A stretch of 64,000 nt of DNA from NCBI RefSeq assembly GCF_021654855.1, contig NZ_AP024202.1, positions 1 through 64,000 of the forward strand, in the 5' to 3' direction. The DNA comes from Thiomicrorhabdus immobilis (GTDB lineage Bacteria > Pseudomonadota > Gammaproteobacteria > Thiomicrospirales > Thiomicrospiraceae). Made by a program: the position numbers and the translations under genes. Below the pieces are notes generated by a model. The model saw only the letters and a program-made list of their open reading frames with translations, had not been told where the DNA came from and ran no database searches. Shown piece after piece: positions 1 to 64,000 of this stretch (positions are counted from its first letter, which is position 1; each line of letters begins with the position of its first letter).

Positions 1-100
1 AGCAGTGTCGTTATAGATTAAAAGTCGGTGTTTGAAAGTCTGCATGCCACTTAAGAAGTCGAGCAACAGATTTTCTATAGATTCTTTTGAGGATACAATT

Positions 101-1480
101 TTGTCATCACTTTGGACCCAAAGTCTTAAACACTTAGAAAACGATCTCAACGACCAGCAATTTCACACTTGGATTCGCCCTCTTCAAGCCATTGAAGAAG
201 AGTCTGTGATTCGTCTATTAGCTCCGTCCACTTTTATTTTGGATTGGGTAAATAAAAAATTGATGGACAACATTCGTCAAGCCGTTGCCATCGCTGCACC
301 GACTAATACTCCAGATGTGCAATTGGAAATTGGGGATTACGCATTGGAAGCGCTGGATGATCCAGAACCGACCGTGCCACAACCACTGCAAACCAAATCC
401 AAGGAAGCGGCCAAACCTGAGGCCAAGAAAGACAGTGCGGTCACCAACAAATCGGGGATTAAGCACAATCTTAATACCAGTTTTACGTTTGAGACCTTTG
501 TTGAAGGTAAAGCCAACCAGTTAGCCGCCGCCGCGGCACGCCAGGTGGCAGAAAATCCTGGCGGTAGCTATAACCCGTTTTTTATTTATGGTGGTGTCGG
601 TTTAGGTAAAACCCACTTGATGCACGCCATCGGCAATAAGCTGATGAAAGATAAGCCTGACGCTCGCGTAGTTTATCTGCACTCTGAACGTTTTGTAGCC
701 GATATGGTCAATGCGTTACGTCATAATAAAATTGATGAGTTCAAACGCTTCTACCGTTCATTGGATGCTTTATTAATCGATGATATTCAATTCTTTGCCA
801 ATAAAGAGCAATCTCAAGAAGAGTTCTTCCATACCTTTAATACCCTGTTAGAAGGCAACAAACAAGTCATCCTTACCAGTGACCGCTTCCCTAAAGAGGT
901 AGATGGCCTTGAAGATCGCCTGAAATCGCGTTTTGGCTGGGGCTTGACCATTGCCGTTGAACCACCAGAATTCGAAATGCGTGTGGCTATCTTGCTTAAA
1001 AAAGCCTCTGAATTTGGTGTGGTACTGCCTGATGATGTGGCGTTTTTTATTGCCAAGCGCTTGCGTGGTAACGTGCGTGACCTAGAGGGCGCCCTAAAAC
1101 GTGTTGGTGCTTATGCGCAGTTCACCCAGCAAGCCTTAACGGTTGAAGTGGTCAAAGAAGCGCTTAAAGATTTGCTGGCTTTACAGCAAAAAATGGTTAC
1201 CCTAGAAAACATTCAAAAAACCGTGGCGGATTATTATAAAATCCGAGTAGCGGATATTTTATCGAAACGCCGTTCGCGTAATGTCGCACGCCCAAGGCAG
1301 ATAGCCATGGGGATTGCAAAAGAGCTCACCAATCACAGCTTACCTGAGATTGGCGATGCGTTTGGCGGTAGAGACCACACCACGGTATTACATGCAGTTC
1401 GTAAGGTTAAAGAGTTGCGTGAAACCGATCATCATATTGATGAAGATTTTAATAGTTTAATTCGTATCATTACCAACTAG
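101..1480 (+). CDS. dnaA: Chromosomal replication initiator DnaA
   Basis: AAA+ ATPase that binds DnaA boxes and opens oriC. Seen: an N-terminal domain I beginning SSLWTQ and containing HTWIRPLQ, a variable acidic/proline linker, Walker A GGVGLGKT (about residues 164-171), Walker B LLIDDI (about 225-230), and the C-terminal DnaA-box-binding helix-turn-helix with [12 protein letters not shown] chose the TTG at 101, giving 459 aa, because GAGGA sits 7 nt upstream and the protein then begins like other DnaA proteins. The frame stays open to a TTG at 32 and an ATG at 44, but neither has a convincing ribosome site and both would add an atypical N-terminal tail. dnaN follows after 20 bp. The 100 bp upstream within the window contain no recognisable DnaA box. 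Confidence 0.96.
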
Positions 1481-1500
1481 GACTCAAAAGGGCACTTGGC

Positions 1501-2610
1501 ATGAAAATCACTTTAACTCGTGAAAATCTTTTAAAAGTTTTGCAAACCGTAGGCGGAGTGGTCGAAAAACGCCAAACCATGCCTATTTTGGGAAATATTT
1601 TATTTCAAGTTTCAGAAAACACCTTAACCGTCACCGCATCCGATTTAGAGATTGAAACACGTGCTCAAGCTGAACTAGAGTCATCTGAAGTCAGTCAATT
1701 CGCGATTACCCTTCCAGCCATGAAGTTAATCAATATCGTGCGTTCTTTACCGGATGGTTTGACCATTGTGTTAGATTTTGAAGAGTCTCGTTGTACTTTA
1801 TCAGCCGGCCGTTCACGTTTTAAACTCTCCACTTTACCTGCTGAAGATTTTCCTACCATTGACCTTTCGCAAGCCGATATGTCTTTTGCGATGTCTCAGC
1901 ACCAGTTAAAACAACTGATTCACCATTCAAGTTTTGCGATGGCGAGCCAAGATGTGCGTTTTTATCTGAATGGTATGCTGTTCGATATCAGTAACCAATC
2001 GTTACGTGTGGTGGCAACGGACGGACACCGCTTATCAACTTGCGCTACCGAATTGGCCATTGAAGGCCTAACGCCAACCCAAGCTATTTTGCCAAGAAAA
2101 GGCGTGTTGGAACTCTCTAAGCTAATTGGTGATGACGATACCTTGATTGAATTCGCGCTAGCTAAAAACTACCTCACGGTTCAATTTGAAGAGACGGTAT
2201 TCACCTGTAAATTAGTGGATGGCCGTTTCCCGGATTATCGTCGTGTAATTCCGCAACATAATGACCAGCTTGTACAAACAGACCGTGAATTGCTACGCAG
2301 TTTATTACAGCGTGCTTCGATTTTATCGAATGACAAATTCAAAGGGATTCGTTTGGTATTGAGCAATAATTTGCTTGCCGTTAATGCATCCAATAGTGAA
2401 CAAGATGAGTCGCATGAAGATATGGCCATTGACTACACCGGTACTGAGATGGAAGTCGGCTTCAACGTTAACTACATTTTGGATGTCCTTAACTCTATGC
2501 AAGAAGATTGCGTGACCATGCTGATGAAAGACGCCAATAGTAGTTGTTTGATTGAGACCACTACCGATGCGTGTCATTGTCAGCATGTAATCATGCCAAT
2601 GCGCCTCTAG
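1501..2610 (+). CDS. dnaN: DNA polymerase III beta subunit (sliding clamp)
   Basis: Ring-shaped processivity clamp that tethers Pol III and other polymerases to DNA. At 369 aa it matches the family (E. coli 366 aa). Seen: the start MKITLTRENLLKVLQ, the conserved KRQTMPILGNIL segment, VATDGHRLS near the middle, and the C-terminal MPMRL that ends most beta clamps. An AAAAGGG lies about 10 nt before the ATG. The gene follows dnaA by 20 bp and probably shares its transcript. The downstream neighbour is a metal exporter instead of recF, so the usual dnaA-dnaN-recF order is interrupted by one gene. Confidence 0.97.
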   Translation: MKITLTRENLLKVLQTVGGVVEKRQTMPILGNILFQVSENTLTVTASDLEIETRAQAELESSEVSQFAITLPAMKLINIVRSLPDGLTIVLDFEESRCTLSAGRSRFKLSTLPAEDFPTIDLSQADMSFAMSQHQLKQLIHHSSFAMASQDVRFYLNGMLFDISNQSLRVVATDGHRLSTCATELAIEGLTPTQAILPRKGVLELSKLIGDDDTLIEFALAKNYLTVQFEETVFTCKLVDGRFPDYRRVIPQHNDQLVQTDRELLRSLLQRASILSNDKFKGIRLVLSNNLLAVNASNSEQDESHEDMAIDYTGTEMEVGFNVNYILDVLNSMQEDCVTMLMKDANSSCLIETTTDACHCQHVIMPMRL

Positions 2611-2662
2611 TATTGAGGTCTTTTGCCGATAAGGCTGCCACTTCCGCGTTAGAAAACGGTCA

Positions 2663-2677
2663 TGTACAAATTGTACA
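2663..2677. repeat. 15-bp perfect palindrome downstream of dnaN
   Basis: TGTACAA-A-TTGTACA, 7-bp arms around one base, 53 bp after the dnaN stop and 130 bp before the CDF transporter start. It is followed by CTCCC and a run of T, so it could be a weak terminator. The short symmetric form also suits a dimeric repressor site for the metal exporter. I cannot decide between these. Confidence 0.35.
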
Positions 2678-2807
2678 CTCCCTTTTTTCTGCCTTGAATT
2701 GACTAGCCTTATCAACAAAATCCCTCCAAACCCACTAGTTAAACATCAATCTCCACTCACTTTTCCCAACCCTCTTTTTAAACCAACCAGCAACCTAGCA
2801 AACATTT

Positions 2808-3701
2808 ATGAATAAACCCCAGCTCGTCAGGATAGCAACCTATACCTCCGTAGTGATTGCCACTTTACTGCTTCTGCTTAAGGTCTATGCTTGGTGGTAT
2901 ACCGATTCGATTAGTATTTTGGCCTCATTATTGGATTCGGCGATTGATATTGCCGCATCGGTCATGATTGTTTTTGCGGTGCATATCGCACAAACCCCAG
3001 CCGATAAGGAACACCGCTTTGGCCATGGTAATGCGGAACCGCTCGCTGCTTTGGCGCAAAGCGTATTTATCTCCGGCTCGGCGATTTATCTCATCATCTA
3101 TTCAATCGAACGCTTTATTCACCCTCAAGCCATCCAATCGGCGGATTTGGGATTGATTGTCATGGTGATCTCCCTGATGGTCACCTTGGGGTTATTGAGC
3201 TTTCAACGTTATGTCATCAAAAAAACTCAATCTACCGCCATCAAGGCTGATTCATTGCATTATCTATCGGATGTGCTTGCCAATATACTGGTGATTATCA
3301 CCCTATGGTTCAGTGCCATCCAGTGGCTAGACCCACTGCTGGGTTTTGCCATCGCCGCTTGGATTTTTTACTCTGCGGTTCGTATAGCCATTGAGGCGGG
3401 TAATCAACTGCTTGACCATGAACTCCCTCAAGCCATGCGTGAAGAGATTAAACAAATCACGCTCGATACCACTGGGGTTCTCGGTATGAACGACCTACGA
3501 AGCTACCAGTCAGGGCCGAATAAATTTGTGCAGTTTGATTTAGAGCTTGATGACAATCTCAGCCTATTTGAGAGCCATAAAATCACCGAAAACGTCACCA
3601 AAAAACTCAGACATCGCTTTACCGATTTAGATGTCATGATCCACCAAGAACCGGCTAGCTTGAAACATGACAAATCTCACCATAACTGGGGTAAGGAGTA
3701 G
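2808..3701 (+). CDS. Cation diffusion facilitator, FieF/YiiP-like metal exporter
   Basis: Inner-membrane proton-coupled exporter of divalent metals (Zn, Fe, Cd or Mn in the family). At 297 aa it has the usual CDF size. Seen: six hydrophobic segments, the first-helix motif KVYAWWYTDSISILASLLD characteristic of FieF, metal-site Asp residues in LLDSAIDIAAS, the H-rich loop HRFGHGNAE, and HYLSDVLANI carrying the second His/Asp pair. The C-terminal cytoplasmic domain contains DVMIHQEP. It sits between dnaN and recF and ends 1 bp before the recF GTG, so the two are probably co-translated. The exact metal cannot be told from sequence. Confidence 0.9.
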   Translation: MNKPQLVRIATYTSVVIATLLLLLKVYAWWYTDSISILASLLDSAIDIAASVMIVFAVHIAQTPADKEHRFGHGNAEPLAALAQSVFISGSAIYLIIYSIERFIHPQAIQSADLGLIVMVISLMVTLGLLSFQRYVIKKTQSTAIKADSLHYLSDVLANILVIITLWFSAIQWLDPLLGFAIAAWIFYSAVRIAIEAGNQLLDHELPQAMREEIKQITLDTTGVLGMNDLRSYQSGPNKFVQFDLELDDNLSLFESHKITENVTKKLRHRFTDLDVMIHQEPASLKHDKSHHNWGKE

Positions 3702-3702
3702 C

Positions 3703-4797
3703 GTGACACAGTTAACCGAACTCAGCATTCAAAACTTTCGTAATTGTGCTTCGGCTCAATTTGAGTTTAGCCATGGCTTGAATTTGATTATTGGCAATAA
3801 TGCAGCAGGTAAAACCGCGATTATCGAGGCCATTTGGCTACTGGCTACCGGGCGTTCTTTCCGTTCACAGAAATCGCATCACCTGATTCAACATAACAAC
3901 TCTTCAGCGACACTGTTTTGCCAAACCCAATCCAGTCATAATGCAAACGATACCCACAAGATCGGTGTCCAAAAAACATTGGATAACACCCTACTGAGAA
4001 TTGATGGTGAGACCGTTAAATCACACGGGCCGATTGCCAAACTATTGCCTATCCAACTGCTCACGCCGGAAAGTCATAAACTATTGGAAGAAGGGCCTAA
4101 AGCACGACGTCAATTTATGGACTGGGGATGTTTCCACCAGTCTGACGTGTTTATGAGCGCATGGCGTAATTATCAACGTGGTTTAAAGCAACGTAACCAC
4201 GCCTTGAAAAAACGTCTGCCTAAAGAGCAAGTGCAATTGTGGGATCAAACCCTGGTGGATAGCGCCTTAAAAATAGATGAGATTCGTCAAGACTATTTAG
4301 AGGCTCTAACCCCTTATTTGGTGACGTTTTGCCAAGCGTTAATGCCAGAAATCGAATCTGAGGTGGTTTGCCAATATCGTGCTGGCTGGCCCAAAAGTAA
4401 TGAAGATTTATTGGCTTTGTATCAAGGTAACTTTACCAAGGACTTGCAGCTAGGCCATACCCAATACGGTGCGCATCGTGCCGATATCCGCTTTAAGTTC
4501 AACAATCAAGAAGCGATGAATATTTTGTCACGCGGCCAACAAAAGTTGTTTGTCTGTGCGCTATTATTAGCTCAAGCCAGTTTGCATGAAAAGGTGGTGA
4601 ACGAACCGGTGATCATGTTGATTGATGATTTACCTGCGGAGCTTGATGAAATTCACCGCACCAAACTGCTGGAACTATTACAAATCCTAAATATCCAACA
4701 TATTATCACCACCACTTCAGAGGATTTGATTCCCGTTCTCAATCCTGACACTTACCAGGCCTGGTCAATTCAAACTGGCAAAATAACAGCCAAATAA
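3703..4797 (+). CDS. recF: DNA replication and repair protein RecF
   Basis: SMC-like ATPase that helps load RecA at single-strand gaps. I chose the GTG at 3703: AAGGAG lies 4 nt upstream and the protein then starts MTQLTELSIQNFRN, as RecF does. This gives 364 aa (E. coli 357). An in-frame ATG at 3667 would overlap the upstream gene and add 12 residues. Seen: Walker A GNNAAGKT, FRSQK, the signature LSRGQQKL and Walker B MLIDDLPAELD. The last codons carry an exact copy of the 12-bp palindrome ACCAGGCCTGGT at 4754-4765, read as Y-Q-A-W. A CDF exporter gene separates it from dnaN. Confidence 0.95.
   Translation: MTQLTELSIQNFRNCASAQFEFSHGLNLIIGNNAAGKTAIIEAIWLLATGRSFRSQKSHHLIQHNNSSATLFCQTQSSHNANDTHKIGVQKTLDNTLLRIDGETVKSHGPIAKLLPIQLLTPESHKLLEEGPKARRQFMDWGCFHQSDVFMSAWRNYQRGLKQRNHALKKRLPKEQVQLWDQTLVDSALKIDEIRQDYLEALTPYLVTFCQALMPEIESEVVCQYRAGWPKSNEDLLALYQGNFTKDLQLGHTQYGAHRADIRFKFNNQEAMNILSRGQQKLFVCALLLAQASLHEKVVNEPVIMLIDDLPAELDEIHRTKLLELLQILNIQHIITTTSEDLIPVLNPDTYQAWSIQTGKITAK
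4754..4765. repeat. Interspersed palindrome ACCAGGCCTGGT, copy in recF
   Basis: Exact 12-bp copy inside the recF reading frame, 32 bp before the stop. The symmetry does not extend into the flanks. A decayed partner may lie downstream at 4845-4854 (ACCAGG followed by CTGG, one C missing). Confidence 0.9.
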
Positions 4798-4961
4798 GCT
4801 TATAGGCTTACCACCTAAATACCTGGTGATGGCTCTAAAAACCCACCAGGCTGGCAATAAATTCAACTTATTCTAGTTTCATTAATTTCTATAAGGTAAA
4901 TTACTAGTTTTGCTAAAATGTTTTTGCAAAAAAATATAATAATAATCAGAAAAGGATATTT

Positions 4962-5345
4962 ATGTCAGACCCAGTTGAAACTCCTCAACCAGTAGCAGCG
5001 TCAGAAGCCCCACAAGCTGAAATTAGCACTACGGTTCCAACCATTATCTATGTGTTGTTTTTGGCTAATTTCATTTTGCCGTTTACCAGCCTTATCGGCG
5101 TCATTATGGCGTATGTCAATAAAGGCGACGGCAATTTCCTAGACTCGCACTACCAGTTTCAAATCCGCACGTTTTGGATTGGACTGTTATATGCCATCGT
5201 AGGAATCTTATTAACCGCTGTTTTAATCGGTTGGTTAATCCTGTTGTTCTATGCCATTTGGATTATCGTCCGTTGTGTTAAAGGCTTTAAATATCTTGGT
5301 AAACAACAGCCAATGCCTGACCCGACTAGCTGGATGTTTGGGTAA
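4962..5345 (+). CDS. Small membrane protein, DUF4870-like
   Basis: A 127-aa protein with a polar Pro/Ala/Glu-rich N-terminus (residues 1-22), then about three hydrophobic segments: IIYVLFLANFILPFTSLIGV, a middle segment around WIGLLYAIVGILLTAVLIGW, and LILLFYAIWIIVRCVKG. The loop FLDSHYQFQIRTFWIG (H..FQ.RT.W) matches what I recall of the DUF4870/Tic20-like family. Function is unknown. It is preceded by AAAGGA and closed by a strong terminator at 5367-5395, so it is probably monocistronic. Confidence 0.75.
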   Translation: MSDPVETPQPVAASEAPQAEISTTVPTIIYVLFLANFILPFTSLIGVIMAYVNKGDGNFLDSHYQFQIRTFWIGLLYAIVGILLTAVLIGWLILLFYAIWIIVRCVKGFKYLGKQQPMPDPTSWMFG

Positions 5346-5366
5346 TATTTTCACCAAAAAAATGCA

Positions 5367-5395
5367 CTAAAAAGGTCGCTCTGCGACCTTTTTAG
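5367..5395 (+). terminator. Intrinsic terminator after the DUF4870-like gene
   Basis: 13-bp perfect stem beginning CTAAAAAGGTCGC, loop TCT, then the complementary arm ending in TTTTTAG. The A-tract/T-tract symmetry would allow it to work in both directions. Confidence 0.85.
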
Positions 5396-8154
<2,759 letters not shown>

Positions 8155-8258
8155 AACAAAACGTCGCTAAACGTATTTATTTTTGAAAATTGGGCGCATT
8201 TAGTTTCTAATATGCGTCACAAGTCTAAAGCTATAAAGAATTTATAAAGAAAAACACA

Positions 8259-8280
8259 CAGTTACCAGGCCTGGTAACTG
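8259..8280. repeat. Interspersed palindrome, 22-bp copy between gyrB and prk
   Basis: Core ACCAGGCCTGGT at 8264-8275 with matching outer arms CAGTT/AACTG, so 22 bp are perfectly symmetric. It lies 104 bp after the gyrB stop and ends 21 bp before the prk start, just ahead of its AGGAGA ribosome site. It may end gyrB transcripts or fold in the prk leader. Confidence 0.9.
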
Positions 8281-8301
8281 GTTAAATTTAGGAGACAGTT
8301 T

Positions 8302-9237
8302 ATGTCAGTTCAACACCCTATCGTAACTGTTACCGGTTCATCTGGTGCAGGTACTTCATTCGTAAAGCGTGCTGTAGAGAAAATCTTTGACCGCGAAAAC
8401 CTAAACGTAGCAATCGTTGAAGGTGATAGCTATCACAAGTACAGCCGTGCTGAAATGAAAGAAAAAGTGGCTGAATCAAAAGCGAACGGTGGCCCAGTAC
8501 TTACTCACTTCTCAGAAGCGGCAAACGAGTTTGCTGAACTAGAAGCACTTTTCAAAGAGTATAAAGAAACCGCTACTGGTAAGCGTCGTTACTACATTCA
8601 CAGTGACGAAGAAGCGGCAGAACATAATGCACGTTTAGGCGGAACCAATTATCAGTCTGGTGAATTCACTCCTTGGGAACCAATCCCAGAAGGAACTGAC
8701 GTACTTTTCTATGAAGGTCTTCACGGGATGGTTAAACGTATGGATCACGGTCCAGAGGAAGGTATGCACAACGTAGCACAGTATGTTGATTTAGGGATTG
8801 GTGTAGCACCATCTATCAACATCGAGTGGATGCAGAAAATCTACCGTGATACAGCAGAACGTCCATATTCAGTACAACAAGTACGTGACACCATTCTTGA
8901 GCGTATGCCTGACTACATCGAGACAATCGTTCCTCAGTTCCACCGTACACACATCAATTTCCACCGTGTACCGTTAATTGATACGTCTGATCCATTCTCA
9001 ACCATGTCTCCAGACGCACCAATGGGACCAGCACCAGAAGATTCATTAATCATCTGTCATGTTCGTCACCAGGATGTCGATCTAGAAGCGGTTAAAAACC
9101 AAATTGAAGGTGCGTTCTTACAAAATGCTGAAACGTTAGTTTGTAGCGGTTCACATATGGTTCAAGCGATGGATTTAATGATGACTCCAATCATCCAAAA
9201 CCTAATTGCTAAAAAACGTGCTGCAATGGCAAAATAA
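8302..9237 (+). CDS. prk: Phosphoribulokinase (proteobacterial class I)
   Basis: Phosphorylates ribulose 5-phosphate to ribulose 1,5-bisphosphate, the CO2 acceptor for RuBisCO. It therefore marks the organism as using the Calvin cycle. At 311 aa it is near the bacterial class I size. Seen: the P-loop GSSGAGTS near residue 12, the proteobacterial motifs EGDSYHKYSR and GRRYYIHSDEEA-like KRRYYIHSDEEA, Walker B-like LFYEGLHGMV, and the substrate loop following ERPYSVQQVRDT. A strong AGGAGA sits 8 nt before the ATG. No other Calvin-cycle gene is nearby. A terminator follows at 9273. Confidence 0.97.
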   Translation: MSVQHPIVTVTGSSGAGTSFVKRAVEKIFDRENLNVAIVEGDSYHKYSRAEMKEKVAESKANGGPVLTHFSEAANEFAELEALFKEYKETATGKRRYYIHSDEEAAEHNARLGGTNYQSGEFTPWEPIPEGTDVLFYEGLHGMVKRMDHGPEEGMHNVAQYVDLGIGVAPSINIEWMQKIYRDTAERPYSVQQVRDTILERMPDYIETIVPQFHRTHINFHRVPLIDTSDPFSTMSPDAPMGPAPEDSLIICHVRHQDVDLEAVKNQIEGAFLQNAETLVCSGSHMVQAMDLMMTPIIQNLIAKKRAAMAK

Positions 9238-9272
9238 ACTAACCTTTATTAGCTTAGTTTAATTTGTACATG

Positions 9273-9301
9273 AAAAAACCCCATTAATTTGGGGTTTTTT
9301 T
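9273..9301 (+). terminator. Intrinsic terminator after prk
   Basis: 11-bp stem AAAAAACCCCA / TGGGGTTTTTT around TTAATT, followed by further T. It lies between convergent prk and the DUF389 gene, and the A/T-flanked stem suits termination on both strands. Confidence 0.85.
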
Positions 9302-9344
9302 ATACCTAAAATTTGACCATGACCAAAATCCTGCCCCGTTGAAT

Positions 9345-11231
9345 TTAACGCAGGATTGCCATTTTGCTTTCAAGCCTGACTTCTCGTTGTAACCTACTCT
9401 CTATCTCTTTTTTAACCTTATCGATATGCTGTGTATCGATATCGTGGTCTGATAATAAAGTGACCGAGATATAAAGCGGCTTTTGACTTCTAATGGTTAC
9501 ATCCTGTAATTCAACTCCTCCCACATGCCAACCCTCTAAACTTGAAACAATGTTTTGCCTATCCACCAATTTAGCAAAGGCAAAACTCAATGGAATACTA
9601 ACAATCAAGACAAAACCTAATGCATAAGCGACACCTTTTTTAGCCAAATGAAACGGGCTAAAACCCATCACCAAAAACGTTAAGGCGGCCGCCAAAACAA
9701 TACCAAAAAGGTTGGTGATGAAGAGTAAAAATGCACCAGAAAAAGTTGACCAACTCAACCAAGCAATTCCGATAGCCGAAACCGCTAGTGGAGGTACAAG
9801 AGCGACCGCAATGGCGACTCCCGCTAAACTTTTAGCAACCTCAGAACGCGCATTTGCATAGGCCGCGGCAATGCCGGAGATAATCGCCACGGCCAAATCC
9901 AAAATAGTTGGACTTAATCGTGCTCCGATTTCACTATTTATTTCCTGCAAAGGCGTAATCAAACTAAGCAAAATACCAAAACCTAAGGCAAGTATCATTC
10001 CAATGGATAAGGTCTTTAAGCTCGAAGATATTAAGTCAATATTTTGTCGCAACACCCCCATCGATAACGAGATAATCGGAGCCATCAACGGAGCCAAAAT
10101 CATCGCTCCAATAATCACAGGAGCAGAATTGGCAAACAACCCAACTGTCGCTAAAAGCGTCGAAAGCACCATTAAAACCAAATAAGATTGACTAACTTGT
10201 GAGTTTTCTTTTAAGTTTACAAAAGTCTCTTTGACCTCATCTTGATCAATATGATGAATCCAGGGTAGCGGTCTTTCAATCAACTCCTTTACAGCCTGCC
10301 CTTTAGGTAAACTAGAAACACTTACTGATTCTTTTAACTCTTTGACCTGTTCTTTAATGGGCAGCCTTTTACTCAACACCTTAAGTGAATTCGGCTTAAC
10401 AACGACATCTACCGTTTCAGCAGTATAAGCAACGGCATCGACCGTATAAGGAAGTTCACATTGGCCAGAAATATGGATTGTTTTAGTTTTGATATGCCCG
10501 ATATAGTTTGCTAAAGCTTGGGCGCCCTCTTTATTTGGAAAAAGACGGGAGAAGAAAAACCTCACGACTTCCGAGATACTTCTTGGCGCCAAGATAATGG
10601 TATTTAAGCTAGCCTTATCTTGCTCTGTTTCACCAATCACTTTTTTAGTGAAATCACTACCACTAGGCCTGTAAACAATGGTTATACCCAAAGCGGCAGT
10701 ATTAACCGTTGCCCCCTTCTCTGTTGTTAATTTGAAAGGTAACAGGCTGGTCTTACTCAAACTCAGTGACATCAACGTTAGATACTTAAGCTTACTCCAT
10801 AAACTGTTATCAATATTGGAAGCCGGTCGCATCATCGATGGATGCCCCAACATAACCGACCCTAAAACAAGGCGATCATTACAGAACAACAAGTCACTCA
10901 ATACGGGTTCTTCAGCCGATTGGATATCCGCTAACGATTCTTCGATTTTTTTGGAAATGGGGAAGGTACGATAGAAACGATTCATATCTGGATGCGGTAA
11001 AAAACCGACATTCCAGTTATGTTCCGAAGCAAAGGGAATCAACTCATAGAGATCACTGTCTCCAAGCCAAAATAATACATTGGCACCATCAGGAAGCGAA
11101 AGCTTTTGCTTGTTTTGATAGGCTACAACGGGCCAATTTTCATCTAAAAAAGGACGGATACCACTTTCAAAAAGCGCTAATTTTTGTTCATCAAAAACAA
11201 CCGTGTAGTGAGCGGTATTGGTCATAAGCAT
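9345..11231 (-). CDS. DUF389 (TIGR00341-like) membrane protein with an extra N-terminal domain
   Basis: A 628-aa protein. The C-terminal half carries the DUF389 membrane block of about six or seven helices: SAPVIIGAMILAPLMAPI, VAIISGIAAAYANARSEVAK and VAIALVPPLAV are its conserved stretches. The first 300 residues are soluble. Around residues 55-130 the segments WNVGFLPHPDMNRFYRTF and DLLFCNDRLVLG resemble a diacylglycerol-kinase-type nucleotide domain, but I see no clear GGDGT motif, so this is inference. The start is either the ATG at 11231 or the one two codons later. Function is unknown. The gene is alone and converges on prk. Confidence 0.8.
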   Translation of the reverse strand: MLMTNTAHYTVVFDEQKLALFESGIRPFLDENWPVVAYQNKQKLSLPDGANVLFWLGDSDLYELIPFASEHNWNVGFLPHPDMNRFYRTFPISKKIEESLADIQSAEEPVLSDLLFCNDRLVLGSVMLGHPSMMRPASNIDNSLWSKLKYLTLMSLSLSKTSLLPFKLTTEKGATVNTAALGITIVYRPSGSDFTKKVIGETEQDKASLNTIILAPRSISEVVRFFFSRLFPNKEGAQALANYIGHIKTKTIHISGQCELPYTVDAVAYTAETVDVVVKPNSLKVLSKRLPIKEQVKELKESVSVSSLPKGQAVKELIERPLPWIHHIDQDEVKETFVNLKENSQVSQSYLVLMVLSTLLATVGLFANSAPVIIGAMILAPLMAPIISLSMGVLRQNIDLISSSLKTLSIGMILALGFGILLSLITPLQEINSEIGARLSPTILDLAVAIISGIAAAYANARSEVAKSLAGVAIAVALVPPLAVSAIGIAWLSWSTFSGAFLLFITNLFGIVLAAALTFLVMGFSPFHLAKKGVAYALGFVLIVSIPLSFAFAKLVDRQNIVSSLEGWHVGGVELQDVTIRSQKPLYISVTLLSDHDIDTQHIDKVKKEIESRLQREVRLESKMAILR

Positions 11232-11386
11232 TCCAATCCATTTGTCAGTAATAACTTGATTATATGCGGATAATACGCCGATAAAAAATTAAGTGTTTAA
11301 ATACCTGGTCAGAGATTAGTGTGGGGCAAGTTGAAGAGGGAATGAATTAATGGGGAAACAGAAGAGGAGTAGCATGAAGAAAATTA

Positions 11387-11405
11387 AGGGTGCTCACTGC
11401 ACCCT
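11387..11405 (-). terminator. Intrinsic terminator after the beta-barrel gene
   Basis: Read on the minus strand: 7-bp stem AGGGTGC / GCACCCT with a 5-nt loop, followed by TAATTTTCTT. It starts 17 bp past the stop codon of the minus-strand gene. Confidence 0.75.
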
Positions 11406-11421
11406 CAATATTAGAACTTTT

Positions 11422-12087
11422 TTAGAAACGGTAAGTCACACCCGCTTGCAACATTGGTAAGAAATCATAATCAGCCACATCATCTTTAAGTTTGGCTTCT
11501 TCATCTTTCAAAGCATCATTAAAACCAGAACATGAACCAGGTACACTCTCTGTACAAGTACCACTAATACCTAAATTGGGTGAACCTGTAAAGAAAGCGC
11601 CAGCTTCAAACATAAACCCAAATCCTTTAGTAGGAGAGTGTCCCCAACCTAAACTCAATGTCGGTGCATTATCCCAAGCAAAATTAGCATTTACCGTAAC
11701 ATCACCACTGAAAGTATCGTTACCAACTGTTACACTTCCAGATTCACTACCATTGGCTTTCAACTCAAAATTATTAATGGCGTAACCCGCTGAAAGAAAA
11801 AATCCATTGGCAAATGGATGATAGTCTAAAGCTAAGCGGTGAATACCACCATCAGCCTTTACCTTATATAGAATTTCTGTATCAGATGACTTTTCAGAAA
11901 CTCCCATGCCACCAGATAAAGCACCGCGGACTTGTAAAGATTGAGTAATAGGGTAAGAAAGTTCTAATGTAGCGCCAGAAAACGCACCGTAGTTTACCGC
12001 CACCCCAACATTATCCATTGCAATAACCGATTGAGAAGCAACCAACATAGCTCCTCCTAACAACGTGGATAAAACTTGTCTTTTCAT
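11422..12087 (-). CDS. Outer-membrane beta-barrel protein, unknown ligand
   Basis: A 221-aa secreted protein with a signal peptide (MKRQVLSTLLGGAMLVASQS, cleavage likely after VIA), alternating amphipathic strands such as VGVAVNYGAFSGATLELSY and FFLSAGYAINNFEL, and a final aromatic residue in GVTYRF that is typical of BAM-assembled barrels. A loop near the C-terminus holds two Cys (GTCTESVPGSCSG) that may form a disulfide. I do not recognise a specific family. It stands alone with its own terminator. Confidence 0.7.
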   Translation of the reverse strand: MKRQVLSTLLGGAMLVASQSVIAMDNVGVAVNYGAFSGATLELSYPITQSLQVRGALSGGMGVSEKSSDTEILYKVKADGGIHRLALDYHPFANGFFLSAGYAINNFELKANGSESGSVTVGNDTFSGDVTVNANFAWDNAPTLSLGWGHSPTKGFGFMFEAGAFFTGSPNLGISGTCTESVPGSCSGFNDALKDEEAKLKDDVADYDFLPMLQAGVTYRF

Positions 12088-12149
12088 AAATCTGTTTCCT
12101 TGATAAATTTCCAGAAATTATACTTATTAATACCCACAAAAACAGGTAA

Positions 12150-12518
12150 CTACGAATAAAAATCGTCAATCTTACGTCTATCTCGTTTGGTTGGCCTGCC
12201 CGCCCCTTTTTCTCGATAACCCACCAAAGCCATATCGGCCGTGGGTTTTCTTTGGTTGAGCACTTCGTTATCGAGTTGATAAAGGGTTAAGGCTTGTTCC
12301 GCAGAACCTCGTTTGTCACTGACAACTAATACCGTCACCTCAACCTGGCGGTGTACTTGGGTGATTTTGAGTTTATCGCCAACACTTAAGGTTTTACTTG
12401 GTTTGGGTTTAAAGCCGTTCAGTTCAACCTTTCCGCCTTTAATCGCCTCCAAAGCGACTCCACGGGTTTTAAAAAAACGTGCGGCCCATAACCATTTATC
12501 AACTCTGAGTTTGTCCAT
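12150..12518 (-). CDS. hslR: Hsp15-like S4-domain RNA-binding protein
   Basis: Small heat-shock protein that recycles stalled 50S subunits carrying a nascent chain. At 122 aa it has the family size (E. coli 133). Seen: the S4 domain from residue 4, LRVDKWLWAARFFKTR, with GGKVELNG, then a basic C-terminal tail GRPTKRDRRKIDDF typical of Hsp15. It starts 6 bp after the hemF stop on the same strand, so the two are likely co-transcribed. Confidence 0.9.
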   Translation of the reverse strand: MDKLRVDKWLWAARFFKTRGVALEAIKGGKVELNGFKPKPSKTLSVGDKLKITQVHRQVEVTVLVVSDKRGSAEQALTLYQLDNEVLNQRKPTADMALVGYREKGAGRPTKRDRRKIDDFYS

Positions 12519-12524
12519 AAAAAA

Positions 12525-13556
<1,032 letters not shown>

Positions 13557-13705
13557 CTAATCTTAGCTAGTTATCTTGACAACATATCGCGACTCAAGCG
13601 GGCATGCTTTGTAATCTTAGCTCTTTTTAAATACCGATAATTTAGGCATAATCCAAATACCTACCCTTAAAAAGCTCTAAACTGAATTAATCTTTAAGGA
13701 TTAAA

Positions 13706-15982
13706 ATGAATAAAAATATTTGGACAGTCTATTATTTAATCTTGGTTATTAGCGCCATTGGCTTACTAGGGGCTAGTTATGCCAAGTTTTCAAGCGTCCA
13801 TCAATACTTTTATGCTGAAAATGAAGCCTCAATAAAACTGTTAACCAAAAGTATCGAATCCAGCCTTACCGAGAATGAATTGCTGCTTGATATCTTAGGG
13901 TCAAGACTGCTTGAAAATAACCTTTATCAAGACACCCAAAAAACGCATCAACTCCTCAAACAGACACTGGCAACCAAACCAAGCCTGGCAGGTTTTGGCT
14001 TAATTGATCCTAACGGAAACTTTATCTCGGCAAGTGGTAATATCAATGCCTCGCTGCTCCCCAATTTACTGAACGCAAAGATCAGTAGGGAAGATTTTCA
14101 AAAAACCCTAAACAGCCACAATATGGTAATTGGCAGAAGTTATTTTTTTGCCGCACTTGATAGCTGGGTGGTGCCTTTAAGAAAGGCTTTAAGAGACAGC
14201 AATGGAAACGTCATTGCTGTTATAGGTACTGGCGTAAAACTTAAAGATATCTCTAGATTCACTGGCTTTACAAAAAATGAAAACAAAATATTAACGGTCA
14301 TCAATCCAAACAACTATTACCGTGTATTTTCAAGTGATCTTGATCCTAGCCAATATCAAGAAGCCTACTCCCAACCTCTTCCTAGAAAAATTTTAAAATC
14401 ATTAAATGATTTAGTGGTCGAAAAATACAAAATCACCCTTAACGATGTGCCGAATAAAATGCCCGACATTCCAATGAACGGAGAAAATTATGACAGCCTT
14501 ACCGGCACTCATGTCATAGGTTCACTCCTATACAATTCAAAATATAATCTTTGGATTGTACTAAAAGAACCTTCTTCGCAGATTAGAAACCAACTCATAG
14601 GGGCTCTGTCACTCTATCTCTTTATATTTCTTGTTATTCATCTCACTTTACTATGGATGGTTAAACGCATTCATAGAAATGAATCACAAGCACGTGAAAC
14701 ACTAGAATATCAAGCAGAACACGATTCCCTTACCGCCTTGCATAACCGAAATTATTTAGAAAAGCACTTTTCTGAACTGATACAAAGTACCGATGAAGAA
14801 ATAAGCTTATTGTTTGTTGACCTAGACAACTTCAAGCACATTAATGATACGTTTGGTCATTCAACCGGGGACAAACTGTTGACACTAGTTGCACAGCGCT
14901 TAGATAGCTTTGCCCGCTATTCACAACACATCATTAGGTTTGGGGGCGATGAATTTGTCATTGTTATGAAGGGACAAAGCCACCATGATTTTGACATCGC
15001 TAAACAGATTATTGAAACCATTGCCGTCAGCTATTTAATTGACGACTTGAGTTTCACTATCGGTGCCAGTGTTGGTATCGCAAGAGGTAAAGGTGGTTCT
15101 TGTAGTCTCAACCACCTATTAAGTCATGCCGATTTAGCCTTATACCAAGCGAAAACCAGAAAGAACTGGGTAGAAGTCTTTTCTGATGAATTAGAACTCA
15201 AATCCCAAAAAACCGCTGCCATTGAGCATCATTTAAGATCTGCTATTGAAGAGAACGAGATCTACCTCAACTACCAACCTCAACTTAACAACCAAACTGA
15301 ACTTCACGGGGTAGAGTGTTTAGTGCGGTGGCAAAACTCTAGCTTAGGTTTTGTTCCACCTGATGAGTTTATTAAAATCGCCGAAGAAATGGGATTTATG
15401 CCGACCCTTGGTCACCACATTACCCGTTTAGCTCTCACAGAAATGGCGCAACTACAAAAACATTTAAATAAGCGTTTTCACATCTCAATCAACGCTTCAA
15501 TTAAACAGTTTATGCAAGAGCAGTTCTTCGATGACTTTATGGATTGCGTGACCAAAAGCGGAATTCCCCCTAAATACATCACAATCGAGGTAACTGAATC
15601 CATCTTGATTGAAGATGTTAATTTCATACTATCAATACTCGACCAGTTCCGTAGAAAGGGCATCGCCATATCTTTAGATGATTTCGGAACAGGTTATTCC
15701 TCACTCAGCTTATTAAGAGAACTTCCTATTCAAGAACTTAAAATCGATAAGGTTTTTGTAGATGATATTTTAGATGACTCAAAAGATGCTTCCCTCGTTA
15801 AAAACATCATTAATATCGCGAATGAATTCGATATTGTCACTCTAGCGGAAGGGGTAGAAACTGTAGAACAATTTAATAAGCTACGTGCTTATGAATGTGA
15901 TTTATATCAAGGTTATTACTTTTCCAAACCACTTGCTGTTAAAGATTTAGAAAAATATATCGAGAAGCATAATATCGTCTAA
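13706..15982 (+). CDS. Membrane-bound GGDEF/EAL cyclic-di-GMP signalling protein
   Basis: A 758-aa protein with a first membrane helix (about residues 7-27), a roughly 260-residue periplasmic sensor that looks like a Cache domain (SLAGFGLIDPNGNFISASG, VIAVIGTGVKL), and a second helix (about 295-315). A GGDEF domain follows, with intact RFGGDEF near residues 411-417, then an EAL domain to the end. The EAL signature reads E-C-L in GVECLVRW, but the glutamate is kept, as are NAS, EVTES, DDFGTGYSSL, LKID, EGVE and YQGYYF. Both cyclase and phosphodiesterase activities are therefore possible. It is monocistronic, and a long palindrome lies 22 bp after the stop. The ligand is unknown. Confidence 0.92.
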   Translation: MNKNIWTVYYLILVISAIGLLGASYAKFSSVHQYFYAENEASIKLLTKSIESSLTENELLLDILGSRLLENNLYQDTQKTHQLLKQTLATKPSLAGFGLIDPNGNFISASGNINASLLPNLLNAKISREDFQKTLNSHNMVIGRSYFFAALDSWVVPLRKALRDSNGNVIAVIGTGVKLKDISRFTGFTKNENKILTVINPNNYYRVFSSDLDPSQYQEAYSQPLPRKILKSLNDLVVEKYKITLNDVPNKMPDIPMNGENYDSLTGTHVIGSLLYNSKYNLWIVLKEPSSQIRNQLIGALSLYLFIFLVIHLTLLWMVKRIHRNESQARETLEYQAEHDSLTALHNRNYLEKHFSELIQSTDEEISLLFVDLDNFKHINDTFGHSTGDKLLTLVAQRLDSFARYSQHIIRFGGDEFVIVMKGQSHHDFDIAKQIIETIAVSYLIDDLSFTIGASVGIARGKGGSCSLNHLLSHADLALYQAKTRKNWVEVFSDELELKSQKTAAIEHHLRSAIEENEIYLNYQPQLNNQTELHGVECLVRWQNSSLGFVPPDEFIKIAEEMGFMPTLGHHITRLALTEMAQLQKHLNKRFHISINASIKQFMQEQFFDDFMDCVTKSGIPPKYITIEVTESILIEDVNFILSILDQFRRKGIAISLDDFGTGYSSLSLLRELPIQELKIDKVFVDDILDDSKDASLVKNIINIANEFDIVTLAEGVETVEQFNKLRAYECDLYQGYYFSKPLAVKDLEKYIEKHNIV

Positions 15983-16004
15983 ATAACCCTCCAAACATTC
16001 TCTA

Positions 16005-16036
16005 TTTTTAACCTACCAGGCCTGGTAGGTTAAAAA
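16005..16036. repeat. Interspersed palindrome, 32-bp copy after the GGDEF/EAL gene
   Basis: Core ACCAGGCCTGGT at 16015-16026. Symmetry extends 10 more bases on each side (TTTTTAACCT left, AGGTTAAAAA right), giving 32 perfectly palindromic bases that start 22 bp after a stop codon. As RNA it would form a GC-centred hairpin with flanking A and U tracts, as a bidirectional terminator does. Confidence 0.92.
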
Positions 16037-16064
16037 AACACTATTTTCACATACAGGATTAACT

Positions 16065-16577
16065 ATGAAAAGCCTTGTTCTGAGCGCTTTAATGTTCACA
16101 ACATTACAAAGCTATGCCCAAACAAATAAAGACCCAATGCTCGATGAATTTCATAAATTCGGCATTACCCATTGTGATGAATTCATTCAAAAAAATACCG
16201 AGAACATGGGAAACTGGAAGTTTTTTATTGATAAATACTCCGGTGGAATTGATGGACCAAGCACCGAAGTTTCATTAACCCAAATTTCCGGCAAACCAGG
16301 GCAATCCTTTAAAACCGACTACACATTCATTCAAACCTTAAAACAATGTTTTTTACACAAACGTGGGAAAATTACCGCCTTTGATAGTTGCGCTAAAGCG
16401 GTTGACTCAAAAATTTGGACGCTTCAGTTTGACCTACCAAACTATGGCTACAAACGCTATACAGACTCAAAAGGCATTATTCTTTACACTAAAGAGCTGG
16501 AGTTAGGAGGCAAAAATGCCTGTTTGCTTGAGTACGAATTCCGCACTAAAGGGGCGCATAGCGTTGTGCGTAAATAA
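16065..16577 (+). CDS. Secreted four-cysteine protein, unknown
   Basis: A 170-aa protein not recognised from any family. Seen: a signal peptide (MKSLVLSALMFTTLQSYAQ, cleavage likely after SYA) and four cysteines, at residues 37, 95, 109 and 153, an even number that fits two periplasmic disulfides. The mature part is mixed polar/aromatic (WKFFIDKYSGGIDG, IWTLQFDLPNYGYKRY) without membrane helices. It is preceded by the 32-bp palindrome and followed by a separate promoter region for the DUF4197 gene. Function unknown. Confidence 0.6.
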   Translation: MKSLVLSALMFTTLQSYAQTNKDPMLDEFHKFGITHCDEFIQKNTENMGNWKFFIDKYSGGIDGPSTEVSLTQISGKPGQSFKTDYTFIQTLKQCFLHKRGKITAFDSCAKAVDSKIWTLQFDLPNYGYKRYTDSKGIILYTKELELGGKNACLLEYEFRTKGAHSVVRK

Positions 16578-16702
16578 TTGATTTAACATAAATCAACACC
16601 AATTTAAGCTTCAATCTCATATGAATTTGATTGGATTCATTTTTAAACTTAGGTATTCTGTTAGCACACATACTTAGACACTTCTTTTTAGAGAGGCACA
16701 CG

Positions 16703-17491
16703 ATGAATAGACTCAACCAAATCCATAACAAAACCGTGATCGCTTTACCCTTATTCCTGGCCTTGAATGCATTTAGCTTTCAAAGCCAGGCAGGCTGGCT
16801 TGACCAAGGTGCGGATCTATTAAAAAGTTTTCAAGAGAGCCAATCATCAAGCACAAATACAACAAGCAATTCCGCTCTTCCAAAAGACCTCTCTACAGAA
16901 GAGATACAAAAAGCCTTTAAACAAGCCTTAACTCAAGGTTCAGAAACGGTCGTCAACAAACTCAGTCTTAAAGATGGTTTCAACGCCGATCCCAAGATAC
17001 ACATCCCTTTGCCCGATTCCCTAAAAACGGTGCAATCCACCCTGAATCAGTTCGGTATGGGTAAATACATGGATGATGTAGAAACCAAACTTAACCGCGC
17101 GGCAGAAGCGGCCACACCGCAAGCTAAAGCGCTATTTCTAGATGCCATTAAAGAGATGTCTTTTGATGATGTGAAAAAGATCTACGAAGGACCAAAAGAT
17201 TCGGCGACTCAATACTTAAAATCTAAAACCGCTCCTAGCCTTAAAGCCAAAATGGCGCCTATCGTCGAAAATTCATTGAATGAAGTGGGTGCCATCAGCG
17301 CCTACGATAAAGCCATCAGCAAATACAAAAACCTGCCTTTTGTACCTGACGTGAAAACAGACTTGTTAGAACACGTTGTCGATGAGGGAATGAACGGCAT
17401 GTTTTATTACATCGCTCAGGAAGAAGCCGCCATTCGTAAAGACCCGATTAAACAGTCAACCGAACTACTGAAAAAAGTGTTTGGTAACTAA
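16703..17491 (+). CDS. Secreted DUF4197 protein
   Basis: 262 aa when started at the ATG at 16703, which has AGAGAGG upstream and opens onto a signal peptide (MNRLNQIHNKTVIALPLFLA, cleavage near QAG). The longer frame from 16631 lacks this logic. The mature part matches the DUF4197 pattern as I recall it: ALTQGSETVVNKLSLKDGF, KIHIPLPDSLKTVQSTL, NRAAEAATPQAKALFLDAI, FDDVKKIYEGPKDSATQYL, and an ending with YIAQEEAAIRKDP. Families with this domain are periplasmic and of unknown function. An M48 peptidase gene follows 56 bp later. Confidence 0.85.
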   Translation: MNRLNQIHNKTVIALPLFLALNAFSFQSQAGWLDQGADLLKSFQESQSSSTNTTSNSALPKDLSTEEIQKAFKQALTQGSETVVNKLSLKDGFNADPKIHIPLPDSLKTVQSTLNQFGMGKYMDDVETKLNRAAEAATPQAKALFLDAIKEMSFDDVKKIYEGPKDSATQYLKSKTAPSLKAKMAPIVENSLNEVGAISAYDKAISKYKNLPFVPDVKTDLLEHVVDEGMNGMFYYIAQEEAAIRKDPIKQSTELLKKVFGN

Positions 17492-17547
17492 ACGACTCAA
17501 TTGAACCCTAGCCAACCAAGCGATAAAGAAGTAAAACGGACACTGTT

Positions 17548-18372
17548 ATGCACCTAACCACCTTAATCAAACATAGCCTTTTAACCGCCACACTATTTAG
17601 CATGGTAGCTTGTACTTCAACCAGTACAAAACAGGGTACGGTAGGGGTTAAACGTGAACAACTTTTGCTTATTTCTCCCGCACAAATGACGCAAGGCGCT
17701 CAAGTTGCCTATAACTCGGTATTGAAAGAGGCGCAAACCGCCAAAAAATTAAATACCGACAGCGAAATGGTCAAACGAGTACGTCGCATTGCCAACAATA
17801 TCATCCCTCAAACAGCCGTATTTCGTGACGATGCGCCGAAATGGGCTTGGGAAGTAAATGTACTCGAATCCGACCAATTAAACGCTTGGTGCATGCCTGG
17901 CGGTAAAATCGCTTTCTATACCGGAATCATCAATAAACTTAACCTCACCGATGCCGAAATCGCCGCCATTATGGGACACGAGATTGCACACGCATTACGT
18001 GAGCATGGCCGAGAAAGAGCCTCTGAACAAACCTTAACCCAAGTTGGTTTATCGGCCTTAAGTATCTTTACAGGTGTACAAGGGCCCGCTTTAGATGCCG
18101 CATCTATGGCCTTACAAGTCACGCTAACCTTACCTAACAGCCGAACCCATGAAGTGGAAGCCGATCGAATGGGGGTGGAATTGGCTGCTAGAGCGGGTTA
18201 CAACCCTTATGCGGCCGTCAGTGTTTGGCAAAAAATGGAAAAGCAATCCAAAGGCGGGCAGCCTCCAGAGATCCTCAGCACCCATCCATCCCATACCAAT
18301 CGTATCAAAGACCTTTCCAGGTACGCTAAAAAGGTAGAACCTCTCTATTTAAGAGCGATAGGCAAACGTTAA
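17548..18372 (+). CDS. M48-family zinc metallopeptidase lipoprotein (LoiP-like)
   Basis: Membrane-anchored zinc protease of the envelope. The 274-aa protein has a lipobox ending VAC (Cys22), a zinc-binding HEIAH at residues 144-148 within MGHEIAHALREHGRE, a further ligand Glu in THEVEADRMG, and the late conserved STHPSHTNRI segment. Family members such as LoiP/YggG degrade misfolded outer-membrane proteins. It follows the DUF4197 gene on the same strand and may be co-expressed. A short CCCTA/TAGGG hairpin lies at 18413-18425 after the stop. Confidence 0.9.
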   Translation: MHLTTLIKHSLLTATLFSMVACTSTSTKQGTVGVKREQLLLISPAQMTQGAQVAYNSVLKEAQTAKKLNTDSEMVKRVRRIANNIIPQTAVFRDDAPKWAWEVNVLESDQLNAWCMPGGKIAFYTGIINKLNLTDAEIAAIMGHEIAHALREHGRERASEQTLTQVGLSALSIFTGVQGPALDAASMALQVTLTLPNSRTHEVEADRMGVELAARAGYNPYAAVSVWQKMEKQSKGGQPPEILSTHPSHTNRIKDLSRYAKKVEPLYLRAIGKR

Positions 18373-18479
18373 TTTTGCAGGCTCAAGTATTATCTACAGC
18401 CGTACACTGACGCCCTAAAAATAGGGGGGGTTATTATTCAGGGAGGTTTTTTCTTGGTGGTTTTTGAAGAGAAGCAATT

Positions 18480-19049
18480 TCAGCGCAAAACCTGTCCGGT
18501 TTTAGCTTCTCTAATCTGAGTGGGCTTAAGTAAACCGCCCAATTCAGCAGAAATACAGAAAACCTGATTCTTGAACTCACGCTCAACCTCTTGACATGAT
18601 ATCGCGGGGGGATGGTTGGATAGATTGGCACTGGTCGAGACGATTGGCCCTCCAAAGGCCAAACATAACTGTTGCACAACCGGATGGTCTGACACTCGAA
18701 TCGCCACCGTATCCCGACCGCCGGTAATCCATTCAGGCATAGTGGTTTTGGTATTTTGCTTTAGAGGCAATACCCAAGTCATAGGGCCTGGCCAGGTTTG
18801 CAAGACACTCTGCTCCCAATCACAACCCTGTAATTCAACCCAATCCAGAATTTGCTCGACATTTGCCGCTACCAAAATCACACCCTTTTCCATAGGGCGT
18901 TGTTTCACGTGGAACAGCTTCTCTACCGCCTGCCGTTTAAAAGGGTCACACCCCAAACCATACACCGCTTCTGTTGGATAAGCGATGACCTCGCCTTGTT
19001 TTAAAAGCTCAACCGCTTGGGTGATTTGAGATTGTGATACTGTTTTCAA
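18480..19049 (-). CDS. tsaC: Threonylcarbamoyl-AMP synthase TsaC
   Basis: Makes threonylcarbamoyl-AMP from threonine, bicarbonate and ATP for tRNA t6A37 modification. I chose the TTG at 19049, preceded by AAGGTG, which gives 189 aa (E. coli TsaC is 190). A GTG nine bases further upstream is the alternative, and the longer open frame to 19208 runs through the repeat at 19117 and the end of thrB. Seen: GEVIAYPTEAVYGLGCDP, KGVILVA, WPGPMTWVLP, and the substrate-site PIVSTSANLS. The codons for F-H-V-K-Q coincide with a perfect parS site at 18901-18916. Confidence 0.92.
   Translation of the reverse strand: MKTVSQSQITQAVELLKQGEVIAYPTEAVYGLGCDPFKRQAVEKLFHVKQRPMEKGVILVAANVEQILDWVELQGCDWEQSVLQTWPGPMTWVLPLKQNTKTTMPEWITGGRDTVAIRVSDHPVVQQLCLAFGGPIVSTSANLSNHPPAISCQEVEREFKNQVFCISAELGGLLKPTQIREAKTGQVLR
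18901..18916. promoter_or_regulatory. parS (ParB-binding centromere) site inside tsaC
   Basis: TGTTTCACGTGGAACA, whose reverse complement matches the bacterial parS consensus TGTTNCACGTGAAACA at every fixed position. It lies within the tsaC coding sequence. ParB bound at such sites organises the origin region for segregation. parA and parB are not in the window. Confidence 0.85.
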
Positions 19050-19110
19050 TGGCAACACCTTAATAACCAGAAACCTTACCTTCAAAAAGTAAAGATTAAA
19101 GCCGTTTTGA

Positions 19111-19134
19111 AAAGCGACCAGGCCTGGTCGCTTT
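19111..19134. repeat. Interspersed palindrome, 24-bp copy between thrB and tsaC
   Basis: Core ACCAGGCCTGGT at 19117-19128, outer arms AAAGCG/CGCTTT, 24 bp perfectly symmetric. On the minus strand it follows the thrB stop by 12 bp and runs into TTTTC, so it resembles an intrinsic terminator for thrB. Confidence 0.92.
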
Positions 19135-19146
19135 ATTAAAAAGAGT

Positions 19147-20091
19147 CTATTGGTGAAGCTGCAACACCCGTTTAAAGACATTCGGGTCTTTGATTTGTGT
19201 GATTTCACCTTCTCTAGGGATGTGTTTATCTTTTAAACGCGATAAGAAGAATCGCAGAGCGGCTAAACGTAAAGCGGCAGGCCAAGCGGCCTGTTCTGCC
19301 TCGGTTAATGAACGTTGGGTTTGATAGGCCGATAACATTTCATCTAGACGTTGCTGGTCAAATTCGATTTCAGCGGGATTATCAGCATGCACTCGACACC
19401 AATCATTCACCATGACCGCCAAGTCATACAACATTGGTGCATTACAGGCGTAGTACAAATCGATAATGCCGGTTAATGCATCGCCATTGAACATGGCGTT
19501 ATCGCAGAACAAGTCGGCATGAATCACACTTTTTGGCAAAGCAGACCAATCGGTTTGTGCTTGAAACGCCAATTCAGATTCAATCATCTGGCGTTCATCC
19601 TCTTCAAGATACGATTGGATATCAGCAAAGGTGTTTTGCATCCAGTCGATATCACGATCGTTTGCCCTAACCCCTTCATAATGCTGTCCCGCGATATGGA
19701 AACGTGCCAACTGACCCCCCATCACACCGCATTGTGTAACAGAAGGATTATCTACCGTACTGCCGGTCAAACGCTCAACCAAGGCCGCCGGTTTACCGCA
19801 CAACTCTTTTAAATAGCCGTTCGAATGGGTGGGAATCGGGTGCGCTGTAGGAATGTTATGCTCTGCCATAAACGCCATGATATTCAAGAAATAGGGTAAT
19901 TCTTCAAATGTATGGTGTTCAAAAATCGTTAAAACAAATTGTTCTAAATGGCCATGTTTAATGGTATTGACAAAATAATTGGTATTTTCAATACCGGCGC
20001 TGATTCCCTCAAAGGAATCCAAAGTTCCGACATCATAATCTTCTAAAAAGGCCACTAATTGGTTTTCTTCAACGACTGTATAGACAGACAT
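19147..20091 (-). CDS. thrB: Homoserine kinase (APH-like ThrB)
   Basis: Phosphorylates homoserine in threonine synthesis. This is the aminoglycoside-phosphotransferase-fold type found in Pseudomonas, not the GHMP type of E. coli. I chose the ATG at 20091 (314 aa) since the protein then begins MSVYTVVEENQLVAFL as in that family. The frame extends upstream to 20139. Seen: GIENTNYFV, the catalytic loop VIHADLFCDNAMF and GIIDLYYACNAPMLYDLA with the metal-binding Asp. It is divergent from polA with about 60 bp between starts. No other threonine gene is nearby. Confidence 0.92.
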   Translation of the reverse strand: MSVYTVVEENQLVAFLEDYDVGTLDSFEGISAGIENTNYFVNTIKHGHLEQFVLTIFEHHTFEELPYFLNIMAFMAEHNIPTAHPIPTHSNGYLKELCGKPAALVERLTGSTVDNPSVTQCGVMGGQLARFHIAGQHYEGVRANDRDIDWMQNTFADIQSYLEEDERQMIESELAFQAQTDWSALPKSVIHADLFCDNAMFNGDALTGIIDLYYACNAPMLYDLAVMVNDWCRVHADNPAEIEFDQQRLDEMLSAYQTQRSLTEAEQAAWPAALRLAALRFFLSRLKDKHIPREGEITQIKDPNVFKRVLQLHQ

Positions 20092-20152
20092 AGAGTAAAG
20101 TCTCGTAATTGGGTAAAATGATTTTTCAAATTTTATCACATGAGCATCTTAA

Positions 20153-22981
20153 ATGACCGATTCCAATTCGCAAATTTCTTTTAACGCCGACAGCCCTTTT
20201 ATTTTAGTGGACGGTTCATCCTATTTATTTAGGGCTTTTCACGCTATGCCACCTCTTACCAATGGTAAAGGCCAGGCAACTGGGGCGATTTTTGGCGTTA
20301 TCAATATGCTGGGTAAACTGATTGAGCAGTACCAGCCTGAGAAAATGGCGGTTATTTTTGATGCCAAAGGCAAAACCTTTCGCCATGAGTTGTATGATGA
20401 ATATAAGGCGCACCGCCCACCAATGCCGGATGAACTCAGAACACAAATCGAACCGATTCATGAAATTGTCAAAGCCTTGGGGTTACCCTTATTGGTGATT
20501 GATGGTGTTGAGGCCGACGATGTGATGGGAACCTTTGCCCACCAAGCTACCGAAGCCCAACACGACACCTTGATCTCAACGGGTGATAAAGATTTAGCCC
20601 AACTGGTGAATGAACATGTCACCCTAATCAACACCATGAACGACACCCTTTCCACTCCTGAAAGCGTATTGGAAAAGTTTGGGGTTCGTCCTGAACAGAT
20701 CATCGACTACTTGGCTTTGGTCGGCGATAGTGCGGATAACATTCCAGGAATTCCCAAATGTGGCCCGAAAACCGCGGTTAAATGGCTGAACTCGTTTGGC
20801 AATATCGATAATCTAATCGCCAACGCCCCGATGATTGGGGGGAAAATTGGTGAGAACCTGCGCAATAACCTAGACCAACTTGTACTTTCTAGGGAACTGA
20901 CTACCATTAAAGTAGACTGCGATTTGCCTGTTAGCCTAGACGATATTCAAAGAAAACAACCCGATTTAGAACGTTTACAAGAGCTCTTCAAAGAGTACGA
21001 TTTACGCAACTGGTTAAACCAGGTGATGGCTGGGCACGCGCCTTTTTCAAAGTCCACAGGCGCGAAAGCCCATAGCCAAACAGTGCAGAAGAAAACCAGC
21101 AATAGCAGTGAAGAGCAAAGCCCTATAACACCGCAATCCACTCAAAATGCGCAACCATCAAATTATGAAACAGTATTTACCGAAGCGGAATTTGCAAAAT
21201 GGATGGAGCTTATCCAGCAAGCGGAACTGTTCGCCATCGATACCGAAACCACCTCGTTGAATACCATGCAAGCAAAAATCGTAGGGATTTGTTTAGCGGT
21301 TAAAGACCCAGCAAGCACCGGTAATCTAGCCTGTTATATCCCGTTGATGCATGATTATGAAGGCGCTCCACAGCAACTTGATATCGACATGGTTTTAAAT
21401 CAACTAAAACCCATCCTAGAAAACCCAAATGTCGCTAAATGCGGTCAAAATTTAAAATATGACTGGCATGTGTTACAGAACCACGGCATCGACTTAAAAG
21501 GCATGCAGTATGACACCATGCTCGAATCCTACTCGTTGAACAGCATTGCTACCCGTCACAATATGGATGATTTGGCACTCAAATACCTCAACCATCGCAC
21601 CACCCATTTTGAAGAGATTGCCGGTAAAGGTAAAAAACAGCTGACCTTTAACCAAATCGAGATTGAAACCGCGGCCCATTATGCGGCTGAAGATGCCGAC
21701 ATCACCTTGCAACTACATCAAACACTTTGGCAACAATTAGAAGCAGAACCACCACTTAAAAAGGTATTTACCGACATAGAAATGCCTTTAATGCCAGTTT
21801 TGGCTCATATGGAACGCAACGGTGTATTGTTGGATACCGACATGCTGGCGATTCAAAGTGAAGAGATCAGTAAAAAACTCACTGAACTTGAACAAAAAGC
21901 GCATTTAATCGCCGGAGAAGTCTTTAACCTCAACTCTTCTAAGCAATTACAAACCATTTTGTTTGAAAATCTAGAGCTACCCATCATCAAGAAAACCCCC
22001 AAAGGCCAACCATCTACCGCCGAGCCGGTATTGGCCGAATTAGCCGATCAAGGCCATGAGATGCCTATCCTGATTCTAGAATACCGCAGTTTGGCCAAAC
22101 TGAAGTCGACCTACACCGATTCCCTGCCCAAACAGGTAGACCCAAATACGGGTCGTGTTCATACCTCGTATATGCAAGCGGTAGCATCAACCGGACGTTT
22201 ATCCTCAACCGAGCCTAATTTACAGAACATTCCAATCCGTTCTGCAGAAGGTCGTCGAATTCGTCAGGCTTTTATAACCAGGCCTGGTTATAAAATGGTG
22301 GCGGCGGATTATTCGCAAATTGAACTGAGAATTATGGCGCACTTATCGGGTGATGCCGGACTTTTGAAGGCCTTTTCTGAAGGCAAGGACATCCACCAGG
22401 CTACAGCCGCTGAAATTTTTGGTGTTCCGTTAGAAGATGTCACCACTGAACAGCGTCGCAGCGCCAAAGCGGTGAACTTTGGTTTGATTTACGGCATGTC
22501 GGCGTTTGGTTTAGCCAAACAGTTGAATGTAGGGCGCAATCTCGCTCAAGAGTATATAGATTTGTATTTCTCACGTTATCCTGGCGTATTGCATTATATG
22601 CAAGACACCAAAGAACAGGCTAAATCGACAGGTTATGTTGAAACCTTATTAGGTCGTAGACTGTATTTGCCGGACATCAACGCCCGCAACGGCCAGTTAC
22701 GCCAATACGCTGAACGTACCGCTATCAATGCCCCTATGCAGGGAACGGCAGCCGATATCATTAAAACCGCGATGATACAAATCGAAAAATGGTTACAAAC
22801 CTGTGGTTTTGATATCCAAATGCTCATGCAAGTGCACGATGAATTGGTGTTTGAAGTCGCTGAAGACCAATTAGATGCCGTAAAACCCGAAATTAAACGC
22901 TTAATGGAATCGGCTCTTGAATTGAAAGTGCCGTTGATTGTTGAAATCGGTGAGGGCAATAACTGGGATGAAGCCCACTAA
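20153..22981 (+). CDS. polA: DNA polymerase I
   Basis: Repair and Okazaki-fragment polymerase, 942 aa (E. coli 928). Domains: 5'-3' exonuclease (about residues 12-290: DGSSYLFRAFHA, GVEADDVMGT, GDKDLAQLV, GDSADNIPGIPKCGPKTA), a Ser/Gln/Pro-rich linker, a 3'-5' exonuclease with intact FAIDTETTSL (about 355) and AAEDADIT, and a polymerase domain with SSTEPNLQNIP, ADYSQIELRIMAHLSGD, NFGLIYGMSAFGL and the catalytic VHDELVFEV. All active-site residues look intact. Codons 706-714, just before VAADYSQ, contain a 26-bp perfect palindrome of the repeat family. Confidence 0.97.
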   Translation: MTDSNSQISFNADSPFILVDGSSYLFRAFHAMPPLTNGKGQATGAIFGVINMLGKLIEQYQPEKMAVIFDAKGKTFRHELYDEYKAHRPPMPDELRTQIEPIHEIVKALGLPLLVIDGVEADDVMGTFAHQATEAQHDTLISTGDKDLAQLVNEHVTLINTMNDTLSTPESVLEKFGVRPEQIIDYLALVGDSADNIPGIPKCGPKTAVKWLNSFGNIDNLIANAPMIGGKIGENLRNNLDQLVLSRELTTIKVDCDLPVSLDDIQRKQPDLERLQELFKEYDLRNWLNQVMAGHAPFSKSTGAKAHSQTVQKKTSNSSEEQSPITPQSTQNAQPSNYETVFTEAEFAKWMELIQQAELFAIDTETTSLNTMQAKIVGICLAVKDPASTGNLACYIPLMHDYEGAPQQLDIDMVLNQLKPILENPNVAKCGQNLKYDWHVLQNHGIDLKGMQYDTMLESYSLNSIATRHNMDDLALKYLNHRTTHFEEIAGKGKKQLTFNQIEIETAAHYAAEDADITLQLHQTLWQQLEAEPPLKKVFTDIEMPLMPVLAHMERNGVLLDTDMLAIQSEEISKKLTELEQKAHLIAGEVFNLNSSKQLQTILFENLELPIIKKTPKGQPSTAEPVLAELADQGHEMPILILEYRSLAKLKSTYTDSLPKQVDPNTGRVHTSYMQAVASTGRLSSTEPNLQNIPIRSAEGRRIRQAFITRPGYKMVAADYSQIELRIMAHLSGDAGLLKAFSEGKDIHQATAAEIFGVPLEDVTTEQRRSAKAVNFGLIYGMSAFGLAKQLNVGRNLAQEYIDLYFSRYPGVLHYMQDTKEQAKSTGYVETLLGRRLYLPDINARNGQLRQYAERTAINAPMQGTAADIIKTAMIQIEKWLQTCGFDIQMLMQVHDELVFEVAEDQLDAVKPEIKRLMESALELKVPLIVEIGEGNNWDEAH
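22270..22295. repeat. Interspersed palindrome, 26-bp copy inside polA
   Basis: Core ACCAGGCCTGGT at 22277-22288. Outer arms TTTTATA/TATAAAA bring the perfect symmetry to 26 bp, all within the polA polymerase domain and read as F-I-T-R-P-G-Y-K. A full-length extended copy in the middle of an essential gene cannot be acting as a terminator. Confidence 0.92.
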
Positions 22982-22999
22982 ACACGATACCCAAAATCC

Positions 23000-23024
23000 T
23001 TTACACAATCTTCTTTTGTGTAAA
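23000..23024. other. Hairpin downstream of polA
   Basis: 9-bp stem TTTACACAA / TTGTGTAAA with a 7-nt loop, 19 bp after the polA stop. No T-run follows on the plus strand, so termination is uncertain. The rest of the gap to 23172 holds nothing I can identify. Confidence 0.4.
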
Positions 23025-23172
23025 AACCTCTAATCATCTATGACTTAAACCTTTGGCCTTTATTTCCCTTAAGGGCCAAACATCCTAAACCTCGACTCAA
23101 CAACCCTTATCAACTTGTTCTCCCTTGGAAAAATCTATACTTTTCACTTTATGTAATTTATTTACATTTTTA

Positions 23173-23201
23173 TTGACAGTAAATGGCAAAAAATTTAATA
23201 T
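23173..23201 (+). promoter_or_regulatory. Sigma70-type promoter candidate for the Met/Gln-rich protein gene
   Basis: TTGACA at 23173-23178, 17-bp spacer, then TAATAT at 23196-23201. The start codon is about 56 bp downstream. An imperfect palindrome, AAATGTAAACGTTTAACATTT, read across 23205-23225 overlaps the expected transcription start and could be an operator. Confidence 0.5.
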
Positions 23202-23256
23202 TACAAATGTAAACGTTTAACATTTCTTATATAATAACCACAATGGAGATTTATCC

Positions 23257-23589
23257 ATGAACATGATTTCTAACAAAATTGTTTTGAAAACCGCGGTTGG
23301 CGCTACTCTTGTTGCCGCCACTTTCGCTTCTATGGCAAGCATGGCGATGGACATGACAACAATGCAAGCTCAGCAAGAGCAAGTCATGCAAACACAAGGT
23401 AAAGTAGAAGCGATGACGCAGTCTATGGAAAAAATGCAGACCATGACACAAAACATGGAGAGAACCCAAGCGATGGTGCAAACAACCCAACAACTTAGGG
23501 TTCAGGAACAAGCACGCTTACATCAGCAAGATCAGGTTGAGCAAACTGAAACGACAACCGCAGATGCCGAAGCGACCGTGGTAAATTAA
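23257..23589 (+). CDS. Small secreted Met/Gln-rich protein, unknown
   Basis: 110 aa, not recognised. Seen: a signal-like N-terminus (about residues 1-31, ending SMASMAM) followed by a low-complexity part built from Met, Gln and Thr, for example MTTMQAQQEQVMQTQGK and MEKMQTMTQNMERTQAMVQT. The heptad-like spacing suggests a long amphipathic helix or coiled coil, and there are no cysteines. Met-rich periplasmic proteins often bind copper or silver, but that is a guess here. It has its own promoter and ribosome site (GGAG, 10 nt upstream) and heads a four-gene plus-strand group of envelope or uncharacterised proteins. Confidence 0.6.
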   Translation: MNMISNKIVLKTAVGATLVAATFASMASMAMDMTTMQAQQEQVMQTQGKVEAMTQSMEKMQTMTQNMERTQAMVQTTQQLRVQEQARLHQQDQVEQTETTTADAEATVVN

Positions 23590-23657
23590 TTTTTACTGCT
23601 GGACAAAGTGGCATGACACTAAATGCCACGATTTATTAAACTTAATTAAGATACAAA

Positions 23658-24377
23658 ATGAATCACTCAATTTTTAAAATTATTTTGCTACCGGTTCTAA
23701 TCCTGTTATTTGGAATGGTCGCTTTGAACTCAATCGCCCAAGCAGATGAGAACACTAAACTCACTACCGGCTTATTTTATATAGACGGGCAAAGTGACAC
23801 CATCAATAGTGACAATGTCACATCGGTTTCGGTTCCATTAATGCTTTCCATCAAAAAGGATGAACTCTCTTTTGGTGTTTCGATGGCTTATTTATCGGTT
23901 AAAAGCGGTTCATTCAAAGAAAGCGGTTTGGGCGATACTTCTGTAAGCATTGGTTATGATTTAAACGACCAGTTTACTTTTAAATTAAAACAGAAGTTTG
24001 CCACTGGTGATGCCGATAAAGGTTTAAGCACAGGAAAAGATGACTCCTCTTTTCAGTTAGATTATTTTGCAAGCTTAGGAAACCAAAGCTCGATTTTTAC
24101 AACATTAGGGTATAAATATGTCGGTAAGGTTGAAGGCTGGAATATGCAAGATAGCATCTATGCGTCTGTGGGTACCGGTTATGTCTATAACAATAAAACC
24201 AGTATCGGTATCAGTTTAGATTATCGTGAAAGTATTTTTAAAAATTTAGACGATCAATTAGGTTTTGCGGCTTTTGTTAGTAAGCCTTTAAATTCAACTT
24301 ATAGCTTAACCGGCTTTGCTGGTTATGATGTCACCTCAACCAGTAGCATCGGTGTAAGCTTAACAACCAAATTTTAA
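23658..24377 (+). CDS. Outer-membrane beta-barrel protein, unknown
   Basis: 239 aa with a signal peptide (MNHSIFKIILLPVLILLFGM, cleavage near AQA), then strands alternating polar and hydrophobic residues: LTTGLFYIDGQSDT, SVSIGYDLNDQFTFKL, SVGTGYVYNNKTSIGISLDY, ending SIGVSLTTKF with a terminal Phe. The overall form resembles transporter-like or DUF3187-like barrels, but I cannot assign a family. The next gene starts 11 bp after its stop, so they share an operon. Confidence 0.65.
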   Translation: MNHSIFKIILLPVLILLFGMVALNSIAQADENTKLTTGLFYIDGQSDTINSDNVTSVSVPLMLSIKKDELSFGVSMAYLSVKSGSFKESGLGDTSVSIGYDLNDQFTFKLKQKFATGDADKGLSTGKDDSSFQLDYFASLGNQSSIFTTLGYKYVGKVEGWNMQDSIYASVGTGYVYNNKTSIGISLDYRESIFKNLDDQLGFAAFVSKPLNSTYSLTGFAGYDVTSTSSIGVSLTTKF

Positions 24378-24388
24378 AGTTTAGAAAT

Positions 24389-25246
24389 ATGACTCAAGAA
24401 ACCGTAACTTCAGTAAAAGAAAAAGCTCTGGCCAAAGCATTAAGTACGATGCTTAGGCCTTTAGTGCGTTTATTAATCCATCAAGATATTACCTATATCG
24501 GCTTACTGAATTTGCTAAAACGAACCTATGTCGAAGTGGCTGAGGAATCGTTTACGATTGAGAGCAAAAAACTCACAGACAGTCGTATCAGTCTATTAAC
24601 CGGCATTCATCGTGGTGACGTTAAGCGTATTCGCACTGAAAACCTGAATCAACCGACTGAAAAAGAGTTGAAAGCAAGCCTGAGTTCTCAACTTATGTCT
24701 ATCTGGATGGGTCATCAAGGTTATATTGATGTGAATGGTGAGCCTCTGGCTCTGTTCCGCTATCAGCAGGACGGTAGCCCATCGTTTGAAGAACTGGTGT
24801 TCTCAGTATCTAAAGACAAACACCCGCGTTCGATATTGGACGAATGGTTAAGCCAAAATTTGGTGGAATTAACCACCGAAGATAAACAGGAAAAAGTTCA
24901 GCTTAAAAAAGCGAGCTATATTCCAGAAGAGGACTTTGAAGAAAAACTCTTCTTTGCCGGTAAAAACATCGGAAGCCATCTGACCACCGTTGCACACAAC
25001 TTGGAAAACCAAATTCCCGCTATGTTTGATAGAGCGGTTTATTATTCGGGTTTAACCGAAGAGTCGATTCAGAAATTGGAAACGCTTTCCAATGAAAAAA
25101 TGATGGCGGTTCTAACCGAATTAAACCAAGTGGCAAGTCAGCTTCAAGAACAAGACAAAAACGCTGAGCATGCACAACATGAGATGCATGTGGGGGCATA
25201 TTTTTGCCAAACCTTGACAAAAAAACCTTCTGGTTCTGAAGATTAG
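24389..25246 (+). CDS. DUF6502-family protein
   Basis: 285 aa, soluble, with no signal peptide. The N-terminal region LAKALSTMLRPLVRLLIHQDITY followed by LLNLLKRTYVEVAEESF and SRISLLTGIHRGDVKRI fits the DUF6502 pattern as I remember it, including a likely helix-turn-helix (residues 63-80). A regulatory role is possible but unproven. It is tightly spaced with the barrel gene upstream (11 bp) and the DUF5666 lipoprotein gene downstream (11 bp). DUF6502/DUF5666 pairs recur in proteobacteria, which suggests they function together. Confidence 0.75.
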   Translation: MTQETVTSVKEKALAKALSTMLRPLVRLLIHQDITYIGLLNLLKRTYVEVAEESFTIESKKLTDSRISLLTGIHRGDVKRIRTENLNQPTEKELKASLSSQLMSIWMGHQGYIDVNGEPLALFRYQQDGSPSFEELVFSVSKDKHPRSILDEWLSQNLVELTTEDKQEKVQLKKASYIPEEDFEEKLFFAGKNIGSHLTTVAHNLENQIPAMFDRAVYYSGLTEESIQKLETLSNEKMMAVLTELNQVASQLQEQDKNAEHAQHEMHVGAYFCQTLTKKPSGSED

Positions 25247-25257
25247 GACAACACCCA

Positions 25258-26340
25258 ATGTTGAGTTTACTACAACCATCAAGCCGCTTGATGACACAAC
25301 TATTTAAAAACGGGCTGACCATTTTGCTGTTAGCCATGACGGTTTCAGCCTGCCAGTTGTTACCTACAGAACCCAGCAAACCTGCTGAAACCAAAATGGC
25401 CAGTAATTCCGGTTTTGGTGGAACAGGTAAATCACCTGTAGATGAAACTCAGATTGCCACTAAATCCGGATTTGGAGGCACGGGTAATGTCGCATCTACT
25501 TCAGGTTTTGGAGGTACAGGCATTATTGGAACCATCACCGAATTTGGTAGCATCTGGGTCAATGGTGTAGAGATTGAATACGATAGCGATGTCAAAATCA
25601 GTTCAAACGTCTCTGATCAAGAAACATTACAACTCGGTCAGCAGGTGGTGGTGGAAACAGAAACGGATAAAGCCCTACCGTGGACGAAAAATATTTATGT
25701 TTTCTATCCAATTGCAGGAAAAATCGAAGACGTTAAAGCCAACCAAATCATGGTTGATGGCAAGCTGATCTATTTAAACAATCAGACTCAATTGAGTGAA
25801 GGTGTTGAGCTTAAAACAGGTCATTTTGTAGCCATTAGTGGTTATCCAGATAATAACGATAACTGGGTTGCCACTCGAATCAGCAGCAACCCTAAAGCGG
25901 TGCATATTTATCAATTGGCGCCGGATGTGTCCTTTTCCGACAAGGTACAACATTTATTGATTGAAATCAGTAAACCGCAATTATCTGCCTTGAACCAATC
26001 ATTTAAAGGTCTGCCGATTGCGATTATTGAAACACCTGGTAAGACTGAAACCAGCCAAAAATATCTGCTAAAAGCCGATATCAAGAAAGGTGAGATTACT
26101 CAATATCACCTGCTTAAACATAAAGCCGCTGCGGAAGAGCTCAAAAAACAGTCCTTACTTGAAAGTAGCCAGGCGGCCAAAAAAAAAATGAATGACTTTA
26201 AGGAGATGCATGAGATGCAAAAAAAGCAACGAGATATCCTGCAGAACCAAGTAGAGCAAGCACGGCAAATACAAGAACTGAAAGCGCAATTTGATAATAT
26301 CAACGAGATTAAAAACAATATGTTCAATAACGCCAGATAA
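25258..26340 (+). CDS. DUF5666-type lipoprotein with SGFGGTG repeats
   Basis: 360 aa. A hydrophobic leader ends in the lipobox VSAC, so it is probably lipid-anchored; an in-frame ATG at residue 12 is an alternative start. Three copies of SGFGGTG occur between about residues 48 and 85, followed by GTITEFGSIWVNGVEIEYD, the opening of a DUF5666 OB-like domain, and a second related segment. The last 75 residues form a Lys/Gln/Glu-rich coiled coil. Codons for A-A-K-K-K contain ten consecutive A, a slippage-prone tract. Function unknown; it closes the 23.2-26.3 kb cluster. Confidence 0.75.
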   Translation: MLSLLQPSSRLMTQLFKNGLTILLLAMTVSACQLLPTEPSKPAETKMASNSGFGGTGKSPVDETQIATKSGFGGTGNVASTSGFGGTGIIGTITEFGSIWVNGVEIEYDSDVKISSNVSDQETLQLGQQVVVETETDKALPWTKNIYVFYPIAGKIEDVKANQIMVDGKLIYLNNQTQLSEGVELKTGHFVAISGYPDNNDNWVATRISSNPKAVHIYQLAPDVSFSDKVQHLLIEISKPQLSALNQSFKGLPIAIIETPGKTETSQKYLLKADIKKGEITQYHLLKHKAAAEELKKQSLLESSQAAKKKMNDFKEMHEMQKKQRDILQNQVEQARQIQELKAQFDNINEIKNNMFNNAR

Positions 26341-26349
26341 GCTTGTTAT

Positions 26350-26373
26350 AAAGCCACCAGGCCTGGTGGCTTT
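26350..26373. repeat. Interspersed palindrome, 24-bp copy between the DUF5666 gene and engB
   Basis: Core ACCAGGCCTGGT at 26356-26367, arms AAAGCC/GGCTTT, 24 bp perfect, starting 9 bp after the stop codon and followed by TTTTC. It looks like a bidirectional terminator between convergent genes. Confidence 0.92.
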
Positions 26374-26409
26374 TCTGGCTATAGAGTTCTGTAAAATATC
26401 TAAAAACCA

Positions 26410-26441
26410 AAAAGCCGCTTAAACATGAGTTTAGCGGCTTT
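26410..26441. terminator. Second terminator between convergent DUF5666 and engB genes
   Basis: Stem AAAGCCGCT(T)AAAC / GTTTAGCGGCTTT with one bulged base and a short ATGA-like loop, flanked by A on one side and T on the other. It can serve engB on the minus strand and backs up the palindrome at 26350. Confidence 0.7.
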
Positions 26442-26495
26442 GTCATTTGGTAAACCCGATAGCAGACCCCGTCTGATTTAACGGATTCTCTAAAC

Positions 26496-27194
26496 TTAGT
26501 TAAATCGGCGAATGTTGCCTTTTGTTTTAGGCTTCTTACTACCTGGTCGAATTTTTTTGCTATCAACCGGTTCTTTTTTCTCTTTTGGTGGACGTTCATA
26601 CTCCATCCACTCATCCAGTTTATTCCAGACCTCATTCAAGCCATCACGCTTCAAAGAAGAGAACAGCTGTGCGGTGGCGTGCGGATACTGCTCCTTGAGC
26701 AATTGTTTTAATTTCAACAACTCGGCTTTAGCTGGTCCTTTTTTTAGCTTGTCCGATTTGGTTAACAACACATGCACCGGTAAACCAATGGCTTTTGTCC
26801 AATCCAACATAATCAAATCGATTTCAGTCGGTGGTATACGTGAATCCATTAACAAGATTAACCCTTTTAAAGACTCCCTCTTTTCAATATAGGTGGTTAA
26901 ACCGGCTTCCCAAGCGCGTTTCACCTTAACATTCACCTTGGCGAAACCGTAACCCGGTAGATCCACTAAAGCGCGAGTGTCATCAACCGTAAAAAAGTTG
27001 ATTAGTTGCGTTCTACCTGGGGTTTTACTGGTACGGGCAAGTGTTCTTTGTGAGGTGATGACATTCAATGCACTCGATTTACCTGCATTGGAGCGTCCTG
27101 CAAAAGCGACTTCATGAGTCAGCTCATCTGGACATAAATCAATCGTTGGCACACTTTTTAGATAAGTCGCTTTTTGGTAAAGAGGATGTTGCAT
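26496..27194 (-). CDS. engB: Ribosome biogenesis GTPase EngB (YihA/YsxC)
   Basis: Essential GTPase for assembly of the large ribosomal subunit. At 232 aa it is slightly longer than E. coli YihA (210) because of a basic C-terminal tail (PPKEKKEPVDSKKIRPGSKK). Seen: G1 FAGRSNAGKSS (about residues 31-41), G2 TSKTPGRTQ, G3 VDLPGYGFA, G4 LTKSDKL and G5 FSSLKRDG. It is monocistronic. Its start codon ends 365 bp from the divergent resB gene. Confidence 0.95.
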   Translation of the reverse strand: MQHPLYQKATYLKSVPTIDLCPDELTHEVAFAGRSNAGKSSALNVITSQRTLARTSKTPGRTQLINFFTVDDTRALVDLPGYGFAKVNVKVKRAWEAGLTTYIEKRESLKGLILLMDSRIPPTEIDLIMLDWTKAIGLPVHVLLTKSDKLKKGPAKAELLKLKQLLKEQYPHATAQLFSSLKRDGLNEVWNKLDEWMEYERPPKEKKEPVDSKKIRPGSKKPKTKGNIRRFN

Positions 27195-27559
27195 AGTCTT
27201 AAATTTAAATCCGTTAATTTTATAGGTTGGTTTTTTTAATTAGGTATCACCAAAAACCGATTGAAACCGCTTAAAACCCCTGTTTAAACTGGCTAAGATT
27301 TATTGAAAAACAATCAGAAAAGTTATAAGCAAATCAGTATCAAATTGATATTTTAATACTTTATCAATGATTTACATAAGTATATACTCTATCCTATTTT
27401 TTAACGAATTCTAATCTGGTTAAACATAAAACCGATTGCGCTAAAACCCTTTAAAAAACAAGGTTTAAACGCAATATGAAAATTTTTTCTTTATAAAACA
27501 GTGGCCTATATTTTTGTGCCTTTATAAAACAACCAGAGAATAATAACTAAATTGATACT
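27195..27559. other. AT-rich intergenic region upstream of resB
   Basis: No gene seen. It contains a 13-bp palindrome TATCAAATTGATA at 27338-27350, an imperfect hairpin at 27435-27475 with outer arms ATTGCG/CGCAAT and inner AAACC/GGTTT, and a direct repeat CTTTATAAAACA at about 27489 and 27520. These probably hold the divergent engB and resB promoters and a regulatory site. Confidence 0.4.
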
Positions 27560-29665
27560 ATGACTGAACCGACACAAGTAGAAACTACGCCAAATAAAAC
27601 GCCTTTGCAGTCCGAAAAAGGTCAAAACCAAACTAAAAATCCAAAAAAACCGAGTGTTTTTATGAATTTTTTGGGGTCGATGAACCTAGCCGTAACGTTA
27701 TTGGTTATGCTTTCTATCGCCTCGGTAATCGGTACGGTTCTTAAACAGGACCAAAGCCTCCAGGATTACATCATTAAATTTGGACCTTTTTGGTCGCAAG
27801 TGTTCAATGATTTAGGGCTGTTTCACGTTTACGGCGCCGCTTGGTTTGTTTTGGTTTTGCTTTTCTTACTATTCTCAACCAGTGTTTGTGTCACACGCAA
27901 CACCCCAGGCTTCTTAAAAGACATCAAGCAATTCAGCGAAAAACTCTCGAAGAACGCCCTTAAACACCAGCCTAATAATACGGTTGTTCAAAGCGCTTTA
28001 CCGCTGGAGCAACAGCAAGGTTATGCTAAAGCGCTACTTGAACATAATGGCTATAAAACCAAAGTTCATCAACGTGATGATGGCAGTGTTACCGTAGCGG
28101 GTTTGAAGGGTCGCTGGAACCGTTTAGGTTATTTCTTCACCCATATTTCCATTATCGTTATTTGTGTCGGTGCGCTTTTAGACAGTAATCTACTGCTTAA
28201 ATTCCGTGAATTGACCGGAGATTTAAAGCCTGAAACCCGCTCTGTCAGCTTGAATGAAATCCCAAAACAATCATGGCTAGGTAAGGACAACCTTTCTTTC
28301 CGTGGCTCGGTTAACGTACCTGAAGGTGAAAAAACCGATGTGCTGTTTCTACCTTATGAAAATGGTTACTTGGTTCAAAAACTCCCTTTCACCATCGTAA
28401 ATGAAAACTTCCGCATCGAGTATTACGATACCGGTATGCCTAAATCTTTTGAGAGTGATTTGGTTTTGATGGCACCTGAGTTGGATGAACCTATTAGACA
28501 AACCATCGCGGTCAACCACCCTCTTTATTATAAAAACTATGCGATTTACCAATCCTCTTTTGGAGATGGTGGAACCAAGTTAAACCTGAAAATCCACCCA
28601 CTATTATCGCCTATTGAAAACGCAATTAAACTGGATACCCAAATCAACGGTATCGAACCTTTAAAGACACCTGTTGGTACCTTTAAAGCTGAGTTTAACG
28701 ACTTCAAAATGCACAATATCGTGCCTGCCACAGAAGAAGAGCGTAAGCTGACCGGCCATAAAATGCATAACAACGGCCCAACCATTATTTTTAAGGTTCG
28801 TAATGAGCAAGGTAAGGCGTGGGAGTATGAAAACTACATGTTGCCGTCTAAACAAGAAGATCGCTGGTTCTTTATGACAGGCGTCCGTACCAGCAATGCC
28901 GAACCATTCAGATACCTGTTTATCCCTGCTGACGCTCAGCGTAAGAAGGAACGTTTCTTCAAGTTCCTGACAAGCCTGAATAACCCATTAAAAGTCAAAG
29001 AGTTATTCACCAAGCTATACCCTAAAGATGAAACCATGTCGCAGCAGACATACGATATTCAAATTAAACTGTTACAGCAGCTCTTAATGCTATTCCGTAA
29101 TAAAGGGTTCAGCGGTATTACCAATTTTGTAAACCAAAATGTTCCGGAAGCGGACCGCAAAAAAGTCTCGGAATACTATTTTGGACAGACCAGTTTTGCT
29201 CTACAGACACTTTATATGGATATCCTGATTCAGGAAGGTGTCGCCAAAACACAAGATGAAGAAATTTCGCAATTTGATAAAACCTGGTTCGAAGATGCGT
29301 TAAATACCGTTGCCGGTCTATCGGCTTACGGACCACCAATGTATTTTGAAATTGAAAACTTTAAAGAAATTCAATCGACTGGTCTGCAAATCACTAAATC
29401 GCCTGGTAAGGATGTGGTGTATTTTGGTAGTGCTATGTTGATTATCGGGGTGTTTTTCTTGTTCTACGTTAGACAGCGTCGTACTTGGATTCACATTCAA
29501 CCAAAAACAGAAGACGATGAATCGGGTTCTGAAGTGACGATTGCTGCCAAAGACAATAAGAACTTACCTGAAACAACCAAAGAATTTGAATTATTAGTCA
29601 GCAAAATCCAAGACTATAATGCTAAATCAGAAAAACAAAAATCAGAAAATTCTCAACAAGAATAA
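27560..29665 (+). CDS. resB: Cytochrome c biogenesis protein ResB (Ccs1)
   Basis: With CcsB/CcsA it forms the System II haem exporter and cytochrome c synthase, which carries haem to the periplasm and attaches it to apocytochromes. 701 aa. Seen: a polar N-terminus, then MNFLGSMNLAVTLLVMLSIASV (first helix), a second pair of helices, FTHISIIVICVGALLDS (third), a large periplasmic domain of about 430 residues, and a last helix VVYFGSAMLIIGVFFLFYVR near residue 640. ccsB follows 14 bp later and dsbA after that, a coherent cytochrome c maturation operon. Confidence 0.93.
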   Translation: MTEPTQVETTPNKTPLQSEKGQNQTKNPKKPSVFMNFLGSMNLAVTLLVMLSIASVIGTVLKQDQSLQDYIIKFGPFWSQVFNDLGLFHVYGAAWFVLVLLFLLFSTSVCVTRNTPGFLKDIKQFSEKLSKNALKHQPNNTVVQSALPLEQQQGYAKALLEHNGYKTKVHQRDDGSVTVAGLKGRWNRLGYFFTHISIIVICVGALLDSNLLLKFRELTGDLKPETRSVSLNEIPKQSWLGKDNLSFRGSVNVPEGEKTDVLFLPYENGYLVQKLPFTIVNENFRIEYYDTGMPKSFESDLVLMAPELDEPIRQTIAVNHPLYYKNYAIYQSSFGDGGTKLNLKIHPLLSPIENAIKLDTQINGIEPLKTPVGTFKAEFNDFKMHNIVPATEEERKLTGHKMHNNGPTIIFKVRNEQGKAWEYENYMLPSKQEDRWFFMTGVRTSNAEPFRYLFIPADAQRKKERFFKFLTSLNNPLKVKELFTKLYPKDETMSQQTYDIQIKLLQQLLMLFRNKGFSGITNFVNQNVPEADRKKVSEYYFGQTSFALQTLYMDILIQEGVAKTQDEEISQFDKTWFEDALNTVAGLSAYGPPMYFEIENFKEIQSTGLQITKSPGKDVVYFGSAMLIIGVFFLFYVRQRRTWIHIQPKTEDDESGSEVTIAAKDNKNLPETTKEFELLVSKIQDYNAKSEKQKSENSQQE

Positions 29666-29679
29666 CTGGGGCGAAAATT

Positions 29680-30858
29680 ATGCAAACTGAAAATTACATG
29701 GACGAATTTAAAGATTCAACAAAAACGTCTTTTTCCATAAGAGATATAGCTTGGGCTATCTTTGTTGCTTTAGGCGCGGTCTACGGCTGGCTCCAATATG
29801 GTAGCCTAATGGATGAATATGAAATTGGTATTCTAATCGGTACCACAATCGGCCTGATTGCTTTGGGTAAGATGTGGCCAAGCATTCAACAACTTACTCT
29901 TTGGGTGACCGGTTTAACTTTTATCGCTTTGTGGTCTTATCAAGCGCACGGCAATGTGATCACCGCCAATGAGCAAGCCTTTTTCTTGAAGTTCCTGGTA
30001 TCCAGCCAATCGGCCATCATGTGGATGAGCGCTCTGTTCGTATTATCCACCGCCGCTTACTTTTTAGCTTTATTCAATAAATCTGAATTTACCGCTAAAA
30101 CGGCAACCACTCTGGTATGGAGTGCCGTGACCTTTGGTTTAGTGGGCATGATGGTTCGTTGGAGAGAGTCTTACATCATCAACTTCGACTATGGTCATAT
30201 CCCAGTCAGTAGCTTGTATGAAGTATTCATTTTGTTTGTGGTGCTGACCGGTCTGATGTATCTGTTTTATGAACAGCGTTATAAAACTCGTGCATTGGGT
30301 GGTTTTGTGATGTTGGTCATCAGTTCTGCCGTAGCGTTTTTACTATGGTATACCTTTGATAAACAAGCGCATGTGATTCAACCTTTAGTGCCTGCATTGA
30401 AAAGTTACTGGATGAAAATCCACGTACCGGCCAACTTCATTGGTTATGGCGGATTCTCCATTGCCGCAATGATCGGTTTGGCCTACTTATTGACCAATAA
30501 AGCTTTAACCAAAAACCCAAATAGCGTTTTTGCCAGCAAGATGCCCTCTTTGGAAGTGATGGACGATCTGATGTACAGAACCATCTCTTTAGGTTTTGCC
30601 TTCTTCACCATCGCGACCGTATTAGGGGCTATGTGGGCAGCCGAAGCTTGGGGTGGTTACTGGTCTTGGGATCCAAAAGAGACCTGGGCTTTGATTGTTT
30701 GGCTTAACTACGCCGCTTGGTTACATATTCGTATGTCTAAAGGTTGGCGTGGTGCGCCGATGGCTTGGTGGGCGTTAGTTGGCCTATTGGTCACCACTTT
30801 CGCTTTCTTAGGGGTAAACATGTTCTTATCAGGTTTACACTCTTACGGTGAACTGTAA
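29680..30858 (+). CDS. ccsB: Cytochrome c biogenesis protein CcsB/CcsA
   Basis: Haem-handling membrane partner of ResB in System II. 392 aa with about eight helices. The haem-binding WWD region is intact and reads WGGYWSWDPKETWALIVWL, with His residues flanking it (SYWMKIHVPANFIGYG and AAWLHIRMSKG), and the end FLGVNMFLSGLHSYG is characteristic. The ATG at 29680 or at 29698 could be the start. It is translationally close to resB (14 bp) and followed 19 bp later by dsbA. Confidence 0.94.
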   Translation: MQTENYMDEFKDSTKTSFSIRDIAWAIFVALGAVYGWLQYGSLMDEYEIGILIGTTIGLIALGKMWPSIQQLTLWVTGLTFIALWSYQAHGNVITANEQAFFLKFLVSSQSAIMWMSALFVLSTAAYFLALFNKSEFTAKTATTLVWSAVTFGLVGMMVRWRESYIINFDYGHIPVSSLYEVFILFVVLTGLMYLFYEQRYKTRALGGFVMLVISSAVAFLLWYTFDKQAHVIQPLVPALKSYWMKIHVPANFIGYGGFSIAAMIGLAYLLTNKALTKNPNSVFASKMPSLEVMDDLMYRTISLGFAFFTIATVLGAMWAAEAWGGYWSWDPKETWALIVWLNYAAWLHIRMSKGWRGAPMAWWALVGLLVTTFAFLGVNMFLSGLHSYGEL

Positions 30859-30877
30859 CTCTTAACTATAAAAGGAT

Positions 30878-31510
30878 ATGACTATGCAACGTAGAGCATT
30901 TTTAGCGGGCTGTGCCGGGTTATTAACCGCCAGCAGTTTTCCTGCTTTATCTGCCGATGGTTTTGGTTTGGTGGAAGGTGTGGAATACAAATTGGTTCCT
31001 CAGCCTCAACCCACCATTCCACACCCTAAGAAAGTGGTCGAAGTTTTTGGTTACTCTTGTCCGCATTGTTATCATTTGGAACCGAGTCTGAATGAGTGGT
31101 TAAAAGATAAGCCAGAAGACATCTATTTTGAACGTATGCCGGTGGTGTTCAATAGCCCTAACTGGATTTTTATGGCTCGTGTTTTCTTTACCGCCCAAGA
31201 ATTAGGCGTGATTGAACAGTCACACACACCCTTTTTTGATGCCTTGCATAAAGACAAAAAAGAACTGTTCACCGTTGAAGCGATTGCCAAGTTCTTCACT
31301 CAGTTTGGCGTAAAGGAATCTGACTTCATCAATAACTTCAAAAGCTTTAAAGTCGATCAATTGGTACGTAAAGCAGGAAAATTGACCCGTGCTTACGGTG
31401 TTGAAGGGGTACCGGCCATTATCGTAAATGGTAAATACCTTACTGATGTTGGTATGAATGGCAGCCGCGATAAAATGTGGACTACCGTCAATACCCTTAC
31501 CAATCAATAA
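30878..31510 (+). CDS. dsbA: Periplasmic thiol:disulfide oxidoreductase DsbA
   Basis: Introduces disulfides into exported proteins. 210 aa with an N-terminal signal peptide (MTMQRRAFLAGCAGLLTASS, twin-Arg-like but short), the active site CPHC in VFGYSCPHCYHLEP, and the cis-proline loop GVEGVPAIIVNGKY. The start is the ATG at 30878 or the one two codons later. It is preceded by AAAGGA. As third gene of the ResB/CcsB operon it probably helps prepare apocytochrome cysteines as well as other substrates. A hairpin 33 bp downstream likely ends the transcript. Confidence 0.94.
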   Translation: MTMQRRAFLAGCAGLLTASSFPALSADGFGLVEGVEYKLVPQPQPTIPHPKKVVEVFGYSCPHCYHLEPSLNEWLKDKPEDIYFERMPVVFNSPNWIFMARVFFTAQELGVIEQSHTPFFDALHKDKKELFTVEAIAKFFTQFGVKESDFINNFKSFKVDQLVRKAGKLTRAYGVEGVPAIIVNGKYLTDVGMNGSRDKMWTTVNTLTNQ

Positions 31511-31542
31511 GCGTTACTCACCTTATAGTCAAATCCTGATTA

Positions 31543-31563
31543 TGCGAGGAGCAACTCCTCGCA
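31543..31563 (+). terminator. Hairpin terminator after dsbA
   Basis: 9-bp perfect stem TGCGAGGAG / CTCCTCGCA with loop CAA, followed by a moderately T-rich stretch (ATCTTACGTCTTTT). The U-tract is imperfect, so termination may be partial. The palindrome at 31640 lies further downstream. Confidence 0.65.
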
Positions 31564-31639
31564 ATCTTACGTCTTTTACCCTTATCCCTATACCTTGCCC
31601 AACAATGGCCTTAAAAGCCGCAAAAGTTGGTAAATTAAC

Positions 31640-31655
31640 TGACCAGGCCTGGTCA
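31640..31655. repeat. Interspersed palindrome, 16-bp copy between dsbA and the acetolactate synthase gene
   Basis: Core ACCAGGCCTGGT at 31642-31653, with TG/CA outside it, 16 bp symmetric and followed by TTTG. It lies 129 bp after the dsbA stop and 117 bp before the next start, the longest distance from a stop codon among the intergenic copies. Confidence 0.9.
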
Positions 31656-31772
31656 TTTGTTTTGTTAGTCTTCATAATAAAGCCCATTACTTAAAACAAA
31701 CACCAAGAAGTGGTTAAGCGTTATTTCCCGCTTCTTTGCTAATTACTAAATCTATAAGAAAGCGAGCAAGCT

Positions 31773-33428
31773 ATGAAAGCGGCCAATCTATTTGTTAAAT
31801 GCCTTGAAAATGAAAATGTCGAATATATTTTTGGCATTCCCGGTGAAGAAAACTTAGATATCATGGATGCGCTGCTCGATTCAAAAATCGATTTTATTAC
31901 CACTCGTCATGAACAAGGTGCCGCTTATATGGCTGATGTTTATGGACGTTTAACCGGTAAACCTGGCGTTTGTCTCTCCACCCTTGGGCCAGGCGCTACC
32001 AACTTGGTTACCGGTGTGGCAGATGCCAATATGGATAACGCCCCATTGGTGGCTATTGCCGGGCAGGCGGGGACAACACGTCTACATAAAGAGTCACACC
32101 AAGTGGTCGATTTGGTCAGCATGTTCAAACCGATAACCAAATACGCCACCCAAGTTCTAGAACCGGAAACCATTCCCGAAGTGGTGCGTAAAGCCTTTAA
32201 ATTAGCTCAAGCGGAAAAACCCGGGGCAACCTTTATCGACCTACCTGAAAACATTACTGAAATGGATACCGATGAACTGCCTCTTCCCGTCAGTACCAAC
32301 CGTCTGACTTTTGCCGACAGAAGCTTAATCAAACAAGCGGCAGAATTAGTCAAGAGTGCCCATTGTCCGCTCATTTTGGTGGGCAACGGTGCAGTGCGTT
32401 CCCGTGCTGGAAAATACATCCAACAATTTGTAGAAAACCATAAAATCCCGGTAGTGAATACCTTTATGGCTAAAGGCATCATCCCTTTCTATTCAGATAT
32501 GGCGATGGGTACCGCGGGTCTGCAAAAAGGCGATTATGAAAACGCCGGATTCGCTAAAGCCGACCTAATCATCTGTGTGGGTTTTGATATGGTGGAATAC
32601 CACCCTCACCTATGGAATCCAAATCGTCAACATACGATTATCCATATCGATACCAAAAAGGCCGAAGTCGATAACCGCTATATTCCGGAAATTGAACTTA
32701 TAGGTAATATTGGTCCTAACCTTGCCGCTTTAGGTGAAGCATTAACTGAAACTCTTGAAACCCCTATAAACTCAAGCCAAATCGAGTTTCATTTACGTGA
32801 TGCGATGATTAAAGAGATGAATCGTTGCCGTAAAAGCGATGCTTGGCCAATGCTACCGCAAAAAATTATTTGGGATTTACGTACTGCCATGGAATCTGAC
32901 GACATTGCGATAAGTGATGTTGGCGCGCACAAGATGTGGATGGCACGGATGTTCCGCTGTGATGAACCGAACACCTGTATTATCTCCAATGGCTTTGCCG
33001 GTATGGGAATAGCTGTACCTGGAGCAATTGCGGCAAAACTGGCTTATCCTGAGAAAAGCATTGTGGCGGTCACCGGCGATGCCGGATTTATGATGAATTC
33101 TCAGGAAATCGAAACCGCTTTACGATGCAATACCCCGATTGTCATTTTGATTTGGAATGACAGCCAATACGGTCTAATCGAGTGGAAACAAAAACGCCGT
33201 TTTGGACGTTCCGCCTATATTGATTTTAAAAATCCGAATTTTGTGGATTATGCCAAATCATTTGGTGCGATTGGGGTTCGTATAGAAAAAGCGGACGAAC
33301 TGTTACCCGTTTTACAGACTGCATTGAAAACCCCAACCGTCACGGTAATCGATTGCCCGGTGGATTATTCTGAGAATGATCGTTTAACCCAACTTCTAGG
33401 TAATGTTTTATCGGAAATAGAAGATTAA
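31773..33428 (+). CDS. Acetolactate synthase-like ThDP enzyme
   Basis: Thiamine-diphosphate enzyme predicted to condense two pyruvates (or pyruvate with 2-oxobutyrate). 551 aa. Seen: the N-terminal YIFGIPGEENLDIMDALLDS and catalytic Glu in TRHEQGAAYMADVYGR, the central dehydrogenase-like domain, and the ThDP-binding GDAGFMMNSQEIETALR ending NDSQYGLIEWK. The PGEENLDIMD start and the absence of an adjacent small subunit gene resemble the AlsS-type enzyme more than the IlvB/IlvN pair, but related ThDP enzymes cannot be excluded. It is followed 78 bp later by a small conserved gene. Confidence 0.85.
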   Translation: MKAANLFVKCLENENVEYIFGIPGEENLDIMDALLDSKIDFITTRHEQGAAYMADVYGRLTGKPGVCLSTLGPGATNLVTGVADANMDNAPLVAIAGQAGTTRLHKESHQVVDLVSMFKPITKYATQVLEPETIPEVVRKAFKLAQAEKPGATFIDLPENITEMDTDELPLPVSTNRLTFADRSLIKQAAELVKSAHCPLILVGNGAVRSRAGKYIQQFVENHKIPVVNTFMAKGIIPFYSDMAMGTAGLQKGDYENAGFAKADLIICVGFDMVEYHPHLWNPNRQHTIIHIDTKKAEVDNRYIPEIELIGNIGPNLAALGEALTETLETPINSSQIEFHLRDAMIKEMNRCRKSDAWPMLPQKIIWDLRTAMESDDIAISDVGAHKMWMARMFRCDEPNTCIISNGFAGMGIAVPGAIAAKLAYPEKSIVAVTGDAGFMMNSQEIETALRCNTPIVILIWNDSQYGLIEWKQKRRFGRSAYIDFKNPNFVDYAKSFGAIGVRIEKADELLPVLQTALKTPTVTVIDCPVDYSENDRLTQLLGNVLSEIED

Positions 33429-33506
33429 AATCATCCTTAAAAAAACGTTAATGGTGCTAATCTAACGTTTGCTGATTTTTAAATATAGAACTGTAGAGGA
33501 TACCTC

Positions 33507-33845
33507 ATGATTTACATTGAACGTAACGCTCAGAATGACATAGAAAACATTCATTTTGCGCCTGGGCCTAACCTTGAAGAAATTAGCCTCCACGACCCAA
33601 AATTAAAAAAATATATTGAAACATCGACTGATAGCGAAGAACTTATTCAGAAAGTGCTTAATCAATTAGATTTGGATATGGTGCGTGTGATTGAAGACGT
33701 GATTGATATCATGATTGATAAAAATTTGATTTTGTTTACCGACTTGCCAGACCCAGTACAAAATAAAATCCTTTTCAAGAAAAGTATCCGTAACCTTTCT
33801 AACAACAATTCCATTATTGAAGATGAAGAGTTGATTAACTTCTAA
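33507..33845 (+). CDS. Small acidic conserved protein, unknown
   Basis: 112 aa, strongly acidic. The middle part LDLDMVRVIEDVIDIMIDKNLILFTDLPDPVQ resembles a short gammaproteobacterial family that databases often label "tryptophan synthase beta-like"; it has no resemblance to the catalytic enzyme. No signal peptide or membrane helix. AGAGGA precedes the start. It is convergent with recQ (38 bp between ends). Function unknown. Confidence 0.65.
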   Translation: MIYIERNAQNDIENIHFAPGPNLEEISLHDPKLKKYIETSTDSEELIQKVLNQLDLDMVRVIEDVIDIMIDKNLILFTDLPDPVQNKILFKKSIRNLSNNNSIIEDEELINF

Positions 33846-33883
33846 AACAGGCTTTTTAGTTATTTTACACTGGCCTTGGATTT

Positions 33884-35686
33884 TTACATGGCTCTCAAAG
33901 CCGCTAAAAACTCAAAACCGTAGTTTTCCAATTTCTTCTCACCCACGCCGCTAATCGCCAATAATTCGGCATCGGTTTTAGGTCTTTTTTGTGCCATTTC
34001 AACCAGGGTGGCATCACCAAAAATCTGATAAGCGGGTTTATCTTCACTTTCGGCAATCTCTTTACGTAGAACTCTAAGTTCTTCAAAACAAGCTCTATCT
34101 TTATCCAATAGAGTCTCTTTTGAACTGCTACGTTTACCAGGCCTGGTCACTTTATTCAGTGTCTTTTTAGGAAACGCCAATTGAATCTCTGTCTTACCTT
34201 TTAAAACATCACCAGAAAGCTCTGTTAGCTTCAATACCGAATAGTTTTGGATATCTTGATAGATATACCCTAAATGGATCAATTGACGCAAAATACTCGA
34301 CCATTCTTGCGCTGAATACTCTTTGCCGATTCCGTAAGTACTCAGTTGATGATGGTTTAAATTTCGAATGCGCTCATTATCCATACCACGCAATACATCA
34401 ATGACCTGTTTAGCCCCGAACCCCTGCTGCATTCTGTAAATGCAAGACAAGGCCTTTTGAGCCGCCTCTTTACCATCAAATAAAGTGGGGGGATCCAAAC
34501 AGATATCGCAATTACCGCACGCTTTATGGCTGGGTTCGGCAAAATAGTTCAGTAACACATTACGTCGACAGGTCTGCGCCTCGGCAAAATCGACCATACT
34601 CGATAACTTGAAATTCTCTAAACGACGTTGCTCTTCATCACTTACGTTTTCTACAAAATGTTTGGCGGTGGCGACATCTTGCATACCGAATAGCAACAAG
34701 GCTTCAGAAGGCAATCCATCGCGCCCTGCTCGGCCGGTTTCCTGGTAATAACCTTCAATGTTCTTTGGTAGGTCATAATGCACCACAAAACGCACATTGG
34801 GTTTATCTATGCCCATACCAAACGCCACGGTGGCCACCACAATATCGACTTCGTCACGGATAAACTGTTGATGCACTTTCTGCCTGATTTCGGAAGGTAA
34901 CCCTGCGTGATAAGCTTTGGCGTTAAACCCCTCCTCTTTGAGTTTTTCGGCCACCTCTTCTACCCGTTTACGACTTAACGCATAGATAATCCCACTGACA
35001 TTTGGCTGAGTTTCCAAAAAAGCCAACAACTGTTTCATAGGGTTACTTTTTTCCAGTACACGATAACGGATATTCGGACGGTCAAAACTGCTGATATGTA
35101 CTTTAGGTTGGTGAAATTGCAACTTGTCGATGATGTCTTGGCGGGTCGCTCTGTCGGCGGTGGCGGTAAGTGCGATAAAAGGTACCGCAGAAAACCACTC
35201 TCTTAAAGCGCCCATTTGACGATATTCCGGTCTAAAGTCGTGACCCCACTGGGAGATGCAATGGGCTTCATCTATGGCAAACAACGCAATCGGTAGACTT
35301 TGCAAACGCTGGATAAAACTCTGGTTCAAAAGTCGTTCAGGGGAGACATACAGTAAATCCAACTGCCCGGAGTGCAATTGCGCCAACACCGCTTCTGCCG
35401 ACTGCGCATCTAAGCTCGAATTGTAATAAGCGGCTGAAACCCCATTGGCCTGTAAAGCCGAAACCTGATCTTGCATCAAGGCAATCAAAGGTGAAACCAC
35501 AATCGCCGTACCCTGCCTAAGTAAAGCAGGAATTTGATAACACAGCGATTTTCCGCCTCCGGTCGGCATTAAAACGAAACAGTCTTGGCCGGAGATTAAA
35601 TCCTCGATAATCTCCTGTTGCTGGCTTCTAAAAGAGTCATAACCATAAACGGTTTGTAATACATTCAATGCAGAAGAGTGGCTCAC
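33884..35686 (-). CDS. recQ: ATP-dependent DNA helicase RecQ
   Basis: 3'-5' helicase of recombination repair, 600 aa (E. coli 609). Seen: motif 0 FRSQQQEII, Walker A MPTGGGKSLCYQ, DEAH box IDEAHCISQWGHDFRPEY, motif VI QETGRAGRDGLPSEALL, the four-cysteine zinc site (CRRNVLLNYF...CGNCDIC), a winged-helix domain, and a C-terminal HRDC domain ending AISGVGEKKLENYGFEFL. The linker codons for T-R-P-G (about residues 514-517) are an exact copy of the 12-bp palindrome. It stands alone. Confidence 0.95.
   Translation of the reverse strand: MSHSSALNVLQTVYGYDSFRSQQQEIIEDLISGQDCFVLMPTGGGKSLCYQIPALLRQGTAIVVSPLIALMQDQVSALQANGVSAAYYNSSLDAQSAEAVLAQLHSGQLDLLYVSPERLLNQSFIQRLQSLPIALFAIDEAHCISQWGHDFRPEYRQMGALREWFSAVPFIALTATADRATRQDIIDKLQFHQPKVHISSFDRPNIRYRVLEKSNPMKQLLAFLETQPNVSGIIYALSRKRVEEVAEKLKEEGFNAKAYHAGLPSEIRQKVHQQFIRDEVDIVVATVAFGMGIDKPNVRFVVHYDLPKNIEGYYQETGRAGRDGLPSEALLLFGMQDVATAKHFVENVSDEEQRRLENFKLSSMVDFAEAQTCRRNVLLNYFAEPSHKACGNCDICLDPPTLFDGKEAAQKALSCIYRMQQGFGAKQVIDVLRGMDNERIRNLNHHQLSTYGIGKEYSAQEWSSILRQLIHLGYIYQDIQNYSVLKLTELSGDVLKGKTEIQLAFPKKTLNKVTRPGKRSSSKETLLDKDRACFEELRVLRKEIAESEDKPAYQIFGDATLVEMAQKRPKTDAELLAISGVGEKKLENYGFEFLAALRAM
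34136..34147. repeat. Interspersed palindrome ACCAGGCCTGGT, copy in recQ
   Basis: Exact 12-bp copy in the recQ linker between the winged-helix and HRDC domains, read on the minus strand as T-R-P-G, the same four residues as the polA copy. The flanks are not symmetric. Confidence 0.9.
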
Positions 35687-35780
35687 TTTGCGGGAATATC
35701 CTTAAAAGCTAAATAAAGTGGTTAAAAGAGGCGCTAAAGTAGAGTATTCAACCATTAAATTCAAGTGATAAATCTAAATC

Positions 35781-35792
35781 ACCAGGCCTGGT
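35781..35792. repeat. Interspersed palindrome ACCAGGCCTGGT between the nitroreductase gene and recQ
   Basis: Exact 12-bp core 22 bp past the stop of the minus-strand nitroreductase gene and 94 bp before recQ starts. The flanking bases are not complementary in this copy. Confidence 0.9.
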
Positions 35793-35814
35793 AGCAAACT
35801 AAAATGACCAACAA

Positions 35815-36426
35815 TCAATCTAAATAAAAGGTCACTTCCTCGACAGTTTTACGTTTAGATTGGTTTTTTAGCTGACAATTTTCTTCAATATTACCCAAAT
35901 ACAAAGCTCCAATTAATTGGATTTGTGACGGTTCAATTGATAAATTTTGATAGGTTCTTGGATCATTGATAATCGGTCCAGTACTCCACTGCACCCCTAT
36001 TTTTTGTTGCCAAGCCATCAGTTGAAAATTTTGAATGGCGCAAGCACAAGCTGCATAATCTTCTTGGCGAACGGTACTGTCTTGCGCCAAGACTTGACCT
36101 ACCAATATCACCTGAGGAATGGCCATAAATTTCTCAAGCGCTTTTTGGTAAAAACCGGCATAACATTCAGTGTCTGTTTGAGATTTTTTACTGGCTCGGT
36201 TGTCTGCATAGACTTCCGCCAATCGGTTTTTAAGTTTTTCACCGACCACATAAAATTGCCAAGGCTGAGTCAATTTATGGTTAGGTGCCCAGATGGCCGC
36301 TTGTAAACAATTATTCAATTTAGTGTCATCCAGCGGATAAATTTCTTTATCTAAAAACTGATAACATGTACGTCTTGATTTGATTAAATTCAATAAGGAT
36401 TCAGTATTGATTTGATTAAATTCCAT
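35815..36426 (-). CDS. Nitroreductase-family flavoprotein
   Basis: FMN-dependent oxidoreductase, 203 aa. Seen: IKSRRTCYQFLDKEI near the N-terminus (RR plus FMN phosphate contact), AAIWAPNHKLTQPWQFYVV, and a late GVQWSTGPIINDP and LIGALYLG, the usual YdjA/YdgI-like pattern. The substrate cannot be inferred. It is transcribed away from the DnaA-box cluster that begins about 45 bp upstream of its start, so its promoter must lie inside or next to the candidate origin. Confidence 0.88.
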   Translation of the reverse strand: MEFNQINTESLLNLIKSRRTCYQFLDKEIYPLDDTKLNNCLQAAIWAPNHKLTQPWQFYVVGEKLKNRLAEVYADNRASKKSQTDTECYAGFYQKALEKFMAIPQVILVGQVLAQDSTVRQEDYAACACAIQNFQLMAWQQKIGVQWSTGPIINDPRTYQNLSIEPSQIQLIGALYLGNIEENCQLKNQSKRKTVEEVTFYLD

Positions 36427-36439
36427 CCAAAAAATATTC

Positions 36440-36756
36440 CTTTGTTTGTAGCCTATATTTGACTATAAGCCCTATGGATAACTTATGTATATTTGTGGAT
36501 AACTATACATAAAATTGAAAACCGAAATTTTATCCACAATTCACGCACACTTACACACATACTTTATCAGAAACTATGCACACAGCTTAATCACAAACTA
36601 ACTATTTGATAAAATACTCAAAATCTGACTTATCTACACAATTGTTTGTACTAATAAGAATAAAAAGAAGTTATATATAAAGAAAATATATACTTTACTT
36701 ACCTAGCCAATTATCCACTACATTCAATAAATAACGACTTTAATAAAGACCTTTTT
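36440..36756. other. oriC: Candidate replication origin (oriC) with clustered DnaA boxes
   Basis: This is the AT-rich gap between divergent genes. Two perfect DnaA boxes: TGTGGATAA (36494-36502, minus) and TTATCCACA (36530-36538, plus). Six one-mismatch boxes: TATGGATAA 36473, TTACACACA 36551, CTATGCACA 36574, TTAATCACA 36587, TTATCTACA 36630 and TTATCCACT 36711. A 30-bp stretch of almost pure A/T around 36669-36698 (GTTATATATAAAGAAAATAT) could be the unwinding element. No GATC sites are seen, so SeqA-type control is not expected. dnaA lies about 35 kb away, comparable to E. coli. The parS sites at 18.9 and 49.9-58.5 kb flank it. Confidence 0.72.
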
Positions 36757-37680
36757 ATGACATTAAATGAACTTAAATATATCGTAGCGGTTGCTAAAGA
36801 AAAACATTTTAGAAAAGCTTCTGAAATCTGTTTTGTTAGCCAACCAACTTTAAGTGTAGCGATTAAAAAGCTCGAAGATGAATTAGGTGTTACTCTATTC
36901 GAAAGACGTAAACAGGATGTTTTGGTTACCCCTATAGGTAAACAGATTATTGGCATTGCAGAAGAGATACTGGAACGTAGCAAAGATATCAAACAGATCG
37001 CTAAAGAAGCACAAGGGGATTTGACTACCGAACTGAAGATTGGCGCTATCTATACGATTGCCCCATATCTACTTCCTAAACTGATTCCCAGTTTTCATAA
37101 AATTGCCCCCAATATCCCTTTGGTGATAGAAGAAAATTACACCCATGTATTAGCCGATAAATTAAAATCCGGTGAATTGGATATTGTGATTCTCTCTTTG
37201 CCTTTTGATGAACCCAATATTGAAACTTATAATCTCTATGAAGAGACCTTTAGCGCCATTGTTCCTAATGAACATCCTTTGGCTAACAGCACTAAACCGG
37301 TTGACTTGGAAAGCTTAGAAGATGAAACTATCCTATTATTGGGTTCGGGGCACTGTTTTAGGGATCAAGTGGTAGAAGCTTTTCCTGGTTTGACCAATCT
37401 GAATTTACAAAATAGTCGTTTGCAAAAGACGTTTGAAGGCAGTTCATTGGAAACAATCCGATATATGGTTTCTTCAGGTGCTGGTATCTCCATATTTCCA
37501 TGTACATCGCTCTCAGAACGCGATGAAGAGCTTTTTACCATTAAACCCATAAAATCCCCCGTTCCTAAAAGAACGGTTGCCCTTGCATGGCGTAAGACGT
37601 TTTCACGTATGCAAGCGTTAGAACTATTCAAACAGGCTATCGAATCCATCAAAATACCCTGTACACAGTCCTCACAATAA
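36757..37680 (+). CDS. OxyR-like LysR-family regulator
   Basis: Transcription factor of 307 aa with an N-terminal winged helix (LNELKYIVAVAKEKHFRKAS, FVSQPTLSVAIKKLEDELG) and a substrate domain very like OxyR (LLGSGHCFRDQVVEAFPGL). E. coli OxyR senses peroxide with Cys199 in GHCLRDQ and the resolving Cys208 nine residues later. Here the first Cys is present but the position nine residues on is Phe. It may sense peroxide differently or form an intermolecular link. It may have a promoter within the candidate oriC. mlaA follows 22 bp later. Confidence 0.88.
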   Translation: MTLNELKYIVAVAKEKHFRKASEICFVSQPTLSVAIKKLEDELGVTLFERRKQDVLVTPIGKQIIGIAEEILERSKDIKQIAKEAQGDLTTELKIGAIYTIAPYLLPKLIPSFHKIAPNIPLVIEENYTHVLADKLKSGELDIVILSLPFDEPNIETYNLYEETFSAIVPNEHPLANSTKPVDLESLEDETILLLGSGHCFRDQVVEAFPGLTNLNLQNSRLQKTFEGSSLETIRYMVSSGAGISIFPCTSLSERDEELFTIKPIKSPVPKRTVALAWRKTFSRMQALELFKQAIESIKIPCTQSSQ

Positions 37681-37702
37681 TGAATAAAAGAATTAAAACG
37701 TT

Positions 37703-38452
37703 ATGAAATTATTCCCCTCGCTACTATTAGCCTGTTTGATGTTTAGCCCGATGACTCATGCTGAAAGCGATTCGACTAAAGTTAATAAAAACCCCATGAA
37801 TCCACAGGATCCATACGAATCTTTTAACCGAGTCATGTTTGATTTCAATATGGGGTTCAATGATACCTTCGGTAGACCGATTGCAGATGCTTATAACGGT
37901 ATTTTGCCGCAACCAGCCAGAACAGGGATCAATAATGTTTTTGATAACCTTAAAACCCCGTTATCGGCGATAAACTGTTTTTTACAGGGTAAGGTCGAAG
38001 ATGGTTTATCCGAGATTATGCGTTTTACCCTCAACAGTACCTTTGGTTTGCTTGGCTTATTAGATGTAGCCGAACCAGCAGGTTTAGAAGCTAAATATGA
38101 AGATTTTGGACAAACCCTTTTTCACTGGGGAGTGTGGAATGAAAGTAGCTATCTGGTTTTACCAATAGTGGGTTCTTATACCACACGAGAATTGGTAGGC
38201 GGGCTGAGTGAAAGTAGCGTTGATCCTATCTATGCTACGATTTTGGAAGATACCGATACATCCGGCCGTATTATGATTTTTATGGGTGATAAGTTTGTCA
38301 AATATACCAAAGTGGTAAAACTTCTTGAAGACATCAAATCACAGCCCGACCCCTATGTATTTAGTCGTGAGAGTTACTTACAGTATAGAACCAATCTTAT
38401 TTTTGATGGTAAAGCCCCACAAGCTAATTTAGATGATTTTAATTTTGAATAA
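37703..38452 (+). CDS. mlaA: MlaA/VacJ-family outer-membrane lipid-asymmetry protein
   Basis: Removes phospholipids from the outer leaflet of the outer membrane and hands them to the Mla pathway. 249 aa. Seen: DPYESFNRVMFDFNMGFND, the hallmark NPQDPYE-type start of MlaA; NNVFDNLKTPLSAINCFLQGK; RFTLNSTFGLLGLLDVA; and EDFGQTLFHWGVWNESSYLVLPIVG. The leader holds LLLAC, which could be a lipobox with Cys11, or a normal signal peptide cut after THA. No other mla gene is present. It sits between the OxyR-like gene and a hybrid kinase, closely spaced. Confidence 0.92.
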   Translation: MKLFPSLLLACLMFSPMTHAESDSTKVNKNPMNPQDPYESFNRVMFDFNMGFNDTFGRPIADAYNGILPQPARTGINNVFDNLKTPLSAINCFLQGKVEDGLSEIMRFTLNSTFGLLGLLDVAEPAGLEAKYEDFGQTLFHWGVWNESSYLVLPIVGSYTTRELVGGLSESSVDPIYATILEDTDTSGRIMIFMGDKFVKYTKVVKLLEDIKSQPDPYVFSRESYLQYRTNLIFDGKAPQANLDDFNFE

Positions 38453-38472
38453 GCTTTAAAGAGTTGAAGTCA

Positions 38473-40266
38473 ATGAATACACAAGCCGACAATAATATAG
38501 AGCTTAAAGAAACACTTCAAAAACAGAAGCTTTTGTTGGTTTTAGAAAATAACCTGAGCAGTAGTTTGGGTAACTTTGGGGTGGCGTTACTGATTACCCT
38601 GATTTTTGACCACTTTATGGACAATAACGTTGTTTATGGGTGGTTTTTTTATATGGTTTCGGTCTCTATATTACGGCTTTTTATCGGGAATCATCTCTAT
38701 AAGACAATCCAAAAAAGGGAATATAAACCGGTTTTTGAACGGATTGTTTATGTGTTTGTGACATTAACCGCAATGGGTTGGGGAACGGCTTCAATTTTGT
38801 TTATCAACGCTGAAAATATCGACACGAACCCTTATTTGGCCATCGCCATTGCTGGAATTGTTGCAGGCAGCACCGCCTCACTTATTCCGATTAAAAAATA
38901 CTTTTTCAGTTTTGTTGTTTTAGCCCTAGTGCCCACATTGTTTAGCTTTTTTGTAATGGGCGGCATTGAAAATTACTATTTTTCCTTGATGATCCTATTG
39001 TTCATTTTATTCATGTACAGAAACGGCAAGATTTTCAGTGCTAATATCTCACATAATTTTGAACTGATATATAAAAACCAAAATCTGATCGACAACCTCA
39101 AAATAGAAAAAAACAAAGCTTTGGAAGCCAGTGAACTAAAAAGCCAGTTTTTGGCGAATATGTCACATGAAGTGCGTACTCCAATGAATGCCATTTTAGG
39201 GTTTATTCATCTACTTAGAGAGAAAGAGGTCGATTCAAAAAAACTCAGTTATTTAGAAACGGTGATTCATTCGAGTGAGAATTTACTCAATATTATCAAC
39301 GACATTTTAGATTTCAGTAAAATTGAGAGCAATCAGTTACCAATTGAAAAAAAATCATTCAATCCTAACGATACCCTGCAAAATTCATTGAACCTCTTTC
39401 AAGATGCTGCCGCGAATAAGAATATCCAACTAGAGTTTGTTTGTAAGAACACCCTGCCAAAAAATGTGATTAGCGATGAATTCAGGCTTGCTCAAGTCCT
39501 CAATAATCTACTCTCGAATGCGATCAAATTTTCACCTGAAAAAGTCAATGTCGTTTTGGAAGCGTATTACGATTTTGATAAAGGCGAATTATCGGTAACG
39601 GTATATGATGAAGGGATTGGGATTGCCGAAGAAAGACAAAAAGAGATCTTCAATGCCTTTTATCAGGTGGATGCCTCAACCACCCGCAAATATGGGGGAA
39701 CCGGTTTAGGTCTATCGATTTCTTCCATGTTGGTAAAAATGTTGGGTGGAAAATTGGAAGTTGAATCGACTTTGAACAAAGGCAGTAAATTCTTTTTCAG
39801 TATCAAAGCTCCTGTCGATCAGGCGGTTCAAGTCAAACCTATTATTCAACAACAAATGGACTTTGAGGTAATCAATGGCCATGTATTGGTTGTAGAAGAT
39901 AATTTACTCAATCAAAAACTAATCATCGCGTTACTAAATAAATTTGGTTTAACCTATGAAGTGGCCAATGACGGTATTGAAGCGGTTGCTGCTTATCAGA
40001 AAGATAAAAATGGCGAGTTTTCATTAATTTTAATGGATGAGAATATGCCTAATATGTCCGGTATCGAAGCGACACGCAAAATTCGTCAAATTGAAGCACA
40101 AGACAAAAAACCGGCCATACCGATTATTGCGGTAACCGCTAATGCTTTAGAGGGTGATAGGGAACGTTTTTTAACAGAAGGTTTTGATGAATACATAACC
40201 AAACCGATTAATGCCCGATTGTTGTATGAGGTTCTAGAGAAATACACGGATCATCCACAAAGCTAA
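38473..40266 (+). CDS. Membrane hybrid sensor histidine kinase/response regulator
   Basis: 597 aa from the ATG at 38473 (a TTG three codons earlier is the alternative). About six hydrophobic segments occupy residues 25-190 with no periplasmic sensor domain, then a coiled linker. HisKA has the phospho-His in FLANMSHEVRTPMNAILG, HATPase has the N box LNNLLSNAIKF, G1 YDEGIGIAEE and G2 YGGTGLGLSIS, and a C-terminal receiver has VLVVEDNLLNQ, phospho-Asp in LILMDENMPNMSG, and Lys in ITKPI. The output partner is not nearby, since no HPt or DNA-binding regulator follows. The signal is unknown and may be sensed in the membrane. Confidence 0.92.
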   Translation: MNTQADNNIELKETLQKQKLLLVLENNLSSSLGNFGVALLITLIFDHFMDNNVVYGWFFYMVSVSILRLFIGNHLYKTIQKREYKPVFERIVYVFVTLTAMGWGTASILFINAENIDTNPYLAIAIAGIVAGSTASLIPIKKYFFSFVVLALVPTLFSFFVMGGIENYYFSLMILLFILFMYRNGKIFSANISHNFELIYKNQNLIDNLKIEKNKALEASELKSQFLANMSHEVRTPMNAILGFIHLLREKEVDSKKLSYLETVIHSSENLLNIINDILDFSKIESNQLPIEKKSFNPNDTLQNSLNLFQDAAANKNIQLEFVCKNTLPKNVISDEFRLAQVLNNLLSNAIKFSPEKVNVVLEAYYDFDKGELSVTVYDEGIGIAEERQKEIFNAFYQVDASTTRKYGGTGLGLSISSMLVKMLGGKLEVESTLNKGSKFFFSIKAPVDQAVQVKPIIQQQMDFEVINGHVLVVEDNLLNQKLIIALLNKFGLTYEVANDGIEAVAAYQKDKNGEFSLILMDENMPNMSGIEATRKIRQIEAQDKKPAIPIIAVTANALEGDRERFLTEGFDEYITKPINARLLYEVLEKYTDHPQS

Positions 40267-40274
40267 CTATTGTC

Positions 40275-40286
40275 ACCAGGCCTGGT
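40275..40286. repeat. Interspersed palindrome ACCAGGCCTGGT after the hybrid kinase gene
   Basis: Exact 12-bp core starting 9 bp after the stop codon. The next base pair is mismatched but GT/AC pairs again further out. A canonical terminator follows at 40317, so termination does not depend on this copy. Confidence 0.9.
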
Positions 40287-40316
40287 AACTTGCTGAACTA
40301 TTTATAAAACCGATAA

Positions 40317-40342
40317 AAAAACCCCGATTTTTCGGGGTTTTT
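40317..40342. terminator. Intrinsic terminator between the hybrid kinase gene and nhaA
   Basis: 11-bp stem AAAAACCCCGA / TCGGGGTTTTT with a 4-nt T loop between convergent genes. The A and T tracts allow termination in both directions. Confidence 0.88.
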
Positions 40343-40374
40343 AGTTTGTGATTATCTATAATTAAATGAATTAT

Positions 40375-41751
40375 TTAATCGTTATCAATTGGGTGAATGG
40401 GTTTAGAGATATAGCGTAGCCATATAAAGCCCACCACACCCGCAAATAATGAAGCGAATAGAATTCCTGTCTTAGCCTGCAATAACATCTCAGCACCACC
40501 TTCAGAGCCGTACCATGCTAATTCTGCTATGAAGATGGACATGGTAAAACCAATACCACCTAAAAACGATACCCCAAAGATTTGGTTCATAGTGGTATGT
40601 TTTGGCATGCTGGCAATTCCCATTTTTATCGCTAAAAAGGCCACACCGGCAATACCTATGACCTTACCTAACACCAGGCCTGCCATAACACCCATGGTGA
40701 CAGGTTCGAATAATAGGGCTTGCATGCCATCAAAATGTAACGCAATCCCCGCATTCGCTAAAGCAAACAGTGGAATGACAATCAAACTGACCGGTAAATG
40801 GAAATCATGCTCTAAACGGTTAAGGGGAGCTTGTACCGCATGCACTGTATCTTCCATATGGTGTAAAACCGCTTTTTGTTTGTCATGTAATTCATGGTTT
40901 TCACCAATAGGGTATTGTTTGAATTTATCGGTTAGTTTGGCCATATGCTGGTCAAAGAATTGCGGATTGAATTTCGGTTTATGCGGAATAGCCAGAGCGG
41001 TTAATATACCGGCAATGGTGGCATGAACCCCTGATTCCAACATGAAAATCCACATTAAACCACCCATTAAAAAGTAAGGTAGAGGATGGTGAATCCCGAA
41101 GCGGTTAAAGACTATCAAAATACCGAAAATGGCAAACGCCATCATTAATGAAAACATATGGATCTGATCGGTATAAAACAAGGCGATAACGGTAACTGCC
41201 ATTAAGTCATCGACAATCGCTAAGGCGACCAAAAACGTGACTAAAGCCACCGGAACTCTTCGTCCAAGCAAAACTAACGCACTGATTGCAAAAGCGATAT
41301 CGGTTGCCATAGGGATTCCCCAGCCGTTCTGACTTGGTAGCCCTAAGTTGATGTAGTAATAGATTAAAGCGGGGGCTGCAACCCCACCTATAGCCGCCAA
41401 TATAGGCAAAATGGCATTTTTAGGTTCGGAAAGTTCACCGCTTAATACTTCACGTTTTATCTCCAAACCGATGACAAAAAAGAACAGCGCCATTAAGCCG
41501 TCATTGATCCAGTGGTGGAGTGTGTGGTTGATACTGAAATCACCCAAACTCACCGCCAGTTTGGTATGAAAAATATGTGCATAGGTTTCACTGATCGGTG
41601 AGTTGGCCAAAATCAGGGCGACCACCGTCATAATCATTAAGACCAAACCGGTAGTGGTCTGTTGATGTAAGAAGTGTTCAAATGGAGTAGCGACCTTACT
41701 GAACATGCGCTCCCATGGAGCGAGAATTTTGTATTTTGGTATTGGTTTCAT
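40375..41751 (-). CDS. nhaA: Na+/H+ antiporter NhaA
   Basis: Inner-membrane antiporter that exports Na+ in exchange for two H+. 458 aa, longer than E. coli NhaA (388) because of an N-terminal extension and a His/Lys-rich cytoplasmic loop (YPIGENHELHDKQKAVLHHM). Seen: about twelve helices and the ion-binding Asp pair in LAIVDDLMAVTVIALFYT. A near copy of the palindrome (ACCAGGCCTGCC, 40673-40684) lies in its codons. It is divergent from nhaD with about 75 bp between starts, so sodium export genes are paired here, consistent with a marine habitat. Confidence 0.95.
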   Translation of the reverse strand: MKPIPKYKILAPWERMFSKVATPFEHFLHQQTTTGLVLMIMTVVALILANSPISETYAHIFHTKLAVSLGDFSINHTLHHWINDGLMALFFFVIGLEIKREVLSGELSEPKNAILPILAAIGGVAAPALIYYYINLGLPSQNGWGIPMATDIAFAISALVLLGRRVPVALVTFLVALAIVDDLMAVTVIALFYTDQIHMFSLMMAFAIFGILIVFNRFGIHHPLPYFLMGGLMWIFMLESGVHATIAGILTALAIPHKPKFNPQFFDQHMAKLTDKFKQYPIGENHELHDKQKAVLHHMEDTVHAVQAPLNRLEHDFHLPVSLIVIPLFALANAGIALHFDGMQALLFEPVTMGVMAGLVLGKVIGIAGVAFLAIKMGIASMPKHTTMNQIFGVSFLGGIGFTMSIFIAELAWYGSEGGAEMLLQAKTGILFASLFAGVVGFIWLRYISKPIHPIDND

Positions 41752-41826
41752 GTTATTAATTCTTTTTATTTCAATTGTTTCAAACCATTATAATACAGTG
41801 ATTAATATGAATATAAAGGGTTAAAA

Positions 41827-43245
41827 ATGAAAAACGTTTTATCGTTTTTGGGTTTAAGTTTAGGTTTATTGTTGCCAAGCTTAGGTTTTGCCAGCGAATC
41901 TCAAAACCTAATGGATTTAACCACTCATTGGGCAGGATTTGTAAGCTTAGGGATTTTTGTTGTGGCTTATCTGTTGGTGATGACAGAAGAGTTTTCACAT
42001 TTAAGAAAATCCAAACCGGTTATCTTAGCCGCCGGTTTGATTTGGTCTCTAATCGCTTATGTGATGATCCAAAATGATATGCCGGATGTTGCCGAAGAAG
42101 CCGTTCGCCATAATATTTTGGAATTTGCGGAGCTGTTTTTATTCTTATTGGCGGCAATGACCTATATCAACGCGATGGAAGAACGCCAAGTGTTCAGTGC
42201 CTTACGTGGTTGGTTGGTTTCCAAGGGGTTTAGTTATAAACAACTTTTTTGGTTAACGGGGTTTTTAGCCTTTTTTATCTCTCCAGTTGCAGATAACCTA
42301 ACCACCGCATTATTGATGGGGGCGGTTATCTTAGCCGTTGGCGCGAGTTCTCCAGCATTTGTCAGTTTAGGGTTTATCAACGTAGTGGTGGCGGCCAATG
42401 CGGGTGGTGCATTCAGTCCGTTTGGCGATATTACGACTTTAATGGTTTGGCAAAAAGGCTTGTTACATTTCAATGAATTCTTTGATCTGTTCATTCCTTC
42501 TTTAGTGAATTTTGTGGTTCCAGCTATCATTATGACGTTCTTTATTCCTAATGAAACGCCAGAATCGTTAAATGAAACGATCTCAATGCGCCGTGGTGCA
42601 AGACGTATTATGTTCCTATTTTTTGCGACTATTGCAACTGCGGTGTCAATGCATAACTTCCTGCATATGCCTCCTGTTTTAGGGATGATGATGGGCTTGG
42701 CCTATTTACAATTCTTTGCCTATTACCTAAAGAAAACCGGGGAGTTATCTTATGAAATGGGGAATACCGGCGAAGGCATGACTCATGGTGAAGCCAAACC
42801 GATTACCTTTGACATCTTCAACAAAATCGCCCGTGCCGAGTGGGATACGTTGTTATTCTTCTTTGGGGTTATTTTAGCGGTAGGCGGTTTAGGTACTTTA
42901 GGGTATCTGGCGATGGCTTCTGAAGTCATGTATACCCAATGGGGTGCCACCAACGCCAATATTGCAGTCGGTCTTCTGTCGGCCGTCGTGGATAACATCC
43001 CAGTGATGTTTGCGGTGTTGACCATGAATCCGGAAATGTCTTCAGGACAATGGTTGTTAGTCACTTTAACTGCAGGGGTAGGGGGTTCATTACTTTCGAT
43101 AGGTTCGGCGGCTGGTGTGGCCTTAATGGGGCAGTCAAAAGGTCAATACACCTTCTTTAGCCATCTTAAATGGACACCAGCGATCGCTTTAGGTTATGTG
43201 GCGAGTATTTGGGTTCATACGATGATTAACAGCAGTCTGTTCTAA
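41827..43245 (+). CDS. nhaD: Na+/H+ antiporter NhaD
   Basis: 472 aa ion-transporter-superfamily antiporter known from marine and halophilic bacteria. Seen: a cleavable-looking leader (MKNVLSFLGLSLGLLLPSLG), then about twelve hydrophobic segments, with SPVADNLTTALLMGAVIL, NAGGAFSPFGDITTLMVW and VVDNIPVMFAVLTM as the conserved NhaD motifs. It is divergent from nhaA. A TATAAT-like element (ATTATAATAC, around 41790) in the 75-bp gap may be its -10 box. A bidirectional terminator follows at 43278. Confidence 0.94.
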   Translation: MKNVLSFLGLSLGLLLPSLGFASESQNLMDLTTHWAGFVSLGIFVVAYLLVMTEEFSHLRKSKPVILAAGLIWSLIAYVMIQNDMPDVAEEAVRHNILEFAELFLFLLAAMTYINAMEERQVFSALRGWLVSKGFSYKQLFWLTGFLAFFISPVADNLTTALLMGAVILAVGASSPAFVSLGFINVVVAANAGGAFSPFGDITTLMVWQKGLLHFNEFFDLFIPSLVNFVVPAIIMTFFIPNETPESLNETISMRRGARRIMFLFFATIATAVSMHNFLHMPPVLGMMMGLAYLQFFAYYLKKTGELSYEMGNTGEGMTHGEAKPITFDIFNKIARAEWDTLLFFFGVILAVGGLGTLGYLAMASEVMYTQWGATNANIAVGLLSAVVDNIPVMFAVLTMNPEMSSGQWLLVTLTAGVGGSLLSIGSAAGVALMGQSKGQYTFFSHLKWTPAIALGYVASIWVHTMINSSLF

Positions 43246-43277
43246 TATTTAATTATTTAAAAATCTCAGTAAAACCG

Positions 43278-43310
43278 AAAAGGGCGTAAATATGAATTTA
43301 CGCCCTTTTT
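43278..43310. terminator. Bidirectional terminator between nhaD and the 7TM gene
   Basis: Stem AAAAGGGCGTAAAT / ATTTACGCCCTTTT with a 4-nt loop, ending in TT on both strands. It overlaps the stop region of the minus-strand 7TM gene. Confidence 0.88.
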
Positions 43311-44833
43311 TATGGTCTCGGATTTATTTCATCTTCAGTATTTTTCGATTCAATTTCCGTCTTTATCTCTTTAGGTTGGTAGAGGAACAGTGCAAGCGCG
43401 ATGGTAATCAAATGTGCTTCAGGGTGGATCAGCAACCAATCACCAATAAAGCTGAGTTGAAGGATGCCTATCACAATGAAAGTCAGCATTAGGGTGTAGA
43501 GGAGCTTCATATTGGCGTGGTGGGTGCCGTTCTTATCCAGGCTCACAAAATATTTATCAACCAATAAAGTCAAGATAATAACCGGTAGCAGCGCATCAAT
43601 CGGATTATCTAACCAATTCATGATATCTGAAACCGTAATAATCAATATCAATATTAGGATGACAAACGTCAGGGTAACGGTATGTTCCACAATTTTGTTT
43701 TTGTTGGCGACCAGTTTACGAATAAAAATGGTCGGTACAAACACCAAAGCCATGATAATCAGGCTTAAGACTATTTCATTAAAAGCCAATGCTAAACCCA
43801 GTAGAGCGGGGGTTAAAATGCCATGGGTTTCTATTTTGAACAGCGCTTTCAAAAAAGCGGTGATTAAAAGCGCAAAAGGCAGTGTGAGTAAAATTTTCAA
43901 CGCATCTTGCAATTCTAAAGGGAGTAACTTCAGGTTATAAAACTCTTCGTAATTGAAAGGGGTGTTTTCGTTGAATTGGAAAGAGTCAATTTGTATGATT
44001 TCTTTAAGTTCAGTACCGTTTTTCAAGCTACTGAAATCATTCGAGTCTTTCGATAATGCAATCAAAGTCAAGGTGTTTTCCGCCCATAAATCGAGGGTTT
44101 GCCAATAGGTGCCATTATGAAATTCCAACCAACCTCGTTTGTAGGTTTTGTTTTCATAATCAACGCCTATTCCACAAACCGTACGTGCTGGAATATTCAA
44201 ACTTTTCAAGCTGGCCAATAAATTTTGTTGTTGGGTCAGCCAGTTATTACATGTCGTGTTTCTGATTTTTTTGTAAGTTGGAAACTTACCCCAATATTTT
44301 TCATAGAGAGCAAGGTAATTTTGTAAGTGTTCAGCTGATTGGGTTATAGAATCAATAACGACTCCGTTTTCGATCAAGAAATCCTGAAATTTGGCAAAAC
44401 GGCCTTTTTGGGAATCTTCAAGAGCGGTATATTTCTGATAATCATCTGGATTTAAAGGGTTAGCGACACGTTTCTTATCTTTTTTATCATGAGAAAAATT
44501 GTATTCCAATCGAATTATGCTTGGTTTTTTATCGCTGGCAATCAACACTAAACCGCGCTTCTCTCCCACCTTGTAGTTACGTTTGCTGATCCGCCAGCCG
44601 TTATAACTCATTGATTGAGATATCAAACGATTTTCTCGAGTAGAATAAGGCAAAGGCAACTGTATTTCGGTTTTATCCAGAATGGTTTTAGTCACCTCGT
44701 ATTGCAAAGTCAATTTACTGTGCAGAGAGGGATTTGTGTCGGAAACTGGCAACCAAAACTGTTTCAAAATGAATATAAATACCGCTAGCCCGATTAAACT
44801 CAAAATCACTTTTTTATTTGCTGGGATCAACAT
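43310..44833 (-). CDS. Inactive-transglutaminase/7TM membrane protein (UUP1-like)
   Basis: 507 aa from the ATG at 44833 (a GTG at 44872 would add 13 residues). Seen: one N-terminal helix (VILSLIGLAVFIFILKQFWL), a periplasmic region with a transglutaminase-like fold (ARTVCGIGVDYENKTYKRGWLEFHNGTYWQTLDLWAE in pieces), then about seven hydrophobic helices from residue 320 on. Families of this type are usually encoded beside a retropepsin-like "ATP-dependent zinc protease" and a RimK-like glutamate ligase. The protease gene is present, divergent, but I find no ligase gene in the window. Its start codon overlaps that of the neighbour (CATG). Confidence 0.82.
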   Translation of the reverse strand: MLIPANKKVILSLIGLAVFIFILKQFWLPVSDTNPSLHSKLTLQYEVTKTILDKTEIQLPLPYSTRENRLISQSMSYNGWRISKRNYKVGEKRGLVLIASDKKPSIIRLEYNFSHDKKDKKRVANPLNPDDYQKYTALEDSQKGRFAKFQDFLIENGVVIDSITQSAEHLQNYLALYEKYWGKFPTYKKIRNTTCNNWLTQQQNLLASLKSLNIPARTVCGIGVDYENKTYKRGWLEFHNGTYWQTLDLWAENTLTLIALSKDSNDFSSLKNGTELKEIIQIDSFQFNENTPFNYEEFYNLKLLPLELQDALKILLTLPFALLITAFLKALFKIETHGILTPALLGLALAFNEIVLSLIIMALVFVPTIFIRKLVANKNKIVEHTVTLTFVILILILIITVSDIMNWLDNPIDALLPVIILTLLVDKYFVSLDKNGTHHANMKLLYTLMLTFIVIGILQLSFIGDWLLIHPEAHLITIALALFLYQPKEIKTEIESKNTEDEINPRP

Positions 44834-45338
44834 GAATATCTTTGCTATTCTCTTGTTAAATGTTTTTGTCACGTTTTATGCGCCAAACCTGTATGCACAA
44901 AATATTATCGGCTGGTTAGAAAATATTACGTTAATTAATCAAGGTCAGCAATTAACTATTGCAGCTAAGATTGATAGTGGCGCTGATTACTCTTCCATTC
45001 ATGCGGTTGATATAGAGATTTTTCAGAAAGTCAATCAAGATTGGATTAAGTTCAAAACCATTAATGATTTTGAAGTCGAAGCGCCACTTTATCGTTACAC
45101 ACAAATCAAAACCAAAAAGGTCGGTTTTCAAGATAGACCGGTGGTTAAATTAGAAGTGTGTATTGGCGATATCAGAAGGGTGATTGAAGTGAACTTGGTG
45201 GATAGAGAGCATTTTTCAAGACCAATGCTGGTCGGTAGAGAAGCTTTGTCAGGGTTTTTAATAGATCCGACTAAAACCGATTTATTAGAACTACAGCCTT
45301 GCACTAATAAACCGGCTAGCGAGTCATACAGTCATTAG
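44832..45338 (+). CDS. Secreted retropepsin-like protein (RimB/AtpZn-protease family)
   Basis: 168 aa from the ATG at 44832, preceded by GGGA and opening onto a signal peptide (MNIFAILLLNVFVTFYAPNL, cleavage after YAQ region). The aspartic-protease-like motif is IAAKIDSGADYSSIHA, followed by RPVVKLEVCIGD and RPMLVGREALSGFLIDP, typical of the family misnamed "ATP-dependent zinc protease". The open frame extends upstream to 44682, but that part is the antisense of the 7TM gene. Divergent from it with overlapping start codons, it likely acts with it in the periplasm. Function unproven. Confidence 0.82.
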   Translation: MNIFAILLLNVFVTFYAPNLYAQNIIGWLENITLINQGQQLTIAAKIDSGADYSSIHAVDIEIFQKVNQDWIKFKTINDFEVEAPLYRYTQIKTKKVGFQDRPVVKLEVCIGDIRRVIEVNLVDREHFSRPMLVGREALSGFLIDPTKTDLLELQPCTNKPASESYSH

Positions 45339-45339
45339 A

Positions 45340-45882
45340 TTACGAGTATTGATCTCGTTTTAATTTAGCCAAATACGCTTTGCGTTTTTCTGGAGGCATG
45401 GCAGCCAGCATTTTCTGCAGTTTTGCTTTTTGTTCGGCAGCATAATTTTGACTGGCTTGTGAAGGAGGTGCCATTTTCACGCCGCGTTTTTCAAGACTTT
45501 TGCGTTCCGCAATTTTATCTATTTTTTCTTTAAGGATGGCTGCGGTGAACGGTTTGACAATATATCCATCTACACCAGCTTGCGCCGCTTCCAAAATTTG
45601 GCTTCGTTTCTGTTCTGCAGTGATTAACATAAAAGGCATATCTTTTAAGTTTTCATCTGCACGCACACGTTTCAACAATTCAATACCGGTCATTTCTGGC
45701 ATGTTCCAGTCACTGACAATAAAGTCATATTTTCCAGACTGAATCATTGGCCACGCTTTAGAACCATCATTTGCATCATCAATATTTGTAAAGCCAAGCT
45801 CTTTTAGAAGGTTGGTTACAATTCTGATCATGGTAGCGAAATCATCTACTACAAGAATATTTATGTTTTTATCGATTGCCAT
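45340..45882 (-). CDS. cheY: CheY-like response regulator with a C-terminal extension
   Basis: 180 aa from the ATG at 45882; a TTG four codons earlier is the alternative. Residues 1-125 are very close to chemotaxis CheY: ILVVDDFATMIRIVTNLLKELGF, phospho-Asp in VSDWNMPEMTG, Thr in LITAEQKR and Lys in IVKPF. About 55 further residues follow, rich in Lys, Ala, Gln and Pro (MAPPSQASQNYAAEQKAK, MLAAMPPEKRKAYLAKL), which ordinary CheY lacks. No chemotaxis or flagellar gene is nearby. The convergent retropepsin gene ends 1 bp away. Confidence 0.88.
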   Translation of the reverse strand: MAIDKNINILVVDDFATMIRIVTNLLKELGFTNIDDANDGSKAWPMIQSGKYDFIVSDWNMPEMTGIELLKRVRADENLKDMPFMLITAEQKRSQILEAAQAGVDGYIVKPFTAAILKEKIDKIAERKSLEKRGVKMAPPSQASQNYAAEQKAKLQKMLAAMPPEKRKAYLAKLKRDQYS

Positions 45883-45961
45883 ATCATTAGCCAATTTATG
45901 TGATGTGTATTTAATTTGTTCATTATAAATTTAGATGAATCTATATCAATAGATTTCATTG

Positions 45962-45979
45962 TAAATCTAGCTAGATTTA
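45962..45979. repeat. 18-bp perfect palindrome upstream of cheY
   Basis: TAAATCTAGCTAGATTTA, 80 bp before the cheY start on the minus strand and within an AT-rich 285-bp gap. Related half-sites (TTTAGATGAATCTA, ATAGATTTCATT) lie just before it at 45928-45961. It could be an operator. The rest of the gap to 46117 shows nothing else clear. Confidence 0.35.
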
Positions 45980-46117
45980 TACCATAACACTTAAAAAATT
46001 GAATTTTATATAAAAATTAGCGGAAAAGGGCTACGATTAATTAGGTATTTAATGACATTAAAGGTGGGGAATTTCACAAAGTGGTGATGAAGTAACGATT
46101 GGTGTTTTGTAGGGATG

Positions 46118-46159
46118 ATTACAGAATAAGACCCCATATATTGGGTTTTATTCTGTAAT
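46118..46159 (-). terminator. Long hairpin terminator after the Lys-rich gene
   Basis: About 19 base pairs: outer arms ATTACAGAATAA / TTATTCTGTAAT, inner ACCCCA / TTGGGT with wobble pairs, loop about 4 nt. It sits just past the stop of the minus-strand Lys-rich gene, with few U after it, so it may be a 3'-end stabiliser as much as a terminator. Confidence 0.6.
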
Positions 46160-46167
46160 GAGACGAT

Positions 46168-46368
46168 TTAAGCCGCTTTTTTAACCGCTTTTTTTGCGGC
46201 TACTTTGAGTTTTTTCTTGCTAGAAAGCTCTTTTTTTAGCATCTTTTTAGTGACTTTTTTAATAACCGATTTTGCATCTTTCTTTTTAATGTCTTTTTTA
46301 GCTACCGCTTTTTGAGTTGCTTTAGTTGCCGCTTTTTTGACTAATTTTTTCTTAATTGCTTTTGCCAT
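46168..46368 (-). CDS. Lys/Ala-rich histone H1-like basic peptide
   Basis: 66 aa from the ATG at 46368 (the open frame runs upstream to 46473 but with an unrelated composition). It consists almost wholly of Lys, Ala, Val and Thr (MAKAIKKKLVKKAATKATQK, ending AAKKAVKKAA), resembling the C-terminal tails of eukaryotic H1 and the bacterial AlgP/HctB type. It would be disordered and bind DNA or RNA non-specifically. The codon use is A-rich. No partner gene. Function inferred only from composition. Confidence 0.65.
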   Translation of the reverse strand: MAKAIKKKLVKKAATKATQKAVAKKDIKKKDAKSVIKKVTKKMLKKELSSKKKLKVAAKKAVKKAA

Positions 46369-46529
46369 TTTGAGTACCCAGTTATTATTGATTTGAATTC
46401 TTATAAAGTAATTATTACTAACTAATAGTAATAATATATATCTATAATAACTTTTATCATATTTATATGCCAATCAAATTTACCGATTCTATATAATAAG
46501 CACTTGTTTCTATGTAAATGGACTGTTAG

Positions 46530-46796
46530 ATGACGTTTATTGAATTTAAAAAGCATCTGTTAGATGCTGAGATTTCTTTACCAAAATTTAGCAAATTAAT
46601 TAAGGTAAGTGAAAAGAACCTACAGTCTTATAAAAAGAAAGGCGAGGTTCCTAATCCGATAGCCGTGATTGTGGCCTGTTTTGTGGAAATGAAAAAAGCC
46701 GGTCTAGACTATGCAGACATTGTGGATGGTTTAGAGTTAAAAGCGAAAACCAAAGAGGGTGTGGGTTTTGCCAAAAAGGCAAAAAAACCGGAATAA
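46530..46796 (+). CDS. Small helix-turn-helix protein, unknown
   Basis: 88 aa. The segment SLPKFSKLIKVSEKNLQSYKKKGEVPNPIAV looks like a lambda-repressor/XRE-type helix-turn-helix (residues about 17-45), followed by a helix FVEMKKAGLDYADIV and a Lys-rich tail. This suggests a small DNA-binding protein. It is divergent from the Lys-rich gene and convergent with lrp. No phage genes are nearby. The family is not recognised with certainty. Confidence 0.6.
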   Translation: MTFIEFKKHLLDAEISLPKFSKLIKVSEKNLQSYKKKGEVPNPIAVIVACFVEMKKAGLDYADIVDGLELKAKTKEGVGFAKKAKKPE

Positions 46797-46828
46797 AAGC
46801 AATTTGTGTCAGCAAGTGATGCAGTAAC

Positions 46829-47293
46829 CTAACTGATTGGTATAGCGGTTTTATCAACGACTTTCCTTAATACAAAGCTGGTATGCACACCACTAACTCC
46901 GGTAATTTGGGTGATGTGGTTCAGCAATAAATCTTGATAGGCCTCCAAGTCCTTAACCAGCACCTTCAATTGATAATCCGCGGTTTGCCCGGTTAACAAT
47001 AAACACTCCAAAACATTTGGCATGGATTGAACGGCTTTTTCAAATTCTGAAAAACGTTCTTTGGTGTGTTTGTCCATCGAGATATGGATCAAGGCCATCA
47101 AATCCAATCCCAATCGTTTAGAATCCAATAAGGCTCTGTAGCCGGTGATTACTCCTTGTTCCTCTAAGGCTTTGAAACGTCTTAAACACGCTGAGGGAGA
47201 CAAACCAATCTGATCGGCGATTTCTTGATTGGTCAGACGTCCGTTGCTCTGTAAGGCATTCAATATCGCCTTGTCGTAGTTATCTAATTTCAT
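46829..47293 (-). CDS. Lrp/AsnC-family regulator
   Basis: 154 aa feast/famine regulator. Seen: an N-terminal helix-turn-helix (LDNYDKAILNALQSNGRL, NQEIADQIGLSPSACLRRFKAL) and the RAM ligand-binding domain ending GVSGVHTSFVLRKV. Divergent transcription from leuA (152 bp between starts) and a near-consensus Lrp box 15 bp upstream of its own start point to control of leucine synthesis and of itself. The exact ligand is not known. Confidence 0.9.
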   Translation of the reverse strand: MKLDNYDKAILNALQSNGRLTNQEIADQIGLSPSACLRRFKALEEQGVITGYRALLDSKRLGLDLMALIHISMDKHTKERFSEFEKAVQSMPNVLECLLLTGQTADYQLKVLVKDLEAYQDLLLNHITQITGVSGVHTSFVLRKVVDKTAIPIS

Positions 47294-47307
47294 AAATTCA
47301 CCTTTAT

Positions 47308-47322
47308 TGGAATATTATTCTA
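47308..47322. promoter_or_regulatory. Lrp-type binding site between lrp and leuA
   Basis: TGGAATATTATTCTA matches the E. coli Lrp consensus YAGHAWATTWTDCTR at 14 of 15 positions. It lies 15 bp from the lrp start codon. A TTGACA at 47338-47343 pointing toward leuA may be that gene's -35 box. Confidence 0.5.
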
Positions 47323-47391
47323 ATAATCTATATTAATTTGACAGTTAATACTATTAATTTTTATTTACATAGAATTGTTTGCAATAAAATA

Positions 47392-47403
47392 TACCTGGCC
47401 TGG
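47392..47403. repeat. Variant of the interspersed palindrome upstream of leuA
   Basis: ACCTGGCCTGGT, one base different from ACCAGGCCTGGT, which breaks the perfect dyad. It is the only near copy located between divergent genes, 43 bp before the leuA start. Confidence 0.55.
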
Positions 47404-47445
47404 TAATAAAATAGTCATCATTAACCAGCCTGCAAAGCCGTAGAG

Positions 47446-49116
47446 ATGAAAATGATGAATCCAGCAAAATACCAACGTACCCCAACCCCTCAATTGAGTA
47501 ATCGTCAGTGGCCGAATAACTTTTTGACTAAGGCTCCTATTTGGGTAAGTGTGGATTTGCGTGATGGTAATCAGGCTTTAGCCAATCCAATGACGGTTGA
47601 ACAGAAATTGGCACTTTGGCATCAGTTGATTGCTATGGGCTTTAAAACCATCGAAATCGGTTTCCCTTCAGCTAGCCAGCTTGAATTTGATTTTACCCGC
47701 CGTTTGATTGAGGAAAACTTAATTCCCGATGATGTCACCGTCCAGGTATTGGTGCAAGCTCGTGAACACTTGATTGAGCGTACTTATGAGTCTTTACAGG
47801 GTGTTAAGCAGGCGGTGATCCATGTTTATAACACCACATCCATCGTTCAGCGTGAGAATGTCTTTGAGAAGACTAAAGATGAAATTAAGGCTATGGCGGT
47901 ACAAGGGGCGAAATGGGTTCAAGAATATGCCTTAAAGGCCGCTAAAACAAATCCGCATAGTAAATGGATATTCCAATATTCTCCTGAGAGTTTTTCACAA
48001 ACCGAAACCGATTATGCGGTGGAGGTTTGTCAGGCGGTAATGGATGTATGGCAACCCACTCCTGAAAACAAATGCATTTTGAATTTACCTGCCACGGTCG
48101 AAAGCACTTCACCTAACCGTTTTGCGGATCAGGTGGAGTATTTTATTACCCACCTTAAAAATCGTGAATCGGCATTGATCTCGATTCATACCCATAATGA
48201 TAGAGGCTGTGCGGTTGCCGCGGCCGAGTTGTCTTTATTGGCGGGTGCCGACCGTATCGAAGGCACCTTGTTGGGTAATGGCGAACGTACCGGTAATATG
48301 GATATTGTGACGTTGGCGATGAACCTATACAGTGAAGGCATCGATCCAGAGTTAGACCTATCGCAGCCGAATAAATGGGTGCCTGTGGTCGAAGAGGTGA
48401 CACAAATTCAAACCCATCCTCGTCATCCATGGGTAGGCGATGTGGTTTATACCGCTTATTCAGGAAGTCATCAGGATGCGATACGTAAGTGTTTGTTGAA
48501 GCAAAAACCTGATGCGCCTTGGAATGTGGCTTATCTACCGATTGATCCTAAGGATGTCGGACGTGATTATGAAGCGATTATTCGTGTCAATAGTCAATCA
48601 GGAAAAGCAGGTTCGGCTTTTGTGTTAGCCCAGGAATATGGTTTGAACCTACCAAAATGGGTGCAGCTGGATTTTGCACCGATTGCACAAAATTTAGCTG
48701 AAAAGCAGGGTGGTGTAGTCAGTCATAAGGACTTGTATTCGGCTTTCAGTGAGCAATATTTTTTGACTGAAAACAATATTCAAATCAACCATTATCATTT
48801 GGATAGAGAGGGTGAGATCGAGCATCTTTCCTTAGAGGTGAATGGTGAGATTTGGCAAGGCAGTGGTACAGGGACTTTAAGTGCGTTATGTGATGCTTGG
48901 CACAAACGTACCGGGCACAGTGTCGATGTGATTGACTATGCCGAACATGCTTTGCACACCCTGGATGAAAGCCCAAATGGTGAACAGGGTAAAAACGCTC
49001 AAGCCATGGCTTATGTTTACTTACAACAAGATGACCGCCGCACTGTCGGTGTGGCGATTGCGAGAGATACGGTTTCTGCGATGGTCATGGCCTTGTTGAA
49101 AGGTTTAAACGCATAA
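47446..49116 (+). CDS. leuA: 2-Isopropylmalate synthase (556-aa type)
   Basis: Condenses acetyl-CoA with 2-oxoisovalerate, the first step of leucine synthesis. 556 aa, the length of the long type found in Corynebacterium, Pseudomonas and relatives. Seen: [20 protein letters not shown] with the metal-binding [57 protein letters not shown] (as pieces, with the HTHNDRG metal site and GNGERTGN) and a C-terminal LeuA regulatory domain carrying leucine feedback. A GTAGAG precedes the first of three clustered ATGs. Probably under Lrp control. No leuBCD nearby. Confidence 0.95.
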
Positions 49117-49144
49117 CGTATTTGTCACTTTTCATGTGAAAATC

Positions 49145-49176
49145 AATTAAACTCACCAGGCCTGGTGAGTTTAATT
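49145..49176. repeat. Interspersed palindrome, 32-bp copy after leuA
   Basis: Core ACCAGGCCTGGT at 49155-49166 with arms AATTAAACTC/GAGTTTAATT, so 32 bp are perfectly palindromic. It starts 28 bp after the leuA stop. With the copy at 16005 it is the longest in the window, yet the arm sequences of the two are unrelated. Confidence 0.92.
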
Positions 49177-49243
49177 CTCGCCAAATCCAGCAAATCTTAT
49201 CCTCCTTTTAATTAGGTATATCGTTAACCGATAAGGCTCCATA

Positions 49244-49852
49244 ATGTTATTTGATACCGCTACTATACAACCATCGCAAATTTATCCTCTTTTAGTTGGT
49301 GGAATCATTCCACGTCCGATTGCTTGGGTTAGCACGCAGAATAAGACGGGTTTAACCAATTTAGCGCCTTATTCATTCTTTAGTGTGGCCAGTGTCAATC
49401 CACCTATTTTGACGATTACCAACATAGCTGGTGCAGATCGTTTGGCTAAAGATACCTTGGGTAATTTGTTAAAAACCGGAGAGTGTGTCATCAATATCGT
49501 AGCGATGGATCAGCTTGATGATATGAATCAAAGTTGTGCGGGCTATTCTCCCGAACACAGTGAAATCGATGAAATCGGTATTGAAACGGTTGCCAGTTCT
49601 CATGTTTCCCCGCCAGGAATAAAAGCATCCCCAGTACGTTATGAATGTACCTTGAGAGAGACATTGACGTTATCTGACAAACCCGCAGGCGGGGTGTTGG
49701 TTTTACTTGATGTTGTGGCGATCTATGTGGATGACAAAGTGGTTTTTGATGGGGTGATTCAAGCCGATTTACTTAATACGGTTGGCAAGTTAGGCGGTAA
49801 TGGTTATTGCACTGTAGCTTGCGATATCGAGTTAGAACGTCCAGTTTTGTAG
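49244..49852 (+). CDS. Flavin reductase-like FMN-binding protein
   Basis: 202 aa with a split-barrel flavin fold. Seen: YPLLVGGIIPRPIAWVSTQN, the signature of this flavin-reductase-domain family, LAPYSFFSVASVNPPIL, GNLLKTGECVINIV, and a late RYECTLRETLTL. The substrate is unknown. It lies alone between the leuA palindrome and a parS-like site at 49864. Confidence 0.88.
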   Translation: MLFDTATIQPSQIYPLLVGGIIPRPIAWVSTQNKTGLTNLAPYSFFSVASVNPPILTITNIAGADRLAKDTLGNLLKTGECVINIVAMDQLDDMNQSCAGYSPEHSEIDEIGIETVASSHVSPPGIKASPVRYECTLRETLTLSDKPAGGVLVLLDVVAIYVDDKVVFDGVIQADLLNTVGKLGGNGYCTVACDIELERPVL

Positions 49853-49863
49853 CTTGATTTTTG

Positions 49864-49879
49864 GGTTTCACGTGAAACA
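49864..49879. promoter_or_regulatory. parS-like site after the flavin reductase gene
   Basis: GGTTTCACGTGAAACA, 15 of 16 positions of the parS consensus with only the first base different. Its inner 14 bp are perfectly palindromic. Intergenic. Confidence 0.7.
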
Positions 49880-49881
49880 AA

Positions 49882-49947
49882 AAAACCGCCAGCTAATAAT
49901 ATAGAAGGCGGTTTTCATTACCTTGGTTCCACTATGGAACTAAAGGT
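49882..49947. terminator. Paired hairpins between convergent flavin reductase and rhodanese genes
   Basis: First hairpin AAAACCGCC / GGCGGTTTT (49882-49890 with 49907-49915), loop about 16 nt. Second hairpin ACCTTGGTTCC / GGAACTAAAGGT (49920-49947) with an ACTAT loop. Together they can terminate transcription from both sides. Confidence 0.6.
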
Positions 49948-49958
49948 ATTCAGTACTT

Positions 49959-50546
49959 TTATTTATAGAAATATGCTTTCTTTGGATCGATATGGTAAGA
50001 CCATTGTGCTCCAGAGTTTTTCCATCCGTTCACTAGGCGGAAACCTTTTTTATCACCTTCTTTGGTTTTAGAACCTTCAAAACCATCAGTCATGATGTAG
50101 ACGTTTTTATAGCCATACTGCCATAACATTTTTGCAGCAGGTTGCGCACGTGAAGAACCTGAACGACACATCAATACATAAGTACTGGTCTCATCCGCAC
50201 CTAATTCCGCCGCTTTATCTTCTAGTTCAGAAACAAACTTATCGTTGTTGATTGAACGGTAACGTGGTTTTTTAGCATCCATTTGATCGTATTTGAAGAT
50301 AACAGATGGAATCATGATTTGCGCGGCTTCAGTATTACCAACAAACTGCCACTCTTCTGGAGTACGTACATCCACCAGAATCACTTTAGGGTCTTTTTTC
50401 ATCATTTCGATGGTTTCTTTAGCGTCAACATAAAGCTCTTGAGGAGTGTGTTTTTTAGGGTCTTTTGGTGCAGGTGAAGCATGTGCCACTGAACATGCCA
50501 TCAATGAAGTTAAAGCCGCCGTAGCTAACCATGTGGTTTTTTTCAT
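49959..50546 (-). CDS. Periplasmic rhodanese-domain protein
   Basis: 195 aa from the ATG at 50546, which has GGAG 8 nt upstream. A signal peptide (MKKTTWLATAALTSLMACSV, cleavage after AHA) is followed by one rhodanese domain: VILVDVRTPEEWQFVG, and the active loop VLMCRSGSSRAQPAA with the sulfur-carrying Cys, then FEGSKTKEG. Enzymes of this type move sulfane sulfur; in a sulfur oxidiser a periplasmic role in thiosulfate or polysulfide handling is plausible but inferred. Monocistronic. Confidence 0.88.
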   Translation of the reverse strand: MKKTTWLATAALTSLMACSVAHASPAPKDPKKHTPQELYVDAKETIEMMKKDPKVILVDVRTPEEWQFVGNTEAAQIMIPSVIFKYDQMDAKKPRYRSINNDKFVSELEDKAAELGADETSTYVLMCRSGSSRAQPAAKMLWQYGYKNVYIMTDGFEGSKTKEGDKKGFRLVNGWKNSGAQWSYHIDPKKAYFYK

Positions 50547-50759
50547 TTTTAAATCTCCAATCAATTAAAAATATTACAATCAAACTCGGTATTCTGTATG
50601 AATCATTACTAATATAATTTGTAATTATATGTATGTATATTAAAAAATTATTATATTGGCATATGCTTATTCAATTACTGTCGATTGCCGATATTAATGG
50701 CTTTCTAATGATTATTAGCGGTATGATAAATTTGTGTTTCATTCAATGAAGTTAGCTGT

Positions 50760-52556
50760 ATGTTTTTTAAGAAATTTGTTTTAGTTTTAGGGTTTATCCT
50801 GTTGATTCCTAGTCTGGCTCTGGCTGCTTCTGCGCCTGTTCAAAACTTAGATTGGTTTACTATGGTGATGTGGTTAACTGGCGGTTTAGCACTTTTTTTA
50901 TATGGCATGGAGCAGTTAATCAAGGGATTGATGGTGGTTGCAGGTGACCAGATGAAAACCCTTTTGGCTAAACTTACTACCAATAGGGTCATGGGGGCTA
51001 TCACTGGTGCGGGGGTTACTGCGGTAATCCAATCGTCATCGGTAACCAGTGTGTTGACAGTGGGGTTTGTATCCGCAGGTTTAATGAGTCTTAGCCAAGC
51101 TGCGGGCGTGATTATGGGAGCAAATTTAGGTACTACCGTTACCGCGCAGGTCATTGCATTTAAAGTGACTAATTTTGCCCTACTGATGGTTTCCGTTGGA
51201 TTCGCCATTCAGTTTTTCTCTAAATACAACAGAAAAATTGCCCTTGGCCGGGTCATCATGGGATTGGGTTTAATCTTTTTTGGTATGAATGTGATGAGTG
51301 ATGGGATGGCCCCGTTACGTGATTACCAACCGTTTTTAGAACTGATGACACAAATGCAAAACCCACTATTAGGGATATTGGTGGGGTTGTTTTTCACCGC
51401 TCTGGTACAGTCGTCTTCAGCAACCATAGGTATCATCATCGTGATGGCGAGTAACGGGTTTTTAACCCTGCCGGCAGGTATTGCTTTGGCGATGGGAGCT
51501 AATATCGGCACTACGGTAACGGCCTTGTTATCCACTATCGGTAAATCTAGAGAAGCCAAAAGAACGGGCTTTATCCACCTCCAATTCAATATCTTTGGGG
51601 TTCTGGTTTTTCTGCCATTTATTCCTGAACTTGCCCAGTTCGCAACCTATATCTCAAGTCATGATTTAGTGCAAAATCATCGAGATATGGCTTATTTGGC
51701 TGCCAATACCCCTCGTGAAATCGCTAATGCAAACACTATATTCAACCTGATTTGTCTGTTGATATTTTTACCGTTCATCCCAGCCTTTCTATGGCTTGCG
51801 CATCGTTTTGTACCCATAATCGATGAGGAGAAAAGTTCATCAGATTTCAATCCAGAGTTCTTGGATCATACTTTCCTTGCCACCCCGTTTATGGCAATGA
51901 ACGCGGTGCAACTTGAACTTGGACGTTACCAAAAGAAACATGCTCTCTTTTATAAACGGGTGGTAAACCTGATTCAGCAACCCAATATTGATAAGCTTGC
52001 CAAGGAAGATTTGAATATCCAGCATTTCAGGTCTTATCAGAGAAAAATATTGGCTTATCTCGGTGGGTTGGGTCAAACCGAACTGACATTTGCCGAGCAA
52101 AACAAATATATAGAATTGATGAACGTGGTCAACAATCTAGAGTCAATGCTGGAAGCGCTTGAGTTCAACATTTTCAGCGTGTTGCATATGATGGTGCAAG
52201 GTGACCATAAACCGAGTGAAACCATGGTTCAGTTGGTTGGCCAGCTTTCAAACGAAGTGGGCAAATCGATTGATAACGCCATTTTAAGTGTCGCCAATGA
52301 AGACGATGAATTGGCGATGTCGGTGATAGCCATCAAGCCCACTATCGATGCTCTGATTCAAGACGCTTTGAAACATCAAGTTAAAAGGTTTCAAGCCACT
52401 GATGAACGTTTGACGATTTTTAGATATGAGATGCAGTTGATTGATGGGTTCAAACAATTACACACTTTGGCAAAAAGAATTTCACGTTTGGCTTTGGCCA
52501 ATAAAGAGTTGAAACAAACGACATCGGTCAATGCTGATTCTCAACATGTTGATTGA
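50760..52556 (+). CDS. Na+/phosphate cotransporter (NptA-like) with PhoU-like tail
   Basis: 598 aa. After a leader (MFFKKFVLVLGFILLIPSLA), two inverted transport repeats each with the QSSS motif: AVIQSSSVTSVLTVGF and ALVQSSSATIGIIIVMAS, together with MGANLGTTVTAQ and MGANIGTTVTALL. From about residue 360 on, a long helical region resembles a PhoU-type domain (NIQHFRSYQRKILAYLGG, VNNLESMLEALEFNIF). Transports phosphate or a related anion with Na+. It adjoins the arsenic genes, and arsenate is a phosphate mimic, but there is no sign of co-transcription. Confidence 0.92.
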   Translation: MFFKKFVLVLGFILLIPSLALAASAPVQNLDWFTMVMWLTGGLALFLYGMEQLIKGLMVVAGDQMKTLLAKLTTNRVMGAITGAGVTAVIQSSSVTSVLTVGFVSAGLMSLSQAAGVIMGANLGTTVTAQVIAFKVTNFALLMVSVGFAIQFFSKYNRKIALGRVIMGLGLIFFGMNVMSDGMAPLRDYQPFLELMTQMQNPLLGILVGLFFTALVQSSSATIGIIIVMASNGFLTLPAGIALAMGANIGTTVTALLSTIGKSREAKRTGFIHLQFNIFGVLVFLPFIPELAQFATYISSHDLVQNHRDMAYLAANTPREIANANTIFNLICLLIFLPFIPAFLWLAHRFVPIIDEEKSSSDFNPEFLDHTFLATPFMAMNAVQLELGRYQKKHALFYKRVVNLIQQPNIDKLAKEDLNIQHFRSYQRKILAYLGGLGQTELTFAEQNKYIELMNVVNNLESMLEALEFNIFSVLHMMVQGDHKPSETMVQLVGQLSNEVGKSIDNAILSVANEDDELAMSVIAIKPTIDALIQDALKHQVKRFQATDERLTIFRYEMQLIDGFKQLHTLAKRISRLALANKELKQTTSVNADSQHVD

Positions 52557-52793
52557 TGTAAAACCTCGTGATGATAATCTAATCTCTAATGTGCCAATTT
52601 TTTGCGATTCAAAAAAAATCGATAATTGCTTAAAAAATAGGCTTTCAAAAAATGTCCTATAAGCGGTTTTCTCAAACAAGGTAATGCAATGAATAGGGTT
52701 TTTGTCTGAAAACCCCATGTCGAGCTTTATTTTAAGGATTTTTATATTTTTTGTGGTTTGTAAATGCAAACCAAACTTTTTTAGGTTATTTAC

Positions 52794-52809
52794 AGTTTCA
52801 CGTGAAACC
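52794..52809. promoter_or_regulatory. parS-like site before arsR
   Basis: AGTTTCACGTGAAACC, 14 of 16 parS positions with a perfect 14-bp palindromic core. It lies 3 bp beyond the arsR stop. The preceding 237 bp after the Na/Pi gene show no gene. Confidence 0.6.
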
Positions 52810-52812
52810 TGT

Positions 52813-53157
52813 TCAGTTTTTGATCACGCAACTGTTATTGTCTTTCTCAAAACGCTGTTTATCCATTTCGATTTCTGGTGTCTTTTCCAGAATCGGCTTT
52901 AATTGATTTAAATCCAATATATTTATATTGTCCTGCTTCAATGCGTAGTGCATCCAAACCCCGTCTCTCCAAGAATCAACAAGTCCAGAATTTTTCAAAT
53001 ACGCTAGGTGTCTAGAAACGGTGCTTTGACTCAACCCTAGGGTTGTAACCAGTTCGCAGACACATAATGAGTCTTTTTGTAAAAGCAGGTAAAGGATTCG
53101 TAGCCGAATAGGATCCGATAATGCTTTGAATGTTTGGCTTATGTTTTCAATGGTCAT
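52813..53157 (-). CDS. arsR: ArsR-family metalloid-responsive repressor
   Basis: 114 aa winged-helix repressor. Seen: FKALSDPIRLRILYLLL, the metalloid-binding LCVCELV (Cys-x-Cys) in the alpha-3 position used by arsenite-sensing ArsR proteins, and the recognition helix SQSTVSRHLAYLKNSGLV. A further Cys lies near the C-terminus (NNSCVI). It is divergent from the permease gene; an inverted repeat at 53222 between them is a likely operator. Arsenite or antimonite probably releases it from DNA. Confidence 0.9.
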   Translation of the reverse strand: MTIENISQTFKALSDPIRLRILYLLLQKDSLCVCELVTTLGLSQSTVSRHLAYLKNSGLVDSWRDGVWMHYALKQDNINILDLNQLKPILEKTPEIEMDKQRFEKDNNSCVIKN

Positions 53158-53221
53158 ATTTAGAGACTCTATTAATTCTTTCCAGAAAGTTTAATTTAAC
53201 ACAAATTTCATATAAATGTGT

Positions 53222-53241
53222 ATATCCGTCTATGCGGATAT
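53222..53241. promoter_or_regulatory. Likely ArsR operator
   Basis: Inverted repeat ATATCCG-6 nt-CGGATAT in the 131 bp between arsR and the divergent permease gene, within an AT-rich promoter region. Size and position fit an ArsR/SmtB dimer site controlling both genes. Confidence 0.55.
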
Positions 53242-53288
53242 GTTATATTTATATCCAATTATATACAAAATGGTATCAGGTGGTGTTC

Positions 53289-54260
53289 ATGTTTGATTGG
53301 TTTGATGCATTGGGTAATTGGGTCGCTTTCCAGTTGTTGGGGTTGGGGAGTGAGTCACAGCTTGGGTTGGCTGTGCAGTTTTTTATTATGGATACCGCCA
53401 AAATATTCTTTTTATTGGTTGCCGTCATCTATTTAATGGGGTTGTTGAGAGCTTATGTTTCAACTGAACGTGTGCGTCAGTTGGTTGCTGGTCGTCCTAA
53501 GTGGCAGGCACGTTCATTGGCTATTACATTAGGCAGCGTGACTCCTTTTTGCTCATGTTCATCTGTTCCACTATTCATTGGTTTTGTGGAGGCTAGAATA
53601 CCTGTTGGAATTACCTTTGCCTTTTTGATTGCCAGCCCAATGATTAATGAAGTCGCAGTTGTCTTATTAATCTCAATTTTAGGTTGGGAAGTGGCTTTGC
53701 TTTATGTTTTAGCAGGCCTGGTTGTTGCGTATGTGGGGTCGATAATCATTGAATGGTTTAAGCCGGAACGCTGGGTTGAATCCTATGTTTGGGATATCAA
53801 AATGCGTCAACAACAAGAAGAAATGGCCCATGCTGGTGGTTTTAATCAACGTCACGACTTTGCTTGGAATGAAGTTAAAGTAATCGTTAAGCGCATTTGG
53901 CACTGGGTATTTATTGGTATCGCATTAGGTGCGGTTTTTCACGGTTATGTTCCTGAGGAGTGGGTTACCGCTTATTTAAGTGATGCAACCGACTGGTGGA
54001 GTGTGCCAGCAGCGGTGTTGATGGGTGTGCCACTCTATTCCAATGCGATTGGTGTTATCCCGTTTATTGAGGCGATGATTAATAAAGGTGTACCCATTGG
54101 TACAAGTTTGGCATTAATGATGAGTATTGCTGCACTTTCCTTGCCTGAGTTGCTCATTTTACGCAAGGTCATAAAATGGCAAGCCTTAGCTGTATTTGTT
54201 GGAGTGCTCACTGTGGCGTTTATTTCGGTTGGTTATTTATTCAACTATTTATTTTCTTAG
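53289..54260 (+). CDS. ArsP-like permease
   Basis: 323 aa from the ATG at 53289 (AGGTGGTG just upstream; the frame continues upstream without another good start). About eight to ten hydrophobic segments. The motif TPFCSCSSVPLFIGF matches the Cys motif of the DUF318/ArsP permease family, which exports trivalent organoarsenicals, and LIASPMINEVAVVLL and GVPLYSNAIGVIPF are further family marks. First gene of the arsenic run on the plus strand. A homologue exporting another metalloid cannot be excluded. Confidence 0.85.
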   Translation: MFDWFDALGNWVAFQLLGLGSESQLGLAVQFFIMDTAKIFFLLVAVIYLMGLLRAYVSTERVRQLVAGRPKWQARSLAITLGSVTPFCSCSSVPLFIGFVEARIPVGITFAFLIASPMINEVAVVLLISILGWEVALLYVLAGLVVAYVGSIIIEWFKPERWVESYVWDIKMRQQQEEMAHAGGFNQRHDFAWNEVKVIVKRIWHWVFIGIALGAVFHGYVPEEWVTAYLSDATDWWSVPAAVLMGVPLYSNAIGVIPFIEAMINKGVPIGTSLALMMSIAALSLPELLILRKVIKWQALAVFVGVLTVAFISVGYLFNYLFS

Positions 54261-54269
54261 TAGGTAAAA

Positions 54270-54374
54270 ATGGATCTTAAAGTGTTTCAACAAATTTTAT
54301 ATGCTCAGCCGGAACAAACTGTGTTGAGATTAATCTCATATAAAGAACTCAACTTAATTAACAAAAGGAAGTAA
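54270..54374 (+). CDS. Possible 34-aa small ORF, unknown
   Basis: ATG at 54270 with AGGT five bases before it, opening 34 codons (MDLKVFQQILYAQPEQTVLR and so on) that end two bases before the next gene's start codon. The spacing and ribosome site make translation plausible, but the sequence matches nothing I know and could be a gene remnant. It contains the palindrome TGAGATTAATCTCA (54325-54338). Confidence 0.3.
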   Translation: MDLKVFQQILYAQPEQTVLRLISYKELNLINKRK

Positions 54375-54376
54375 AA

Positions 54377-55033
54377 ATGAAAGGTAATTTAATGGTGCGT
54401 TCAATGACGCTTTTAATTTTAGTGGCTATCGGTTTGGCGCATATTTCTGGTCAAACCAATTTACTATCCGTTAACTGGTTATGGTTAGCCATTTTGCCAG
54501 CGTTTATGGGTTTTCAAGCGACCTTTACGGGTATTTGCCCTGCTGTGTTAATAGGAAAATTATCTAAAACTGGTGAGTGTTGTCCTGGTGGTAGTTGTGG
54601 TACCAGCAAGCCAGCAAGCAGCCAAACCGAACAAAAAAGCGGTTCATGTTGTGGCAGTGAAAACAGCACATTAAAAGAGAAATCCGTCAGTTGTTGTGGT
54701 TCTGATGCAAATAGCCAAACTGAAAAAAGTGGTGGTTGTTGTGATACAAAAGAGGATATAGCGACTTCAAGTGGTTGTTGTTCTAACCAGAGTGATGCTA
54801 TTGAAATTAAGGTTTTAGGAACAGGGTGCGCTACTTGCGAAAATACCATGAAGTTGATTAGTGAAACCGCTAAAGAACAAGGGGTTGATGTGACAATCAT
54901 TAAAGTTGACGACGTCGCTGAGATTGCTAGTTATGGTGTTATGAGCACACCAGGGATTGTAATCGGCGACCAAGTCTTGCATGCAGGTGGAATGCCAACT
55001 AAACAAGCGGTTATTGAGTGGTTGAAACCATAA
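54377..55033 (+). CDS. Fusion: YgaP-like membrane domain, CC-repeat linker, thioredoxin-like domain
   Basis: 218 aa. Residues about 1-65 hold two hydrophobic segments and FTGICPAVLIGKL, resembling the DUF2892/YgaP inner-membrane domain. Residues about 66-135 are a Ser/Gly/Lys linker with five Cys-pair blocks: CCPGGSC, SCCGS, SCCGS, GCCDT and GCCSN. Residues about 140-218 are a small thioredoxin fold of the MTH895 type, IKVLGTGCATCENTMKLI with a CxxC-like CATC and the cis-proline STPGIVI. There are 14 Cys in total. In the arsenic operon it may bind or reduce metalloids at the membrane, but that is inference. Confidence 0.75.
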   Translation: MKGNLMVRSMTLLILVAIGLAHISGQTNLLSVNWLWLAILPAFMGFQATFTGICPAVLIGKLSKTGECCPGGSCGTSKPASSQTEQKSGSCCGSENSTLKEKSVSCCGSDANSQTEKSGGCCDTKEDIATSSGCCSNQSDAIEIKVLGTGCATCENTMKLISETAKEQGVDVTIIKVDDVAEIASYGVMSTPGIVIGDQVLHAGGMPTKQAVIEWLKP

Positions 55034-55069
55034 TAGGTTTGCCAATAATAGCGATTTTGGGAGTTTGCT

Positions 55070-55540
55070 ATGTATAACGTTTTATTTATTGATACTGAAA
55101 ACGCAACCCGAAGTATTGTTGCTGAAGCTTTATTGAACCATTGGGGTAAGGGGAAGTTTCAAGCTTACAGTGCAGGGAGTGAGCCTATCAATGATATAAA
55201 CCCTCATGCGCTTGCGGTACTCAAGAATGCCAATCTCTCTGTAGCGGATGCTTATCCTAAAGGCTTGGATGTATTTTCGGGTGACGATGCTCCGCAAATG
55301 GATTTTGTATTCATTCTATGCGATAAGGTCCGTAATGAGGTTTGTCCCATCTGGCCTGATCATACGATTACCGCGGTTTGGGATATAAACATTCCTACTG
55401 CGGATGATTTGTATATCGACGCGGTCAGAGAGGTATTGCATAGCTTGGAAGCCCGAATACAGTTATTCATACAACTTCCTATTGCTAAACTGGAGCATTT
55501 GAAACTGAAACAAGCTGTGGCTGAAATCAGTCAACAATAA
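55070..55540 (+). CDS. ArsC-like LMW-phosphatase-fold protein lacking the catalytic Cys
   Basis: 156 aa, close throughout to thioredoxin/glutaredoxin-linked arsenate reductases of the low-molecular-weight phosphatase fold (AYSAGSEPINDINPHALAVL, DFVFILCDKVRNEVCPIWP, SLEARIQLFIQLP). Active members begin VLFLCTGNSARS with the Cys as nucleophile; here the loop reads VLFIDTENATRS. Asp (GAT) has replaced Cys at residue 8, and the late Asp-Pro is Ile-Pro. The frame is intact, so it is not a simple frameshift. It is probably not an arsenate reductase and may be a regulator or sensor. It lies inside the arsenic operon. Confidence 0.85.
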   Translation: MYNVLFIDTENATRSIVAEALLNHWGKGKFQAYSAGSEPINDINPHALAVLKNANLSVADAYPKGLDVFSGDDAPQMDFVFILCDKVRNEVCPIWPDHTITAVWDINIPTADDLYIDAVREVLHSLEARIQLFIQLPIAKLEHLKLKQAVAEISQQ

Positions 55541-55564
55541 ATAATCAATAGGCATGGACCATCA

Positions 55565-56593
55565 ATGAAAAAAATTAGAATTGCTATCAATGGTTTTGGG
55601 CGAATGGGTCGTTTAGCGATGCGTATGGCGTACGACTGGCCGGAAATCGAAATTGTACATATCAATGAAATCGCTACAAATGCCGAAGGCTCGGCACACT
55701 TACTCAAATTCGATTCGGCGCACGGTCGCTGGCATCACGATCCTCTTGCTGAAAACGGCAAAATTAAAATCGGTGATGACTTGATTGGTTATTCAAGCAA
55801 CCTGGTTATTTCGGATACGGATTGGGGTTCTATGGATTTGGATGTGGTCATTGAATCCACTGGTGAGTTCAGAACCAAGGCTCAAGTCAATGCCTATCTG
55901 GACCAGAGTGTGAAACAAGTCATTGTGGCCGCTCCTATGAAAGAGGGTATTAAGAATATTGTCATGGGAATCAATAATGGGGTTTTTGAGCCAGGCCAGG
56001 ACCCTATCATTACCGCGGCCTCTTGTACCACCAATTGTATCGCCCCGGTTATTAAGGTGATGCATGAAAAATTGGGTATTAAGCATGGCATGATTACCAC
56101 TATGCACGATAGAACCAATACCCAGAAAGTGGTGGATCATGGGCATAAGGATTTGCGCCGAGCACGCGCGAGCTTCGAATCCTTGATTCCAACATCAACC
56201 GGTTCGGCTACGGCAATCGGCACCATTTTTCCGGAGTTGAACGGCAAGCTCAATGGCTTGGCGGTGCGTGTTCCTTTTATGAATGCGTCCTTGACGGACT
56301 TGGTTCTGGAGATGCAAAGCGAAACTACGGTTGATGAGGTTAATGGCTTATTGCAGGAAGCGTCACAAACCTATTTAAGTGGTATTTTAGGGTTTGAAAC
56401 ACGACCATTGGTTTCAGTGGATTACGAGGGTGAGACATGCTCAAGTGTTATCGATGCACCCTCGACCATGGTGGTGAACGGTACCCAGGTGAAACTCTTG
56501 GCTTGGTATGATAATGAAATCGGTTATGTAGTGCGGATGATGGAGTTGGCGGTTAAAGTCGCCAAGGCCAACAGGTTCCACGTGGAACATTAA
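55565..56593 (+). CDS. gapdh: ArsJ-associated glyceraldehyde-3-phosphate dehydrogenase
   Basis: 342 aa NAD-dependent GAPDH with [15 protein letters not shown] at the start, the catalytic [13 protein letters not shown] and late [14 protein letters not shown]. In arsenic islands such an enzyme forms 1-arseno-3-phosphoglycerate from arsenate, which ArsJ then exports. The position directly before arsJ, not among glycolysis genes, supports this role. A parS-like site overlaps its last codons (56574). A hairpin separates it from arsJ. Confidence 0.9.
56574..56589. promoter_or_regulatory. parS-like site at the 3' end of the GAPDH gene
   Basis: GGTTCCACGTGGAACA, 14 of 16 parS positions, with a 14-bp perfect palindromic core. 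It overlaps the last codons of the gene (F-H-V-E-H). Confidence 0.6.
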
Positions 56594-56629
56594 TTTTGTA
56601 AAGTTTCAAGTTTGCCGTTTACAATCCTG

Positions 56630-56664
56630 ACAGGCCTGGTTAATCTGCTTTTAACCAGGCCTGT
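56630..56664. repeat. Hairpin made of two degenerate palindrome copies between the GAPDH gene and arsJ
   Basis: Perfect 14-bp stem ACAGGCCTGGTTAA / TTAACCAGGCCTGT with a 7-nt loop TCTGCTT, 37 bp after the GAPDH stop. Each arm carries the AGGCCT centre with one side of the standard arm. Followed by TTAGTT, so it is likely an attenuating or terminating hairpin before arsJ. Confidence 0.8.
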
Positions 56665-56714
56665 TTAGTTATAACCAAGTGATAAATAGGCAATTCTATA
56701 GAAAGGCAATAATC

Positions 56715-57902
56715 ATGAATAGCACACAACAATATGCTCTCGTTACTGCAAACTATTGGGCATTTACCTTAACCGATGGTGCCTTGCGCATGTTGGTATT
56801 ACTGTTTTTTTATCAGCTGGGCTACAGTCCTTTGGCGATTGCCATGTTGTTTCTATTCTATGAGATTTTTGGAATAGTGACCAACTTGGTAGGTGGTTGG
56901 CTGGGAGCACGACTGGGTTTAAATGTCACCATGAATATCGGCTTGGCATTGCAGGTTTTGGCCTTGGTGATGTTGACCGTACCTACCGAATGGCTGGGTG
57001 TTGCTTATGTGATGTTGGCGCAAGCTTTGTCCGGTATTGCCAAAGACCTCAATAAGATGAGTGCAAAAAGCAGTATCAAATCCTTAGCTAGTGATAAAGA
57101 TGGCACCTTATATCGTTGGGTCACTTTGTTGACGGGTTCAAAAAACGCTTTAAAAGGATTGGGTTTCTTTTTAGGAGCCTTGCTGTTGGAGTGGGTCGGT
57201 TTCGCGAATGCCATGTGGATTATGGCAGCTGTTTTAACACTCTTTTTAACGGTTTCCATGATTTCTTTGGATAGTGGTTTAGGCAAGTCTAAAAACAAAT
57301 CCAAGTTTACGGAAATGTTCTCCAAGTCAGCCGTTATCAATTGGTTATCGGCGGCAAGATTCTTCCTGTTCGGTGCACGAGATGTTTGGTTTGTGGTGGC
57401 ATTGCCAATCTATTTACAGAGTGTATTGGGATGGAGTCACGCGGAAGTGGGTGCTTATATCGCTTTGTGGATTATCGGCTATGGCGTTATCCAGGCAAGT
57501 ACTCCTAAATTGATGCAGTCCCATAAAAAAGGCAATCCAACCGCATATACAGCGATGAAGTTAGCCTTGGCTTTAGCTTTGGTTCCATTGCTGATGGCTT
57601 GGCAGTTAAGTGTAAATCCGCAATGGATTATTGTTATCGGTTTGGGGATGTTTGGTTTGGTCTTCGCACTGAATTCAGCGGTACACTCTTATCTGATAGT
57701 CTCTGCGGCGACGCATGACGGTACCTCTAAAGATGTCGGTTTTTACTATATGGCCAATGCTGGCGGACGTTTATTGGGCACGGTTTTATCGGGATACATC
57801 TATCAAGTGGCCGGAATGGAAGCGTGTTTGGTGGTTGCGGGTGTTTTTGTCTTGATTTCCGCGGTGCTTGTTAATCAAATAACCAAGATAGAACAGGCTT
57901 GA
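56715..57902 (+). CDS. arsJ: Organoarsenical exporter ArsJ (MFS)
   Basis: 395 aa from the ATG at 56715, preceded by AAAGG (a GTG at 56679 would add 12 residues). Twelve hydrophobic segments in MFS order. The N-terminus YALVTANYWAFTLTDGALRMLVLLFFYQLGYSP and the loop SGIAKDLNKMSAKSSIK are the distinctive ArsJ motifs. It exports 1-arseno-3-phosphoglycerate, whose hydrolysis outside releases arsenate. With the GAPDH gene it gives arsenate resistance that needs no reductase, which matters here because the ArsC homologue seems inactive. Confidence 0.93.
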   Translation: MNSTQQYALVTANYWAFTLTDGALRMLVLLFFYQLGYSPLAIAMLFLFYEIFGIVTNLVGGWLGARLGLNVTMNIGLALQVLALVMLTVPTEWLGVAYVMLAQALSGIAKDLNKMSAKSSIKSLASDKDGTLYRWVTLLTGSKNALKGLGFFLGALLLEWVGFANAMWIMAAVLTLFLTVSMISLDSGLGKSKNKSKFTEMFSKSAVINWLSAARFFLFGARDVWFVVALPIYLQSVLGWSHAEVGAYIALWIIGYGVIQASTPKLMQSHKKGNPTAYTAMKLALALALVPLLMAWQLSVNPQWIIVIGLGMFGLVFALNSAVHSYLIVSAATHDGTSKDVGFYYMANAGGRLLGTVLSGYIYQVAGMEACLVVAGVFVLISAVLVNQITKIEQA

Positions 57903-57941
57903 ATTGTGGCAAAATGCCATTACAACAATGAGGAGTGATTT

Positions 57942-58361
57942 ATGTGGTTGCAGAAAACCATCACCTTGAAACCTAAACCACGAGGTTTTCATTTGATTAC
58001 CAATGAACTTATGGCGCAGCTACCCGAATTGCGGGACATAAAGATTGGTCTGATGCATGTGTTCATCCAACACACTTCCGCATCTCTCACCATTAACGAG
58101 AACGCCGATCCCTCAGTACGGGACGACTTTGAGAGCTTCTTCAATGAGGTGGTCGCTGAGAACAAGCCTTATTTCACCCATACCTATGAAGGCTCTGACG
58201 ATATGCCCGCACATCTGAAAGGGAGTCTTTTGGGGTTTGAATTGACGCTACCTGTCACTGACGGTTACCCCAATGTAGGTACATGGCAGGGACTGTATTT
58301 GTGTGAGCACCGTAATCATGGTGGTGCAAGAAACTTGCTTGTGACCATACAGGGCGAGTAG
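57942..58361 (+). CDS. yjbQ: YjbQ family (UPF0047) protein
   Basis: 139 aa, the family size. Seen: VFIQHTSASLTINENADPSVRDDFESFF and GYPNVGTWQGLYLCEHRNHGGARNLLVTIQ (each in parts), including the conserved His residues of the trimeric family. It has been associated with thiamine-phosphate synthase activity as a side reaction, and its real substrate is unsettled. It is 39 bp after arsJ and separated from prlC by a palindrome copy. Confidence 0.92.
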   Translation: MWLQKTITLKPKPRGFHLITNELMAQLPELRDIKIGLMHVFIQHTSASLTINENADPSVRDDFESFFNEVVAENKPYFTHTYEGSDDMPAHLKGSLLGFELTLPVTDGYPNVGTWQGLYLCEHRNHGGARNLLVTIQGE

Positions 58362-58387
58362 GTTTGCTGATAATCGCGTTTAAATTC

Positions 58388-58399
58388 ACCAGGCCTGGT
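58388..58399. repeat. Interspersed palindrome ACCAGGCCTGGT between yjbQ and prlC
   Basis: Exact 12-bp core starting 26 bp after the yjbQ stop; the flanks are not symmetric. Confidence 0.9.
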
Positions 58400-58464
58400 T
58401 ACGTTATAATGTTAGGCATTCAGCAATACAATCAAGTTAATTAAGAAATATAAAAGAAAGAACT

Positions 58465-60516
58465 ATGACAAATACCGCTACAAACCCATTATTGATGGAT
58501 TCACAATTTCCAAAATTCGACTTGTTTCACGTGGAACATATTGAACCCGCCGTTACCCAATTATTGGCGGACAATCGCCAAATAATCGCCGATTTGGTGG
58601 CGGAGACCACCGTACCTACCTGGCAAAATTTTGTGGAACCTTTAGAGGTGATTGATAACCGTTTTGAGAAGGTTTGGGGTCCGGTCGGGCATTTGGATGC
58701 GGTCATGAACAGTGATGAATGGCATGAAGCCTATACCAACTGTTTGGAGCAGGTGACGCAGTATTACACTGAAACAGGTCAAAACGCAGGCCTGTATCAA
58801 AAGTTTAAAACACTGGCCGAAAGCGAAGAGTATCAAACCTACAGCTTGGCGCAAAAGAAAGTGATCGAGAATGCATTGCGTAATTTCCGTTTAAGCGGAA
58901 TCGCTTTACCAAGGGATAAACAGGCTGTTTATAAAGAGCTAAAACAGCGTTTGTCGCAGAACACCAGCCAGTTTGGTAATAATGTTCTCAAGTCTACCCA
59001 GGCCTGGTCCAAACAGATTGAAGATGAATCAGAGTTGGCTGGTTTGCCAGAATCGGCCATGGGATTGTTGCAGCAATTGGCACAGCAGAAATCATTAGAG
59101 GGTTGGTGTGTTACTTTGGATTTTCCATCCTATTTAGCGGTGATGACACATGCGGATAACCGTGATTTACGTGCCGAAGTCTATCGAGCGTTTGCTACAC
59201 GCGCTTCCGACCAAGCCGACAATACCGGGTTTGATAACAGCGAATTAATTGAAAAGATTCGAGCGGACCGCCACCAGTTGGCGACGTTGTTGGAATTCAA
59301 TAACTACGCTGAATACTCGTTAGCCACCAAAATGGCTGAAACAACGGATCAGGTATTAGGGTTTTTGCGCGACTTAGCGGCTAAATCAAAACCGCAAGGA
59401 GAAAAGGAGCTAGCGACCCTGAAAGCCTTTGCTAAAGATAAGTTAGGGATCGAGGATTTTCAGCCGTGGGATGTGACCTACGCCTCTGAAAAGCTTAAGA
59501 ATGAAACCTTGTCTTTATCGCAAGAGAAGTTGCGCCCTTATTTTCCTGTTGAAACCGTATTAAGCGGGCTGTTCACGATTACCGAAACCCTGTTCAATAT
59601 CAAGATTGCGGTTAAACAAGGGGTCGAAACCTGGCATGAAGATGTACGTTTCTTTGAGCTTACCGATGAAAACAACCAGGTGGTGGGGCATTTCTATTTG
59701 GATTTATATGCACGTGAAAATAAACGTGGCGGGGCTTGGATGGATTCGGCGATTACCCGATGGAAACATCCGCATGGTGTAATTCAAACGCCGGTAACCT
59801 ATTTGGTTTGTAATTTCACACCGCCCATTGGAGATAAGGAAGCGTGTCTGACCCATGATGAAGTGACTACTTTGTTCCATGAGTTTGGGCATGGTATTCA
59901 TCACCTGTTTACCAAAATGGAACAGCTGGATGTTTCTGGCATAAGCGGTGTGCCTTGGGATGCGGTGGAGTTGCCATCACAGTTCATGGAAAATTTCTGC
60001 TGGGAACGAGAAGGTTTGAATTTCATCTCATCCCATACTGAAACGGGCGAGCCTTTGCCTGATGCCTTATTTAATGCGCTTAAAAAGGGGCGTGGTTTCC
60101 AATCCGCGATGATGATGTTGCGACAATTAGAGTTTGCTTTGGTGGATTTTGAATTGCATGCACATTATGATCCTGCACAACCGCAAGATATCCTTCAGAT
60201 TGCGCAAAAAATTCGTGATGAAGTGGCGGTGGTTCAGCCGCCAAGTTATAGCCGCCAGCTACATAGTTTTAGCCATATTTTCGCTGGTGGCTATGCGGCC
60301 GGTTATTACAGCTACAAGTGGGCGGAAGTATTGTCTGCAGATGCTTTTAGTCTGTTTGAAGAAACGGGAATATTGAACCCGGAAACGGGTATGAAATTTA
60401 AGAATACGATTTTAGCGGCGGGTGGTTCTATCGACCCAATGGAACTATTCAAAGCGTTTAGAGGTCGTGAACCTGAAATCGATGCATTGTTGCGTCATAG
60501 TGGGATTGCGGCGTAA
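58465..60516 (+). CDS. prlC: Oligopeptidase A (M3 zinc metallopeptidase)
   Basis: Cytoplasmic peptidase that cleaves signal peptides and other short peptides. 683 aa (E. coli 680). Seen: the zinc site FHEFGHGIHHLFTK (HExxH, about residue 472), the nearby GVPWDAVELPSQFMENFCWE with the third ligand Glu, and a C-terminal YAAGYYSYKWAEVLSADAF. Two motif coincidences lie in its codons: a perfect parS at 58523-58538 (F-H-V-E-H) and a one-mismatch repeat copy at 58997-59008 (CCCAGGCCTGGT). The minus-strand hairpin at 60538 lies just past its end. Confidence 0.95.
   Translation: MTNTATNPLLMDSQFPKFDLFHVEHIEPAVTQLLADNRQIIADLVAETTVPTWQNFVEPLEVIDNRFEKVWGPVGHLDAVMNSDEWHEAYTNCLEQVTQYYTETGQNAGLYQKFKTLAESEEYQTYSLAQKKVIENALRNFRLSGIALPRDKQAVYKELKQRLSQNTSQFGNNVLKSTQAWSKQIEDESELAGLPESAMGLLQQLAQQKSLEGWCVTLDFPSYLAVMTHADNRDLRAEVYRAFATRASDQADNTGFDNSELIEKIRADRHQLATLLEFNNYAEYSLATKMAETTDQVLGFLRDLAAKSKPQGEKELATLKAFAKDKLGIEDFQPWDVTYASEKLKNETLSLSQEKLRPYFPVETVLSGLFTITETLFNIKIAVKQGVETWHEDVRFFELTDENNQVVGHFYLDLYARENKRGGAWMDSAITRWKHPHGVIQTPVTYLVCNFTPPIGDKEACLTHDEVTTLFHEFGHGIHHLFTKMEQLDVSGISGVPWDAVELPSQFMENFCWEREGLNFISSHTETGEPLPDALFNALKKGRGFQSAMMMLRQLEFALVDFELHAHYDPAQPQDILQIAQKIRDEVAVVQPPSYSRQLHSFSHIFAGGYAAGYYSYKWAEVLSADAFSLFEETGILNPETGMKFKNTILAAGGSIDPMELFKAFRGREPEIDALLRHSGIAA
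58523..58538. promoter_or_regulatory. parS site inside prlC
   Basis: TGTTTCACGTGGAACA, identical to the site in tsaC at 18901 and matching the parS consensus in all fixed positions. It lies near the start of the prlC coding sequence. Confidence 0.85.
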
Positions 60517-60537
60517 GCCATTTTTGACATAAAAAAA

Positions 60538-60563
60538 GCCTTTACCCATAAATGAGTAAAGGC
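60538..60563 (-). terminator. Terminator of the porin operon
   Basis: Stem GCCTTTAC / GTAAAGGC with a 10-nt loop. On the minus strand it is followed by seven T, so it ends the porin transcript. A second hairpin GGTTAAC / GTTAACC lies at 60569-60588. Confidence 0.8.
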
Positions 60564-60627
60564 AAGTTGGTTAACGGTTAAGTTAACCAAAACAACGAAA
60601 ATTCTTTGGCAATGGTTAATTGTGTAA

Positions 60628-61995
60628 TTAGAAAACCATCATTAACTGAGCAGATAGACGGTTATCCAGTACTTTCGCAACCCGTGTTGGGTTTGAACCA
60701 GCTAATGCCGTTGGTGCATCCAAATCACGAATTTCATAGTTCAAACGTACAGAGGTCTTTTTATTAAAGAAGTACTGTGCACCTAAAGTTGTAGTCGTAA
60801 ATACACGCTTTTTATCTATACCAGTACCAGTGTTAGCATCTGATTTAGTCGCGCTATTCAAGACATCGTAACGTGCGTTCAGTTCTATATTTGGTTTAAT
60901 GCGGTAGCCAAGGTCTAGTTGATAGGCATCCGCTTTTTGATCGGTGAATACGGATAATGGAGTATTTGTTGCACCAGCAACAGGTCCCCCCCAAATCATG
61001 CCATCAGCGGTAAAGTACTCTGCGGCTGCTCGGTACTTACCATCAAAATAGGTCATACCTACACCCGCTCGGTCACGTTTATGTTCAGTAGAATCAACAG
61101 TACGTTTACCGGTTTGTGACCAAGCATACATTTTCATGCTGTGGCGTCTTGGACCTTGTGAATTATCAAAAACCTTTTCCGCTGAACCATAAAGATATAA
61201 ATCTTTATTTTTATCATTATCGGTTAAAGCTAAGCCATTACCATTACCAATCATAACGGCATAGCTGTATTCCCAGTCATTGTTTTTGAAGGTATCGAAA
61301 ATCTGAATACCGGTATCTCTTACCGCAAAGGCAGGATCTGTTCTTGTGCCATAGATGGTATTTTCCTGTCTTGCTGGTGCTGGTACACCATCAGGAAGAG
61401 CACCAACAGGAGTTGAGTTATCAACTTTTTTCTCGATCAATAGTCGGTCAGTACCATTGGTGAAGTTGACATAGTTGAATACCGGAATCCCTTTAAATGA
61501 TTCTTCCGAACCCGGTGTTTTGAATAAACCTACACGGATGCGAGCACCTTTAATATGGTTTAGCGTAATACTGGCATCAGTCAATTGTCCCTGAGAACCA
61601 CTACCACCTGTAGTGATGCCGTTATTACCCAGTTCCGTCATCAGAAAGTAATTCACATTCTTATCTAAAGGAAAGTTTGCCCCACGGACACCGATACGAG
61701 CACGTTTGATATTGAACCCTGACGAGGTGCTTAATTGTGGTGCCATTTGGTTGAATGCTGCAGAGTCTCCTGATAAACCAGCGGCTGCGCCACTAAGAGT
61801 GGGTAGTTTTGTATCATCAGTTTGTTGATAATCAATCTGGGCAAAACCCCATACCTTGGCACGTGGTGCTTGATCGGGTTTTTCAGTCCCTTGAATCATC
61901 AGCCAGTTTGCGGCTAGCACTGGTTGGGTGGTTATTGCACCGGCCAAGGCGAGTAATAAGGCGCTTTTTTTAAATTTCAGCTTTTTGTTAAACAT
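60628..61995 (-). CDS. Outer-membrane porin (OprO/OprP-type)
   Basis: 455 aa with a signal peptide (MFNKKLKFKKSALLLALAGA, cleavage after VLA), a 16-strand-like beta pattern (GFNIKRARIGVRGANFPL, IKGARIRVGLFKTPGSEESF, YQLDLGYRIKPNIELNARYD), and a terminal Phe in AQLMMVF. It resembles the phosphate-selective porin O/P superfamily, although the ion cannot be told. It is the last gene after two DsrE-like genes (62 bp gap), which suggests they are expressed together. Confidence 0.85.
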   Translation of the reverse strand: MFNKKLKFKKSALLLALAGAITTQPVLAANWLMIQGTEKPDQAPRAKVWGFAQIDYQQTDDTKLPTLSGAAAGLSGDSAAFNQMAPQLSTSSGFNIKRARIGVRGANFPLDKNVNYFLMTELGNNGITTGGSGSQGQLTDASITLNHIKGARIRVGLFKTPGSEESFKGIPVFNYVNFTNGTDRLLIEKKVDNSTPVGALPDGVPAPARQENTIYGTRTDPAFAVRDTGIQIFDTFKNNDWEYSYAVMIGNGNGLALTDNDKNKDLYLYGSAEKVFDNSQGPRRHSMKMYAWSQTGKRTVDSTEHKRDRAGVGMTYFDGKYRAAAEYFTADGMIWGGPVAGATNTPLSVFTDQKADAYQLDLGYRIKPNIELNARYDVLNSATKSDANTGTGIDKKRVFTTTTLGAQYFFNKKTSVRLNYEIRDLDAPTALAGSNPTRVAKVLDNRLSAQLMMVF

Positions 61996-62057
61996 AAGTA
62001 TCCTCTTCTCATTTTTTATGAGTTTATATTGTTTTATATTGATTATTTATTTGGGAA

Positions 62058-62570
62058 TTAAGGTCGGATATAGGTAAATCCTTGACCTTGTAGGTGAGCA
62101 AGTTCAGCGACACCGCTAGGCACGACATCGTCTTTGGCGGCATCGTATAAATCTTCTTCTAAATTGACGTTTCTGCCTTTTAGGGTATTGGCACAAACAT
62201 TAAAATGAACACCTTGTAACTTCAAACGGTCTACACGTTGTGTGATCTTATCTACCGCATTTGCAGATTTGAATTTTGGTACTTTTTTCAGTGATTCAGG
62301 CTTAAGAAGCAGTGATAAGCCGTCACCATGCAATACCACGTGAATATCCATGTTTTCTGCCCCTACGGCATTGATATGGTTTTGAATATTTCTTAAAGCC
62401 CCAAATTGCTTTTTAGCATCGTCATAATTAATGTGGTAAACCACTTTTTGGTGGCCGTATCGGTCAGCATTATCTGACGCGATAGCAAAATTAGGCACTA
62501 AAGAAGCTAAACCGAAAAAGACAACTAAGCCAAACATGACTGAGGATAAAAGGTGAGTAATTGTTTTCAT
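62058..62570 (-). CDS. Secreted DsrE-like protein 2
   Basis: 170 aa with a signal peptide (MKTITHLLSSVMFGLVVFFG, cleavage near AIA). The mature part has the DsrE/F fold features: QKVVYHINYDDAKKQFGALRNI, MDIHVVLHGDGLSLLL and a single conserved Cys in GVHFNVCANTLKG. In sulfur bacteria DsrE proteins relay sulfur through this Cys; a periplasmic form could carry sulfane sulfur, but this is inferred. It is 28 bp after the first DsrE-like gene. Confidence 0.8.
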   Translation of the reverse strand: MKTITHLLSSVMFGLVVFFGLASLVPNFAIASDNADRYGHQKVVYHINYDDAKKQFGALRNIQNHINAVGAENMDIHVVLHGDGLSLLLKPESLKKVPKFKSANAVDKITQRVDRLKLQGVHFNVCANTLKGRNVNLEEDLYDAAKDDVVPSGVAELAHLQGQGFTYIRP

Positions 62571-62598
62571 AAAAGTCTCGAATTTGATAAATAAGGGA

Positions 62599-63057
62599 TT
62601 AAGGCTTTAGAATTTGCCAACCTGCTTTGTTGAGTTGCAATATGCGTCCCGCACCCGCAGGTACAATGCTGACAGCTGGTTGAATTTTTGGCTTGTAACC
62701 CAGTTTCTTTGCCATATTGTTAATGGTGTTTTCGCAAGCACTAAAACGAACACCATTGGCGATTAGGTTGTTGATTCGGTCTGTATTGGTATTGCCTTCG
62801 AACATCAGACGAACGCCTGGTCCAAAGCCTACGATTTCAATATCAATGTTTTGCGCTTCGTAGTATCTTTGTAGGTTGGCGGCCACATTGAGCACAAGGG
62901 TTTGTTTGAAAGGATCTCTATCGCTAATTTGCAGTACCACCTTATTCTCAGCAAAGGTATCGGGTAATGGGGCTTCTGTTTGCGCAGCATAACTGGGTAG
63001 GCAAAACAACAGGCCTATCAATAGAGCCAGGTATTTTTGTATGATTAATTTTTGCAT
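62599..63057 (-). CDS. Secreted DsrE-like protein 1
   Basis: 152 aa with a signal peptide (MQKLIIQKYLALLIGLLFCL, cleavage after YAA region). VVLQISDRDPFKQTLVLNVAANLQRYY (in parts), IDIEIVGFGPGVRLMFEG and GVRFSACENTINNMAKKLG match the DsrE-like pattern, with one Cys in the same place as in the next gene, so the two look like an ancient duplication. First gene of the DsrE-DsrE-porin unit and divergent from an ECF sigma factor gene 209 bp away. Confidence 0.8.
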   Translation of the reverse strand: MQKLIIQKYLALLIGLLFCLPSYAAQTEAPLPDTFAENKVVLQISDRDPFKQTLVLNVAANLQRYYEAQNIDIEIVGFGPGVRLMFEGNTNTDRINNLIANGVRFSACENTINNMAKKLGYKPKIQPAVSIVPAGAGRILQLNKAGWQILKP

Positions 63058-63266
63058 TAAGTTTTCCTTTAAAAATGGTTCAAGAATTTTGCGCGCTTAC
63101 CCTTTAAACGAACGACCCCTGTGATTTATTCCATTTATTTTTCACAAATAAACTTATTGGCCTAACAAGTTTGCTAATATCGTAAATTGCTAATATTTAA
63201 AGGGTTTTACAAATCATTGGTTTTGAATTAGTATCGAAAAAAGGCAAATTTTAAAAGACAGGTTCA

Positions 63267-63839
63267 ATGACATTAACCACAAAGGTTGCTAATTTATTTA
63301 GCGAGACCAAGAAAAGACGGCAGCTGAATGCCTTATTTGAGAAAAAGTATCGCAATCTATATCGGTTGGCTTATGCTTGGTGTCATCAGGCATTACAAGC
63401 AGAAGATTTAGTGCAAGAAACTTTTTTAAAAGCCTTGGAAAGTAATAAAGAACTCGACAGTTTGGAGCATTTGGATGCTTGGCTTGCTAAGATCATGCAT
63501 AATAAGTTTTTGGATATTATGCGTTTCAATCGCCGTTGGCAGTTGGCGGATGAGACTGAAATCGATAATTTTTATATGCAAGAATGTTCGGAAACAAAGT
63601 TGATTGAGCAGCAAACATCGGAATGCCTATGTAAGGCAATGGCACGTTTGTCATTTGAACAACGTGAGGCGATAGCGTTAGTGGATTTACAGGGTTTTAG
63701 TTACCAACAGATTTCAGAAATCACGGAAACTCCGATTGGAACCGTGATGAGCCGAATTTCTCGTGGTCGAGAGAATTTGGCAAAAATGATGCAACAGATG
63801 GAAAAGGGCAAATCTAAGGTTGTGCCTTTACGGAGATAG
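63267..63839 (+). CDS. ECF-type RNA polymerase sigma factor
   Basis: 190 aa. Region 2: LYRLAYAWCHQALQAEDLVQETFLKAL with AWLAKIMHNKFLDIMRFNRR. Region 4: MARLSFEQREAIALVDLQGFSYQQISEITETPIGTVMSRISRGR (in parts), the helix-turn-helix for the -35 element. Start ATG after GACAGG. The next ORF begins 2 bp after its stop and looks like its anti-sigma factor. The divergent DsrE/porin unit could be a target, but this is untested. Confidence 0.9.
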   Translation: MTLTTKVANLFSETKKRRQLNALFEKKYRNLYRLAYAWCHQALQAEDLVQETFLKALESNKELDSLEHLDAWLAKIMHNKFLDIMRFNRRWQLADETEIDNFYMQECSETKLIEQQTSECLCKAMARLSFEQREAIALVDLQGFSYQQISEITETPIGTVMSRISRGRENLAKMMQQMEKGKSKVVPLRR

Positions 63840-63841
63840 AG

Positions 63842-64000
63842 ATGAGTCATTCAATTGAAACTTATCATTTACATGCCTATTTAGACGGCGAATTAAGCCA
63901 TGATGAGTGTGTGGAAGTTGAAAAAGCACTTGAAAAAGATGCCGATCTACGACAAGAATTTGAAAAATATAAGTTACTAAAAAGCAATATGCTCAAGGCG
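63842..64000 (+). CDS. Anti-sigma factor, N-terminal part (cut by the window edge)
   Basis: The ATG at 63842, 2 bp after the sigma gene stop, opens 53 codons that run off the window. HLHAYLDGELSHDECVEVEKAL is typical of the N-terminal domain of zinc-finger anti-sigma factors (YLDGEL followed by a Cys-containing helix). It probably binds and silences the adjacent ECF sigma factor at the membrane. The rest of the gene lies outside. Confidence 0.75.
   Translation, partial: MSHSIETYHLHAYLDGELSHDECVEVEKALEKDADLRQEFEKYKLLKSNMLKA

Follow-up and report, generated by a model that had tools for sequence, protein, structure and literature searches.

A predicted chromosomal replication origin beside an oxyR-like gene, 36 kb from dnaA, in Thiomicrorhabdus immobilis

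Introduction

Where does replication of the chromosome begin in the sulfur-oxidizing bacterium Thiomicrorhabdus immobilis? In bacteria, the gap between rpmH and dnaA or between dnaA and dnaN is a common site for the origin. The T. immobilis genome is a single contig of 2,539,444 bp in which dnaA starts at base 32, and the window analyzed here is the first 64 kb of that contig (64,000 nucleotides). A sequence-only reading of the window placed a candidate oriC away from dnaA, in a 330-bp gap (36427–36756) between two divergent genes. On its left lies a nitroreductase-family gene (35815–36426, minus strand). On its right lies a gene for an OxyR-like LysR regulator (36757–37680, plus strand). Among named organisms the nearest to this genome is Thiomicrorhabdus sp. 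Milos-T2, whose OxyR-like protein is 91% identical. The dnaA gene itself (32–1480, plus strand) is transcribed towards the gap.

Results

Using the consensus TTATNCACA and counting perfect or one-mismatch matches, we located eight DnaA boxes in the gap, two on the minus strand followed by six on the plus strand. The outermost minus-strand box has one mismatch (TTATCCATA, 36473–36481) and was supported by both the box scan and the family alignment. It is followed by two perfect boxes (TTATCCACA) at 36494–36502 (minus) and 36530–36538 (plus), which form an inverted pair spaced 36 bp from start to start and are the only perfect boxes in the window. Five one-mismatch boxes continue on the plus strand: TTACACACA at 36551–36559, the R5M-like CTATGCACA at 36574–36582, TTAATCACA at 36587–36595, the R1-like TTATCTACA at 36630–36638, and TTATCCACT at 36711–36719. 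The R5M-like box and its neighbor start 56 and 43 bp before the R1-like box, respectively. Boxes over the whole window are at chance level (85 versus 80 expected). When the gap was shuffled 5000 times with its dinucleotide composition preserved, no shuffle reached eight boxes in 330 bp (mean 0.8, maximum 5), and the gap is the box-richest 330-bp window in the 864 kb of chromosome sampled, followed by the region upstream of dnaA.

The R1-like box adjoins a nearly pure A/T stretch (36642–36701), which we predict to be the DNA unwinding element (DUE) on the basis of duplex instability, the family alignment, and comparison with E. coli. Its 60 bp rank within the least stable 0.014% of sampled windows, and a 45-bp core (36652–36696) within the least stable 0.006%. 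The motif CTAATAAGA, complementary to the end of 13-mer R in E. coli, occurs within this element at 36651–36659, 12 bp after the R1-like box. Among the 13-mers L, M, and R next to R1, this R-type motif alone was found; L and M are not clear. Read by eye, the T-rich strand of the element contains the ssDUE motif TTATT and lacks TTGT, which speaks against the gap as oriC. A DnaA-trio, the basal unwinding system of the B. subtilis type, was also looked for by eye beside the last box, where the repeats fall out of the expected phase.

An exact match to the IHF consensus (WATCAANNNNTTR, 36599–36611, minus strand) provides a candidate IHF site 31 bp before the R1-like box, and the genome carries a gene for IHF alpha. 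In 23 of 49 relatives, the IHF motif (at most one mismatch) stands exactly 31 bp before a box; other spacings or control motifs reached at most 4 of the 49. The gap contains no GATC site, and no seqA gene was detected in the genome. An Rfam scan of the gap region returned no RNA family above threshold, and a search of the gap for promoters gave hits at chance level. What the sequence-only reading had described at this locus was thus borne out: the scan reproduced its two perfect and six one-mismatch boxes in both orientations, its A/T stretch is real, and the distance of about 35 kb that it gave to dnaA measures 35–36 kb.

GC skew was computed from sampled chromosome stretches, with unbroken coverage of the origin and terminus regions. 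Between ~40 kb and 1.30 Mb the skew is positive; from 1.32 Mb through the contig end and on to ~36 kb it is negative. Within an unbroken 104-kb stretch around dnaA, cumulative skew reaches its minimum at 37,829, and the change point of a step model is 38 kb (95% interval 34–40 kb). Moving the change point to the gap costs 3.7 log-likelihood units, versus 26.0 for dnaA. The cumulative maximum lies at 1,306,423, next to the sole dif-like site (C1:1306899–1306924, TTCGTATAATATATATTATGTTAAAT; matching at all but two of 26 positions, with no hit for control motifs). Position 1,306,313 lies opposite the gap and position 1,270,478 opposite dnaA, so that the maximum and the dif-like site fall within 0.6 kb of the former and 36 kb from the latter. 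Measured from the gap to dif, one arm is 1.2 kb longer than the other. The skew change that had been guessed from spot counts in a few genes is real. The minimum, anticipated at 36.4–36.8 kb, was found 1.1 kb from there, and the gap faces both the maximum and the dif-like site across the chromosome.

Gene orientation between dnaA and the gap gives a different impression. Plus-strand genes take up 75% of ORF length at 1–36 kb but average 35% in the left arm, a pattern that would suit an origin at dnaA and is a point against the gap. At four-fold degenerate sites, however, plus-strand genes in this segment have a coding-strand GC skew of −0.178 (interval −0.231 to −0.117). This equals the value for left-arm lagging-strand genes (−0.182) rather than that for right-arm leading-strand genes (+0.089), indicating that the segment is replicated from the right and that the genes dnaA, dnaN, recF, and gyrB at 32–8154 are head-on to the fork.

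Sites resembling parS (one to two mismatches) occur at C1 18901, 49864, 52794, 58523, 65652, 74584, 95001, and 120813. Nearly all lie to the right of dnaA, clustered at 19–121 kb, and parB is at 2,512,651. These sites support this region as the origin and cannot discriminate between 0 and 36 kb.

We then compared the locus across the family, where dnaA was found in 63 of 63 genomes and the OxyR-like gene in 56. When 49 gaps were aligned, conservation extended to the inverted pair, an IHF-like motif, the two boxes that start at 36587 and 36630, and the beginning of the A/T element. The pair TGTGGATAA-N27-TTATCCACA (at most one mismatch) occurs in 37 of the 63 genomes, once in each, and control patterns gave no matches. 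It lies directly upstream of oxyR in 36 of them and on a separate contig end in the other. Outside the family, the 36-bp pair was found in 8 of 272 genomes of the class. In a gammaproteobacterium of another family, the same inverted pair with 36-bp spacing is located between dnaA and dnaN (L297, 1501–1545). Beside the gap, oxyR and mlaA are retained, and the nitroreductase gene is absent in some relatives. In a distant genus (g2; G001–G004), no box cluster was found upstream of the oxyR relative, which counts against the gap as oriC; upstream of dnaA, the three g2 genomes examined have at most one box.

Long stretches were read in five relatives in which dnaA lies 64–105 kb from the gap (G006, G010, G016, G027, and G062). 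In all of these except G006, the skew changes 0–4 kb from the gap and 61–105 kb from dnaA. The skew minimum of G006 (about 1001953) is 22 kb past the gap and 111 kb from dnaA, an offset that argues against the gap and that perhaps stems from a recent inversion. Over the six genomes, the log-likelihood loss ranges from 26 to 101 for dnaA and from 0.1 to 8.5 for the gap.

Discussion

The gap at 36427–36756 is very probably the chromosomal oriC of T. immobilis. In silico, it combines what is expected of a DnaA-dependent origin, namely a box cluster beyond chance, a skew minimum with a terminus opposite, and an adjacent A/T-rich element. The proposal of an oriC away from dnaA is upheld by the skew minimum, by the maximum and dif-like site opposite, and by the recurrence of the pattern in relatives whose dnaA lies further off.

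The obvious competitor is the region just upstream of dnaA, outside the window, where the sequence-only reading had suggested that a rival box cluster might be found. Such a cluster does exist across the contig junction (L009 19715–19780; C1:2539159 onward), with three perfect boxes and one one-mismatch box in tandem, all in one direction. Relatives carry three or four boxes there, pointing towards dnaA and usually spaced by ~13/12/30 bp, and the cluster is kept in nearly all relatives outside genus g2. The true origin could then lie at dnaA, the oxyR gap being a secondary DnaA-binding site. The conserved boxes, the orientation of the genes at 1–36 kb, and a neighborhood of the common rpmH–dnaA kind, with rpmH 2 kb away, would all suit this reading. 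Yet none of the six genomes shows a skew turn at dnaA, the likelihood loss is far larger there, the dif-like site and skew maximum stand opposite the gap, and four-fold-site skew has the intervening segment replicated from the right. The boxes there all face one way, and CTAATAAGA was not found among them. We regard an origin at dnaA as very improbable, and a dnaA-adjacent origin was rejected on skew and dif. The existence of the cluster does not refute the gap as oriC because the skew does not change there, and the cluster is more likely an autoregulatory site of dnaA or a relic of an older origin.

A split origin, in which the dnaA-upstream cluster aids an initiation that opens at the gap, would account for the conservation of both clusters through the family. 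Bipartite origins occur in B. subtilis and H. pylori, but known split origins span about one gene, whereas the clusters here are 19–105 kb apart with variable sides and orientations, and cooperation of this kind seems just as improbable as an origin at dnaA. Least credible of all is that the gap is a DnaA-titrating or -resetting site like datA or DARS, or a DnaA-controlled divergent promoter: datA and DARS2 do likewise combine DnaA boxes with IHF (PMC5742627), and a gap between two divergent genes must contain promoters, but such a site would leave the skew minimum, the dif symmetry, the unstable A/T element, and the E. coli-like spacing from R1 to the DUE unexplained, and would not explain why the gap tracks the skew minimum across genomes.

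If the gap is oriC, its mode of action may be modeled on E. coli. DnaA would occupy the high-affinity inverted pair (36494 minus, 36530 plus) and the R1-like box (36630 plus), and would then assemble on the weaker forward boxes in between. IHF bound at 36599–36611 would bend the DNA, allowing the DnaA molecules at the R5M-like and R1-like boxes to capture the T-rich strand of the A/T element. Opening of this element (36642–36701) would permit helicase loading, and two forks would depart, one towards oxyR and one towards dnaA, to meet near dif at 1.307 Mb. Control by SeqA is unlikely, given that neither a seqA gene nor a GATC site in the gap was found.

With the gap treated as the origin in every genome, dnaA faces the fork head-on in 30 of the 38 genomes that carry both dnaA and the OxyR-like gene on one contig. 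This orientation is found in 21 of 21 genomes of genus g1, 8 of 9 of g3, the single genome of g7, and 0 of 7 of g6. It is conceivable, though we consider it improbable, that the origin left dnaA long ago in Thiomicrorhabdus and related genera and stayed by oxyR, and that many speciations since then have preserved the head-on orientation of the dnaA-dnaN-recF-gyrB block, possibly because a fork that runs against dnaA transcription shortly after initiation feeds back on initiator synthesis, with the dnaA box cluster kept within that control. As dnaA is head-on in most genera and co-directional in g6 (7 of 7), the family offers a natural setting in which the cost or use of a head-on dnaA can be tested.

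Our literature search found no paper on the oriC of Thiomicrorhabdus or Hydrogenovibrio; one paper naming both concerns ushA-like genes. As far as this search shows, the kind of element is already known, and what is new is its address, its constant neighbor oxyR, and the head-on dnaA block. The analysis assigns a predicted origin to a genome whose numbering starts at dnaA and, through conservation, to most of the family.

Several known systems invite comparison. Like origins of the rpmH–dnaA or dnaA–dnaN type, the gap has TTATCCACA boxes and an A/T-rich element, and a box cluster is still present upstream of dnaA. The origin judged by skew is nevertheless 36 kb away here, with dnaA as a lagging-strand gene. 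DoriC and Ori-Finder list Gammaproteobacteria with two predicted oriCs, among which a gidA (mnmG) neighbor and GATC sites were decisive (PMC6323995). The genome of T. immobilis, likewise gammaproteobacterial, also holds two candidate box clusters, but neither mnmG nor GATC marks its origin, so that indicator-gene rules could mislead. Automated origin prediction guided by dnaA or mnmG could pick the wrong position in this genome.

The closest likeness is to E. coli oriC, for which the layout and the ssDUE-recruitment mechanism have been described (PMC5742627). We oriented the E. coli sequence (MG1655, NC_000913.3:3925744–3925975) with the unwinding element on the right. The two origins differ in their neighbors, mioC and mnmG in E. 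coli and nitroreductase and oxyR here, with mnmG at 2,514,771, ~60 kb from the gap. E. coli oriC also has many GATC sites and SeqA control, which the gap and genome appear to lack, and the gap is without clear 13-mers L and M. Conversely, nothing in E. coli oriC obviously corresponds to the inner inverted pair with its 36-bp spacing. Both lie away from dnaA and carry DnaA boxes of opposite directions in their two halves, with an IHF site between R5M and R1 and an A/T-rich element beyond, so that the order R5M-IHF-R1-DUE is shared at nearly the same spacing. R5M starts 55 bp before R1 in E. coli, against 43 and 56 bp for the two boxes in the gap, and CTAATAAGA follows R1 by 13 bp, against 12 bp. 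The IHF site starts 31 bp before R1 in the same orientation in both, with two mismatches in E. coli and an exact consensus in the gap. An E. coli-like origin layout can evidently persist beside entirely different genes.
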